Position numbers and translations under genes: made by a program. Under the pieces are notes generated by a model, which worked only from the letters and a program-made list of their open reading frames with translations, searched no databases and had not been told where the DNA came from. 45,078 bases of DNA, from positions 1-45,078 of the forward strand of contig JALHMN010000017.1 in assembly GCA_022844005.1 (NCBI GenBank), in the 5' to 3' direction. Source of the DNA: a bacterium. GTDB taxonomy: Bacteria > Pseudomonadota > Alphaproteobacteria > Ferrovibrionales > Ferrovibrionaceae. Positions 1 to 45,078 of the stretch are shown here, piece by piece (within the stretch, counting starts at the first letter, position 1; each line of letters opens with the position of its first letter).

Positions 1-888
1 GAGCGCCTTGGCCACGCGGGAGACCGGAGGGCGCCCCAGGAGATCGCTGATCCACCAGGCGGTGCTGATCAGCTTCTTCAGGTCGATTCCGGTTTCGATA
101 CCCATACCGTCCAGCATGTAGACGACGTCCTCCGTCGCCACATTGCCTGTGGCTCCCGGCGCGTAGGGACAGCCGCCCAGACCGCCGACCGAACTGTCGT
201 ACTTCGTAACCCCCATCTCCAGTGCGGCGAGCGTGTTCACCACACCTTGGCCATAGGTGTCGTGGAAGTGCATGCCGAGCTTCTCGATGCCGACACGATT
301 GGCGCAGGCCTCTATCAGGCGCTGAATCTTGCGCGGCGTCCCCGTGCCGATGGTGTCGCCCAGGCCGACATCGTAGCAGCCCATGGCGATCAGCTTCTCG
401 GCAACGTCTGCCACCTTCTCGGGGTCGACCTCGCCCTCGAAGGGGCAGCCGGCGACGACGGAAACGAAGCCGCGAACCGGCACGTTCTTCTGCTTCGCCG
501 CGGCGAGCAGAGGCTCGAACCGCTCGAGGCTCTCGTCGATCGTGCAGTTGGTGTTGCGCTTGGAGAAGGATTCCGTGGCCGCGGCGAATACGGCTACCTC
601 CGGCGTATCGGCGGCAACCGCGCCTTCGAAACCTTTCAGGTTCGGCGTCAGCGCCTGGTAGGAAACCCCGGGGCGGCGCTTCAGGCGCGCCATCACCTCG
701 GCATTGTCCGCCATCTGGGGGATCCATTTCGGCGAGACGAAGCTGGTGGTCTCGATGGCGGTAATTCCGGCATCGACCAGCCGTTCAATCAGCTCCACCT
801 TGATCTCGGTGGAGACGACGCCCGGCTCGTTCTGCAGGCCGTCGCGCGCGCCCGCTTCCCAGATACGCACCTTGCTGGGGATACCCAT
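1..888 (-). CDS. liuE: Hydroxymethylglutaryl-CoA lyase, 3' end cut by window edge
   Basis: Cleaves HMG-CoA to acetyl-CoA and acetoacetate, the last step of leucine breakdown. My translation from ATG 888 gives an N-terminus reading MGIPSKVRIWEAGARDGLQN, the DRE-TIM metallolyase entry motif (R-D-G-L-Q). Further on are FHDTYGQG (metal-binding His) and GGLGGCPYAPGATGN, which holds the active-site Cys of the family. The frame stays open to base 1 and ends in PPVSRVAKAL, typical of the last residues of this family, so only a few codons are missing. The start lies 2 nt after the liuD stop, with GGAGGGC overlapping that stop as ribosome-binding site, so translation is probably coupled. Last gene of the liu operon seen here. 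Confidence 0.95.
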   Translation of the reverse strand, partial: MGIPSKVRIWEAGARDGLQNEPGVVSTEIKVELIERLVDAGITAIETTSFVSPKWIPQMADNAEVMARLKRRPGVSYQALTPNLKGFEGAVAADTPEVAVFAAATESFSKRNTNCTIDESLERFEPLLAAAKQKNVPVRGFVSVVAGCPFEGEVDPEKVADVAEKLIAMGCYDVGLGDTIGTGTPRKIQRLIEACANRVGIEKLGMHFHDTYGQGVVNTLAALEMGVTKYDSSVGGLGGCPYAPGATGNVATEDVVYMLDGMGIETGIDLKKLISTAWWISDLLGRPPVSRVAKAL

Positions 889-890
889 GC

Positions 891-2906
891 TCAGCCCTCC
901 GCTTCCTTCAGCGCGATCAGTGTCGCGCCCTCGGCCACCAGGTCGCCCGCGGCGACATGCACGGTGTCGACCACACAGTCGACGGTCGCGGCGATCGTGT
1001 GTTCCATCTTCATCGCTTCCAGCACCACGAGTGGCCCGCCCTTCGAGACGGCCTCTCCCGCAGCGACCAGAACCTGGATGATCCTGCCGGGAAGCGGTGC
1101 GGCTATCGAGCCGCCCACCCCCTCCTCCATCTCGCCGGCATCCAGCGCATCGCGCACGCCGAGAGTCGTGGCCACACCGTCGCGGATCAAGACGACCCGC
1201 TCGTCGCGCCGGGCGAAACCGGCCGTCACCTGCAGGCCTTCCAGGCGCGCCGAGAGCGTGCCGTCCTCGATCGATCCGAATGCATGGAAGGTCCGCTCGC
1301 CCACGCCCAGGTGAAAGCCCTGCCCGACCGGACTGGCCGTGACCGGCAGAACCAACTCCCCCGCCGTCAGATCGATCGTCTCGACATAGCCGCCGTTCAT
1401 CCGCCAGCCGTCGATGACGCCCCAGGGCGAAGTCGGATCGCCGGAGCGCGCCGCCGCGGCAGCCGCCTCCGCCCGCCGTTCGAGCAGAATCGCCAGCGCC
1501 GCCAGCGCCAGGGTCTCGGCGGCCGGAACCGGCTCCTTCGGCAGCAGCGCCGCCTTGTGGCGGTCGATAAAACCAGTATCGAGATCGCCATCGACGAAGG
1601 CCTGATGGCCCGCCACGGCGCCGAGGAAGACCACGTTGCTGGCCGGACCGACTATTTCGGTCTGCCGCAACGCCTGACGCAGACGGCGGAGGGCCGCGTT
1701 GCGATCGCGGTCATGCACGATCAACTTGGCGATCATCGGGTCGTAGAAGGGGGTCACCTCGTCGCCCTCGCGCACGCCGGTGTCGATGCGCACGTGCATC
1801 CCCTCGACGGGGGTGCGGAAGCGGATGAGCTTGCCCGTGGAAGGCAGGAAGCCGCGGGCGGGATTCTCGGCATAGAGGCGAACCTCAAGCGCGTGCCCGT
1901 CGATCGGAACCTGGTCCTGGGTCAACGGCAGCCTGCCGCCAGCGGCGACGCGCAACTGCCACTCCACCAGATCCTGACCGGTGATCATCTCGGTCACCGG
2001 ATGCTCGACCTGAAGGCGGGTATTCATCTCCATGAAGTAGAAGCGGTCGTCGCGCAGGCCGTCGGCGACATCCGCGATGAATTCGATAGTTCCCGCCCCG
2101 ACATAGTCGATGGCCTTGGCGGCCGCGACCGCGGCGTCTCCCATCGCCTTGCGCATGGAAGCCGACATGCCCGGGGCCGGCGCCTCCTCGATCACCTTCT
2201 GGTGGCGGCGCTGGATCGAGCAGTCGCGCTCGTTCAGGTGGATGGCGTTGCCATGCGTGTCGGCGAAGACCTGGATCTCGATATGCCGAGGCTTCACCAG
2301 GTATTTCTCGATCAGCACCTTGTCGTCGCCGAAGGCGCTGGCCGCTTCCCTCTTCGCGCCGGCCAGCGCGCGCTCGAATTCGGCGTCGGCGTCGACCCGG
2401 CGCATGCCCTTGCCACCGCCGCCGGCGACCGCCTTGATCAGGACGGGATAGCCGATGCGCGCCGCTTCCGCGCGAAGTCGCTCGGGTTCCTGGTCGTCGC
2501 CGTGATAGCCAGGAACCACGGGCACGCCCGCCTCGACCATCAGCGCCTTGGCCGCGCCTTTCAGGCCCATGGCCCGGATGGCGGATGGCGGCGGACCGAT
2601 GAAGACGATACCAGCCGAGGCGCATGCTTCCGCGAAGGCGGCATTCTCCGACAGGAAACCGTAGCCGGGGTGGATGGCCTGGGCGCCGGAAGCCGTGGCC
2701 GCGTCGATGATGGCCTCGGCGCGCAGATAGCTCTCCCGCGCCGCCGGCGGTCCGATGTGATAGGCCGCATCGGCCATCGCCACATGCCGAGCCCCGGCAT
2801 CGGCTTCGGAATAGACGGCGACCGTGCCGATGCCGAGCCGCCTGGCGGTGCGGATCACCCGGCAGGCGATTTCTGCACGGTTGGCGATCAGGATGCGATC
2901 GAACAT
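891..2906 (-). CDS. liuD: 3-methylcrotonyl-CoA carboxylase, biotin-carrying alpha subunit
   Basis: 671 aa. Carboxylates biotin using ATP and bicarbonate and hands it to LiuB, converting 3-methylcrotonyl-CoA to 3-methylglutaconyl-CoA in leucine degradation. Domain order: biotin carboxylase N-terminal domain (MFDRILIANRAEIACRV at 1-17), ATP-grasp with glycine-rich loop AGGGGKGM near 161-168, biotin carboxylase C-terminal domain to about 450, a linker, then a biotinyl domain with EAMKMEH whose Lys633 is the expected biotin site. The ATG at 2906 is chosen over an upstream TTG at 2927 because homologues begin with MFxRILIANR and the TTG would lie inside liuC. It starts 5 nt after the liuC stop. 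Acetyl- or geranyl-CoA carboxylase subunits look similar, but the operon points to methylcrotonyl-CoA. Confidence 0.95.
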   Translation of the reverse strand: MFDRILIANRAEIACRVIRTARRLGIGTVAVYSEADAGARHVAMADAAYHIGPPAARESYLRAEAIIDAATASGAQAIHPGYGFLSENAAFAEACASAGIVFIGPPPSAIRAMGLKGAAKALMVEAGVPVVPGYHGDDQEPERLRAEAARIGYPVLIKAVAGGGGKGMRRVDADAEFERALAGAKREAASAFGDDKVLIEKYLVKPRHIEIQVFADTHGNAIHLNERDCSIQRRHQKVIEEAPAPGMSASMRKAMGDAAVAAAKAIDYVGAGTIEFIADVADGLRDDRFYFMEMNTRLQVEHPVTEMITGQDLVEWQLRVAAGGRLPLTQDQVPIDGHALEVRLYAENPARGFLPSTGKLIRFRTPVEGMHVRIDTGVREGDEVTPFYDPMIAKLIVHDRDRNAALRRLRQALRQTEIVGPASNVVFLGAVAGHQAFVDGDLDTGFIDRHKAALLPKEPVPAAETLALAALAILLERRAEAAAAAARSGDPTSPWGVIDGWRMNGGYVETIDLTAGELVLPVTASPVGQGFHLGVGERTFHAFGSIEDGTLSARLEGLQVTAGFARRDERVVLIRDGVATTLGVRDALDAGEMEEGVGGSIAAPLPGRIIQVLVAAGEAVSKGGPLVVLEAMKMEHTIAATVDCVVDTVHVAAGDLVAEGATLIALKEAEG

Positions 2907-2911
2907 CGCGA

Positions 2912-3706
2912 TCAAGCCTTGACCCAATAGGGCTTGCGCTTCTCCAGGAAGGCGGAAGTTCCGTCCTTGCCCTCGTCGGAAGCCCGCGCCTCGGCGATGA
3001 ACCGCGCGGTGCCGATGACCATCTCGGCATCCACGTCCTTGCTGTCGACATAGGCGATCAGCTTCTTGGTTTCGGCCAGAGAGCGCGGCCCGCCCCGCTT
3101 CAACTGCCCGACGATACGATCGCGCACCGCTTCCAGGGCCTCGTGGTCATCGACCACTTCGTGCAGCAGTCCCATAGATACCGCCTTCTCGGCGCTGAAG
3201 CGCTCGGCGGTGAGGAAGTAGCGCCGGGCGTTGCGGGCGCCGATGGCGCGCACGACATGCGGGGAGATCGTACCGGCGATCAGGCCGAGCGTGACCTCGG
3301 TAATGGCGAAGACGCAGGATTTCACGCCGATGGCGATGTCGCAGGCGGAGATGAGGCCGGTGCCGCCGGCATAGGCCGGGCCGTTGACCAAGGCGATCGT
3401 GGGCTTCGGCAGTTCGCTCAAGGTGCGGAACAGCGTGCCGAGCGCAACCGCATCGTCCATGTTGCGCTCGTAGGTATAGTCGGCCGCACGGCGCATCCAG
3501 TTGAGATCACCCCCGGCCGAGAAGCTCTCGCCGCGGCCCGTGACCGTCACCATCCGCACGTCACCGCGGGAGCCGAAATCGCGGAAAATGTCGGTGAGGA
3601 GTTCGATCACCTCGTCGTCCATGGCGTTGTGCACTTCGGGACGGTTCAGCGTCACTTCGCCGACGCCATCCGCGCTCACCTCGAATACGACCTTCGCTTC
3701 GCTCAC
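2912..3706 (-). CDS. liuC: Methylglutaconyl-CoA hydratase (crotonase family)
   Basis: 264 aa. Hydrates 3-methylglutaconyl-CoA to HMG-CoA, linking the carboxylase to HMG-CoA lyase. The crotonase oxyanion motif SFSAGGDLNWM and AYAGGTGLISACDIAI are present. The segment GLIAGTISPHVV resembles the LiuC subgroup more than generic enoyl-CoA hydratases. There is no in-frame ATG near the N-terminus. I choose GTG 3706, which has a GAGG about 9 nt upstream; GTG 3721, overlapping the liuB stop, is an alternative that adds five residues. It sits between carboxylase beta and alpha genes, the usual liu operon order. Transcribed from upstream of liuB. Confidence 0.9.
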   Translation of the reverse strand: MSEAKVVFEVSADGVGEVTLNRPEVHNAMDDEVIELLTDIFRDFGSRGDVRMVTVTGRGESFSAGGDLNWMRRAADYTYERNMDDAVALGTLFRTLSELPKPTIALVNGPAYAGGTGLISACDIAIGVKSCVFAITEVTLGLIAGTISPHVVRAIGARNARRYFLTAERFSAEKAVSMGLLHEVVDDHEALEAVRDRIVGQLKRGGPRSLAETKKLIAYVDSKDVDAEMVIGTARFIAEARASDEGKDGTSAFLEKRKPYWVKA

Positions 3707-3717
3707 CTGGGCCACCC

Positions 3718-5325
3718 TCACATGCGGAAGACGCCGAACGTCGTGCGCTCGACGGGCGCATTCAACGAGGCGGAAATTGACAGGCCGAGTACCTGGCGCG
3801 TGTCGGCCGGATCGATGACGCCGTCGTCCCAGATCCGGGCCGAGGCGTAGTACGGGTGGCCCTGAGTATCGTACTGGGCGCGGACCGGGGCCTTGAAAGC
3901 CTCCTCCTCCTCGGCGCTCCAGTTTTCGCCACGAGCCTCCATGGCCTCGCGGCGCACGGTGGCCAGTACGCTCGCCGCCTGCTCGCCGCCCATCACGGAG
4001 ATGCGCGCGTTCGGCCACATCCACAGGAAGCGCGGACTGTAGGCGCGGCCGCACATGCCGTAGTTCCCGGCCCCGTAAGAGCCGCCGATGATGACGGTGA
4101 ACTTCGGCACGCGGGCGCAGGCGACGGCCGTGACCAGCTTGGCGCCATCCTTGGCGATGCCGCCGGATTCGTATTTCCGGCCCACCATGAAGCCGGTGAT
4201 GTTCTGCAGGAAGACGAGCGGAATGCCGCGCTGGCAGCACAATTCGATGAAATGCGCGCCCTTCAGCGCAGACTCCGAAAACAGGATGCCGTTGTTGGCG
4301 ATGATCCCGACGGGATAGCCGAAGATGCGCGCGAAGCCGGTGACCAGGGTCGTGCCATAGAGCTTCTTCCACTCGTCGAATTCGCTGCCGTCGACGATGC
4401 GGGCAATCACTTCGCGCACGTCGTAGGGAACGCGGGTGTCCTTCGGGATGATGCCGTAGATCTCGGCCGGGTCGCCGAGCGGTGCCTTGGGTACCGCGAC
4501 ATCGAGGCCGACCTGCTTGCGGGTGTTCAAGTTGGCGACGATGCGCCGGGCAATGCCGAGCGCATGGCGATCGTTCATCGCGTAGTGATCCGTGACCCCG
4601 GAGGTGCGCGAATGAACGTCGGCGCCGCCCAGGTCCTCGGCTGATACGACTTCCCCCGTCGCGGCGCGTACCAGCGGCGGCCCTCCCAGGAAAATGGTGC
4701 CCTGTCGGCGGACGATCACAGCTTCATCGCACATCGCCGGCACATAAGCGCCGCCCGCCGTGCAGGATCCCATCACCACGGCGATCTGCGGAATGCCGGC
4801 GGCCGACATGTTCGCCTGGTTGTAGAAGATGCGGCCGAAATGAGTGCGGTCCGGAAACACCTCGTCCTGGTTCGGCAGATTGGCACCACCGGAATCGACC
4901 AGGTAGATGCAGGGCAACCGGTTCTCCAGCGCGATCTCCTGGGCGCGAAGGTGCTTCTTCACCGTCAGCGGATAGTAGGTTCCCCCTTTTACCGTCGCGT
5001 CATTGCAGACCACGACGCACTCGCGGCCCATGATGCGCCCGATGCCGGTGATGACGCCCGCGCCGGGAATGTCTTCGGAATAGACGTCGTGGGCTGCGAA
5101 CTGAGAGAACTCGAGGAACGGGGTTCCAGGGTCGAGCAACAAGCGCACGCGCTCGCGCGGCAGCAACTTCCCGCGGGCGACGTGGCGGGCGCGCGATCGC
5201 TCATCGCCGCCGAGGGCGGCCTTGCCGGCCTTGCTCCGCAGATCGGAAACCAGCGCAGCCATCGCATCCGTATTGGTGCGATAAGCGGCGCTGCGCGTAT
5301 CGATTGTCGTGTTCAGGACCGGCAT
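3718..5325 (-). CDS. liuB: 3-methylcrotonyl-CoA carboxylase, carboxyltransferase beta subunit
   Basis: 535 aa, the usual length for this subunit. Transfers the carboxyl group from biotin on LiuD to 3-methylcrotonyl-CoA. It has the two crotonase-fold halves of acyl-CoA carboxyltransferases; [17 protein letters not shown] in the N-half and [16 protein letters not shown] in the C-half are characteristic of the MCC beta branch. The open frame runs on upstream to 5940, but that extension is antisense to the SDR gene and shows no family similarity. ATG 5325 gives MPVLNTTID, matching family starts. First gene of the liu operon. The 256 bp to the divergent SDR gene should hold its promoter. Isovaleryl-CoA dehydrogenase, often the first liu gene, is absent here. 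Confidence 0.94.
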
Positions 5326-5581
5326 GTGACCGTTGCGGACCTCTTCTCCCCAGACCAGCCGGGAGGATGCCCCCCGGCTTCGATACCCCGCAAGCGGATT
5401 CGCCGACGCCCTTACCCAACAGTGCCTGCGCGGCCCGGCCGTTGGACCGCCGGACGCCTGCGGGATGGCGGCGCGCAAGATGATGGGCCGCGACAAACGG
5501 GTCAACCTGCTTTCCGACCGGCACCCATTCGATATAGTTGATGCAAGGACGTCGCGCTTTCCCTGGAGGAGACCCAAGAAA

Positions 5582-6355
5582 ATGGCCAACAAGTCACTCG
5601 ATCTCACCGGCAAGGTCGTGCTGGTCACCGGCGGCAATGGCGGCATCGGCCTGGGCATGGCCCAGGCCTGCGCCGAAGCCGGTGCGGACATCTGCATCTG
5701 GGGCAACAATCCCAAGAAGAATGACGAGGCGACCGCCAAGTTGCAGTCTACCGGACGCAAGATCCTCACCCTTTCCTGCGACGTCTCGAAGGAGGAAGAG
5801 GTCGAGAAAGGCTTCGCCAAGACAGTCGAAGTGATGGGAAAGGTCGATGCCTGCTTTGCCAATGCCGGCGTGTCGGGATCCGGCGGCAAGCCCTTCATCG
5901 AAATGGATACCGCCGACTGGCATCGCGTCATCGGTGTCAACCTGCACGGTGCCTTCTATACCCTGCGCGCTGCCGCACGCCATATGGTGCAACGCGGCGA
6001 AGGCGGCCGGCTGGCCGTGACAGCCTCGACCGCGGCAATCGAGGGGGCACCGAGAGCCCAGCACTATGCCGCGACCAAGGGCGGCGTGATTTCCATGACC
6101 CGTGGCCTGGCCGTCGAACTCGCTCGCTACAAGATCACCGCGAACAGCATCCTTCCCGGCTGGATCGTCACGGACATGACGGAGAAGCGCATCCACGGCG
6201 AGGGTTTCATGACCAAGGTCCTGCCCCGGGTGCCTATGCGCCGCTGGGGCGAGGGGACGGATTTCGGCGGCATCGCCGTCTATATCGCCTCGGACGCGAG
6301 CAGCTATCACACGGGCGACACGTTCGTCATCGACGGCGCCTATACGCTGTTCTGA
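5582..6355 (+). CDS. SDR-family NAD(P)-dependent oxidoreductase
   Basis: 257 aa, a classical short-chain dehydrogenase. Visible motifs are the cofactor loop TGGNGGIG (16-23), NAG at 94-96, catalytic Ser149 in TASTA, and Tyr162-x3-Lys166 in HYAATKGG. The C-terminus ends with DGAYTLF, the usual placement of the DG motif. The start is supported by GGAGGAG about 12 nt upstream of the ATG. It is divergent from the leucine operon, but nothing shows it takes part in that pathway. The substrate cannot be read from the sequence; gluconate 5-dehydrogenase-like and 3-oxoacyl-ACP reductase-like members look alike. Confidence 0.9.
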
Positions 6356-6357
6356 TC

Positions 6358-6900
6358 GTGGACCGGGCGAGCGGCATTCCACTCGCGTTTCTTCTCGGCC
6401 TGGCCGCCTGCATGGCGAGCCCGCGAGAAGAGACCGGGGCAGAGGTCACCCGCCTGGATGCCGCCATCGCAAGCCTGAAGCCGCGTCTGGAGGCTTGCCG
6501 GCAGGAAGCCGGCTACATTCCGCTGGATGATGGAGAGGCTCGGTTGGCACCCGGTGAGGTCGCCTATCGCGCCTGCCTCTATGCGGGCATCGAGGAGATC
6601 GTGCTGCCGGCCATTCCTCATGAAGAAGTGCGCGGCTGGTACAGGGCATTGGTCGACGATGACCGGATGCTGACCGACGCCGTCTCGGGAGGAAGGATGA
6701 CCCGCGGGGAACGGCAGATACGCCTGGATGCGTTGTGGCGCGCCACCGGCGAGCGTTATCGCGCCTATGCCGAACGCCAAGTGGCGGATGATCGACTGAC
6801 GAGGCTGGAGGCGGAGCGCAAACGATTCGAGCCGAACAGGACCGTGATGGAGATTCAGGACCGTCTCAGCGTCATCCACGGCATGATACTGCCGCGCTAA
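6358..6900 (+). CDS. Small predicted lipoprotein of unknown function
   Basis: 180 aa from a GTG start, 2 nt after the SDR stop. The N-terminus is short and hydrophobic and ends in LGLAAC, a lipobox with Cys18 as the predicted lipidation site. The mature part is charged and probably mainly helical, with several Arg/Glu-rich stretches such as RLEAERKRFEPNR. No domain was recognised. Its 3' end overlaps the convergent EamA gene by 4 nt. The tight spacing suggests co-transcription with the SDR gene; a functional link is not shown. The start is uncertain because no clear ribosome-binding site precedes the GTG. Confidence 0.65.
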   Translation: MDRASGIPLAFLLGLAACMASPREETGAEVTRLDAAIASLKPRLEACRQEAGYIPLDDGEARLAPGEVAYRACLYAGIEEIVLPAIPHEEVRGWYRALVDDDRMLTDAVSGGRMTRGERQIRLDALWRATGERYRAYAERQVADDRLTRLEAERKRFEPNRTVMEIQDRLSVIHGMILPR

Positions 6901-7856
6901 CCCGCTGCCGAACGGCGCAGCTTGCGAAGCTGCATCTGAACGACACCCGCGATAATCAGCGCGCCGCCGCCAACCTGAATCCAGGTGACGCTGGCGCCGA
7001 AAGCCCATGCGAAGCCCACCGCGCAGACGGGCGTGAGGTTGCCGTACAGCGCCGCGACCGGCAGGCCCAAACGGCTCACTGCGATGTTCCAAAGCCAGAT
7101 CGACAACGCACCGGCCCCGACTCCGACAATGACGAAATAGAGCATCGATCGCTGGTCAGGCATTTCGATCGGGCCGGTGGTCAGACCGAGTGACAGCACC
7201 GCTGCAAAAATGAGAATCAGCCATCCGGTGCCAGCGATCGTCGTCAGGAATGACATCCTGAGCTGCGACATCCGAAAGGGCCCCAGCCATTCCTGCACCC
7301 GCATGGAATACCAGTTCCAGCAGATCTGAGCTGCGATGAAGCAGAACTCCCCACCCTTGAAGCGGAAGCCGCCGGCCTTGTCGCTACCCAGCGCCAGGAT
7401 CGCACCGCCGCCCACCGCGAAGACAAGGGCGACACCCAGTCCGCGCTCGAACTTCGTGCGGTACATCGCCTTTGCGGTAAGCGCGGCGATCAGCGGGCCG
7501 CCGGCGAAGATCAACGCCGCGGTCACCGGATCGCTGTGCTGGAACCCCACGGTGAATAGGATGGAAAAGCCCGCCATCCCGACCAACCCAAGGAGCGCAA
7601 TGCGCTTCCACGGCAAGCCGGCGGGCATGCGCTTGCCGCCGTCGAGAACCTGCAGCAGCAGCCACACCGCGGGAAGCGCGATCAGGTATCGCAGACAGGC
7701 GACGAAGATCGGATCGAAGCGGTTCGCAAGATGATGCGTCATCGGCACCATCGCGCCCCAGAGCAGCGCCACGATGACTATGGCGCCGGCCGCCGATGCG
7801 GTTCGCTGCGGGGCCGCGGCGGGCAGCGGCTGATCGATGATGGACAACCCGGTCAC
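6897..7856 (-). CDS. EamA/DMT-superfamily transporter
   Basis: 319 aa, a probable ten-helix inner-membrane metabolite exporter built from two EamA repeats. Near the N-terminus is AIVIVALLWGAMVPMTH, the usual first helix, followed by FVACLRYLIALPAVWLLL. The second repeat starts around FKGGEFCFIAAQICWNWYSM. GTG 7856 is chosen because it overlaps the stop of the upstream isomerase in a 4-nt GTGA arrangement and follows a G-rich stretch, both signs of translational coupling. An earlier possible start at 7910 lies inside that gene and adds non-hydrophobic residues. The substrate is unknown; the superfamily includes amino-acid, nucleotide and drug exporters. Confidence 0.87.
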   Translation of the reverse strand: MTGLSIIDQPLPAAAPQRTASAAGAIVIVALLWGAMVPMTHHLANRFDPIFVACLRYLIALPAVWLLLQVLDGGKRMPAGLPWKRIALLGLVGMAGFSILFTVGFQHSDPVTAALIFAGGPLIAALTAKAMYRTKFERGLGVALVFAVGGGAILALGSDKAGGFRFKGGEFCFIAAQICWNWYSMRVQEWLGPFRMSQLRMSFLTTIAGTGWLILIFAAVLSLGLTTGPIEMPDQRSMLYFVIVGVGAGALSIWLWNIAVSRLGLPVAALYGNLTPVCAVGFAWAFGASVTWIQVGGGALIIAGVVQMQLRKLRRSAAG

Positions 7857-8458
7857 CACCCCCCGCGCGAGAGCCAGCGGTCGATCATATCGAGCCGATC
7901 GGCGCCCCAAAAAGGCTCGCCGTCCACGAAAACGAAAGGCGAGCCGAACACGCCACGCACGCCGATCGCATCATCGGTGACAGCCCTCAGCTTCTGCTTC
8001 CAGACGTCGTCATTCGCCGCAGCCAGCAATCGAGCCCCGTCGATGTGCAGGGAGCCGGCCAGGGTCGTCAGGACTGCGGGGTCGGTGATATCAAGTCCAT
8101 CGACGAAATACGCCGAATAAACGCTTTTGGCGAAATCCCGCGCCAGACCGGAATCCTGTGCGTCCAGCCAGTAGAAGGCGCGAGCGGCCGTCTGCGTGGC
8201 AAGCGGGTGAATGGCAGGCATGGAGAACGGAATGCCATGCTCGCGCGCGGACCGAGCGAAATCGTGGATCGAATATTGCCCCTTCATAGGGTAGGCCACG
8301 AGAGGCTGTCCCCCTGTCAATTTGAATGTGGCCCCAAACAGATAGGGACGCCAGGAAACACCACGGTCGTGCCTCGCGGCAATCGCGTCAATGCGGTTGG
8401 CCGCGATATAGCCGTAGGGCGACGAAAAATCGAAATAGAACTCAAGTGGCGGCGTCAT
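7853..8458 (-). CDS. DsbA-fold protein, 2-hydroxychromene-2-carboxylate isomerase family
   Basis: 201 aa. The start MTPPLEFYFDFSSPYGYIAA is the signature of the HCCA isomerase/kappa-GST branch, in which a Ser of the FSSPY motif replaces the DsbA CxxC and binds glutathione. The C-terminal GVFGSPFVFVDGEPFWGADRLDMI is the conserved second half of the fold. ATG 8458 is backed by GGAGGAAGG upstream; 19 extra residues in the longer frame lack family similarity. In naphthalene degraders this family acts on chromene carboxylates, but no aromatic pathway genes are adjacent, so the true substrate is open. Coupled to the EamA gene by a 4-nt overlap. Confidence 0.88.
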   Translation of the reverse strand: MTPPLEFYFDFSSPYGYIAANRIDAIAARHDRGVSWRPYLFGATFKLTGGQPLVAYPMKGQYSIHDFARSAREHGIPFSMPAIHPLATQTAARAFYWLDAQDSGLARDFAKSVYSAYFVDGLDITDPAVLTTLAGSLHIDGARLLAAANDDVWKQKLRAVTDDAIGVRGVFGSPFVFVDGEPFWGADRLDMIDRWLSRGGW

Positions 8459-8489
8459 GCCGTCCCTTCCTCCGAACAGAGCGCGGAGA

Positions 8490-10319
8490 CTAGGGACGAC
8501 GGCGGAACTTTCCAATCGGCAACCGGCGCAACGCTGCCAGGACTTCCTCGCCGAGCCTGGCCCAAGCCCGCTTGAGGCTGAAGCGGCGCGGCTCCGGATC
8601 GATCGCGACCCCGACTTTGGTCACCTTTCCATCATCGAGTTCGACGACCACCAGTTCGACCTCCCCGACGCCTACCCAGTCACCGACGACCGGCTGCGCC
8701 GGCAGACGCTGCGCCAAGTAGGTACCGAGCGACATGTTGCGATCCGTCGCATGCACATCCATGCCGTAGAGATCCGCGACCATGCCGACGGGCGCCTCGC
8801 CCGCGAGGGTGAATTCGCCGAATACCCGCTCGCGCAGGTCGTCCTCGTCCTCGGCGCGCCTGCGCGGCGAGAAGACGACATCCAAGGCATGTAGGTGTTC
8901 CGGCGGGGCCAAGGCAAGCACGTAATCCCCTATGCGCAAGGAGAGAAGCTTGGACCGATCCATGACCGTGCCGTCGCGGATGACGGTGATGATCCGCGTG
9001 CGCCGCGGCAGCGGGATTGTAGCGAAGCCATAGGCCAGAGCCGGACTGTCAGGAGCAATCCGATAGGCCGTGATCTCGCGATCGATCCCCGTCGGCACGT
9101 CTATGTCGAACCGATTGGCATCATCCGATGTCGGCGGCAGTACGAGACGCAGCAACCGCGCTGCGAACCCTATGGTCCAGCCCTGAAGTACGAGCGAGGT
9201 CAGGACTACGACGAAGGCGACCGAAAAATATGTCTTGCTACCGGGCACGCCAGCCAGCACCGGCACCGTGGCGAGGAAGATGGGCACTGCCCCGCGCAGA
9301 CCGACCCAGCCGATGAAGGCGACCTCCCTCCATTTGAAACGGAACGGCAAGAGGCCCAACCAGACGGAAAGCGGACGCGCCACGAAGATCAGCACCGCCG
9401 CGATCGCCACCCCTTGCCAGAGGTCCTTCGGCAGATCGGCCGGCGTGACCAGCAGCCCCAGCATGAGGAACAGGCCGATCTGGCTCATCCAGGCCAGCCC
9501 GTCATGGAAACGACTGATCGCACGAGCCGCGCGATGCCGCCGGTTGCCGAAGACGAGACCGGCCACATATACGGCGAGGAATCCGCTGGTCCCCAGCTGA
9601 TGGGCACCGCCGAATATCACGATCGCCGACGCAGCGACCAGGATCGGGTAGAGGCCGGCCGCGATCTCCACCCGATTGACCAGCCAGCCAATCGCATAGC
9701 CCCCTGCCACGCCCAGGATCGCCCCTCCCACCATCTGGACGACGAACTGAACGGCGATACTAACGTCGAAACTGCCGGTCTTCGCCATCAGCAGTTCGGT
9801 AAAGATCACAGTGAGAAATACCGCCATCGGATCATTGATGCCGGATTCGACCTCGAGGGTGGCGCTGACCCGTTCCTCGAGGTTGACGCCCTTGGCATGC
9901 AGCAACAGGAAGACCGCCGCCGCGTCGGTGGAAGCCACCACCGCACCAACGAGGAAGCCGCCGATCCAGCCGAAATCGAACAGGAGCGCCGCGGCGAGGC
10001 CGGTCACTCCGGCAGTGACAAGCACGCCAAATGTCGCGAGCGACAGCGCCGGGCGAAGCGCCAGTTGGAAGGTTCGCTTGGGGGTTCGAAGGCCGCCGTC
10101 GAACAGAATGATGGCGAGCGCGACACTTCCGATAAGATAGGCTGCCCAGAAATCGTCGAATAGCACGCCGCCCGGACCGCTTTCCCCGGCGAGCATACCG
10201 AGGCCAAGAAATACGAGCAGCAAAGGGGCGCCGACACGATTTGACAGCATTCCAGCGAGGATGCTGACCACCACCAGCAAGGCCCCAAAGAATATGAACT
10301 GCTCGCCGTAGAGATGCAC
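8490..10319 (-). CDS. cvrA: Potassium/proton antiporter, CPA1 family with cytoplasmic regulatory domain
   Basis: 609 aa. The first 400 residues are a hydrophobic Na+/H+-exchanger domain. VGAPLLLVFLGLGMLAGE and LAIILFDGGLRT are hallmark segments, and STDAAAVF is the conserved ion-binding region of the NhaP2/CvrA branch. After the last helix comes a soluble tail beginning FDIDVPTGIDREITAYRI, with a TrkA-C-like stretch (RIGDYVLALAPPEHL), then a C-terminal domain resembling that of CvrA. Start GTG 10319 gives MHLYGEQF; GGGAG lies about 13 nt upstream. A role in K+ efflux and volume or pH control follows from the family. It is separated from the isomerase gene by 31 nt and could be co-transcribed. 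Confidence 0.9.
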   Translation of the reverse strand: MHLYGEQFIFFGALLVVVSILAGMLSNRVGAPLLLVFLGLGMLAGESGPGGVLFDDFWAAYLIGSVALAIILFDGGLRTPKRTFQLALRPALSLATFGVLVTAGVTGLAAALLFDFGWIGGFLVGAVVASTDAAAVFLLLHAKGVNLEERVSATLEVESGINDPMAVFLTVIFTELLMAKTGSFDVSIAVQFVVQMVGGAILGVAGGYAIGWLVNRVEIAAGLYPILVAASAIVIFGGAHQLGTSGFLAVYVAGLVFGNRRHRAARAISRFHDGLAWMSQIGLFLMLGLLVTPADLPKDLWQGVAIAAVLIFVARPLSVWLGLLPFRFKWREVAFIGWVGLRGAVPIFLATVPVLAGVPGSKTYFSVAFVVVLTSLVLQGWTIGFAARLLRLVLPPTSDDANRFDIDVPTGIDREITAYRIAPDSPALAYGFATIPLPRRTRIITVIRDGTVMDRSKLLSLRIGDYVLALAPPEHLHALDVVFSPRRRAEDEDDLRERVFGEFTLAGEAPVGMVADLYGMDVHATDRNMSLGTYLAQRLPAQPVVGDWVGVGEVELVVVELDDGKVTKVGVAIDPEPRRFSLKRAWARLGEEVLAALRRLPIGKFRRRP

Positions 10320-10476
10320 GGAACCGGCCGCTCCCTGAAGAAATCGAAGCTGGAATCACGCCGAATATGCCCGAATTGCAGCGTTTGTCGGAATTTTCCG
10401 GGCCGACCGCTTGCGGGAGCATGTCGTGCCAGCCTAAATGCGCCTGCCTCCAGATCCAGCAGCCGAACCGGACCCG

Positions 10477-10965
10477 ATGACCGACCCCTCCTACAACAAG
10501 GTTTTTCCCGTTTCCTGGGACGAGTTGCATCGCAATGCCCGGGCGCTGGCCTGGCGTCTGGCCGAGCGCGGTCCGTTTGAAGGACTCGTCGCCATCACCC
10601 GGGGTGGCCTCGTCCCCGCGGCAATCGTCGCCCGCGAACTCGATGTCCGGCTGATCGACACCGTTTGCATCGTCTCCTACAAGGACGACCGTCAGCGCGG
10701 CGAACTCAATGTCATCAAGGCCGCCTCGGGTGACGGCACCGGCATGCTGATCGTCGACGATCTGGTCGATACCGGGCACACAGCCAAGCTGGTGCGCCAG
10801 ATGCTGCCCAAGGCGCATTTTGCCACGATCTACGCCAAGCCCGCCGGCCGGCCGATGGTGGACAGCTACGTGACGGAAGTGAGCCAGGACACGTGGATCC
10901 TGTTCCCCTGGGACATGGAGCCCCAATACGCTCGTCCGGTCGCGGAACTCCGCGGTACAAGATAG
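10477..10965 (+). CDS. gpt: Xanthine-guanine phosphoribosyltransferase
   Basis: 162 aa, near the E. coli Gpt length. Salvages guanine and xanthine to GMP and XMP using PRPP. The PRPP-binding loop [12 protein letters not shown] lies at 91-102. [20 protein letters not shown] and [11 protein letters not shown] match Gpt closely, and the C-terminal [11 protein letters not shown] holds the base-binding Trp-Asp region. The frame opens at 10438, but ATG 10477 ([14 protein letters not shown]) aligns with family N-termini. It is divergent from the antiporter, with 157 bp between them in which no clear promoter motif was seen. The MacA-like gene follows 34 nt downstream. Confidence 0.93.
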
Positions 10966-10999
10966 CGAGTAGGAAGCCCCGATCGGATATGGTGGCGCC

Positions 11000-12685
11000 A
11001 TGCGGAAGCTGATCCTTCCACTCGCCCTCCTTGCGCTGATCGGCATTGCTCTGGCCGCGGGTGCCTTTGTCATTCTGCGGAGCGAACCGGCGGCCCCTGC
11101 ATTCCGGCTCGCTTCGGTGGAACGCGGCGATGTCGAGGCTGCTGTCGCCGCGAGCGGGACCGTTACCCCCGTCGTCACCGTTCAGGTGGGATCGCAGATT
11201 TCCGGTCAGATCCGTTCGATCGAAGCCGACTTCAATACCCTGGTGAAGAAGGGCCAGGTGATTGCGCGCCTCGACCCGGAGATTTTCGAAACGAAGGTTG
11301 CACAGGCTGGAGCCGATCTCGACGTCGCGAGAGCAAGCGTTGCCGTCCAGGAAGCAACATTGGAACGCAGCCGCGCCGATCTCGACGCTGCCCGCCAGAT
11401 CGCGGCGTCGCTTAAGGCGCAAAGCCAAAAATCAGTCGTCGTCGTGGAAGACGCGGAGCGCGAGTACAGGCGCCGACTGGAGTTGTTCCAAAGCGGGACG
11501 TCGGCGCGTAGCGACATGGACAAGGCAAAAGCCGCGTTCGATACGGGGGCCGCACAGTCACGGTCTTCGTTGGCCCAGGAACTCGCGCAACAAGCCAATA
11601 TCCGATCTGTCGAAGCGCAATTGAAGATCGGCGAGGCCCAACTCGCCAATGCACGCGCTCAAGCGGCGCAGCGGGCGGCTGCACTCCGACAGGCACAGAT
11701 CGACCTCGATCGCACCATCATTCGCTCCCCGATCGACGGCGTTGTGGTGCTCCGCAACGTCGATGCCGGACAAACGGTCGCGGCCAGTCTGCAGGCCCCA
11801 ATTCTGTTCCTCATCGCCGAAGATCTGAAGCGGATGCAGATCGAGGTTTCCGTCGACGAGGCCGATGTCGGACGGGTGCGCAAGGACCTGCCGGTCAGCT
11901 TTACGATCGATGCCTATCCGGGCCGAAGTTTCCAGGGCCAAGTACGCCAGGTGCGGATTGCGCCAAAGCCGCTGCAAGGCCTGCTCGGCTCCACGGTGGG
12001 AGCGCAGTCCAACACCCAGAACGTTGTCAGCTACGTCGTGATCGTTTCAACCGAGAATACCGACCTGGCACTGTTTCCCGGCATGACCGCAAACGCGCGG
12101 ATCATCACGGAGCGGCGCACCGGTGTATTGAAGGTGCCCAATTCGGCCCTGCGCTTCCGGCCGCCGGACGCCGCGAACGAGCAGAAGGCCAGCACCTCGG
12201 GCAATCCGTGGGCAAGGCCCAACGCTGAGGAGCAGGCGCGGGCCTTGAAGCAGCGCCTCGCCCGCACGCTGAATCTAAAGCCCGACCAGCAGATCAGACT
12301 CGACGAGATTGTCGCCGACATGCAGACGCAACTCGCGGCGCTTCAGGGCCTGCCTGAAGCCGAGCGCCGTCGGCGGTCTGACCAGGTACGCACAGACAAC
12401 CAGGCGCGGATCATGGCGATCCTGGATGGGGCGCAGAAGGCCGTGTACGCCGAGCAGAACGCAGGCGCACGCAGCGGGGGTGCCACAGGCCAAGTGCATG
12501 TCCGCGACGAAGCCGGACTTCCGCGCCGCGTGCTCGTCCGTCTCGGCATCACGGACGGCAGTCACACCGAAATCGCCGACGGTGCGCTGGCGGAGGGCGA
12601 ACAGGTCCTGACCGGAATCGCAGCGCGGGCCACCCCTGAACGGACTCCCGCCAATGCATTGCGCACCGGCCTCCTGGGGCGTTGA
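11000..12685 (+). CDS. MacA-like periplasmic adaptor with a helical insertion
   Basis: 561 aa, well above the roughly 370-400 aa usual for MacA/HlyD adaptors. One N-terminal membrane anchor (res 4-26) precedes the first lipoyl half (ASGTVTPVVTVQVGSQISGQIRSI), a long coiled-coil hairpin (about 85-235), the second lipoyl half (IIRSPIDGVVVLRNVDAGQTV) and the beta-barrel. Between about 390 and 495 an extra, highly charged helical segment interrupts the C-terminal part. It contains LNLKPDQQIRLDEI, which resembles the LTxxQ motif of Spy/CpxP. The membrane-proximal domain then resumes at GLPRRVLVRLGITDGSH. The gene is 10 nt upstream of its ABC ATPase. The protein links the inner-membrane pump to an outer-membrane channel not present here. 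Confidence 0.9.
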   Translation: MRKLILPLALLALIGIALAAGAFVILRSEPAAPAFRLASVERGDVEAAVAASGTVTPVVTVQVGSQISGQIRSIEADFNTLVKKGQVIARLDPEIFETKVAQAGADLDVARASVAVQEATLERSRADLDAARQIAASLKAQSQKSVVVVEDAEREYRRRLELFQSGTSARSDMDKAKAAFDTGAAQSRSSLAQELAQQANIRSVEAQLKIGEAQLANARAQAAQRAAALRQAQIDLDRTIIRSPIDGVVVLRNVDAGQTVAASLQAPILFLIAEDLKRMQIEVSVDEADVGRVRKDLPVSFTIDAYPGRSFQGQVRQVRIAPKPLQGLLGSTVGAQSNTQNVVSYVVIVSTENTDLALFPGMTANARIITERRTGVLKVPNSALRFRPPDAANEQKASTSGNPWARPNAEEQARALKQRLARTLNLKPDQQIRLDEIVADMQTQLAALQGLPEAERRRRSDQVRTDNQARIMAILDGAQKAVYAEQNAGARSGGATGQVHVRDEAGLPRRVLVRLGITDGSHTEIADGALAEGEQVLTGIAARATPERTPANALRTGLLGR

Positions 12686-12694
12686 AGCGCTGCG

Positions 12695-13408
12695 ATGCCC
12701 GAAGCGCTGATCCGCACCGAAGACCTTCGCAAGGTCTATGCGATCGGCACGAATAGTGTCGCTGCGCTACGCGGCGTCAGCATCGACATCCTGGCGGGAG
12801 AGTTCGTGGCGGTGATGGGGCCCTCGGGCTCCGGCAAATCCACCTTCATGAATCTGATCGGCTGCCTCGATCGCCCCTCCTCCGGGCGCTATCGCCTTGC
12901 GGGAGAAGATGTTGCCCATCTGGATTCCGACGCCCTTGCGGCAATCCGCAACCGCCGAATCGGCTTCGTGTTCCAGAACTTCAACCTGCTTTCGCGTGCT
13001 TCGGCTGCCGAAAACGTCGAACTGCCCCTTCTCTATGCCGGCGTACCTGGGGCAGAGCGGCGCGCCCGCGCCAGGGAGGGACTGGCCGCGGTTGGTCTCG
13101 GCGATCGGATGGAACATCGTCCGACCCAGTTGTCCGGCGGACAGCAACAACGCGTTGCCATTGCCCGGGCTCTCGTCAACAACCCATCGCTCGTGCTGGC
13201 CGACGAGCCCACCGGGGCGCTCGATTCCACAACCAGCCTCGAGGTGATGGCGCTGCTCCGCAGGCTGCATGCCAGCGGGCTCAGCATCGTGATCGTAACC
13301 CACGAGCGCGAAGTGGCCGAATTCGCCGACCGCATCGTCAGCTTCCGCGATGGGCAGATCGTCGAGGATCGAACCAATCCCGCCCCACGCAACGGGACGG
13401 TGCCATGA
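12695..13408 (+). CDS. ABC transporter ATPase, MacB/LolD type
   Basis: 237 aa. Powers the neighbouring permease. Walker A is GPSGSGKST at 42-50, followed by the Q-loop FVFQNFNLL, signature LSGGQQQR, Walker [14 protein letters not shown] and a switch His in IVIVTHE. The opening [24 protein letters not shown] is typical of the MacB/LolD/FtsE branch. Unlike E. coli MacB, where ATPase and permease are fused, they are separate here and overlap by 4 nt (ATGA). Part of the three-gene adaptor-ATPase-permease operon. Substrate could be a peptide, macrolide or lipid. Confidence 0.94.
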
Positions 13409-14643
13409 ACCGCTTGCTGGCCAACATCCGCATGGCTACTCGGGCACTCGCCGTGAACAAGCTCCGCAGCTTGCTGACCATGCTGGGGATCATGATCGGC
13501 GTCGGGGCCGTCATCGTCATGATCGCCGTGGGGGCGGGAGCGCGCGCAAGGGTGCAGGAGCACATCCGGGCGATGGGATCGAACGTCCTGCTCGTGGTGC
13601 CCGGCGCCGTCAACAGCGCGGGGGTGCGCCTGCCGGCCGGCTCCTGGTCAACCCTGGTGGAGGAAGACGCGTATGCGATCCGGGCCGAGATTCCCGGCGT
13701 CGCCGCCGCTGCACCGGTCATGCGGGCCAATGTGCAGCTGGTCTATCGAAACACGAACTGGAATTCGATGGTCTATGCGACGACGCTCGACTTCCTGATC
13801 GCTCGTGACTGGGAGGTGAATTTCGGCCGACCGTTGACGCGCGAGGAATCCGAGGGCGGCGCCAAGGTCGTAGTGTTGGGCCAGACCGTCGCCGAAAAGC
13901 TGTTCGGAGAAGAGGATCCGATCGACAAGATCATCCGCGTGAACCGCGTGCCGTTGCAGGTCATCGGCGTCCTCGATCGCCGCGGTCAGTCCGCCCAGGG
14001 CCAGGATCAGGACGACAACATCATCGTGCCTCTGATCACGGCACGGAACCACGTGATCGGCAGTCCCGGTTCGGTGCGCCGACGCTCCTTGAACTGGATG
14101 TTGCTGAAAGCGGAGCCCGGTGTCGATCTCGGCGCCGTTCACGACCTGGCAGCCGACCTCCTGCGCCAGCGCCACCGTATCCAGTCAAACCAGGATGACG
14201 ACTTTTCCATTCGAAATCTGGCGGATATCGCCGAGGCCGAAGCCGCATCGGGCGATGTCTTCGCCATCCTGCTTGCCGCCATTGCCTCGGTTTCGCTGGT
14301 GGTTGGCGGCATCGGGATCATGAACATCATGCTGGTGTCGGTCACCGAGCGGACCCGCGAGATCGGCCTGCGCATGGCCATCGGCGCACGGAGCAAGGAC
14401 ATACTGTCCCAGTTTCTCACCGAGGCCGTCCTGCTCTCGCTCCTGGGCGGAGCGATCGGCATCGCTCTTGGCATCGGCAGTGCTCTGGCAGTGGGACGCT
14501 TCGCTGGATGGCGAGTTGAACTTCAACCTGAATCGGTGGTCCTGGCCTTCGTGTTCTCGGCCGCTGTCGGCGTCTTCTTCGGCTTCTACCCCGCCCGCAA
14601 GGCCTCGCGCCTCCAACCGATCGAAGCGCTGCGGTACGAATAG
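13405..14643 (+). CDS. MacB-type ABC permease (FtsX fold)
   Basis: 412 aa. Four-helix FtsX/MacB permease. Helix 1 is around [23 protein letters not shown], then a large periplasmic domain (about 60-275), then three helices: [44 protein letters not shown] and [20 protein letters not shown]. The motif [17 protein letters not shown] is the cytoplasmic coupling segment typical of MacB. The end [17 protein letters not shown] is the family's C-terminus. It overlaps the ATPase gene by 4 nt and ends exactly next to the stop of the convergent Rieske gene. With the upstream adaptor it should form an exporter drawing substrate from the periplasm. Confidence 0.94.
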
Positions 14644-15693
14644 TCAGTCCGCGGTACTGCTCGTCGGGGCGGATTGCAGCCGCACCTCGCGCTCGCCATG
14701 TTCGCGAAGCAGTTTCGCCAGCCGGCGGCGCATTTCGACTCCCGGGCGGTCGGATGGCATGTCGGCCTCCTCCGCCGCATAGGCGCTGAGGGGGACGTCA
14801 AAGCCCGTACTCTCCAGGATCTCCTTGTCTTCGGCTGTCACCTGGCGATCGAAGGCGATCACCTGTGCCGCTGGCGCATCCGCCTCGGTGTCGTTGCGGA
14901 TGACGAACTGGACCACCTGGCTCGTCTCGTCGTCGATCGGCGCGGTCGCGGTGACGATGATGTGGACGCGCCCGTTCGGATAGGTGATCTCGAGCGAGCG
15001 GGTGAACGGCATGAACCAGGAGGAACGCATATTGCGGGTGGTATGCGTCTCGGCCATGCCGAGAATGACTTTCTGGATCTCGGGGTTCTTTACAGGCATC
15101 GCCGTGGTCATGAGGAAGCCCCAGGACCTCTGCTCGATGTCGACTTTTCCGGCATCGGGATTTTCCTGGATGCCGAAGCTATCCCGATGCACGAAGGAGA
15201 AATGGGCGTTGTCGAAGCTGTTCTCCATGATCCTGAGGCCGGCCGTTTTCCAGACCTCATAGAACTCGTGGATCAGCCGAAAACCAGGATCGGCGGCCTC
15301 CGGCAAGTCCGGAACATCATGCAGAGGGTCTGCCAGCGCCACCCACACATAGCCGTAGCGGGCCTCCGCCCGGAAGGCCTTCACCTTCTGGCCAATGGCC
15401 CGCTCACGGCCGGCGACCGGGCGCTGGGGGATACGGACCACCACGCCATCGGAGTCGTAGATCCAGCCGTGATACCCGCAGGCGAGCTTGCCCTCGCAGT
15501 AGAAGCCCTTGGACAGCTTGGCGGTACGATGGCAGCAACGGTCGGCAAGCGCCGCATAACGCCCCTCGCCGTCCCGCCAGAGAACAATGTCCTCGCCGAG
15601 GAGCCGGAAGGGCCTCGGACCATCGGCGAGATCGCTCTCGGGCATCACCGCGTACCAGAAGCGGCGCAAGACGGGTTGCTTCGTCACCAGCAT
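14644..15693 (-). CDS. Rieske non-heme iron oxygenase, alpha subunit
   Basis: 349 aa. The Rieske [2Fe-2S] cluster ligands are C53-x-H55 and C72-x2-H75, 16 residues apart. The mononuclear iron site is in ENSFDNAHFSFVH with His164 and His169 and the bridging Asp161 one step before. Length and the reading RRFWYAVMPESDLADGPRPFRLLGEDIVLWR resemble vanillate O-demethylase, PobA-like and choline-type single-subunit oxygenases. ATG 15693 is chosen over the open frame from 15744 because AAGGGGG lies 6 nt upstream and homologues start near here. No reductase or ferredoxin gene is adjacent, so electrons must come from elsewhere. The substrate is unknown. Confidence 0.9.
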   Translation of the reverse strand: MLVTKQPVLRRFWYAVMPESDLADGPRPFRLLGEDIVLWRDGEGRYAALADRCCHRTAKLSKGFYCEGKLACGYHGWIYDSDGVVVRIPQRPVAGRERAIGQKVKAFRAEARYGYVWVALADPLHDVPDLPEAADPGFRLIHEFYEVWKTAGLRIMENSFDNAHFSFVHRDSFGIQENPDAGKVDIEQRSWGFLMTTAMPVKNPEIQKVILGMAETHTTRNMRSSWFMPFTRSLEITYPNGRVHIIVTATAPIDDETSQVVQFVIRNDTEADAPAAQVIAFDRQVTAEDKEILESTGFDVPLSAYAAEEADMPSDRPGVEMRRRLAKLLREHGEREVRLQSAPTSSTAD

Positions 15694-15764
15694 GCGGGCC
15701 CCCTTGGTAGACGCCTCGGGTTCAATGCAAACTGGGTGCCGCACAAGACCAGGGAGGCGCTCCA

Positions 15765-16682
15765 GTGTTCGGCCCGCAGACCATCGCCATTCCGACCGAG
15801 ATATTCACCCGTATGCCGCCGGCGTTGCGCCGGCCGCTGCGCACATCCTGGGCGGATGTCAATTTTGGAGGCGGTGTCGCCGACTGCTTCCTGGAAGGAC
15901 CCAGTTTCGATCGCGCCGGGAACCTGTGGTTAGTCGACATTCCCCATGGACGCGTATTCCGCATCACCCCCGACGGCCAGTGGACCGAGGCGGCGCAATA
16001 CGATGGCTGGCCCAATGGTTTGAAGATCCATGCCGACGGGCGGGTGTTCATCGCCGACTACAGGAACGGCGTGATGGTACTGGATCCGCAGAGCGGAAAA
16101 GTGCTGCCGCACCTTCCCACCCGACATTCGGAAGGCTTCAAGGGCCTGAACGATCTCCATCTGGGGCGCAACGGCGAGATATTCTTCACCGACCAGGGCC
16201 AGACAGGCCTGCACGATCCGACCGGGCGGGTCTACCGCCTCGATGCCGACGGCCGTCTTACCCAGCTTCTCGCCACCGGCCCAAGCCCGAACGGCCTGGT
16301 ACTGAACCGTGAGGAAAGTCAGGTCTTCGTCGCCATGACCAGGGCCAACGCCGTCTGGCGGATACCGCTGATGGGAGACGGCTATGCCTCCAAGGTCGGC
16401 CTCTACATCCAGTTGTCCGGAGGCAGTGGCGGACCGGATGGAATGGCCCTCGACGCGGAGGGCGGCCTCATCGTCTGCCATCTTGGAACCACGGTCTGGC
16501 GCTTCGACCGGCTGGGGCGCGCCACCCACCATCTCGACCTCGAGGAAGGCTTGCTCGCCACCAACTGCGCCTTCGGCGGCCCGGGCAACCGCTTCCTCCA
16601 TGTCACCGAATCGCGCAGCGGGACGATCTACCGGGCAGAGATGCCATATCCCGGGCATCCGATGTTCTCACACCAAGGCTAA
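15765..16682 (+). CDS. SMP-30/gluconolactonase family hydrolase
   Basis: 305 aa six-bladed beta-propeller. LEGPSFDRAGNLWLVDIPHGRVFRI carries the metal-binding Glu of the family. Repeated propeller strands follow: GLKIHADGRVFIADYRNG, GLNDLHLGRNGEIFFTDQ and PNGLVLNREESQVFVA with the metal-binding Asn. It probably hydrolyses a lactone or similar ester. GTG 15765 follows AGGGAGG at a good distance. It is divergent from the Rieske oxygenase gene with 71 bp between starts, so the two may share control and act in one catabolic route; that is inference. Confidence 0.88.
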   Translation: MFGPQTIAIPTEIFTRMPPALRRPLRTSWADVNFGGGVADCFLEGPSFDRAGNLWLVDIPHGRVFRITPDGQWTEAAQYDGWPNGLKIHADGRVFIADYRNGVMVLDPQSGKVLPHLPTRHSEGFKGLNDLHLGRNGEIFFTDQGQTGLHDPTGRVYRLDADGRLTQLLATGPSPNGLVLNREESQVFVAMTRANAVWRIPLMGDGYASKVGLYIQLSGGSGGPDGMALDAEGGLIVCHLGTTVWRFDRLGRATHHLDLEEGLLATNCAFGGPGNRFLHVTESRSGTIYRAEMPYPGHPMFSHQG

Positions 16683-16724
16683 CCGCACCTTGTTGGGATC
16701 AACCGAATGCCGCGAAACTCGCGG

Positions 16725-17378
16725 TCAGCCTTGCTGGCTCGGACGCCGCCCCGGGCGTTCAGGCGGCACAGATGTCAGGGTCCACTCGACAATGCCGCGC
16801 AGCACCCGATCGAGACTGGCATCGAACGCAGCCAGGACAGACGGAAAGCTGCCATCCCCTGCCCGCTCCGTACGCTCGAAGGAGGCATTGGCCACGATGT
16901 CCTGGCGGGGTTGACGGACCAGCATGGCCCGCATGCCGACACGGATGGTTGGAATATTCTCGTCGCCGACATACTCCGCCTGGAACTCCCGCAGGTCCGT
17001 CTTGAGCGTGTAGTCAGAGCGCAGCCCGAGCGTCTCCTTGCCTACAGCCACGATCCGCTTGGTGTTCTCGAAACTTTCGACCAGAAGCGTCTGGACCATC
17101 ACCGGCGCGCGGGCCGACCACCTCGAATCCGCGAAGTAGCGCAATTCGTAGGGATTGGGCTTCAAAGCAATTCTGGGCGAATCGAGACCGCCCGAGGCGG
17201 ACGGCTCTTCGACGATCAATTGCCAACTGACCACAGGCAAGTCACTACGGAAGCTGCTTTTCGGGGACAGTTCGTAAACGTTGGCGGGCGGTCCCAAGCC
17301 GGGAAAGCTTCCGCAACCACCGAGTGCCAGGGCACCACCAAGGAACAGCCTGCGATCCATCATAAATTTCTCTGACAT
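16725..17378 (-). CDS. ABC-type transport auxiliary lipoprotein (PqiC/LptE-like, PF03886-type)
   Basis: 217 aa. Last gene of the Mla-type operon, starting 1 nt after the mlaD stop. Its signal peptide ends in LALGGC, a lipobox, and is preceded by DRRLFLGG, which looks like the twin-arginine RRxFL motif. The mature chain begins NVYELSPKSSF, typical of the ABC_trans_aux family (F/YxLxP). LVESFENTKRIVAVGKE and LKTDLREFQAEY fit the same fold. Such lipoproteins partner MCE proteins and are thought to receive lipid at the outer membrane. Identification rests on pattern and context. Confidence 0.8.
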   Translation of the reverse strand: MSEKFMMDRRLFLGGALALGGCGSFPGLGPPANVYELSPKSSFRSDLPVVSWQLIVEEPSASGGLDSPRIALKPNPYELRYFADSRWSARAPVMVQTLLVESFENTKRIVAVGKETLGLRSDYTLKTDLREFQAEYVGDENIPTIRVGMRAMLVRQPRQDIVANASFERTERAGDGSFPSVLAAFDASLDRVLRGIVEWTLTSVPPERPGRRPSQQG

Positions 17379-17379
17379 C

Positions 17380-18432
17380 TTAGTTTTCTCTCGCGCGTTC
17401 TGGCGCCTTGTCGCCGAAGAGCACGCGCGAGGGATCCTCGTCGATCCGCGAGAACAACCGGTTCATCGACGACATCAATTGACGTGCATCGGAGAGGAAG
17501 CGGCCGACCTGCGGCAAGTCCTCAATCAGAAACTCATCCAGCACGGGCCGATTGTCCACCAGCAGGCTGTCGACCGTATCGGCGACCTTGGCGAAGGACT
17601 GCGCACTGCCTCCCAGCGTATCGATGGTCCTGCGCAGGTCCACCATGGTAACCTGCGCCTCTCGGATCATCTTGGTGGCATCGCCGCGCACAAGCTGGTC
17701 GACACCCTCGATCGCGGTCCGCGCCGACGCAATCGTGCGCTCCGCCTCGACGGACAACACGTCGAGGCGTTCGCTGGTCTTGCGGATCGCGACCGCAGCC
17801 TGGGCAAACTCGCCGGAGGTGGTCTCAGCGTTCTTAACAATGCTCTGGAGCTCAGGCCCCAGGCCGGCGATCTGATTGGTGAGGAGGGACACGTCGGTGA
17901 GGATCTGGGTCACCAGCCTCTGGTTTTCCTCACTGACCAACCCCGTCGCCTTCTCAAGCAGTTCGGTGCCCTTGATCAGGAGCTCGGGCGCCTTCTCGAT
18001 AAGCTGAGTGATCTGCGATGGGCGGGCCGGGATCTGAGGATGTGCCCCGCCGGGTTCGTAGGTCAGAATCTGCGCGAAGCGCGTGCCACCGGATATCTGC
18101 ACATACGACAGACCCGTAATGCCCTGCAGTTGCAGGATGGCAAAGGAATCAGCTCGAATCGGTGTCGTGCGGTTGATACGCACGGTCACCCGAACGCGAT
18201 TCGGATTCTCATGGTCGATCTCGATCTCGGCCACATCTCCGACCTTGATGCCATTGAACCGGACATCACCACCAATGCCGAGGCCGGCGACGGAATCGGT
18301 GAAATATATATCGTAGAAGGCCCATTCGCGATCAGTGGTGAACCGAGCCAACCACAGTACGAAGGCAAAAGCGGCCCCTACGAGGACCAGCATAAAAATG
18401 CCAATGAGAACGTGGTTCGCGCGTGTTTCCAT
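17380..18432 (-). CDS. mlaD: MlaD-like MCE-domain protein
   Basis: 350 aa. One N-terminal membrane helix (VLIGIFMLVLVGAAFAFVLW) anchors it in the inner membrane. The MCE domain spans about 35-120, with FTDSVAGLGIGGDVRFNGIKVG and LQLQGITGLSYVQISGG. The remaining 220 residues are mostly helical with heptad-like spacing, longer than in E. coli MlaD. In the family, MCE rings shuttle phospholipid between the inner and outer membranes. It starts 2 nt after mlaF, so mlaE, mlaF and mlaD form one transcription unit. A closely related toluene-tolerance (Ttg2) annotation would mean the same thing. Confidence 0.93.
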   Translation of the reverse strand: METRANHVLIGIFMLVLVGAAFAFVLWLARFTTDREWAFYDIYFTDSVAGLGIGGDVRFNGIKVGDVAEIEIDHENPNRVRVTVRINRTTPIRADSFAILQLQGITGLSYVQISGGTRFAQILTYEPGGAHPQIPARPSQITQLIEKAPELLIKGTELLEKATGLVSEENQRLVTQILTDVSLLTNQIAGLGPELQSIVKNAETTSGEFAQAAVAIRKTSERLDVLSVEAERTIASARTAIEGVDQLVRGDATKMIREAQVTMVDLRRTIDTLGGSAQSFAKVADTVDSLLVDNRPVLDEFLIEDLPQVGRFLSDARQLMSSMNRLFSRIDEDPSRVLFGDKAPERAREN

Positions 18433-18434
18433 CG

Positions 18435-19214
18435 TTACTCCGCCGCCGTCTTGAGGGCCGCTCGGGCCCGCGGGCCGTGGAAATACTCCCGAACCCAGGG
18501 ATGATCGTGGGCAAGCATATCCTCGTAGGTTCCAGTGAGGATGACGCGCTTTTCAGCCAGCACAGCAATACGGTCGCAGATCGCAACCAGCGAGTCGAGG
18601 TCGTGAGTCACCATAAATACAGTCAAGCCGAGACTCTTCTGCAGTGAGCGTATGAGTTCGTCAAAAGCGGAAGCGCCAATCGGGTCGAGCCCCGCGGTCG
18701 GCTCGTCCAGGAATACAATCTCGGGGTCGAGCGCCAGTGCCCGCGCGAGGCCGGCGCGCTTGCGCATCCCCCCCGAGAGCTCGCTCGGATATTTCCGGCA
18801 GGCATCGGACGGTAGGCCAACCATGGCGACTTTCAGGGCAGCGATCTCCTCCAGCAAGTGGGTTGGGAGGCCATAGTGCTCGCGCAGCGGCACCTGAATA
18901 TTCTCTGCAACGGTCATAGATGAAAATAGGGCGCCGTCCTGAAAGAGGACACCCCAGCGCTGTTCCATGGCGAGACGCTGATCGCTGTCGAGCTGATCTG
19001 TGCGAGCGCCGAATACCTCAATGATTCCTGCCGCCTGACGGTTGAGCCCGACGATGGTCCGAAGCAGCACCGACTTGCCGGTTCCCGACCCACCAACGAT
19101 GCCAATGACTTCTCCGCGCTCGACATCGAGATCGAGATTCTCGTGCACGATCTGGGCACCGAACCGGTTGACCAGGCCGCGGACGCGGATGATGGGTTCA
19201 GACTTTGAGGACAT
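18435..19214 (-). CDS. mlaF: MlaF-like ABC ATPase of the lipid transporter
   Basis: 259 aa from ATG 19214. Walker A is GGSGTGKSV, with the Ser/Val variation common in MlaF. Further features are Q-loop FQDGALFSSMTV, signature LSGGMRKRAGLARA, Walker B IVFLDEPTAGLDP and a switch His in MVTHD. The LSGGMRKR signature is typical of the MlaF/Ttg2A branch. The start overlaps the mlaE 3' end by 17 nt. A further ATG at 19238 would add eight residues; neither has a strong ribosome-binding site, so coupling to mlaE is likely. Drives the MlaE permease. Confidence 0.93.
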   Translation of the reverse strand: MSSKSEPIIRVRGLVNRFGAQIVHENLDLDVERGEVIGIVGGSGTGKSVLLRTIVGLNRQAAGIIEVFGARTDQLDSDQRLAMEQRWGVLFQDGALFSSMTVAENIQVPLREHYGLPTHLLEEIAALKVAMVGLPSDACRKYPSELSGGMRKRAGLARALALDPEIVFLDEPTAGLDPIGASAFDELIRSLQKSLGLTVFMVTHDLDSLVAICDRIAVLAEKRVILTGTYEDMLAHDHPWVREYFHGPRARAALKTAAE

Positions 19215-20316
19215 TGAAGAAGATGGAGAAAATCGCATCGATGACGATGACGAGAAAGATCGACTGAACGACCGACTTGGTGGTCATGCGGCCCACACTT
19301 TCCGCCCGCCCGGTGACCTGCATGCCAGCGTGGCAGCCGACCAGGGCGATCACCGCGGCGAAGACCGGTGCCTTGATCATGCCCGTGTAGAAATGCCAGG
19401 GATTGGTGTTCGAGAAGCGCTCGACGAATACCTCGGGCGCAATGTCCAAGGTCATCCAGCACAGCAGCGCGCCGCCCATCAGCGCCATCGCATTGGCGAA
19501 GAACGTGACAACCGGCAGCGTGAGTATCAGGGCGAGCATACGGGGCAGAACGAGGGCATCGACTGGATCGATACCCAGGACGCGCATTGCGTCTATCTCC
19601 TCGCGGAACTTCATCGCCCCGATCTCGGCGGTAAAGGCACTGCCCGAGCGCCCCGCGACGATGATCGCCGTGAGAAGGACTCCGAGTTCACGCAATATCG
19701 ACACTGCGAGCAGGTCTACCGTATAGATCTCGGCACCGAAAAGCCGCAATTGCACGGCCCCTTGATAGGCCATGACCACCCCGATCAGGAATGAGACCAG
19801 CCCAATGATTGGGAGTGCGTTCAGACCGGCCTGCTCCATCTGATGGACCAGCGCGGTGACCCGGAATCGCCAAGGCGTCATGGCGGCGCGCAGGGCACGC
19901 TCGACGACCAATCCAAGAAATCCGGTGAATATCTTCGCCTCGGCCAAGGCTTCGAGCGTTGCGCGCCCTACCCGCTCGAGCATGTCGGACAGGGCATTGC
20001 GGCGAACAAGCGGAAGTGGCTCGCGATCGTTCGCCGCGACCATGGAGAGCAGGTCAAGATGAGCTTCGGTCCCGCCCGCGATACGGCAGGAGTCGCCAGT
20101 CGGCTGACAACGCCGCATGGCGCGTCGCAACAACAGCGCCCCGGCGGTATCCAACCCCTCCAAACCGTCGAGATCGACGACAACGGTGCCGGGGTGGGCC
20201 GCTATCCGGTCAACGTCCCGATCGAGCGCACCGACCGTTGCCACGGTCCAGCGGCCCTCCGGCCGCAAGACCAGACCATCGGCAGTCCTGTCCTGACGTA
20301 GTGATGGCACCCCCAT
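19198..20316 (-). CDS. mlaE: MlaE-like permease with N-terminal STAS-like domain
   Basis: 372 aa. The C-terminal 250 residues are a MlaE/DUF140 permease: GLVSFLIGVVMAYQGAVQLRLFGAEIYTVDLL, ELGVLLTAIIVAGRSGSAFTAEIG and EIDAMRVLGIDPVDALVLPR are its hallmark blocks. The first 110 residues look like a STAS fold (TVVVDLDGLEGLDTAGALLLRRAM). E. coli MlaE lacks this; there the STAS protein is the separate MlaB. The fusion is common in alphaproteobacteria. GAGAAGG precedes the ATG. First gene of the operon, 63 bp from the divergent hyi gene. Confidence 0.93.
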   Translation of the reverse strand: MGVPSLRQDRTADGLVLRPEGRWTVATVGALDRDVDRIAAHPGTVVVDLDGLEGLDTAGALLLRRAMRRCQPTGDSCRIAGGTEAHLDLLSMVAANDREPLPLVRRNALSDMLERVGRATLEALAEAKIFTGFLGLVVERALRAAMTPWRFRVTALVHQMEQAGLNALPIIGLVSFLIGVVMAYQGAVQLRLFGAEIYTVDLLAVSILRELGVLLTAIIVAGRSGSAFTAEIGAMKFREEIDAMRVLGIDPVDALVLPRMLALILTLPVVTFFANAMALMGGALLCWMTLDIAPEVFVERFSNTNPWHFYTGMIKAPVFAAVIALVGCHAGMQVTGRAESVGRMTTKSVVQSIFLVIVIDAIFSIFFNVLKV

Positions 20317-20379
20317 GCGGCGACCTTCTCACGCACTCCCGCCGCTGACAAGGCGCGGGCGAACCGGTACGCTGCGCAA

Positions 20380-21162
20380 ATGCTTCGCTTCGCCGCCAAC
20401 CTCAATTATCTGTTCCAGGAATATCCGTTGCTGGAGCGCTTCGCCGCCGCCGCTGCCTGCGGCTTCAAGGGGGTGGAGATGCTTGTGCCCTATGTGGCAC
20501 CGGCGAAAGAGATGCGCCGCCGGCTCGACGAATTCGGGTTGGAGCAGGTCCTGATCAACACCCCCATGGGCCACCCCGAAAGAGGTGAACGCGGGTTGAC
20601 CGCGCTGCCCGGACGGACTGCTGACTTCCACGAAGCATTCCGCCGCGCGCTCGACTACGCCCACGTCCTGAACTGTAAGCGCATTCACGCAGTGGCCGGG
20701 GTGATTCCGCCGGAAACCGAACGCGCAAGATGCGAGGCAGCATATATCAACAACCTTGCCTGGGCGGCCGAAGAAGCCGCGAAAGATGCCATCACAGTGT
20801 GCATAGAGCCGATCAACAGCCGGGACATCCCGGGCTTTTTCTTGAACTCAACCAAGCTGGCCCGGCACGTGATCGACACGGTAGCCGCTCCAAACTTGCG
20901 TCTGCAGTACGACCTCTATCATTCGCAGATCATCGAAGGAGACTTGTGCCGTACCATCGAGCGTGAATTGTCGGTCATCTGCCACATGCAGGTTTCCGGC
21001 CCGCCCGATCGGCACGAACCTGACATCGGGGAAGTGAACTTTCCCTACGTGTTCGATGTAATTGATCGTCTCGGCTACTCGGGCTGGATCGCCTGCGAAT
21101 ACAAGCCCCGCGCTGGCACACGAGAGGGCCTCGGATGGGCCGCGCCCTACGGTATAGGCTAG
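20380..21162 (+). CDS. hyi: Hydroxypyruvate isomerase family protein
   Basis: 260 aa TIM barrel of the AP endonuclease 2 superfamily. MLRFAANLNYLFQEYPLLERF, GFKGVEMLVPY, and the two expected catalytic Glu in VCIEPINSRDIPGFF and ACEYKPRAGT are close to Hyi/OtnI. Hyi interconverts hydroxypyruvate and tartronate semialdehyde; the related OtnI isomerises 2-oxo-tetronate. No glyoxylate carboligase or tartronate reductase is next to it, so the physiological substrate is not fixed. Upstream of an amidohydrolase by 79 nt, with which it may be co-transcribed. Confidence 0.88.
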   Translation: MLRFAANLNYLFQEYPLLERFAAAAACGFKGVEMLVPYVAPAKEMRRRLDEFGLEQVLINTPMGHPERGERGLTALPGRTADFHEAFRRALDYAHVLNCKRIHAVAGVIPPETERARCEAAYINNLAWAAEEAAKDAITVCIEPINSRDIPGFFLNSTKLARHVIDTVAAPNLRLQYDLYHSQIIEGDLCRTIERELSVICHMQVSGPPDRHEPDIGEVNFPYVFDVIDRLGYSGWIACEYKPRAGTREGLGWAAPYGIG

Positions 21163-21241
21163 TTGAGGACCCGGCTTGACGCAGCTGGCACCCGGCTTGC
21201 AGACCAAGGTGGGCATTACTATCCAATTTTAGGGCCCAACG

Positions 21242-22696
21242 ATGACTGGCGCTGACAAGACGACGCTTATCAAGAAGGGCGCCTGGGTCGTTGCCTGGGA
21301 CGCCGAGGCCGGATCGCACGTCTATCTCCAGAATGCAGACGTCGTGTTTCGCGGCCGGGATATAGTCCAGGTGGGCGGTACGTTTGGCGGCACGGCCGAC
21401 TTCGTCATCGACGGATCCAAGCGCCTGGTGATGCCTGGGTTGGTGAACATCCATACCCATCCGACCAGCGAACCGCTGAGGAAGGGCATCACCGACGAGA
21501 CCATCAGCCCCGGCTTCTGGCACTCTTCCCTGTATGAATTTCTGACCGTGTTCGAGACAGATTCGGCGGGCGCCAAGGCCTGCATGCAAGTGGCGCTGGC
21601 CGAACTTCTGATGTCGGGGGTCACGACCGTGGCCGATCTGTCGGTACCGTTCGAAGGCTGGCTCGACACCTTGGCCGACAGCGGAATCCGCGCCTGCATC
21701 GCGCCGATGTTCCGCGACGCGCGCTGGTACACCGAAGACGGGCATCTGCTGAAATACGAATGGAACCAGGACAACGGCCGCAAGGGTTTCGACCGAGCTC
21801 AGGCGCTGATCGAACTGGCGCGCCAGCACCCGTCAGGGCGAATGATGGGGATGGTCTGCCCGTCGCAGGTCGACACGTGCACGCCGGCCCTGATCCGCGA
21901 CGCCCACGACTTCGCCAAGGCGCGGAACCTACCCTTCCAGATCCACGCCTCCCAGTCGGTGGTGGAGTTCCACGAGATGACGCGGCGGACTGGGCTTACA
22001 CCGATTCAGTGGCTGCATTCGATCGGGGCGCTGGACGATCATTCCATTATCGGACATTGCATCTTCATTGACGAGCATCCCTGGTTGCACTGGACCACGC
22101 GATCGGACCTTTCGATACTGAAGGAGACGGGCACGACAGTGGCGCATTGCCCGACAGTCTTCGTGAGGCGTGGCATCACGCTGCGATCGTTCGGCGAGTA
22201 CCGGGCACGCGGCATAAATGTCGGCATCGGCACCGACACGTTCCCGCATAACTTCCTGGAGGAAATGCGCAATGCGATGCATTTTTCGCGCATCACCGAC
22301 GGCACCGTCCCCACAGCCATGACGGGAGACGTCTTCGAGGCGGCGACAGTGAGTGGCGCCAAGGCGCTCCGTCGCGACGATATCGGCCGCCTCGCCCCCG
22401 GCGCCAAGGCCGACTTTGTGTTGGTCGATATCGAGGCGCCATCGATGCGCCCCTTGCGCGACCCTCTCCGAAGCTTGGTCCATGTGGCCGCCGATCGAGC
22501 GGTGCGAGACGTCTATGTCGACGGCGAGTGCGTCGTGCAGAACGGCAGATGTCTGAACATTGACCTGGAAGCCGCGTCGGGCGCCCTTGAGGAAGCGCAA
22601 GCGCGCTCGCTGAGGAATGTGCCAAAGCACGACTGGAGAGGGCGTAGCGCCGACCAACTGGCCCCGATGGCGTTACGGATCGACAACCGTATCTGA
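21242..22696 (+). CDS. Amidohydrolase, ATZ/TRZ/cytosine-deaminase-like
   Basis: 484 aa metal-dependent hydrolase. Metal ligands: HTH at 71-73 (MPGLVNIHTHPTSEPLRKG), a His in PFQIHASQS, a His in IIGHCIF, and Asp in GIGTDTFPHN. The C-terminal LAPGAKADFVLVDIEAP closes the composite beta-sandwich. Relatives deaminate S-adenosylhomocysteine, methylthioadenosine or guanine, or hydrolyse chlorotriazines and hydantoin-type rings. HPTSEPLRKG differs from the deaminase consensus HNHxxMxxxR, so the substrate should not be assumed. The protein starts with no signal peptide and is probably cytoplasmic. The upstream neighbour is hyi. Confidence 0.85.
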   Translation: MTGADKTTLIKKGAWVVAWDAEAGSHVYLQNADVVFRGRDIVQVGGTFGGTADFVIDGSKRLVMPGLVNIHTHPTSEPLRKGITDETISPGFWHSSLYEFLTVFETDSAGAKACMQVALAELLMSGVTTVADLSVPFEGWLDTLADSGIRACIAPMFRDARWYTEDGHLLKYEWNQDNGRKGFDRAQALIELARQHPSGRMMGMVCPSQVDTCTPALIRDAHDFAKARNLPFQIHASQSVVEFHEMTRRTGLTPIQWLHSIGALDDHSIIGHCIFIDEHPWLHWTTRSDLSILKETGTTVAHCPTVFVRRGITLRSFGEYRARGINVGIGTDTFPHNFLEEMRNAMHFSRITDGTVPTAMTGDVFEAATVSGAKALRRDDIGRLAPGAKADFVLVDIEAPSMRPLRDPLRSLVHVAADRAVRDVYVDGECVVQNGRCLNIDLEAASGALEEAQARSLRNVPKHDWRGRSADQLAPMALRIDNRI

Positions 22697-22737
22697 CCTC
22701 AGCGCGAACAGCCCGCCGCCAAGCACAGCTAGCTCAT

Positions 22738-23673
22738 TCATGTGCGAAACAGATAGCGGTAGGCAGTGCCTTGGGCGCGATGCACGCCGCCGGCACGGGC
22801 CGCTGCCGAAGCCGCCGCTGCGCCGATCAGGAGCGCTGCCGCACTGAGGAAGCCGAGCACGATGCTGGCCTTACGACCGGCATCCGCGACCTGACGGGCC
22901 TTCTCTTCGGCCTGGCGGGCGGTCGCCTCGACGTCGGCCAAAACCCGATCGACCCTTTGCTCGGCCTCCGGCTGCGACAAGCCGGTGTTGCCAGCCACCT
23001 GGCGGGTGATATAGGCCTTATCCTCGGCTTCGACGACGCCGTCCGTCCCCGACCGACCAACGATACGCGCCACTTCCGCCCGAGCGGGTCCCACATCCAC
23101 TGTGCGAGCTGAGTCCGTCCGGAATAGTCGATCAGCCGTATAGTCGGCCCAATTGTCCTGCCTTGCGCCATCGCCACTCGCGGAACCAGCCGCGCCGCCT
23201 ATGCCGACAGCTACGCCGCCCAAAGTCATCGCGGCGACATCCGCGCCCTTGCTGGCTACGCCCGCGGCAGCAAACGCCGCCAAGAGTGCGGCGAACAGAA
23301 TGCCGGCGGCCCAAGCGATCAGGCCGTGTGCGCTGTCACGAACAGTCGTTTCCTGGGACGATCCATCACCAACACCCCGGCGAAGACGGCCGGCGAAATA
23401 TCCGCCAACGCCAAAGCTCGCCGCCTGCACGACGACCACCCACAACGCGGTGAGAATAGCAGCGGTGCTGAGGCCAATCCCCTCGCCCTTGAACGGAGAA
23501 CCAGCGGTCAGCCCGACAGCGGCACCGAAGGTGATCAAGATGAGCGACACGGCGGCGGCGATTGCCGCACCCGCAAAAATGGCAGCCCAGTCGACATACG
23601 GCCTGTCTGCAACGGTACCGGATGATTCCAGCGGAGTACCGATGCTATCCTCATAGGCTTCACGTGTGGGCAT
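22738..23673 (-). CDS. Multi-helix membrane protein of unknown function (often labelled PhnA-like)
   Basis: 311 aa. Predicted helices: VDWAAIFAGAAIAAAVSLIL, AAILTALWVVVVQAASFGVGG, LIAWAAGILFAALLAAFAAAG, and near the C-terminus IVLGFLSAAALLIGAAAASA. Between the third and fourth lies a soluble stretch with Asp/Arg-rich sequence and a helical, Glu/Arg/Ala-rich segment (RVDRVLADVEATARQAEEKA). I recall such proteins in proteobacteria under the label PhnA-like, but I see no phosphonate link. ATG 23673 is backed by AAGGAGG overlapping the stop of the 24-residue gene upstream. Function unknown. Confidence 0.7.
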   Translation of the reverse strand: MPTREAYEDSIGTPLESSGTVADRPYVDWAAIFAGAAIAAAVSLILITFGAAVGLTAGSPFKGEGIGLSTAAILTALWVVVVQAASFGVGGYFAGRLRRGVGDGSSQETTVRDSAHGLIAWAAGILFAALLAAFAAAGVASKGADVAAMTLGGVAVGIGGAAGSASGDGARQDNWADYTADRLFRTDSARTVDVGPARAEVARIVGRSGTDGVVEAEDKAYITRQVAGNTGLSQPEAEQRVDRVLADVEATARQAEEKARQVADAGRKASIVLGFLSAAALLIGAAAASAAARAGGVHRAQGTAYRYLFRT

Positions 23674-23687
23674 GTCCGTGGCCTCCT

Positions 23688-23762
23688 TCAACGCAGGCCG
23701 AAAAAGGACAAGATCGCCATAATGACGACGACGAGGCCGATGAGATAAATGATGCCGTCCAT
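23688..23762 (-). CDS. 24-residue single-helix membrane peptide
   Basis: Short frame too small for usual gene callers. It encodes a peptide starting MDGIIYLIGLVVVIMAIL and ending SFFGLR, one strongly hydrophobic helix with a short charged tail. Upstream is GGGAG, about 8 nt from the ATG. The stop TGA overlaps the ribosome-binding site of the next gene, so the pair looks like a translationally linked operon. Peptides of this type (M-x-x-I-I-Y-L-(I/V)-G-L) recur in alphaproteobacteria in my experience. Role unknown. Confidence 0.6.
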   Translation of the reverse strand: MDGIIYLIGLVVVIMAILSFFGLR

Positions 23763-23855
23763 GGCTTCGCTCCCGAGCAATTGTCCTCGGGGAACGTGGC
23801 TGGGCTGTTGTAGTTCCATCGGCAGATCAAGCACCGCGCTGGATTGCCGTGCTTC

Positions 23856-25796
23856 TCAGGCGGCTGCCCTGGTCTCCGGCGCGAACTGGGCACGGATCGT
23901 CGTTTCCGAACCGTCGCGCATCTCCAGCAGTAGCGCCCGGTACTCCTCGAAGAAGGCAGCGGTCACCTCCTTGCGCTGCACCTTGTCGCGGATCCGGTTG
24001 GTGAAGAACATGCCGATACGCGGCAGCGCCCGAACCGACCCCAGCGCGATCGACCACGCATTGCCGAAACGACCGATGATCGACTGTTCAAGCGCTACAA
24101 CGTCGCGGTAGACCGCTGGCGCGCCCTCCCCGTCTGCTTCAGCTTTGTCGACTATCTCGATCAGCGCTTCGTGGAACTCGTGCAGTCCCCGGACAATGGT
24201 GTCTGGATCAGCACCTTTGAGCAGTTCACCCGGAAGAAAACGGACCATCTGTTGCTTCGCAGCCGCCATGATGGCGGACCAATTTATTGGCGGACTGTCG
24301 ATTTCCACGCATTCCGGGAGCATGGGGATGGTGTGCTGGATCAGGCAACCATCCGAGCAGTTGTAAGCCTCCAGACGGCGGAGGTTTATCACCGTACCAA
24401 GCAAGGAACGGCTGGCGTTCAACGTCACTTCAGTGTGGCCGACGCCGCCGAAATTGGCCGGCACCGTGATGGGATACTTGAGTGTTTCCTCGATATACTG
24501 CTTCCAAGTATCGCCATCGTAGTACATCGAATCCTTGGAATGGTGCTCGCCTCCGGGCAGTACCCCGCAATCGACCCCAAAGAAATAATAGCGCGTGAAT
24601 CCAAGTAGCGATGCCATGGCAAGTGCGGTGTTCGCTACGGTGGGCGATCCGCCAAATACGTCCTTGAATCGCTGCCCGAGCAGGAATGTGGAACTGACGC
24701 TGTCGCGGAAGAAGAAGATGGCCTCGGCGAACAAGCCAGGGACGCGCGGATCCACGGTAGCCGACGCGATCAGCGTCACCTTCTTGAGATCGCCGAAGTG
24801 AGCGGAAGTCCTAAGAGCTTCAACCGTCTCTGGCGTGTTTTCGATTTCAACATGGAAGTTGGGTGTGATGCCGTTCTTCAGCAGTACCCTCAGCGAGGTC
24901 CCGCAGGAGACGACGACGGCACGATCACGGAAACGCTTCAGTACCGGCATTGCCTCGTCCGCAGACGGACCGGAGCCGACAATAAAGACAGGTTCGGGCC
25001 GCAACAGCATTGGCCGGCCATCAATGATATGGCCTTCGAGGTTGCGGAAATTCGCTGTCGCATTGGTCATCATGACCAGCTCGTCCTCGTAGAAACCAGC
25101 CGCGATAAAGCGACGCTTCATGTCCTCGACAAGTCGGCGCCGCATTTCCGAGAGCGTCCATAGCGGGTGATGCTGGAATATGTAGGAACCATCAAAGAAG
25201 CCGGTACCACGAACACTAATCATCTGCCCCAGCAGGCGGTTGGCGCGCTCGACATTGTCGTCGAGGATGATCATTACCTCGACGCCATCTTCTTTCGCCC
25301 TGTCGAGAAATGTCTCCCAGTCGAAGGCACCCAGGGAATGGTGCAGCATTTGCGCCATAGGTTCGACAAGGAAGATCCATTTTGGCTTGAGGCGATCGTA
25401 CAGTGGCTGCAGATGATGCCCTAAGCCGACGCCGAAAATGCAGAGATGGAAGAAGCCATCCACCGGATAGATATCGAGGGCTTCCGGACCGAGCGGCTGA
25501 GTCTCGCGGAACATCCGGTCGATCATGCGCATGCCCACCGGCGTTCCCAAGCCAGCCCGGCGGGGATCATCGATGTAGAATCGACGCGGCTTGTCGACAA
25601 AAGAAGCGACCTGATCGAGAGCCGCCTTCAACCCGTTCTCGCCGTAGAACCGCTTCTCCCCGACCTCGACATCGACAATCTCGTCATCCTCGACGATCTC
25701 AGCCAACGGGGAACCAATGGTCGCTACGCGCTCGGCGATATCCGGAAAGTATCGGCGAAAAGCGTCTAGCGAGCGATCGAAATGCCTACCGGGCAT
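23856..25796 (-). CDS. Maf/DUF115 (MptE-like) motility-associated glycosyltransferase
   Basis: 646 aa. The central block holds PVFIVGSGPSADEAMPVLKRFRDRAVVVSCGTSLRVLLKNG, the hallmark of the 6-hydroxymethylpterin pyrophosphokinase MptE-like (DUF115) fold found in Maf proteins. Residues 110-150 read FHLCIFGVGLGHHLQPLY, another Maf feature. Maf proteins transfer nonulosonic acids such as pseudaminic acid to flagellin in the cytoplasm. ATG 25796 has GAGG 7 nt upstream and overlaps the preceding gene by 11 nt; a TTG six bases earlier is less likely. Last gene of the flagellin-modification run. The pseI gene 4 kb upstream supports the sugar type, but not proof. Confidence 0.87.
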   Translation of the reverse strand: MPGRHFDRSLDAFRRYFPDIAERVATIGSPLAEIVEDDEIVDVEVGEKRFYGENGLKAALDQVASFVDKPRRFYIDDPRRAGLGTPVGMRMIDRMFRETQPLGPEALDIYPVDGFFHLCIFGVGLGHHLQPLYDRLKPKWIFLVEPMAQMLHHSLGAFDWETFLDRAKEDGVEVMIILDDNVERANRLLGQMISVRGTGFFDGSYIFQHHPLWTLSEMRRRLVEDMKRRFIAAGFYEDELVMMTNATANFRNLEGHIIDGRPMLLRPEPVFIVGSGPSADEAMPVLKRFRDRAVVVSCGTSLRVLLKNGITPNFHVEIENTPETVEALRTSAHFGDLKKVTLIASATVDPRVPGLFAEAIFFFRDSVSSTFLLGQRFKDVFGGSPTVANTALAMASLLGFTRYYFFGVDCGVLPGGEHHSKDSMYYDGDTWKQYIEETLKYPITVPANFGGVGHTEVTLNASRSLLGTVINLRRLEAYNCSDGCLIQHTIPMLPECVEIDSPPINWSAIMAAAKQQMVRFLPGELLKGADPDTIVRGLHEFHEALIEIVDKAEADGEGAPAVYRDVVALEQSIIGRFGNAWSIALGSVRALPRIGMFFTNRIRDKVQRKEVTAAFFEEYRALLLEMRDGSETTIRAQFAPETRAAA

Positions 25797-27648
25797 CGGC
25801 AACCTCGCGGTCAGGAATCAGAGCGTTGATCGCTGCGGCCACAGCACGTCCGTGGAAGGCTCCTGTTCCTGCCGCCTCTGCGGCCTCGCTCCACGCTCGG
25901 TCAAGGGCTGCAGGATTGGTGAGCAGGCGTGTCACGAGGACGGCCAGATCGCCGGATGAACGCGCAGTCATGCTGCCGAGCGACAGCGCCTGCGCGATTG
26001 CCGCGGCACGATCTCCGGCGGGCGTCCCGGTAGCGATCACGACGGGGACACCATGTGCCATCGCCTCGACCGCCGCACGTGGTGTTTCCGTCGAGGCCGG
26101 CGCCAAGAGCAGATCTACCTGCTCCAGGAAGGCCCGGGCGTCGAGCGCCTTGAGCAAATCCACACGCCCCGCCACAACGCCAAGCTGCCCAATCAGCCTG
26201 TCGACAACAATCGGCAGCGACTGCCCATGGTCACGCATCACGATCGATGCGCTCGGTATCGTCTGCAGGATCTCGGTCAGCAACGCCAGGGTCTCTGGCG
26301 TGGTTTCACTCGCCAGCAGGTCGATACCGATGCGAGCGCCGGCGGCTGAGCCGTTGCGAGTCAAATGCACCGCCTGTACCGCAAAAGCGCTCGCGCCGAT
26401 CGCGACCGAGGGGACGGGGCCGGCCACCGTCTCGCCTGTGCAAGCGAGCACGCAGTCGTATGGAGCACTGTCGGTGAGCAAGGGCAATCCCAGCCAACCG
26501 CAACGGCGTGGCACGCCGGTGGCGAACAACGCACGCAGGCTGTTGACGTGGCGAAAGCCCGAAGCGTCGATCACGACGTCGAGCCCGTCCGCCTCGAGAA
26601 TTCGGCCAATCGTGCGCGGATCGATCCGAGACACATCGCGCCAGATATCGAAGCCACCGCGCAATTCGGCATTCGGATCAGCGGACAGTTCCCCGAATCC
26701 ATAGCCATAGACTTCCGTCTCATCGCGATCATGCCGGCGTGCTACAGCCGCAGCGAGGGTCGCAAGCGGCGAGCCTGCCAAGCCCGCGACCAAATAGCCG
26801 ATGCGGTGTTTGGCGCCACGTGCCGGCAGCTGGCGAGGCGATGGCGGGAGGCCGAAGCGACGGAGCCACGCTTCTACATCGGCAGAAGCCGGCGCAAGGG
26901 CGTCAAGCAACGGACCCGCAGCCACCTCGGCATCGCCGGGGAGGGATTCAACGGAAGCGGCGTGCAGACGGGCCGCGCCATCACGGTCACCGATCGCGGC
27001 AGAAGCGCGCGCAACCAAGGAAAGCGAACGCGCGTCGCCAGCCGACAGCAGGGGCCCTACATGCTGGATCGCTTCAGCACCGCGGCCGCAAGCCAGCAGC
27101 AAGCCGACGAGTTCGGTCGCTGCAGGAATGTCGGCGGGGAACAGACGCACATGCTGTTCAAGCGATGCCGTGGCGGCACCGAGGCGCCCTTGATGCACCA
27201 GCGCCTTGGCGAGGCGAACCAGCGGCCGCTCTTGGATCGACAGGAAGGCATCAGCGAATCGCGGAAAATCGGGCGGCAGCAGTGCAAGGGCGACAGGATC
27301 GGCCGGCAACGCCGTCCCGAGCTTTCCCATGAACAGCGCTTCCTCCAAATCGCCGACCAGCGCTCGAAGCGTGGCGAGCGTATCTGCGAAGGTGCCATTC
27401 TCATCGGCCTCCTCGCATAGTTCGCGCAGGAGGTTGGTGGCAGAGAAGTAGTCGTGCATCCGCCAGGCAACGATGCCGAGCAGGAAGCGCAGGTGCACGT
27501 TTCGGGGATCGCGGGCGCGAATAGCCTCGATGCGGGCCACGGCGACATCGACCTCACCGGAGGCCAGGAGCCGCGCGGCTTCCGCAACGCCGTCGTCGAT
27601 CACATCGTCCGTGTCGCCGACAGCGAGGGCGACGTTAAGCGACCTCAT
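25786..27648 (-). CDS. TPR and GT-B flagellin glycosyltransferase, FlmG/OGT-like
   Basis: 620 aa. The N-terminal 270 residues are helical repeats of TPR type (LLASGEVDVAVARIEAIRARDPRN, LVHQGRLGAATASLEQHVRLFPAD). From about 280 a GT-B domain related to O-GlcNAc transferase/SPINDLY begins: HRIGYLVAGLAGSPLATLA, DVVIDASGFRHVNSLRALF, RCGWLGLPLLTDSAPYDCVLA and a nucleotide-sugar site AAVEAMAHGVPVVIATGTPAGDR. Caulobacter FlmG has the same order: TPR for flagellin binding, then transferase. Starts within the end of flaF (14 nt overlap) and overlaps the Maf gene (11 nt). Assignment to flagellin rests on fold order and neighbours. Confidence 0.83.
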   Translation of the reverse strand: MRSLNVALAVGDTDDVIDDGVAEAARLLASGEVDVAVARIEAIRARDPRNVHLRFLLGIVAWRMHDYFSATNLLRELCEEADENGTFADTLATLRALVGDLEEALFMGKLGTALPADPVALALLPPDFPRFADAFLSIQERPLVRLAKALVHQGRLGAATASLEQHVRLFPADIPAATELVGLLLACGRGAEAIQHVGPLLSAGDARSLSLVARASAAIGDRDGAARLHAASVESLPGDAEVAAGPLLDALAPASADVEAWLRRFGLPPSPRQLPARGAKHRIGYLVAGLAGSPLATLAAAVARRHDRDETEVYGYGFGELSADPNAELRGGFDIWRDVSRIDPRTIGRILEADGLDVVIDASGFRHVNSLRALFATGVPRRCGWLGLPLLTDSAPYDCVLACTGETVAGPVPSVAIGASAFAVQAVHLTRNGSAAGARIGIDLLASETTPETLALLTEILQTIPSASIVMRDHGQSLPIVVDRLIGQLGVVAGRVDLLKALDARAFLEQVDLLLAPASTETPRAAVEAMAHGVPVVIATGTPAGDRAAAIAQALSLGSMTARSSGDLAVLVTRLLTNPAALDRAWSEAAEAAGTGAFHGRAVAAAINALIPDREVADAR

Positions 27649-28057
27649 TGATGGGCTGCCGCGCGCCGCCGGGAGCCGGAGGGATTGGCGCTGCGGACTG
27701 CTCCGGTACGGTCATCAAGCCTCCGGCGATCTGGGCGTTGATGTTAACCAGCGCGTCGACGAGATCTGGAGAGGGATCGGATAGAAGTTCGGCCGAGCGG
27801 CGATCGACGAAATTCGATAGCGCCAGCATGTTCTCTCGAATTGGAAGAGGAATCGGCGCGTCCGGATCCACAAGGTTGGATTGGAAAATCGTCCATAGAC
27901 GCCAGTTGAGGCGAACGGCCTTTAGCAAGTCTTCCTTCCCTTTGCCTTTGGCGTCGCGCATGCGGCGCGCCGCTTCCATCAAGGCCCAGGCTTCGGTGTT
28001 GCGGGGGTTACCCGGTTGGGGAACCCGGCTGTAATTGCCGCCGGCTGCCGAACGCAT
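27635..28057 (-). CDS. flaF: Flagellar biosynthesis regulator FlaF
   Basis: 140 aa. FlaF family features: NPRNTEAWALMEAARRMRDA, VRLNWRLWTIFQSNLVDPDAPIPLPIRENMLALSNFVDRR. In Caulobacter FlaF promotes flagellin translation or secretion and counteracts FlbT. The start overlaps the end of flbT by 50 nt, larger than the usual 4-nt coupling. The N-terminal residues still fit the family (NYSRVPQPGNPRNTE), so I keep this start; the next Met is residue 27. About 25 residues at the C-terminus are Pro/Ala-rich and probably disordered. Confidence 0.92.
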   Translation of the reverse strand: MRSAAGGNYSRVPQPGNPRNTEAWALMEAARRMRDAKGKGKEDLLKAVRLNWRLWTIFQSNLVDPDAPIPLPIRENMLALSNFVDRRSAELLSDPSPDLVDALVNINAQIAGGLMTVPEQSAAPIPPAPGGARQPINEVA

Positions 28058-28430
28058 TCAGGATCTCCTGTTCGCGCCCCATCAGCTTACGAACCGATCG
28101 GAGCGCCTTGTACCACCGCTCCGCCTCAACTTCGGCCTTCACCGTTTCCACGAGTGCTGCCGAACTGGGCGATGCGGAGATGAAGTCTCCGAGAAACGCG
28201 TAAAAATGTCGTAAATACAGGTCCCTGCCATTCGGGAACAGGTAAGCACATTGAATCGCATAATAAATTCGGGCGGCGGGCGTGGTCGCCCGCTCCTCGG
28301 TCATGATGTCCTTCTCCCGCAGGAGGACCGCCTCGTTGTGGACGAGGACCGTGGCGGGGTCGGTCGCCTGCAGCACGGCGCCGTTGATGATGACCTTCTC
28401 GCCGGCCTTTAGCGCAATGCGAAGCGGCAT
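28008..28430 (-). CDS. flbT: Flagellin mRNA regulator FlbT
   Basis: 140 aa, family length. MPLRIALKAGEKVIINGAVLQ, EKDIMTEERATTPAARIYYAIQCAYLF and YKALRSVRKLMGREQEIL are the FlbT signature blocks. In Caulobacter FlbT binds the 5' leader of flagellin mRNA and destabilises it when assembly is incomplete. It lies directly downstream of flagellin, beyond a GC hairpin, so it may be read through from the flagellin promoter or have its own start. No clear sigma-54 site was found in the 112 bp between. First of four overlapping genes. Confidence 0.94.
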   Translation of the reverse strand: MPLRIALKAGEKVIINGAVLQATDPATVLVHNEAVLLREKDIMTEERATTPAARIYYAIQCAYLFPNGRDLYLRHFYAFLGDFISASPSSAALVETVKAEVEAERWYKALRSVRKLMGREQEILNAFGSRRQLQPGSPTG

Positions 28431-28494
28431 GGTGGCGGCTCATCCTCGACTCGTGGATCAGCCAAGCATGCCAGAGATCGCCGGCCGCGAGAAC

Positions 28495-28518
28495 GGGGGC
28501 GGCGTTGCCGCCGCCCCC
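28495..28518 (-). terminator. GC-rich hairpin after flagellin
   Basis: A 9-bp stem (GGGGGCGGC with GCCGCCCCC) and 6-nt loop lie 25 nt past the flagellin stop on the minus strand. The U-tract expected of an intrinsic terminator is missing, so it may be a weak terminator or an mRNA 3' stabiliser that lets flagellin outpace flbT and later genes. Confidence 0.55.
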
Positions 28519-28542
28519 CCACTCTGCCGAGCGTGGTGATGA

Positions 28543-29421
28543 TTAACGGAACAGGGTCAGAACCGACTGCTCCGCCTGGCCAGCGAAGGCAAGCGCCTGA
28601 AGGCCGATCTGCTGACGGGTCTGCAGCGCGACGAGGCTGGCGCCTTCCTCGTTGGTGTCGGCGAGCGTGAGCTTGCCGGCGCCTTCGGTCAGGCTGTTCG
28701 TGTACTGCTTGGTGAAGTCCAGGCGGGTCTGCAGGAACGTGATGTTCGAGGACAGAGACTTGGACGCACCGCGCAGCTTGTCGATGCCGGTGTCCAGCGC
28801 GGTCACCAGATCGTCGATCGCGCTGACGGTCGTGCCGGCGGTCGAGAATCCAACCAGCGCCGCGCCGAAAGCCGAAAGGCTCGACTGGAAGTCGCCTGCG
28901 ACGTTGCCGCCGGCAGTGAACAGGCCCGAAACGTTCAGGTTGCGGCCGTTGATCGACAGCACCGAGGTCGAGCTGGTGGAAAACTCGACCGACAGGCGCG
29001 AAGCCGTCGAGTTCAGCAGGTTCAGGCCCTGATAGCTCGAGTCAGACGTGATCTGGTCGAGCTGATTTACCAGTTCCTTGAACTGCGCGGTCAAGTCGAC
29101 CTGCTCGGTCGCCGTGGCGGTCTTGGCACTCTGCGCCAAACCCTTGAGCTGCCGAACCGTCTTGTCGAGCGCGTCGACACCGTTCGAAGCCGCTTTCAGG
29201 CTCGAGATGGCCTGATCGATGCCGTCCTTCTTTTCATTGAGATCCGAAGAGCGGTTGCTCAGCGCCTGAGCCTGGAAGAAGGAGATAGCGTCATCGACCG
29301 CAGACGCGACCTTTAGTCCGGTCGAGAGGCGACCCTGCGTCGCGGCGATCAAATTGGTGGTGTTCTGCAACGAGAGCAGACCGGCGCGCGAAGCAGAGGA
29401 AAGCTGGACAGAGGTAGCCAT
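28543..29421 (-). CDS. Flagellin
   Basis: 292 aa, a short flagellin. The conserved D0/D1 N-terminus reads LLSLQNTTNLIAATQGRLSTGLKV and SFFQAQALSNRSSDLNEKKDGIDQAIS; the C-terminus reads LQTRQQIGLQALAFAGQAEQSVLTLFR. The variable middle is small (about 130-185) and rich in Ser/Thr, the residues used for O-linked nonulosonic acid in glycosylated flagellins. Exported by the flagellar type III system. A strong sigma-54 promoter lies 62-77 nt upstream of the ATG. No other flagellin gene is in the window. Confidence 0.96.
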   Translation of the reverse strand: MATSVQLSSASRAGLLSLQNTTNLIAATQGRLSTGLKVASAVDDAISFFQAQALSNRSSDLNEKKDGIDQAISSLKAASNGVDALDKTVRQLKGLAQSAKTATATEQVDLTAQFKELVNQLDQITSDSSYQGLNLLNSTASRLSVEFSTSSTSVLSINGRNLNVSGLFTAGGNVAGDFQSSLSAFGAALVGFSTAGTTVSAIDDLVTALDTGIDKLRGASKSLSSNITFLQTRLDFTKQYTNSLTEGAGKLTLADTNEEGASLVALQTRQQIGLQALAFAGQAEQSVLTLFR

Positions 29422-29482
29422 TTTAAGAGTGCTCCATTCTGGAAGACTAAGTTCACGAACGCTTTGCGTCCGCCTTCCCTAG

Positions 29483-29498
29483 AGCAATCGACGTGCCA
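29483..29498 (-). promoter_or_regulatory. Sigma-54 promoter of flagellin
   Basis: Minus strand reads TGGCACG-N4-TTGCT, an exact match to the sigma-54 -24/-12 consensus with the required GG-N10-GC spacing. Transcription should begin near 29472, giving a leader of about 50 nt, long enough for FlbT to act on. Confidence 0.88.
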
Positions 29499-29604
29499 GA
29501 TCCGACTAGAAGAGGAAAATATAACCTGAGAGCGGCTGATATTGCCTAATGATCTTTTAAGTAAATACTTTAGTTACTTTGATTCGGTCGAAGCTGCCCG
29601 GCAG

Positions 29605-29624
29605 AAATTGCCGAGCGGCAATTT
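29605..29624. promoter_or_regulatory. Perfect palindrome upstream of flagellin promoter
   Basis: AAATTGCCG / CGGCAATTT arms of 9 bp with a 2-bp centre, flanked on both sides by GCCGGG/CCCGGC copies. It lies about 140 bp upstream of the predicted flagellin start, the position of enhancer sites for NtrC-type activators such as FlbD. It also sits just past the end of the secreted-protein gene and could act as its terminator. Confidence 0.5.
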
Positions 29625-29634
29625 TGACCCGGCA

Positions 29635-30120
29635 CTAAAGTCCATGCACATTTCCTTTTTTCCAGTTGCCCTTCACTAGGAACTCGCCCTTCGGGCCACT
29701 GGCAGAGAAAACCTGCCCCCAGATCAGGGTATCGAGGCAAAGGCGCGCAGCGCCAATCGACAGGCTGTCTGCCGATAGGCAAAAAAGGTCTCCCTCGACG
29801 GTCCATCGCTCGTTCGCAGTCGCGCGCCAGCCTCCACTATCCCCATCCCAGAGGCGTACCCGTGCCACCCCATCATCCCGCAGCCACGCCTCGAACAAGA
29901 GCTTGTCTGCAGTGGAGGCGCCTCCGGCCTTGGGCGTCGGCTTGGAAAAGCTGCGATAGGCCAGCACGCTGATCGTGCTGCCGGAGAAAGTGCTCTTCAC
30001 ATCGACGTGCGGATCGGGCTTCAGTTCGTCGTCATGCCCGCCGTGGTCGCCGCCGCCTGCCGCGTACGCCGATCCGGCAAACGTCAAGAATGCCGCCGCC
30101 ACCAATGCTACGAATCTCAT
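29635..30120 (-). CDS. Small secreted protein of unknown function
   Basis: 161 aa. The N-terminus MRFVALVAAAFLTFAGSAYA is a clear Sec signal peptide with an AYA cleavage site. The first mature stretch is Gly/His/Asp-rich (AGGGDHGGHDDELKPDPH), possibly metal-binding; the remainder looks like beta strands (STISVLAYRSF, ARVRLWDGDSGGW, ERWTVEGDLFCLSADSL). Two Cys in FCLS and LCLD could pair. No family recognised. ATG 30120 has GGGGAG 9 nt upstream; a GTG at 30126 is too close to it. Lies between pseI and flagellin on the same strand. Confidence 0.7.
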   Translation of the reverse strand: MRFVALVAAAFLTFAGSAYAAGGGDHGGHDDELKPDPHVDVKSTFSGSTISVLAYRSFSKPTPKAGGASTADKLLFEAWLRDDGVARVRLWDGDSGGWRATANERWTVEGDLFCLSADSLSIGAARLCLDTLIWGQVFSASGPKGEFLVKGNWKKGNVHGL

Positions 30121-30144
30121 ACGCACAGGCTCCCCACCCGAACC

Positions 30145-30160
30145 TTGTCACCAATGACAA
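30145..30160. repeat. Short inverted repeat between pseI and the secreted-protein gene
   Basis: TTGTCA-CCAA-TGACAA, a perfect 6-bp stem with a 4-nt loop, about 17 nt past the pseI stop. Could be a small operator or a hairpin; no U-tract follows on the minus strand. Confidence 0.3.
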
Positions 30161-30176
30161 TCTAGCCGAGGGAAAC

Positions 30177-31250
30177 TCAGTCGACCAGCGACCAGGACAG
30201 AGCCGTTCCACGGGCGATTCCGGCGCGCGCCTTCCGGCCCAGTAGCGCCGGAAGGTACTTTGGCGCCAGGCCGTGGCCGGGACGAATGGAGCGCACGTTG
30301 TCTTCCGTGATTGCTTCACCCGCACTGATATCGCGAACGGCGTACAGGGAACGCCGGAACATGAGATTTGCTCGCTCGCTCGGCTCCCGTTCATAGGAGA
30401 CCCGGCCCAGCGCGGCATATGACGCTCTGCAGCCCTCAACAAGCTGCGCCAGTTCGGAAGGCTCCAACGAAAAGGCAGAATCCGGTCCACCGTCGGCCCG
30501 GGCCAAGGTCACATGCTTTTCGATCACGCGAGCCCCCAAGGCCACCGCGGCCATGGCAACCGCCGTGCCCAGCGTGTGGTCCGAGAGGCCGGCTACAACA
30601 TCGAAACGCGCGGCCAGATCGGCGATTGTGGCCAGATTGGCCTCTTCCGGTGGGGCAGGATAGGCACTGACACAATGCAGAAGCACGACTCCGCCTGCGC
30701 CGGCCATCCTCGCAGCTGCTACCGCTTCGCCGATTTCACCCAGGTCAGCCATTCCGGTCGAGATGATCAGCGGCTTGCCCGTTCGAGCGGCCGCTTCGAT
30801 CAGGGGTAGATCTATCACTTCGAAGGAAGCAATTTTGTAGGCGGGGGCGCCCAGATCCTCAAGCAGCCGAATCGCAGTGAGATCGAAGGGTGTGGAGAAG
30901 ACCGTAATGCCGAGGGCACGGCCCCGTGCAAACAACGCCTCGTGCCATTCCCAAGGGGTATGTGCCTCATTGTAGAGATCGTAGAGCCGCCGCCCCGCCC
31001 ACGGACCGCCATCGATACGGAAATCCGGCCCGTCGTGATCAAGCGTGATGGTATCGGCGGTGTAGGTCTGCAGCTTCACCGCATCGGCCCCGGCTGCCTT
31101 GGCGGCAGCCATCAGCGCCAAGGCGCGATCCAGCTTGCCGTTGTGGTTCCCGGACAGTTCGGCAATCAGGTACGGAGGTGAATGCTGCGCGATTTCGCGC
31201 CCGGCGATGGCGAATCCACGCGAAGCAGCAGAATCAACCACGGCCTTCAA
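30177..31250 (-). CDS. pseI: Pseudaminic acid synthase (NeuB family)
   Basis: 357 aa. Condenses a 2,4-diacetamido hexose with phosphoenolpyruvate to make pseudaminic acid. PYLIAELSGNHNGKLDRALALM, AVKLQTYTADTITLD, STPFDLTAIRLLEDLGAPAYKIASFE and ALGARVIEKHVTLAR are typical PseI, as opposed to NeuB, wording. A C-terminal SAF-like domain (SLYAVRDISAGEAITEDNVRSIRPGHGLAP) closes the chain. The N-terminus is about 10 residues longer than usual. The reading frame opens with TTG 31250, inside the marR 3' end; GTG 31241 is an alternative. No other pseudaminic acid genes (pseB, C, H, G, F) lie in the window. Confidence 0.9.
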   Translation of the reverse strand: MKAVVDSAASRGFAIAGREIAQHSPPYLIAELSGNHNGKLDRALALMAAAKAAGADAVKLQTYTADTITLDHDGPDFRIDGGPWAGRRLYDLYNEAHTPWEWHEALFARGRALGITVFSTPFDLTAIRLLEDLGAPAYKIASFEVIDLPLIEAAARTGKPLIISTGMADLGEIGEAVAAARMAGAGGVVLLHCVSAYPAPPEEANLATIADLAARFDVVAGLSDHTLGTAVAMAAVALGARVIEKHVTLARADGGPDSAFSLEPSELAQLVEGCRASYAALGRVSYEREPSERANLMFRRSLYAVRDISAGEAITEDNVRSIRPGHGLAPKYLPALLGRKARAGIARGTALSWSLVD

Positions 31251-31761
31251 TGAAATCGTCCCAGTAGCGCTCTATCCGGCGCATAAGTTTAAGGGCGCCA
31301 CCCACCGAGCCGTCTCCGGCAAAGGCTGTGATCGCCTTGGCCTGTCGCTCTTCCAAGTCTCGGACGCGCGCGATCAGGGCGAGCCCTTTCTCGGTGACAC
31401 GCAACAAAGTGGAGCGTCGGTCGCGCGGTGAGCGCTTCTGTTCAAGGTATTCGCACTCAACCAGTTTCTTGATGTTGTAGGACGCATTCGAGCCTTGGTA
31501 GTAGCCGCGATCCATCAGATTGCGGACGTTGATCTCCTCCCGACCTATGTTGCTGAGCAGCATGCACTGCACCGGATTGATGTCGTGCACCTCGAGCCTA
31601 TCGAGTTCAGCACGGAGCACATCGAGAAATCGGCGATGAAGGCGCTCGATCAGTTGCGTGAGTTCGCGAAAGTCGTCCGGAGCCGGCGGCTTCGCCGGAG
31701 CGGGCGCCGGGCGGGCGGAAGTCGAAGAATGAATTGCCGTATCGCTGCGCTGCATGTCCAT
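31234..31761 (-). CDS. MarR/LdtR-like winged-helix regulator
   Basis: 175 aa. The winged helix is in INVRNLMDRGYYQGSNASYNIKKLVECEYLEQ with wing RSPRDRRSTLLRVTEKG. The wording RGYYxGSNxSYNxKKL matches the LdtR-type alphaproteobacterial MarR subgroup. About 35 residues at the N-terminus are Ser/Pro/Ala-rich. Starts ATG 31761 or 31755 are both possible; the frame open to 31845 adds Arg-rich residues unlike the family. Upstream is a pair of direct repeats, perhaps its own operator. Overlaps pseI by 17 nt, so it may be co-transcribed with it. Confidence 0.85.
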   Translation of the reverse strand: MDMQRSDTAIHSSTSARPAPAPAKPPAPDDFRELTQLIERLHRRFLDVLRAELDRLEVHDINPVQCMLLSNIGREEINVRNLMDRGYYQGSNASYNIKKLVECEYLEQKRSPRDRRSTLLRVTEKGLALIARVRDLEERQAKAITAFAGDGSVGGALKLMRRIERYWDDFIEGRG

Positions 31762-31849
31762 CGGGGCTCTGTGTCCTCGGGGTTGCCGCCTGCCGGCACG
31801 AACCTGCGTCGAGACGCGCAAGCAAGTACCGACGAGGGCGGCCACGACG

Positions 31850-31882
31850 TTCAGCTGAATCTAGTAAAATTTCAGTGAATCT
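31850..31882. promoter_or_regulatory. Direct repeats, possible operator
   Basis: TTCAGCTGAATCT (31850-31862) and TTCAGTGAATCT (31871-31882) start 21 bp apart, two turns of the helix, in the 202-bp gap between divergent marR and the DUF2336 gene. The first contains the palindrome TTCAGCTGAA. Suits a dimeric regulator, perhaps the adjacent MarR. Confidence 0.45.
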
Positions 31883-31963
31883 CTGGCGGACTTTATTGGT
31901 AACGCGTCAAATCCAGAGGCGCCTTTCAGAGACGCTTAAGATTCGTTGCTTAACACTGGTCGC

Positions 31964-33043
31964 ATGCACGGCAGCGACACCCTTTTGTCCCTGGCTCAAG
32001 ACCGCTCGCGTCCCGCGCGCTTAGCGCTGTTCAGGACGATGGGAGACCTGTTGCTTGGCCCCGCGGCTGACCTGTCGGATCGCGAGCGCGCCGAAGCCGC
32101 CGGAATCCTCGAACGCCTTCTCACTCAGGTCGAGGCCGACGTCCGCGCCGCTTTATCCGCCGAACTTGCCGCTCGCGACGATATTCCGCACAGCCTCGTC
32201 ATGGCGCTCGCCAGCGACGAGATCAAGGTTGCCCGGCCCGTACTGCTGAAGAGCCCACTGCTGGACGACGCCGATTTGATCGAGATCGTGCGGATGCGTT
32301 CGCGCGAACACCGCATTGCGGTCGCCACGCGCCCGGATATCGCGGAGGTCGTCAGCGATGCCCTGATCGAGACCGGCGAGGAATTGGTCGTAGAAGCGTT
32401 GATTCGGAACACCGAGTCCCATCTGTCACGGCGCGCCATCGAATATTTGGTCGGCGAATCACAGAGAGTTGACCGATTCCGTGAGCCGCTGGTGCGACGC
32501 CAAGATCTTCCGAAGGATCTCGCGCAGCGAATGTACGCATGGGTCGCCGAGTCCCTTCGTGCTGAAATCGCTGATCGGTTTGCCGTCGATCCTGTCGCGC
32601 TCAACGAAGCAATCGCGGCAACGGTGGTTGCGGATCAACCGAATGCCCTTGATCTCGCGACAAAGCTTGCCCGAAGCGCCCGGGCCCAGGGCCTATTGAA
32701 CGAGCGATATGTTCTACAGAACCTGCGCGCTGGGCACATGACCGTTGCCTCGGCGGGCATGGCGGAACTGGCTGGTGTAGCGCCCGATCTCGCGCGACGT
32801 TGCCTACTGGATCCGACCGGCGAAGGCGTGGCCATGTGTTCGCGGGCAGCGGGTATCGGCCGCGCGGGTGCCGCGATCCTGCTTGCACTCACTGCCAAGG
32901 CCAGCGATCGCCCCACGGCGGGAAGACTTGGGAATGCCGAGTTGGTCGCTCTCTACGACCGCGTCAGCGTTCCCCAGGCCCAGGCGGCCCTGCGCTTCTG
33001 GGGTCGGCACCCAGACCTGCTCGCAGCCGGGGCGCGAGCCTGA
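31964..33043 (+). CDS. DUF2336 protein, first copy
   Basis: 359 aa. Helical, probably an alpha-solenoid. Conserved DUF2336 segments: LASDEIKVARPVLLKSPLLDDADLIEIVRMRSREHRIAVATRPDI, and DLPKDLAQRMYAWVAESLRAEI. A similar protein is encoded 1.6 kb downstream, with LDDADLIEIVRMRSREHRIAVA versus LQDVDLIEIVRERTQQHRLAIA. ATG 31964 is preferred over a TTG at 31946; no strong ribosome-binding site is seen. Its stop overlaps the start of the histidine kinase by one base (TGATG), so the two are coupled. Biochemical role unknown. Confidence 0.85.
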   Translation: MHGSDTLLSLAQDRSRPARLALFRTMGDLLLGPAADLSDRERAEAAGILERLLTQVEADVRAALSAELAARDDIPHSLVMALASDEIKVARPVLLKSPLLDDADLIEIVRMRSREHRIAVATRPDIAEVVSDALIETGEELVVEALIRNTESHLSRRAIEYLVGESQRVDRFREPLVRRQDLPKDLAQRMYAWVAESLRAEIADRFAVDPVALNEAIAATVVADQPNALDLATKLARSARAQGLLNERYVLQNLRAGHMTVASAGMAELAGVAPDLARRCLLDPTGEGVAMCSRAAGIGRAGAAILLALTAKASDRPTAGRLGNAELVALYDRVSVPQAQAALRFWGRHPDLLAAGARA

Positions 33044-34593
33044 TGGACACGGCACCGCAAACCAACGCGCTCCCATCGGCACTCGCAGATCTCGCCGCCA
33101 TAGTCGAGCATTTGGGCATCGCTTACGTATCGGATCGCGACGGCCATATGGTCGCCGCGAGTACAGGATATCGGGAACTGATGGCACTGCGCTCCGACGT
33201 GCTACTCGTGCCCGCCCGTCATTTCCCGCTGAGCAATGCCGCCATGATGGCAGGACAAGCTCTCGAAGGACTCGAGCGAATCGGACGCGGAATTGGGGCG
33301 CGGCATCTCCTGGTTCGCCATCTGCCGGTGAAGGCACCCGACGGCTCCATCGTCGGAGCACTGGGCATACTGAGCGACACCGGAGCACAGTTGGAGGACG
33401 ATGCACCCAGCCGGGACCGCCGCCGGCTACAGGACTTCATAAGGGCATCGGTCGACTGGGTCTGGGAAACCGATCGTCGCGGTGTCCTGAGTTTCGTATC
33501 CGATCGCATCGTCGATGTGCTGGGCCTGCCGCCGGTCCTTCTGCACGGCCGGGCATTGAGCAGTCTTGGCTCTATGGTCGCTCCCGCACCCGGCGGGTTG
33601 TCGCTCGAGGCGTTCATGGACGCGCGGCGACCGTTCCGAGACGTGCAACTCATTTTGGCCGACAAGGAGGACAAAGAACGACGGTTCATGCTGCACGGCG
33701 TTCCGGCGTTTGATCAGGCGGGCAATTTCACGGGCTTTCGCGGCACCGCGACTGACATCTCGGCACAACACGAGATGGCATCTGCTCTGGCAGCAACTCG
33801 CAAGCAACTGGACACCGCCAGGACCGACCTTGCCAGCCTCAATCTGCGCCTTGACCGCGCATTGAATAGCGCAAACCGCGCCGCACGTGGCAAGAGCGAG
33901 TTTCTGGCAACCATGTCGCATGAATTGCGCACGCCGCTCAACGCCGTCATCGGGTTTGCCGACCTAATCGTCGGCGACGAAGTACCTTCGGACGCTCAAC
34001 GGTATCGCGACTATGCCGCCGATATCGCAAGAGCCGGGCACCATTTGCTCCGACTTATTGACGACCTTCTGGACACGGCACGGATCGAGGATACGCAGTT
34101 GCGCCTCGAAATGGCCGACCGACAGATTAAGCCGATCTTTTTGGAGGCTCGCTCCATTGCGCAGGCGAGATGGCGTGGTCAGGAGTTCGAAATCGCCGTC
34201 GACGTCGTGCCGGATGATCTTGTCGCCACCACCGACCGCACGCGGCTGACTCAGATTGTTCTCAACCTGCTGGACAACGCTGTCCGCGTTGCCCCGCCCG
34301 GCAGCACCGTTACGATCCGAGCGCGCGCCGAGGGTGACAATGTGGCGATTGACGTAGTCGATCGAGGCGCCGGTATCCCTCCTGACCGGCGAGGGACGAT
34401 CTTCGAGGCATTTGGGCGATTGGAACCCAGCCTGATTGCCAAACGGTCGGGTGGTCTCGGCATAGGTCTATCGATCTCCCGCTCGCTTGCTCGCCTGATG
34501 GACGGCGATCTCTCCCTGCTTGAGAGCGGGCCAAATGGATCTCGGTTCCGACTGACGCTGAAGAGACCTTCCGCGCCAGCCGCAATTTGTTAA
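33043..34593 (+). CDS. Soluble PAS-domain sensor histidine kinase
   Basis: 516 aa, no membrane segment. Two sensor regions: a PAS-like domain around 15-105 (EHLGIAYVSDRDGHMVAASTGYREL) and a PAS domain around 120-235 (FIRASVDWVWETDRRGVLSFVSDRIVDVLG), then a coiled coil (about 245-275). HisKA follows with FLATMSHELRTPLNAVIGFADLI, His293 being the expected phosphorylation site, and HATPase with NLLDNAVRVAPPG, DRGAGIPP and GLGIGLSISR. ATG 33043 overlaps the DUF2336 stop. The frame upstream to 32800 is an artefact. No response regulator is adjacent, so its partner must be elsewhere. Confidence 0.92.
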   Translation: MDTAPQTNALPSALADLAAIVEHLGIAYVSDRDGHMVAASTGYRELMALRSDVLLVPARHFPLSNAAMMAGQALEGLERIGRGIGARHLLVRHLPVKAPDGSIVGALGILSDTGAQLEDDAPSRDRRRLQDFIRASVDWVWETDRRGVLSFVSDRIVDVLGLPPVLLHGRALSSLGSMVAPAPGGLSLEAFMDARRPFRDVQLILADKEDKERRFMLHGVPAFDQAGNFTGFRGTATDISAQHEMASALAATRKQLDTARTDLASLNLRLDRALNSANRAARGKSEFLATMSHELRTPLNAVIGFADLIVGDEVPSDAQRYRDYAADIARAGHHLLRLIDDLLDTARIEDTQLRLEMADRQIKPIFLEARSIAQARWRGQEFEIAVDVVPDDLVATTDRTRLTQIVLNLLDNAVRVAPPGSTVTIRARAEGDNVAIDVVDRGAGIPPDRRGTIFEAFGRLEPSLIAKRSGGLGIGLSISRSLARLMDGDLSLLESGPNGSRFRLTLKRPSAPAAIC

Positions 34594-34618
34594 CCAGTCC
34601 GGCGCATTAGTGAAAGCC

Positions 34619-35764
34619 ATGATGGCAGAAGCTTCCCCGGCAACGATGGCCCACCGAAGCCCTGACGCGGAAAAGCTGCTGGAGTTGGCGGCCCGCAAAT
34701 CCACGCAAGGTCGTGAAACCCTCTATCGCACCCTGTGGGATTTCTTCGAGCAACGCAGCGGCCTCCTTACCCAGGCCGAGCGCGATCTGATGACAGACAT
34801 CCTGCGACAGCTGAGCCGAGAGATCGAAATGACGATCCGGGTTGAGTTGTCCAAGCGTCTCGCCGCACAGCCCGGCGCATCGCGCGAACTGGCGCGCATC
34901 CTGGCTGACGACCAGATCGAAGTAGCCTTCCCGATCCTGATGGAAAGTCGAGTGCTGCAGGATGTCGACCTGATCGAGATCGTGCGCGAACGCACACAGC
35001 AACACCGCCTTGCGATCGCTATGCGAGCCGATATCAGCGACGATGTCTGCAACGTCCTGGCCGACTGTGCCGACGACGATGTGACTGTCGCGATGTTGCG
35101 CAACACCACCGCGAGGATCGGCACCGGTCTATACGAGCGCCTTGGCGAGCAATCCCGTTCATCGGAGGCGTTGCAGGAGCCTCTTCTCGGCCGGCCGGAT
35201 CTGCCGCCCGGCGTGGCCCGGCGGATGTATGCATGGGTCTCCGCCGCGCTTCGCCATTTCATCGTCGGGAAATTCCAGCTCGATTTGGATACAATCGACG
35301 ACACGATCTCGCAGAGTCTTGCCGCCACAACTCACACCGGCAACGATGAACAGGCGAGTTCGCCCGCCATGACCATGGTTGATCGACTGGCGCGGGAGGG
35401 AAAGCTAACCAGCGACTTCCTGGTAAAGGCTCTGCGCCGTGGCGAGATCGCCGCTTTCGAGGCCGGGTTCGCGAAGCTCGCCGGCCTTCGATTGCAGTTG
35501 GCCAAGCGGATCATCTACGAACCGGGCGGCGAGGCGTTCGCTATCGCCTGTATTGCCGGTGCAATAGACCGGCCAAACTGTCTGAAGATGTTTGAGTTGA
35601 CACGCAAGGCGCACGAGATGCCAAGCAGGGAAGCAGCGGCGCAAGTAGATGCGCTTGCCGCGTTTTACGACAACACTTCGCGCGAGGCAGCCGAGGTGGT
35701 TGTGCGCAAATGGAGACGAGACCCAGAGTATCTGGCTGCCTTGAAGCAGATCGGTACGGCTTGA
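34619..35764 (+). CDS. DUF2336 protein, second copy
   Basis: 381 aa. Same family as the gene at 31964: ILADDQIEVAFPILMESRVLQDVDLIEIVRERTQQHRLAIAMRADI and DLPPGVARRMYAWVSAALRHFIVGKF. The N-terminus has an additional HRSPDAEKLLELAARKSTQGRETLYRTLWDFF block and the C-terminus continues with repeats to RKWRRDPEYLAALKQIG. 25 nt downstream of the kinase. Starts ATG 34619, ATG 34622 and GTG 34610 are possible; no strong ribosome-binding site decides. Function unknown. Confidence 0.83.
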   Translation: MMAEASPATMAHRSPDAEKLLELAARKSTQGRETLYRTLWDFFEQRSGLLTQAERDLMTDILRQLSREIEMTIRVELSKRLAAQPGASRELARILADDQIEVAFPILMESRVLQDVDLIEIVRERTQQHRLAIAMRADISDDVCNVLADCADDDVTVAMLRNTTARIGTGLYERLGEQSRSSEALQEPLLGRPDLPPGVARRMYAWVSAALRHFIVGKFQLDLDTIDDTISQSLAATTHTGNDEQASSPAMTMVDRLAREGKLTSDFLVKALRRGEIAAFEAGFAKLAGLRLQLAKRIIYEPGGEAFAIACIAGAIDRPNCLKMFELTRKAHEMPSREAAAQVDALAAFYDNTSREAAEVVVRKWRRDPEYLAALKQIGTA

Positions 35765-35786
35765 CCGCCTTCTTGCTTAAGGCAAT

Positions 35787-35807
35787 GCCCCCAATTTCGC
35801 TGGGGGC
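35787..35807 (+). terminator. Hairpin after the DUF2336-kinase operon
   Basis: GCCCCCA and TGGGGGC arms of 7 bp with a 7-nt loop, 23 nt past the second DUF2336 stop and before moaA. No U-tract follows, so this is at best a weak intrinsic terminator. Confidence 0.45.
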
Positions 35808-35832
35808 GAAAATCTGAAGCCGGCGCGCTATC

Positions 35833-36831
35833 ATGTCGACCATGATTGATCCATTCGGCCGCGACATCACCTATCTGCGTGTCTCAGTGACCGACCGGTG
35901 CGATTTCCGGTGCGTCTACTGCATGGCCGAGGATATGACCTTTCTCCCAAAGGCCGAGGTCCTAAGTCTCGAGGAACTGGACCGACTCTGCTCGGCCTTC
36001 GTGCGAAAAGGCGTCCGGAAGCTGCGCCTGACAGGGGGAGAGCCTCTAGTACGCCGCAATGTCATGCAGTTGATCCGCTCACTGGGCCGGCATTTGGACG
36101 CAGGCACGCTCGACGAATTGACGCTCACCACAAACGGCAGTCAGCTTTCGCGTTTCGCCGATGAATTGGTCGACGCCGGCGTGCGGCGGATAAATGTCTC
36201 GGTCGACACGTTGAATGCGGAACGCTTCCGCCGGCTTACCCGCTGGGGGCGGCTGGAACAGGTGCTCGACGGACTGCAGGCGGCAAAGAGGGCCGGGCTC
36301 GCCGTAAAGATCAACGCCGTGGCACTGAAAAATGAGAACGAGGATGAGTTCGATGCACTGGTCGAGTGGTGCGGTGGAGAGGGATTCGACCTCTGTTTGA
36401 TCGAAACGATGCCGCTTGGCGAGATCGACGGTGATCGCACGACGCAGTATCTGCCCCTCTCGCTGGTACGGGCGCGACTTGCGCGCCGGTGGACGCTACA
36501 GGACACGGATTACAGGACTGGCGGACCGGCGCGCTACATGTCCGTTAAAGAGACCGGCCAGCGTATCGGCTTCATCACTCCGCTGACCCACAACTTTTGC
36601 GAAAGTTGCAATCGAGTGCGCGTCACTTGCACCGGAACGCTCTACATGTGCCTGGGTCAGGACGATGCCGCCGACTTGCGAACACCGATAAGGGCTACCG
36701 CGGATGATTCCCTGCTTGATACCGCCATCGACGAGGCGATCGGCCGCAAGCCGAAGGGACATGACTTCGTGATCGACCGCCGCGCGAACCGCCCCTCGGT
36801 CAGCCGTCATATGAGCATGACCGGCGGCTGA
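35833..36831 (+). CDS. moaA: GTP 3',8-cyclase MoaA
   Basis: 332 aa radical SAM enzyme for the first step of molybdenum cofactor synthesis, acting with MoaC. The N-terminal cluster is C23-x3-C27-x2-C30 (RCDFRCVYC). The second cluster is C256-x2-C259-x13-C273 ([19 protein letters not shown]). [13 protein letters not shown] is the SAM-binding block. The C-terminus ends in the catalytic Gly-Gly. No other moa genes in the window. The hairpin and spacing suggest its own promoter in the 68 bp upstream; no clear box was seen. Confidence 0.96.
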
Positions 36832-36836
36832 TCCGG

Positions 36837-37334
36837 TTATTCCAGCAGGATCTGATGCGCGAAGACCTCGCCGTCCGAAACCGTAACCTGCTGGAAGCCG
36901 ATCAGGCGCAAAAGGTCAAAGAAGGTGAAAAGTTCCTCCACCCGCATCTCACGCACCAGTGGCGCGGTTCTAGCCGTTGCCGTGAGTTGGGCGAGCAATC
37001 CCCTCGCCTGATAGAGTGTGCGGAATCCCTGATCCCCGAGAGACACGATGATCAGCTTTTCCGCCTGCTCGCCCTTCGCGAAGATTGCGAAGGTGGGTGC
37101 ATAGGGCTTTGCCAACTGCTGTTGGGTCAGGCCCGTTACAAATGCAAGCCGGGTGGATCGTGTTGCATCTTTCAACTGATTTGCGCGCGACCCATACACC
37201 TCGCGGCTGGTGACTTCAGGATAGTAGTATCCTTCGTGACGCTCGCCTGATCCACCCGCGGTGTCTTCACCGGCAGCCAATACCGCGCCGCTAGTCAGAA
37301 AAAGCAAAACGATCAATCCCAATGCCCCACGCAT
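36837..37334 (-). CDS. Exported protein of unknown function, convergent with moaA
   Basis: 165 aa. Signal peptide [20 protein letters not shown] with ALA cleavage site. Then [45 protein letters not shown] and [26 protein letters not shown] recall this family in alphaproteobacteria labelled molybdopterin-guanine dinucleotide biosynthesis protein A, but it lacks the MobA GGxSxRMG motif and is exported, so that label looks wrong. AGGAGG precedes ATG 37334. The open frame to 38246 is antisense to nadK. Function unknown. Confidence 0.75.
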
Positions 37335-37472
37335 GCCATCCTCCTGGACTGCGAGCGAATGATGGCCTTCTCGGCCGAAGCCGGCAATGCTGCGTCGGTA
37401 GCGCCGCGGATGGGCTCCGATATACTTCCCTGCCAGTCGGCGAGACGTTTTCAACAGTGGATCGACCTGCAA

Positions 37473-38240
37473 ATGGCGTATGAAAAGATCACGTTCCTTG
37501 CCGATCGGAACGACAACGCTCAGGAAGCGATAAAACTTCTCGAGCAACGCTATTCGAATGTTCCGGTCGCGGAAGCCGATGTGATCGTCGCCCTTGGTGG
37601 TGACGGCTTCATGTTGCGCACGCTGCATCGCAATCTCAGCCGCAACATTCCAATCTACGGTATGAACAAGGGTACGGTTGGATTCCTGATGAATAGCTTT
37701 CAGGTCGACCTTCTCACCGAAAGGTTGGCCCGATCGGAAACAACTACATTGCATCCATTGCGGATGCGCGCGTTGCGCGAAGCCGGTACCGAGCAGGAAG
37801 CTATCGCCATCAACGAGGTGAGTCTTCTGCGACAAAGCCGCCAGGCCGCCAAGATCCGGATCCATATCGACGGCAGAGTGCGTATAGACGAGTTGATCTG
37901 CGACGGCGTGATGGTGGCAACACCCGCCGGCAGCACGGCCTACAATCTCTCCGCCCATGGCCCCATCTTGCCTCTCAATGCCGGAGCGCTGGCCTTGACG
38001 CCAATCAGCGCCTTTCGGCCACGACGCTGGCGCGGCGCGCTCCTGCAACGGAATGCCAAGGTGAAACTCGAAATCCTCGACAACTACAAGCGCCCCGTCA
38101 GTGCCGTTGCCGACTTGACCGAAGTACGCGAGGTGGTGGAAGTCGACATCGAGGAAGCGCGGGACATAAGTCTGCGCCTTCTGTTTGATCCCGAGCACAA
38201 TCTCGAAGAACGCATCCTCAATGAGCAGTTCACGCCCTGA
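37473..38240 (+). CDS. nadK: NAD kinase
   Basis: 255 aa. Phosphorylates NAD to [15 protein letters not shown] with GGDG at 42-45, AINEVSLLR, and [27 protein letters not shown] are the NadK blocks; the last is the NAD-binding conserved region. ATG 37473 ([12 protein letters not shown]) fits the short alphaproteobacterial type; the frame open from 37359 is not supported by similarity and no strong ribosome-binding site is seen for either. It is divergent from the exported protein gene with 138 bp between starts. Confidence 0.93.
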
Positions 38241-38248
38241 GGCCATTG

Positions 38249-38270
38249 GGGCCCCGGCGAGCCGGGGCCC
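38249..38270. terminator. Bidirectional terminator hairpin
   Basis: Arms GGGCCCCGGC and GCCGGGGCCC, 10 bp with a GA centre, between the convergent stops of nadK and the substrate-binding protein gene. Very stable on both strands; no U-tract. Confidence 0.6.
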
Positions 38271-38279
38271 TGGCTGAAC

Positions 38280-39866
38280 TCAGTTCTTTGCCGGACGTAC
38301 GCTCATCGCGAGCGTGCGCTCGTCCGTGCGCGGCGTGTATGTGAGGCCCGCACGGGTACCCCAGGTGTTGACGTTGTAGTGTAGTGGCAGGACACCGTAG
38401 TCCCGCACGCCCATTTCAGAGGCCTTGGCCAAAAGGGCCGCGCGCTCGACGTCATCGACCGTCGACAGCGCCTTGTCGATCATCGCATCCAACTCCTTGT
38501 TCGAGTAGCGGCCGCGGTTCGACGGTCCGTATCCCTTTTTGGGATCGAAGCTGCCGAGCAGCGACTTCAGCGGCGATGACACCTCCCCCGAACCTGCTCC
38601 CCAACCGGCCAGCAGGAAACTGAACTCGAGCTTCGAACCCCGGGAGAAGAAGATGTTTGATGGCATTGCATCGACCTTCGTCGCGATGCCAATCCGGGTC
38701 AGCATCTGCGCGACGGCTTGAGCTGTTTGCTCATCGTTGACATAGCGATTATTGGGCGTATGCAGCGTAATCCCAAATCCATCGGGATACCCGGCCTCCG
38801 CCAGCAGCTTCTTAGCGCCTTCCGGATCATATTTCTCCACCGGCAGGTTTTTGCTGGTGCCGAAGAAACTTTCCGGTAGCAATTGTCCCGCAGCGATAGC
38901 CTGACCTTCCATGACGCGGGAGACTATCGCTTCACGATTTATGGCCTTCGACATCGCCTGGCGTACTCTGCGGTCCAGGAGCGGATTCTTCTCCATCGGC
39001 TTGCCCGCCTTATCGGTTACGAAGGGCGAGTTGGTCTGCCGGTGCTGATCCATATGCAGGTAAATCAGGCGATTGGAGATAGCCGTGGCCAAGGCCACGT
39101 CCTTGTTCTGCTTCAGCTTGGCGATATCGGCGGTAGGCACGACGTCGATCACCTGGACATCGCCGGCCAATAGTGCTGCCACGCGTGCGGCATCATTGGT
39201 GAGATATCGTATCGTAACCTTGTCCCAAGGTTCGACCCCACCCCAATAGCCGGTATTCTTTTCGAAGATCACCCGATCCCCGCGCTTCCATTCCACCAGC
39301 TTGTAAGGACCAGTGCCGATGGCGGCCTTGCCACTGTTGTAATCTTCGGTGGTGGCGCCGGAACCGTTCTTTTTGGAAATGATTGGCACCGCAGCCAGTT
39401 CGTTCGGCATCAGCGGGTACGGGGCATCGGTCTTGAACTGAATCGTATGCGTCCCTTTGACGGTCACTTCCTTTATCTGGCGAATATAGATGCTGAAGGA
39501 CGATGGGCTGTTCGGTACGGTCGGGATCCGCTCCATGGTGAACTTCACGTCCTCGGCCGTGAAATCCGAACCATCGTGCCACTTCACGCCTTTCCGCAGT
39601 TCGAATTCCCAGGTCAGCGGATCAACCGTCTTCCACGACACGGCGAGACCCGGGCCGGGTTTCTGCTCCGGATCGAAGGCGACCAGGGATTCGAACATAT
39701 GGGCGGTCACCATGATGTTCGGCGTGAGATTGTGGAAATGCGGGTCCATGGCACTGTTGTCTGTCGAGACGCCGATATTGAGATCGGCAGCCGAGGCTGG
39801 AACCGCGACAGCCAGCATCGCCGCCGCGAGGGCGCCGCTGAGGCCGCAGAAAATTCGATGTCGCAT
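38280..39866 (-). CDS. Peptide/nickel-type ABC substrate-binding protein
   Basis: 528 aa, SBP family 5 (DppA/OppA type). Signal peptide MRHRIFCGLSGALAAAMLAV ending PASA. ELRKGVKWHDGSDFTAEDVKFTMERI is the family signature; RRVRQAMSKAINREAIV and PNNRYVNDEQTAQAVAQML are typical. ATG 39866 has GGAGAGA about 9 nt upstream; the frame open to 40088 runs antisense to the next gene. No permease or ATPase genes are adjacent, so this is a stand-alone binding protein here. Ligand (peptide, opine, glutathione) unknown. Divergent from the AstE-like gene. Confidence 0.92.
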   Translation of the reverse strand: MRHRIFCGLSGALAAAMLAVAVPASAADLNIGVSTDNSAMDPHFHNLTPNIMVTAHMFESLVAFDPEQKPGPGLAVSWKTVDPLTWEFELRKGVKWHDGSDFTAEDVKFTMERIPTVPNSPSSFSIYIRQIKEVTVKGTHTIQFKTDAPYPLMPNELAAVPIISKKNGSGATTEDYNSGKAAIGTGPYKLVEWKRGDRVIFEKNTGYWGGVEPWDKVTIRYLTNDAARVAALLAGDVQVIDVVPTADIAKLKQNKDVALATAISNRLIYLHMDQHRQTNSPFVTDKAGKPMEKNPLLDRRVRQAMSKAINREAIVSRVMEGQAIAAGQLLPESFFGTSKNLPVEKYDPEGAKKLLAEAGYPDGFGITLHTPNNRYVNDEQTAQAVAQMLTRIGIATKVDAMPSNIFFSRGSKLEFSFLLAGWGAGSGEVSSPLKSLLGSFDPKKGYGPSNRGRYSNKELDAMIDKALSTVDDVERAALLAKASEMGVRDYGVLPLHYNVNTWGTRAGLTYTPRTDERTLAMSVRPAKN

Positions 39867-40017
39867 GAGGTCGGTCTCTCCATCTGCTTGAAGCAACTGC
39901 GCGCCCGCGCAGACGCATGTCCCGGACGATGCCGCACACGGGTCATACAACGCAACCGGGCAATAGACCCTGCTCCGGTAGAGATGATAAAAAGTGCAAA
40001 AATTCGGGTTCTCCAAC

Positions 40018-40965
40018 ATGTCCACGACCCAGGCTCTCGAGCTTCTGCCGATCGACATCAGTCGCTTTCGCGCCGGCAATACTGGCATTCCCTACGTCAC
40101 CACTTTGGACAGCGGAACTCAGGGACCGCACGTTCTGATCATGGCCCTCACCCATGGCAATGAGGTCTGTGGTGCGCACGCGCTTTCCTGGTTGGTCGAT
40201 CAAGGCCTGCAGCCCCGCCGCGGTAAAGTCACCCTCGCCTTCGGCAATGTGGATGCATATGCCGCTTTCGACCCTGACAACCCCGGCGCCTCACGCTTCC
40301 TTGACGAGGACATGAACCGGGTTTGGGGACGCGATATTCTCGACGGCCCCCGGCAAAGTCGCGATCTCGCGCGCGCTCGGGTACTGCGTCCAATCGTCGA
40401 GCAGGCGGACCTCTTGCTCGACATTCATTCGATGCAAACCAATTGCCCCGCGCTGATGCTTTGCGGCGTCCATGCCAAAGGCCGGACTCTCGCGGCCGCT
40501 CTCGGTGTACCCCCCTTGGTCGTTTCTGATTCCGGTCACAAGGCGGGGCCGCGCATGCGCGACTTTCTCGGATTCGGAGAGGAAGAGAGCAGTAAGACAG
40601 CCCTCCTGGTCGAGTGTGGACAGCACTGGAAGTCGGAATCGCGAGAGATGGCTATCCAGACAAGCCTACGATTCTTAAGAGCGACCGGCACCGTTGACCC
40701 CGACTGGCTTGCTTCTCGTGTTGACGCGCAATCGCCGACACAACGCTTTGTGAGGGTCACCGAGGCCGTGACAATCACTACGCCGAAGTTCCACTTTCTT
40801 GACGACTTCGAGGGGATGGAAGTCATCGCAAGAGCCGGCACCGTGATCGCCATGGACGGGAACCAGCCAGTGCTTACGCCATACGATGACTGCACCCTGG
40901 TCATGCCTTCCCGGCGTCAGATCGTTGGGCAGACTGCGGTCCGGTTCGGTAGGTTCGAGACCTGA
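40018..40965 (+). CDS. Succinylglutamate desuccinylase/aspartoacylase family enzyme
   Basis: 315 aa zinc carboxypeptidase-like enzyme. ALTHGNEVCGAHAL supplies zinc His and Glu, and LLLDIHSMQTNCPALML the second His. ALLVECGQHW carries the expected catalytic Glu. It should remove an acyl group from an N-acylated amino acid or similar amide. ATG 40018 is chosen over GTG 39994; neither has a strong ribosome-binding site. 10 nt upstream of the AbrB gene, so probably one operon. Divergent from the substrate-binding protein, which may bring in its substrate; that is inference. Confidence 0.87.
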   Translation: MSTTQALELLPIDISRFRAGNTGIPYVTTLDSGTQGPHVLIMALTHGNEVCGAHALSWLVDQGLQPRRGKVTLAFGNVDAYAAFDPDNPGASRFLDEDMNRVWGRDILDGPRQSRDLARARVLRPIVEQADLLLDIHSMQTNCPALMLCGVHAKGRTLAAALGVPPLVVSDSGHKAGPRMRDFLGFGEEESSKTALLVECGQHWKSESREMAIQTSLRFLRATGTVDPDWLASRVDAQSPTQRFVRVTEAVTITTPKFHFLDDFEGMEVIARAGTVIAMDGNQPVLTPYDDCTLVMPSRRQIVGQTAVRFGRFET

Positions 40966-40975
40966 AGGGCGCGAA

Positions 40976-42021
40976 ATGATGGCGCCCTTTGCACGCCTTG
41001 CGTTGGCACTTCTGGTGGGGGCCGGCGGAGGGACATTGTTCTTCCGACTCGATCTGCCTTTGCCTTGGATGTTGGGAGCGATGGTCGCGACCACTGTCGC
41101 TGCCTTTGCGGGGGCTCCGGTCTCCCTTCCACGGCCCCTTCGTAATGGATTCGTGCTGGTTATCGGCGTCATGCTGGGCAGTGCGTTCACCCCGGAGATG
41201 CTCGCTACCATGCCCGGCTGGGGAGCCGGTGTCGCAATACTGGCTCTATATGTGCCGGTCGCCACCATCCTTGGCTATTTGTTCTTCCGGAAGGTCGGAG
41301 GGTTCAGCAAGGTCGACGCGTATTTTTCGGCAGCCCCTGGCGGCCTCAACGAGATGGTCATGGTCGGAGAGAACTACGGCGGTGACGTGCGCCGAATCGC
41401 CATCGTCCATACCGTGCGGATCCTCATTGTCGTTTTTCTAGTCCCTTTTTATTTCCGTTATGTTGTCGACGCCTACTCACCGGCGGATCGCTACCCCCCC
41501 TCGCCGGCTCTCCTACGATCGAACCACGCGACGCTATCATCCTCGTCGGCGCTGGAATCGCCGGCTGGTGGATCGGCCGAGCGTTGCGTATTCCCGCCTA
41601 TCAATTGATCGGTCCGGTGACGGTTTCAGCCGTCATCCACCTGATGGGACTGACGGCATCTGACCCCCCCTTTTATCTGGTGGCGATCGCCCAGGTGGTC
41701 ATGGGCAGCGCGATCGGCTGCCGTTTCGCGGGGGTACGCTTTGCCATGGTAGGCCGGACCCTGATGCTAGGCGCGGGAGCCGCTGTTATCCTATTGGTCG
41801 TCACCGCCTGTTTCTCGTGGGCATTCCAAGCTGCGGTTCCCGTGGCACCCTCGGCCCTGATCCTGGCGCTCGCCCCTGGCGGCCTGGCGGAGATGACGCT
41901 GGTCGCGCTGGCCCTCGCAGTCGATTCTGCATTCGTCTCTTGCATGCACATCGTGCGCATCACCGTGGTCATCGTATTCGCTCCGATGCTTTTCCGACTC
42001 GGCTTCCGGGCGGCGGATTGA
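40976..42021 (+). pseudogene. AbrB-family membrane protein, single-base frameshift
   Basis: The N-terminal half (ATG 40976 with AAGGG upstream) has PWMLGAMVATTVAAFAGAP, NGFVLVIGVMLGSAFTPEML and YFSAAPGGLNEMVMVGENYGG. The C-terminal half in another frame has GAGIAGWWIGRAL, QLIGPVTVSAVIHLMGLT and LALAPGGLAEMTLVALAL. These are the two repeats of the AbrB/ammonia monooxygenase-like family, in the right order. The frame breaks at a run of seven C (41494-41500); an eighth C would restore about 348 residues (RYPPLAGSPTIEPRDAIIL). Either real inactivation, slippage or sequence error. Follows the AstE-like gene by 10 nt. Confidence 0.85.
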
Positions 42022-42084
42022 GGGAAAAGAGCTTCAGCAGCGGCTCTGGTCACAACGAGAGTCATTTGCGGCGCTGATACTGCA

Positions 42085-43374
42085 TCACGTCGATTTGCCG
42101 TCTCGATAGCGCCGTACCAAGTCATCTGGATCAAGACTGTCGACCCGCCTGAGTTTGGGGAAGGCCGCAGCGAATAGGAGCGCGATACCGAGCGTAAGCG
42201 CGCCTCCGACCACTACCGCCGGTACTGCCCCCCACCAATGCGCCGTGAGGCCGGACTCGAATTCCCCGAGTTCGTTCGAGGCGCCGATGAAGACACCGTT
42301 CACGGCGCCGACGCGGCCGCGCATCTCATCCGGTGTGATGATCTGCACCAAGTTCGAGCGCACATAGACACTGATCGCGTCGGCCGAACCCATCACGAAG
42401 AGCGCCGCGAGAGATAGCGGAAAGCTGCTGGAAAGCCCGAAGATCGTGATCGACGCCCCGAACAGGGCGACAGCAAACAGCAGCTTCGCCCCTGCGTGGC
42501 GCCGGATCGGCCGTTGGGTCAGGATCAGTGCGCAGGCAAGCCCCCCAACGGTGTAGGAGGAACGCAACAGACCAAAACCCTCCGATCCGACATTCAGGAT
42601 GTCGCGCGCATAAACCGGAAGCAATGCGATTGCTCCTCCAAACAGCACCGCGAGCAGATCGAGACCAATTGCTCCCAGCAGGACCTGACGCTTGCAGATG
42701 AACCGCAATCCAAGGGTCAATGTTGCGATCGACACGGGATCGCGGTTCAACACCTGGCCACGGCTGCGGACAAGCAGCATTAGGCCAAGCGCCGATCCAA
42801 AGAGGGCGACCACCGCAGAATAGACTGGCGTCTCACTCATACCCAAAGAGTCGCCGGCGGCGATCCCCAGACCGGCGATCGTAGGGCCAACAATTCGCGC
42901 CATTTGGTTGCCCGAAGATGACCAAGCAATGGCATTGGCCAGCACGCCTGGCGGCACAAGAGTGGGTACGACCGCCGCCAAGGCAGGCATCTGAAAGGCG
43001 CGCGCGATCCCCAGGACGACCAGGACGATCAGCATCGTGTCGAAGGAGGCGCCAGCCCTTGCGAGGAATAGAAAGACCGCTGCGCAGATCATCTGAACGG
43101 CCAAGCACACAGCCAAGATGCGCAGGCGAGGCACTCGGTCGGCCACGAGCCCGGATATCAGAAACAACAAGGCGAACGGAGCGAATTGTGCGAGGCCGAT
43201 CAGACCCAAATCGAGCTCCCGCCCGGTAAGTCGATAGACCTGCCAACCGACCGTCGTAATCTGCATCTCGACCGCGACCAGGGCCAAGATGCGGGCAATC
43301 CAATAGAGCCTGAAATCGCGGTGTCGGAAGGCTCCGATTCCAGATGCGGCATCTTCCTTAGCCAATACTGCCAT
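42085..43374 (-). CDS. MFS transporter, MFS_3/EntS-like
   Basis: 429 aa with twelve predicted helices. FRLYWIARILALVAVEMQITTVGWQVYRLTG and LVADRVPRLRI (the loop 2-3 motif) are typical of the EntS-like exporters. LVQIITPDEMRGRVGAVNGVFIGASNELGEFESG is the hallmark second-half loop. ATG 43374 follows AAGGGGAT; the frame open to 43470 adds a Cys/Arg-rich leader unlike a membrane protein. Divergent from the LuxR gene by 97 bp, which could regulate it. Substrate unknown; the family exports siderophores and drugs. Confidence 0.88.
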   Translation of the reverse strand: MAVLAKEDAASGIGAFRHRDFRLYWIARILALVAVEMQITTVGWQVYRLTGRELDLGLIGLAQFAPFALLFLISGLVADRVPRLRILAVCLAVQMICAAVFLFLARAGASFDTMLIVLVVLGIARAFQMPALAAVVPTLVPPGVLANAIAWSSSGNQMARIVGPTIAGLGIAAGDSLGMSETPVYSAVVALFGSALGLMLLVRSRGQVLNRDPVSIATLTLGLRFICKRQVLLGAIGLDLLAVLFGGAIALLPVYARDILNVGSEGFGLLRSSYTVGGLACALILTQRPIRRHAGAKLLFAVALFGASITIFGLSSSFPLSLAALFVMGSADAISVYVRSNLVQIITPDEMRGRVGAVNGVFIGASNELGEFESGLTAHWWGAVPAVVVGGALTLGIALLFAAAFPKLRRVDSLDPDDLVRRYRDGKST

Positions 43375-43471
43375 ATCCCCTTGTCTGTAACGCGATCTTG
43401 TACAGCGTTTCTCGTTCTCAATTTGCCGAGGGTCGCAGCCCCGTTCTAGGGTACAGATTGGGAGCCGCACT

Positions 43472-44644
43472 GTGGATCAAAACGACCGAATCCTTGCTGC
43501 GATCGATGGGTTCTACGGCGCCGCGCTGGGGCACCTTGGCTGGGACGATGCGCTGGATCGTCTACTGGAGGCTATCGGCTTCGCAGGCGCCTGCCTGTAT
43601 GTATTCGATCGGATTGCAAGAGTGACTGCCGCATCGGGAAAGCCCCCGAGCGCCCCGGGGCTATGGCACCGTTTCGACCCGGCACTACGTCGCCGCTATG
43701 AAACCGAAGCATTCCGCTACGACCCGCAGCGGCGCCTTTTGCTCGATCGCCCGGATATCCGCGTCCGTTATGATGCGCTGCATATCAGCGAAAGTGAGAT
43801 GGACCGCGATCCCTACTACGCCCTGATCGAGCGTGAGGCGGGTTTTCGTTACTACATCGGTGCTCAGTCCGATCCACAGAATGCAGTTGGCTGCACCCTG
43901 ACTGTGCATCGACCGCGACGTGATGGACACGCCGAGCAAGCGGAAATTGACGCATTTCAGCTCCTGTTTACTCACATCGAGCGAGCCCTCTTGGTCGAGA
44001 GTCGCCTCGGTCTCACAACAGCAGCCGACACGGATGAAACGCCCAAGGTGCTGGATGCTCGTCCCACCGGCGTAGTCATATTGAGTAGCGACCAGCGGGT
44101 ACTATTCGCCAACCGCAGCGCCCGCGGCTTTGCGAGCCGCGCCGATGCGTTTGTCCTCAGTCCTGAGGGAATCCGGGCGATTCGGACAGCCGATGATGCC
44201 GTACTTCAAAAGTTGCTGGCGGACGCCCTCGTTCCCGCCAGTACACCGAACACGATGGTCGGAGGCGTCATGCGGCTCGCACGCCGATCCGGCCGCCGGG
44301 ACTATGTCATCGTAGTCAGCCCAATGCCGCAGCGCGCAGCGTTGTTCAACCACCTGGCACCCACCGTCTGTGTATTGATCACAGATCTGGAAGAGACACC
44401 ATCGCGCTCGTCCACCATCCTACAGCAAGCCTATGGCCTGACTGCTGCTGAGACGCGGTTTGCGCAGCAACTGTCGATGGGAAAGAGCCCCGAACAGGCA
44501 AGTACGGCGCTCGAAATAAATCTATCGACGGCGAGAACACACCTCACCGCCATTTTTCGCAAGACGGAGACCAGCAGACAGACGGAGCTTGCACGTCTGC
44601 TGGCGGCCTTGCCGAAGCAACCTATGTGGGAAGAGGACAGTTAG
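43472..44644 (+). CDS. LuxR-family (HTH) transcriptional regulator
   Basis: 390 aa. The C-terminal 65 residues are a LuxR/GerE helix-turn-helix: YGLTAAETRFAQQLSMGKSPEQASTALEINLSTARTHLTAIFRKTETSRQTELARLL. The N-terminal 300 residues have no receiver signature; a PAS-like piece may lie around 190-250 (ARPTGVVILSSDQRVLFANRSARGF). GTG 43472 has GGGAG about 10 nt upstream. Divergent from the MFS gene and convergent with the metallo-hydrolase, which it overlaps by 4 nt. Probably cytoplasmic. The signal sensed cannot be read off. Confidence 0.87.
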   Translation: MDQNDRILAAIDGFYGAALGHLGWDDALDRLLEAIGFAGACLYVFDRIARVTAASGKPPSAPGLWHRFDPALRRRYETEAFRYDPQRRLLLDRPDIRVRYDALHISESEMDRDPYYALIEREAGFRYYIGAQSDPQNAVGCTLTVHRPRRDGHAEQAEIDAFQLLFTHIERALLVESRLGLTTAADTDETPKVLDARPTGVVILSSDQRVLFANRSARGFASRADAFVLSPEGIRAIRTADDAVLQKLLADALVPASTPNTMVGGVMRLARRSGRRDYVIVVSPMPQRAALFNHLAPTVCVLITDLEETPSRSSTILQQAYGLTAAETRFAQQLSMGKSPEQASTALEINLSTARTHLTAIFRKTETSRQTELARLLAALPKQPMWEEDS

Positions 44645-45078
44645 ATCCTGATCGACGGCAAATTCCCGCTGAGAACAACGGTTTCGCCGATCGCCAATAC
44701 GAGCGCCGTTTCAGGGCTGTAGCCAGCGGCAGCAGCCGCGGCACTAAATCGGGCGGGCGGCTCGAACGGGTCCTCATCGGTCAGAATTACAGTACCCCAA
44801 TGCATTGCGATCAGGCGCTCCGCACGCACTGCACCACCGATCGCCACAGCCTCCTCCGGGCTGGCGTGGTGGGCGGCCATCAACGAACGGGGCTCATAGG
44901 CGCCGTCGGCACTAGCGCCACATCGAACGGTCCGTGACGCGCGCCGATTTCCTCAAACACCGGACCCGCGGCAATATCGCCAGCAAACCAGACCTTGTTG
45001 CGGCTGCTTCGAATGGAGAACGACGCCCATAGGCTACGATTTCGGTCGAAGGGCGTGCGCTTGGACCAGTGGATCGCA
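44641..45078 (-). pseudogene. Metallo-beta-lactamase-fold hydrolase, frameshifted and cut by window edge
   Basis: Minus strand from the edge reads IHWSKRTPFDRNRSLWASFS, WFAGDIAAGPVFEEIGA and GPFDVALVP, then stops soon after in that frame. The family sequence resumes in another frame as GAYEPRSLMAAHHASPEEAVAI and LIAMHWGTVILTDEDPFEPPARF, ending at TAA 44641. The break is at 44905-44906, where two bases stand for a codon; one inserted base would give VP-I-GAYEP. The protein belongs to the UlaG/NAPE-PLD-like branch; upstream residues, including the HxHxDH motif, lie beyond the window. Whether this is decay or sequence error is open. Confidence 0.8.

Follow-up and report, generated by a model that had tools for sequence, protein, structure and literature searches.

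Auxiliary regulators of histidine kinases are known, such as SpmX for DivJ, FixT for FixL and KipI for KinA. In each case a separate protein is tied to one kinase, which it adjusts or places, and the same is proposed here for a protein that we term DUF2336-A. We know of no auxiliary kinase regulator that is a DUF2336 solenoid. Kinases of the DivJ/PleC/PdhS type are abundant in Alphaproteobacteria and many of them are orphans without a known input. DivJ and PleC are polar proteins and both have DivK as their target (PMC4211667).

DUF2336 was described in an earlier note on this DNA, made from the sequence alone, as a domain without known function. This description needs correction, since SpbR of Caulobacter belongs to DUF2336 and the family is thus not wholly uncharacterised. 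We found no named DUF2336 protein other than SpbR, which reportedly binds PopZ. By its title, the article on SpbR of Caulobacter crescentus (Wang and Bowman, 2019, Mol Microbiol 111:1700, doi 10.1111/mmi.14247; cited in PMC12700997) links the protein to cell-pole development and proteolysis. Within an open-access collection of 5.39 million papers we recovered none that has DUF2336 by name or by its accession PF10098, and none that combines SpbR, PopZ and Caulobacter. We show here that a DUF2336 gene and the gene of a soluble PAS kinase constitute a real and conserved module, to which a second DUF2336 gene is an add-on.

Results

The window, which is the whole stretch of 45,078 nucleotides that was analysed, stems from a genome assembly of 3.68 Mb that is 73% complete. 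The three genes of interest lie on its forward strand. DUF2336-A (31964..33043; start ATG 31964, stop TGA 33041-33043; PF10098 E=1.3e-57) encodes a protein of 359 aa that is predicted to form an all-helical solenoid and is the proposed kinase partner. The gene of a soluble sensor histidine kinase of 516 aa follows (33043..34593; stop TAA 34591-34593), and its ATG (33043-33045) shares one base with the stop codon of DUF2336-A (TGATG). After a gap of 16 bp comes DUF2336-B (34610..35764; PF10098 E=8.9e-65), a paralog of 384 aa that starts with GTG 34610 or ATG 34619 and is about 34% identical to DUF2336-A. Both match the PF10098 profile over its full length; A scores 195.7 bits and B scores 219.2 bits at a Pfam gathering score of 34.6 bits. 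Open reading frame coordinates and Pfam matches thus bear out the earlier description of the locus as a soluble PAS kinase bracketed by two related DUF2336 genes with a one-base overlap. That the triad comes without a response regulator is likewise correct, because the 45 kb window is free of receiver domains and the operon hence holds no response-regulator gene.

The kinase carries a first PAS domain (33118..33387, + strand; PAS_4 E=1.4e-10), a second one that scores below the curated cut-off (33454..33762, + strand; PAS_9, 22.7 bits against 27), a HisKA/DHp domain with a DivJ/PdhS-type H-box (33892..34092, + strand; PF00512 E=1.4e-18; codon of the phospho-His293 at 33919-33921) and a HATPase_c catalytic domain (34234..34566, + strand; PF02518 E=8.7e-25). 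With the H-box MSHELRTPLN, which includes the phospho-His, and HATPase_c it is a HisKA sensor kinase. It appears to be soluble, since its highest 19-residue Kyte-Doolittle mean is 1.41 and a membrane helix is not evident. All 35 DUF2336-linked kinases examined share one H-box type, compared to 10/23 other kinases tested from this genome. This type matches a DivJ reference (L268) and two PdhS references (L269/L270), which are the best NCBIfam-model matches in the sample and lie below the equivalog cut-offs of those models. Judged by the H-box/DHp motif, the linked kinases belong to the DivJ/PleC/PdhS class, a broad class whose H-box type this genome has in at least 10 further kinases. The window kinase resembles this class in the HELRTPLNA..GF H-box followed by the pattern Y..YA.DI...HLL.LI.D.LD, in having several PAS domains, in the absence of an adjacent response regulator and in the presence of DivK in the genome. 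However, it is soluble, shorter and DUF2336-linked, and it is not an equivalog: it reaches 124 bits with the DivJ model (cut-off 1000) and 100 bits with the PdhS model (cut-off 2000), and equivalog searches placed no DivJ or PdhS ortholog in this genome. In a kinase tree with the references it sits on a long branch and groups with high support only with the ortholog from its genus.

Kinases of the DivJ/PleC/PdhS type ordinarily have no response regulator next to them. By the class of its motif, the kinase most likely acts on a DivK-like regulator in trans, which would explain why the operon encodes none. A candidate single-domain regulator of this kind is found on another contig (C29:11877-12233; 56% identity to the Caulobacter sequence), and DivK is present in 23/23 genomes of the first sample that have an A-kinase pair. 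DUF2336 and a DivK-like regulator occur together in 90 genomes, each alone in 12 and neither in 78, a distribution that is confounded by lineage and genome size. Receiver domains near DUF2336 genes reach 0.037/kb (3 cases) against about 0.02/kb, with no clear enrichment and no peak like that of the kinases.

A PF10098 search of 192 alphaproteobacterial genomes found DUF2336 proteins in 101 above the cut-off and in 102 at E<=0.001, frequently with more than one copy per genome. The survey set comprised 120 loci and the window with 135 DUF2336 ORFs, which are the best-scoring matches, so that rare divergent members are under-represented. Survey profiles were built from the kinase and DUF2336 proteins of the window itself and complemented with the CheY seed. 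Antisense ORFs over DUF2336 genes looked like conserved neighbours and were set aside as false. Within 300 bp of the DUF2336 ORFs kinases reach a density of 0.41/kb, compared to 0.007-0.008/kb at 2-9 kb, an enrichment of about 50-fold, and nearly all kinases close to the 135 ORFs follow directly downstream on the same strand. On the other hand, 101/135 sampled DUF2336 genes lack a kinase on their own strand within 300 bp, thus the DUF2336 fold as such needs no kinase. We also scanned genome contigs with relatives of A and B, which gave a named sample of 80 loci from Sneathiella, Kordiimonas, Kiloniella, Emcibacter and others; with A or B as query, 69/80 named relatives have a same-strand kinase directly downstream. 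Several DUF2336-kinase pairs overlap by 1-4 bases, and natural fusions of DUF2336 with a kinase or a receiver are absent among the sampled ORFs. Besides the window, full triads were found six times in the first sample and 16 times in the named sample, hence 22 times over both, with one or two loci possibly counted twice. The earlier note had set such a survey as a test of its view that DUF2336 proteins couple to kinases, with rare proximity to kinases speaking against it. The linkage is strongly conserved and the view therefore persists, with the restriction that most DUF2336 genes, above all those of the SpbR-like clade, do not stand beside kinases.

In a tree of the 135 proteins, 63 rows form an SpbR-like clade and, apart from it, 57 rows form a group in which both window proteins fall. 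A kinase adjoins 31/57 members of the latter and 3/63 SpbR-like ones (Fisher p=6e-10, kinship ignored), and the kinase-link label is clustered on the tree, with 0/500 shuffles as low. The DUF2336-A clade (SH-aLRT 99) lies upstream of a kinase in 8/8 cases, and the DUF2336-B clade has 10 members, five of which lie downstream of one. Against the SpbR model NF052659, which they match over about 270-285 residues, A scores 149.2 bits and B 167.1 bits, below the curated cut-off of 400, while another gene of this genome (C23:37319-38392) reaches 448 bits and is its SpbR ortholog. A and B are thus paralogs of SpbR and not SpbR itself. They share the DUF2336 family and a similar length with it, but SpbR-like genes seldom adjoin a kinase and mostly lack the marker residue of the kinase-linked subfamily, a His at position 116 of DUF2336-A (codon 32309..32311, + strand), which is present in 46/48 kinase-linked members compared to 4/12 SpbR-like proteins. 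Asp85 is conserved in both subfamilies irrespective of the kinase link.

The AF2 model of DUF2336-A is an all-helical solenoid (pLDDT 90.8, pTM 0.65). A Foldseek search with the model gave no match at E<=0.001, and the DUF2336 sequence has no credible relative in the PDB. The nearest folds are a PP2A scaffold (9mf5_A, Z 10.2), an LRV protein (1lrv, Z 8.1) and YibA (1oyz, Z 8.0). Like the HEAT/ARM/LRV alpha-solenoid scaffolds, the model stacks short helix pairs over residues 1-222, but there is no sequence relation and the Z values are inside the range of unrelated helical repeats. To look for contact between A and the kinase, a co-fold of the natural in-frame pair L089, read through its TGA (1060 residues, as a monomer, with a mostly unpaired alignment), gave pTM 0.39, a linker pLDDT below 50 and no sign of contact; its alignment was trimmed, as an earlier version had placed kinase N-termini on DUF2336 columns.

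The triad is flanked by the divergent gene of a MarR-family regulator (31234..31845, - strand; HTH_27/MarR_2), which is present in most Sneathiellales triads, and by two conserved downstream neighbours, moaA (35833..36831, + strand; Mob_synth_C E=1.3e-37) and the NAD kinase gene nadK (37359..38240, + strand; NAD_kinase domains). In Sneathiellales the whole order marR-A-kinase-B-moaA-nadK is conserved. Where the DUF2336 proteins of two loci are less than 50% identical, a homolog is common to the 2.5-kb upstream flanks in 1% of the pairs and to the regions behind the kinase in 3-35%, and the kinase is retained. Flanks that are replaced while the kinase is kept point to selection on the A-kinase pair and not to mere inheritance of the region. 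In line with this, the partial rank correlation of distances between A and the kinase is 0.80 given nadK (46 loci), 0.71 given moaA and nadK (28 loci) and 0.62 given B, moaA and nadK (16 loci), compared to 0.19 for B and the kinase (16 loci). A correlates with the DHp-CA part of the kinase at 0.65 and with the PAS part at 0.23. Since moaA and nadK also correlate at 0.73 in one set, part of the A-kinase correlation may be shared gene history. Correlated evolution can in general arise by co-transfer without contact.

Discussion

DUF2336-A stays with the kinase across several bacterial orders and is therefore probably a dedicated kinase partner. We propose that both genes are inherited as one two-gene module in which DUF2336-A, as a cytosolic alpha-solenoid, would bind the kinase, most likely at the DHp-CA core, and would tune the balance of kinase and phosphatase activity, place the kinase in the cell, or both. 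The kinase in turn would act on the DivK-like regulator encoded elsewhere, and DUF2336-B would be a paralog that joined behind the kinase, chiefly in Sneathiellales, as an accessory or second-state partner. To this reading as a whole we give a probability of about 0.5. A physical contact of A with the kinase, the direction in which A would regulate it, DivK as the target and any polar location are what we infer beyond gene order and correlated change. The suggestion of the earlier note that DUF2336 proteins are kinase regulators or scaffolds fits DUF2336-A, with its predicted alpha-solenoid fold and its correlated evolution, and fits B less well, which is weakly correlated and often adjoins moaA without a kinase.

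A possible, though rather unlikely, alternative is that DUF2336-A is mainly a localization adaptor that ties the kinase to a pole organizer such as PopZ, as its paralog SpbR may do, and has no direct catalytic effect. A PF10691 protein, which we take to be PopZ, is encoded in 100/102 DUF2336 genomes compared to 62/90 others, but it is found in most genomes regardless. DivJ and PleC are polar (PMC4211667) and the title of the SpbR paper (cited in PMC12700997) names cell-pole development and proteolysis; A and B, however, do not belong to the SpbR equivalog, with 149 and 167 bits at a cut-off of 400, and the rate of DUF2336-A tracks DHp-CA more than PAS. It is improbable that A and the kinase are mere neighbours whose gene order is conserved without functional contact. 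The conservation of marR-A-kinase-B-moaA-nadK as a whole in Sneathiellales and the absence of a predicted contact in the co-fold (a monomer with a mostly unpaired alignment) would agree with this, but the pair persists where its flanks are completely replaced, several pairs overlap by 1-4 bases, and the co-evolution of A and kinase is specific.

That DUF2336-B is the main partner, or that A, kinase and B form an obligatory complex, seems very doubtful. B starts only 16 bp behind the kinase and 22 other triads exist (one or two possibly in both samples), yet most kinase-linked loci lack B, its partial correlation with the kinase is 0.19 (16 loci), and at the loci L093, L113 and L146 relatives of B adjoin moaA without a kinase. 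Hardly credible is the idea that DUF2336 proteins stand in for the absent response regulator, whether as atypical phospho-acceptors, a role raised in the earlier note, or as phosphotransfer proteins. His116 of A, kept in 46/48 kinase-linked members and 4/12 SpbR-like ones, is a weak lead in this direction; the predicted fold, however, is a solenoid and neither a receiver nor a clear Hpt four-helix bundle, the conservation of Asp85 extends to both subfamilies with or without a kinase link, and a DivK-like protein in trans would already account for the missing regulator.

Returning to DUF2336-A as a kinase partner, a DUF2336 family that follows some of the DivJ/PleC/PdhS-type kinases across orders predicts the partner of each and which kinases belong together, and DUF2336 gains two testable roles, as SpbR-like polar proteins and as kinase partners. 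Tentatively, the kinase-dedicated branch, with His116 at its working surface, might be a new class of accessory switches that determine whether many different DivJ/PdhS-type kinases of Alphaproteobacteria give kinase or phosphatase output, so that each pair would connect its own cytosolic PAS signal to the DivK circuit of cell fate.

The triad had also been placed next to a flagellin-sugar locus. The flagellin-sugar gene neuB is close by only within the same genus, and a role of the triad in flagellin glycosylation was rejected on this ground. What is conserved next to the triad beyond the genus are the genes for the MarR-family regulator, MoaA and NAD kinase, and they are common to the window and most triads of the named sample.

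Most triads of the Sneathiellales, in which two DUF2336 genes flank a histidine kinase gene, retain the order divergent marR, DUF2336, kinase, DUF2336, moaA and NAD kinase, which in the window spans 31234-38240, and this conserved order keeps signalling genes together with genes for molybdenum-cofactor and NADP synthesis. The second DUF2336 gene of the window's triad, DUF2336-B (34610-35764), may have a separate link of its own to moaA, because its relatives directly precede moaA without a kinase at three sampled alphaproteobacterial loci (L093, L113 and L146). On a different branch, a phosphoglycerate kinase gene lies on the opposite strand downstream of the DUF2336-kinase pair (L067, L089, L094 and L111).

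Further DUF2336 genes were found in other arrangements. The genome of the window carries a divergent fourth copy with no kinase adjoining (contig C37, 27180-27815), and two overlapping DUF2336 genes stand in tandem at L129 (8227-10498). In another sampled genome, G052 (contig C6, 45266-47684 and 58749-60305), a convergent DUF2336 gene pair is located about 11 kb from the sample's best match to the NCBIfam DivJ model, a match below the equivalog cut-off. Among the kinases adjoining DUF2336 genes, two have the H-box HELMTPLN instead of HELRTPLN (L115, 6776-8368; L117, 9424-11007).
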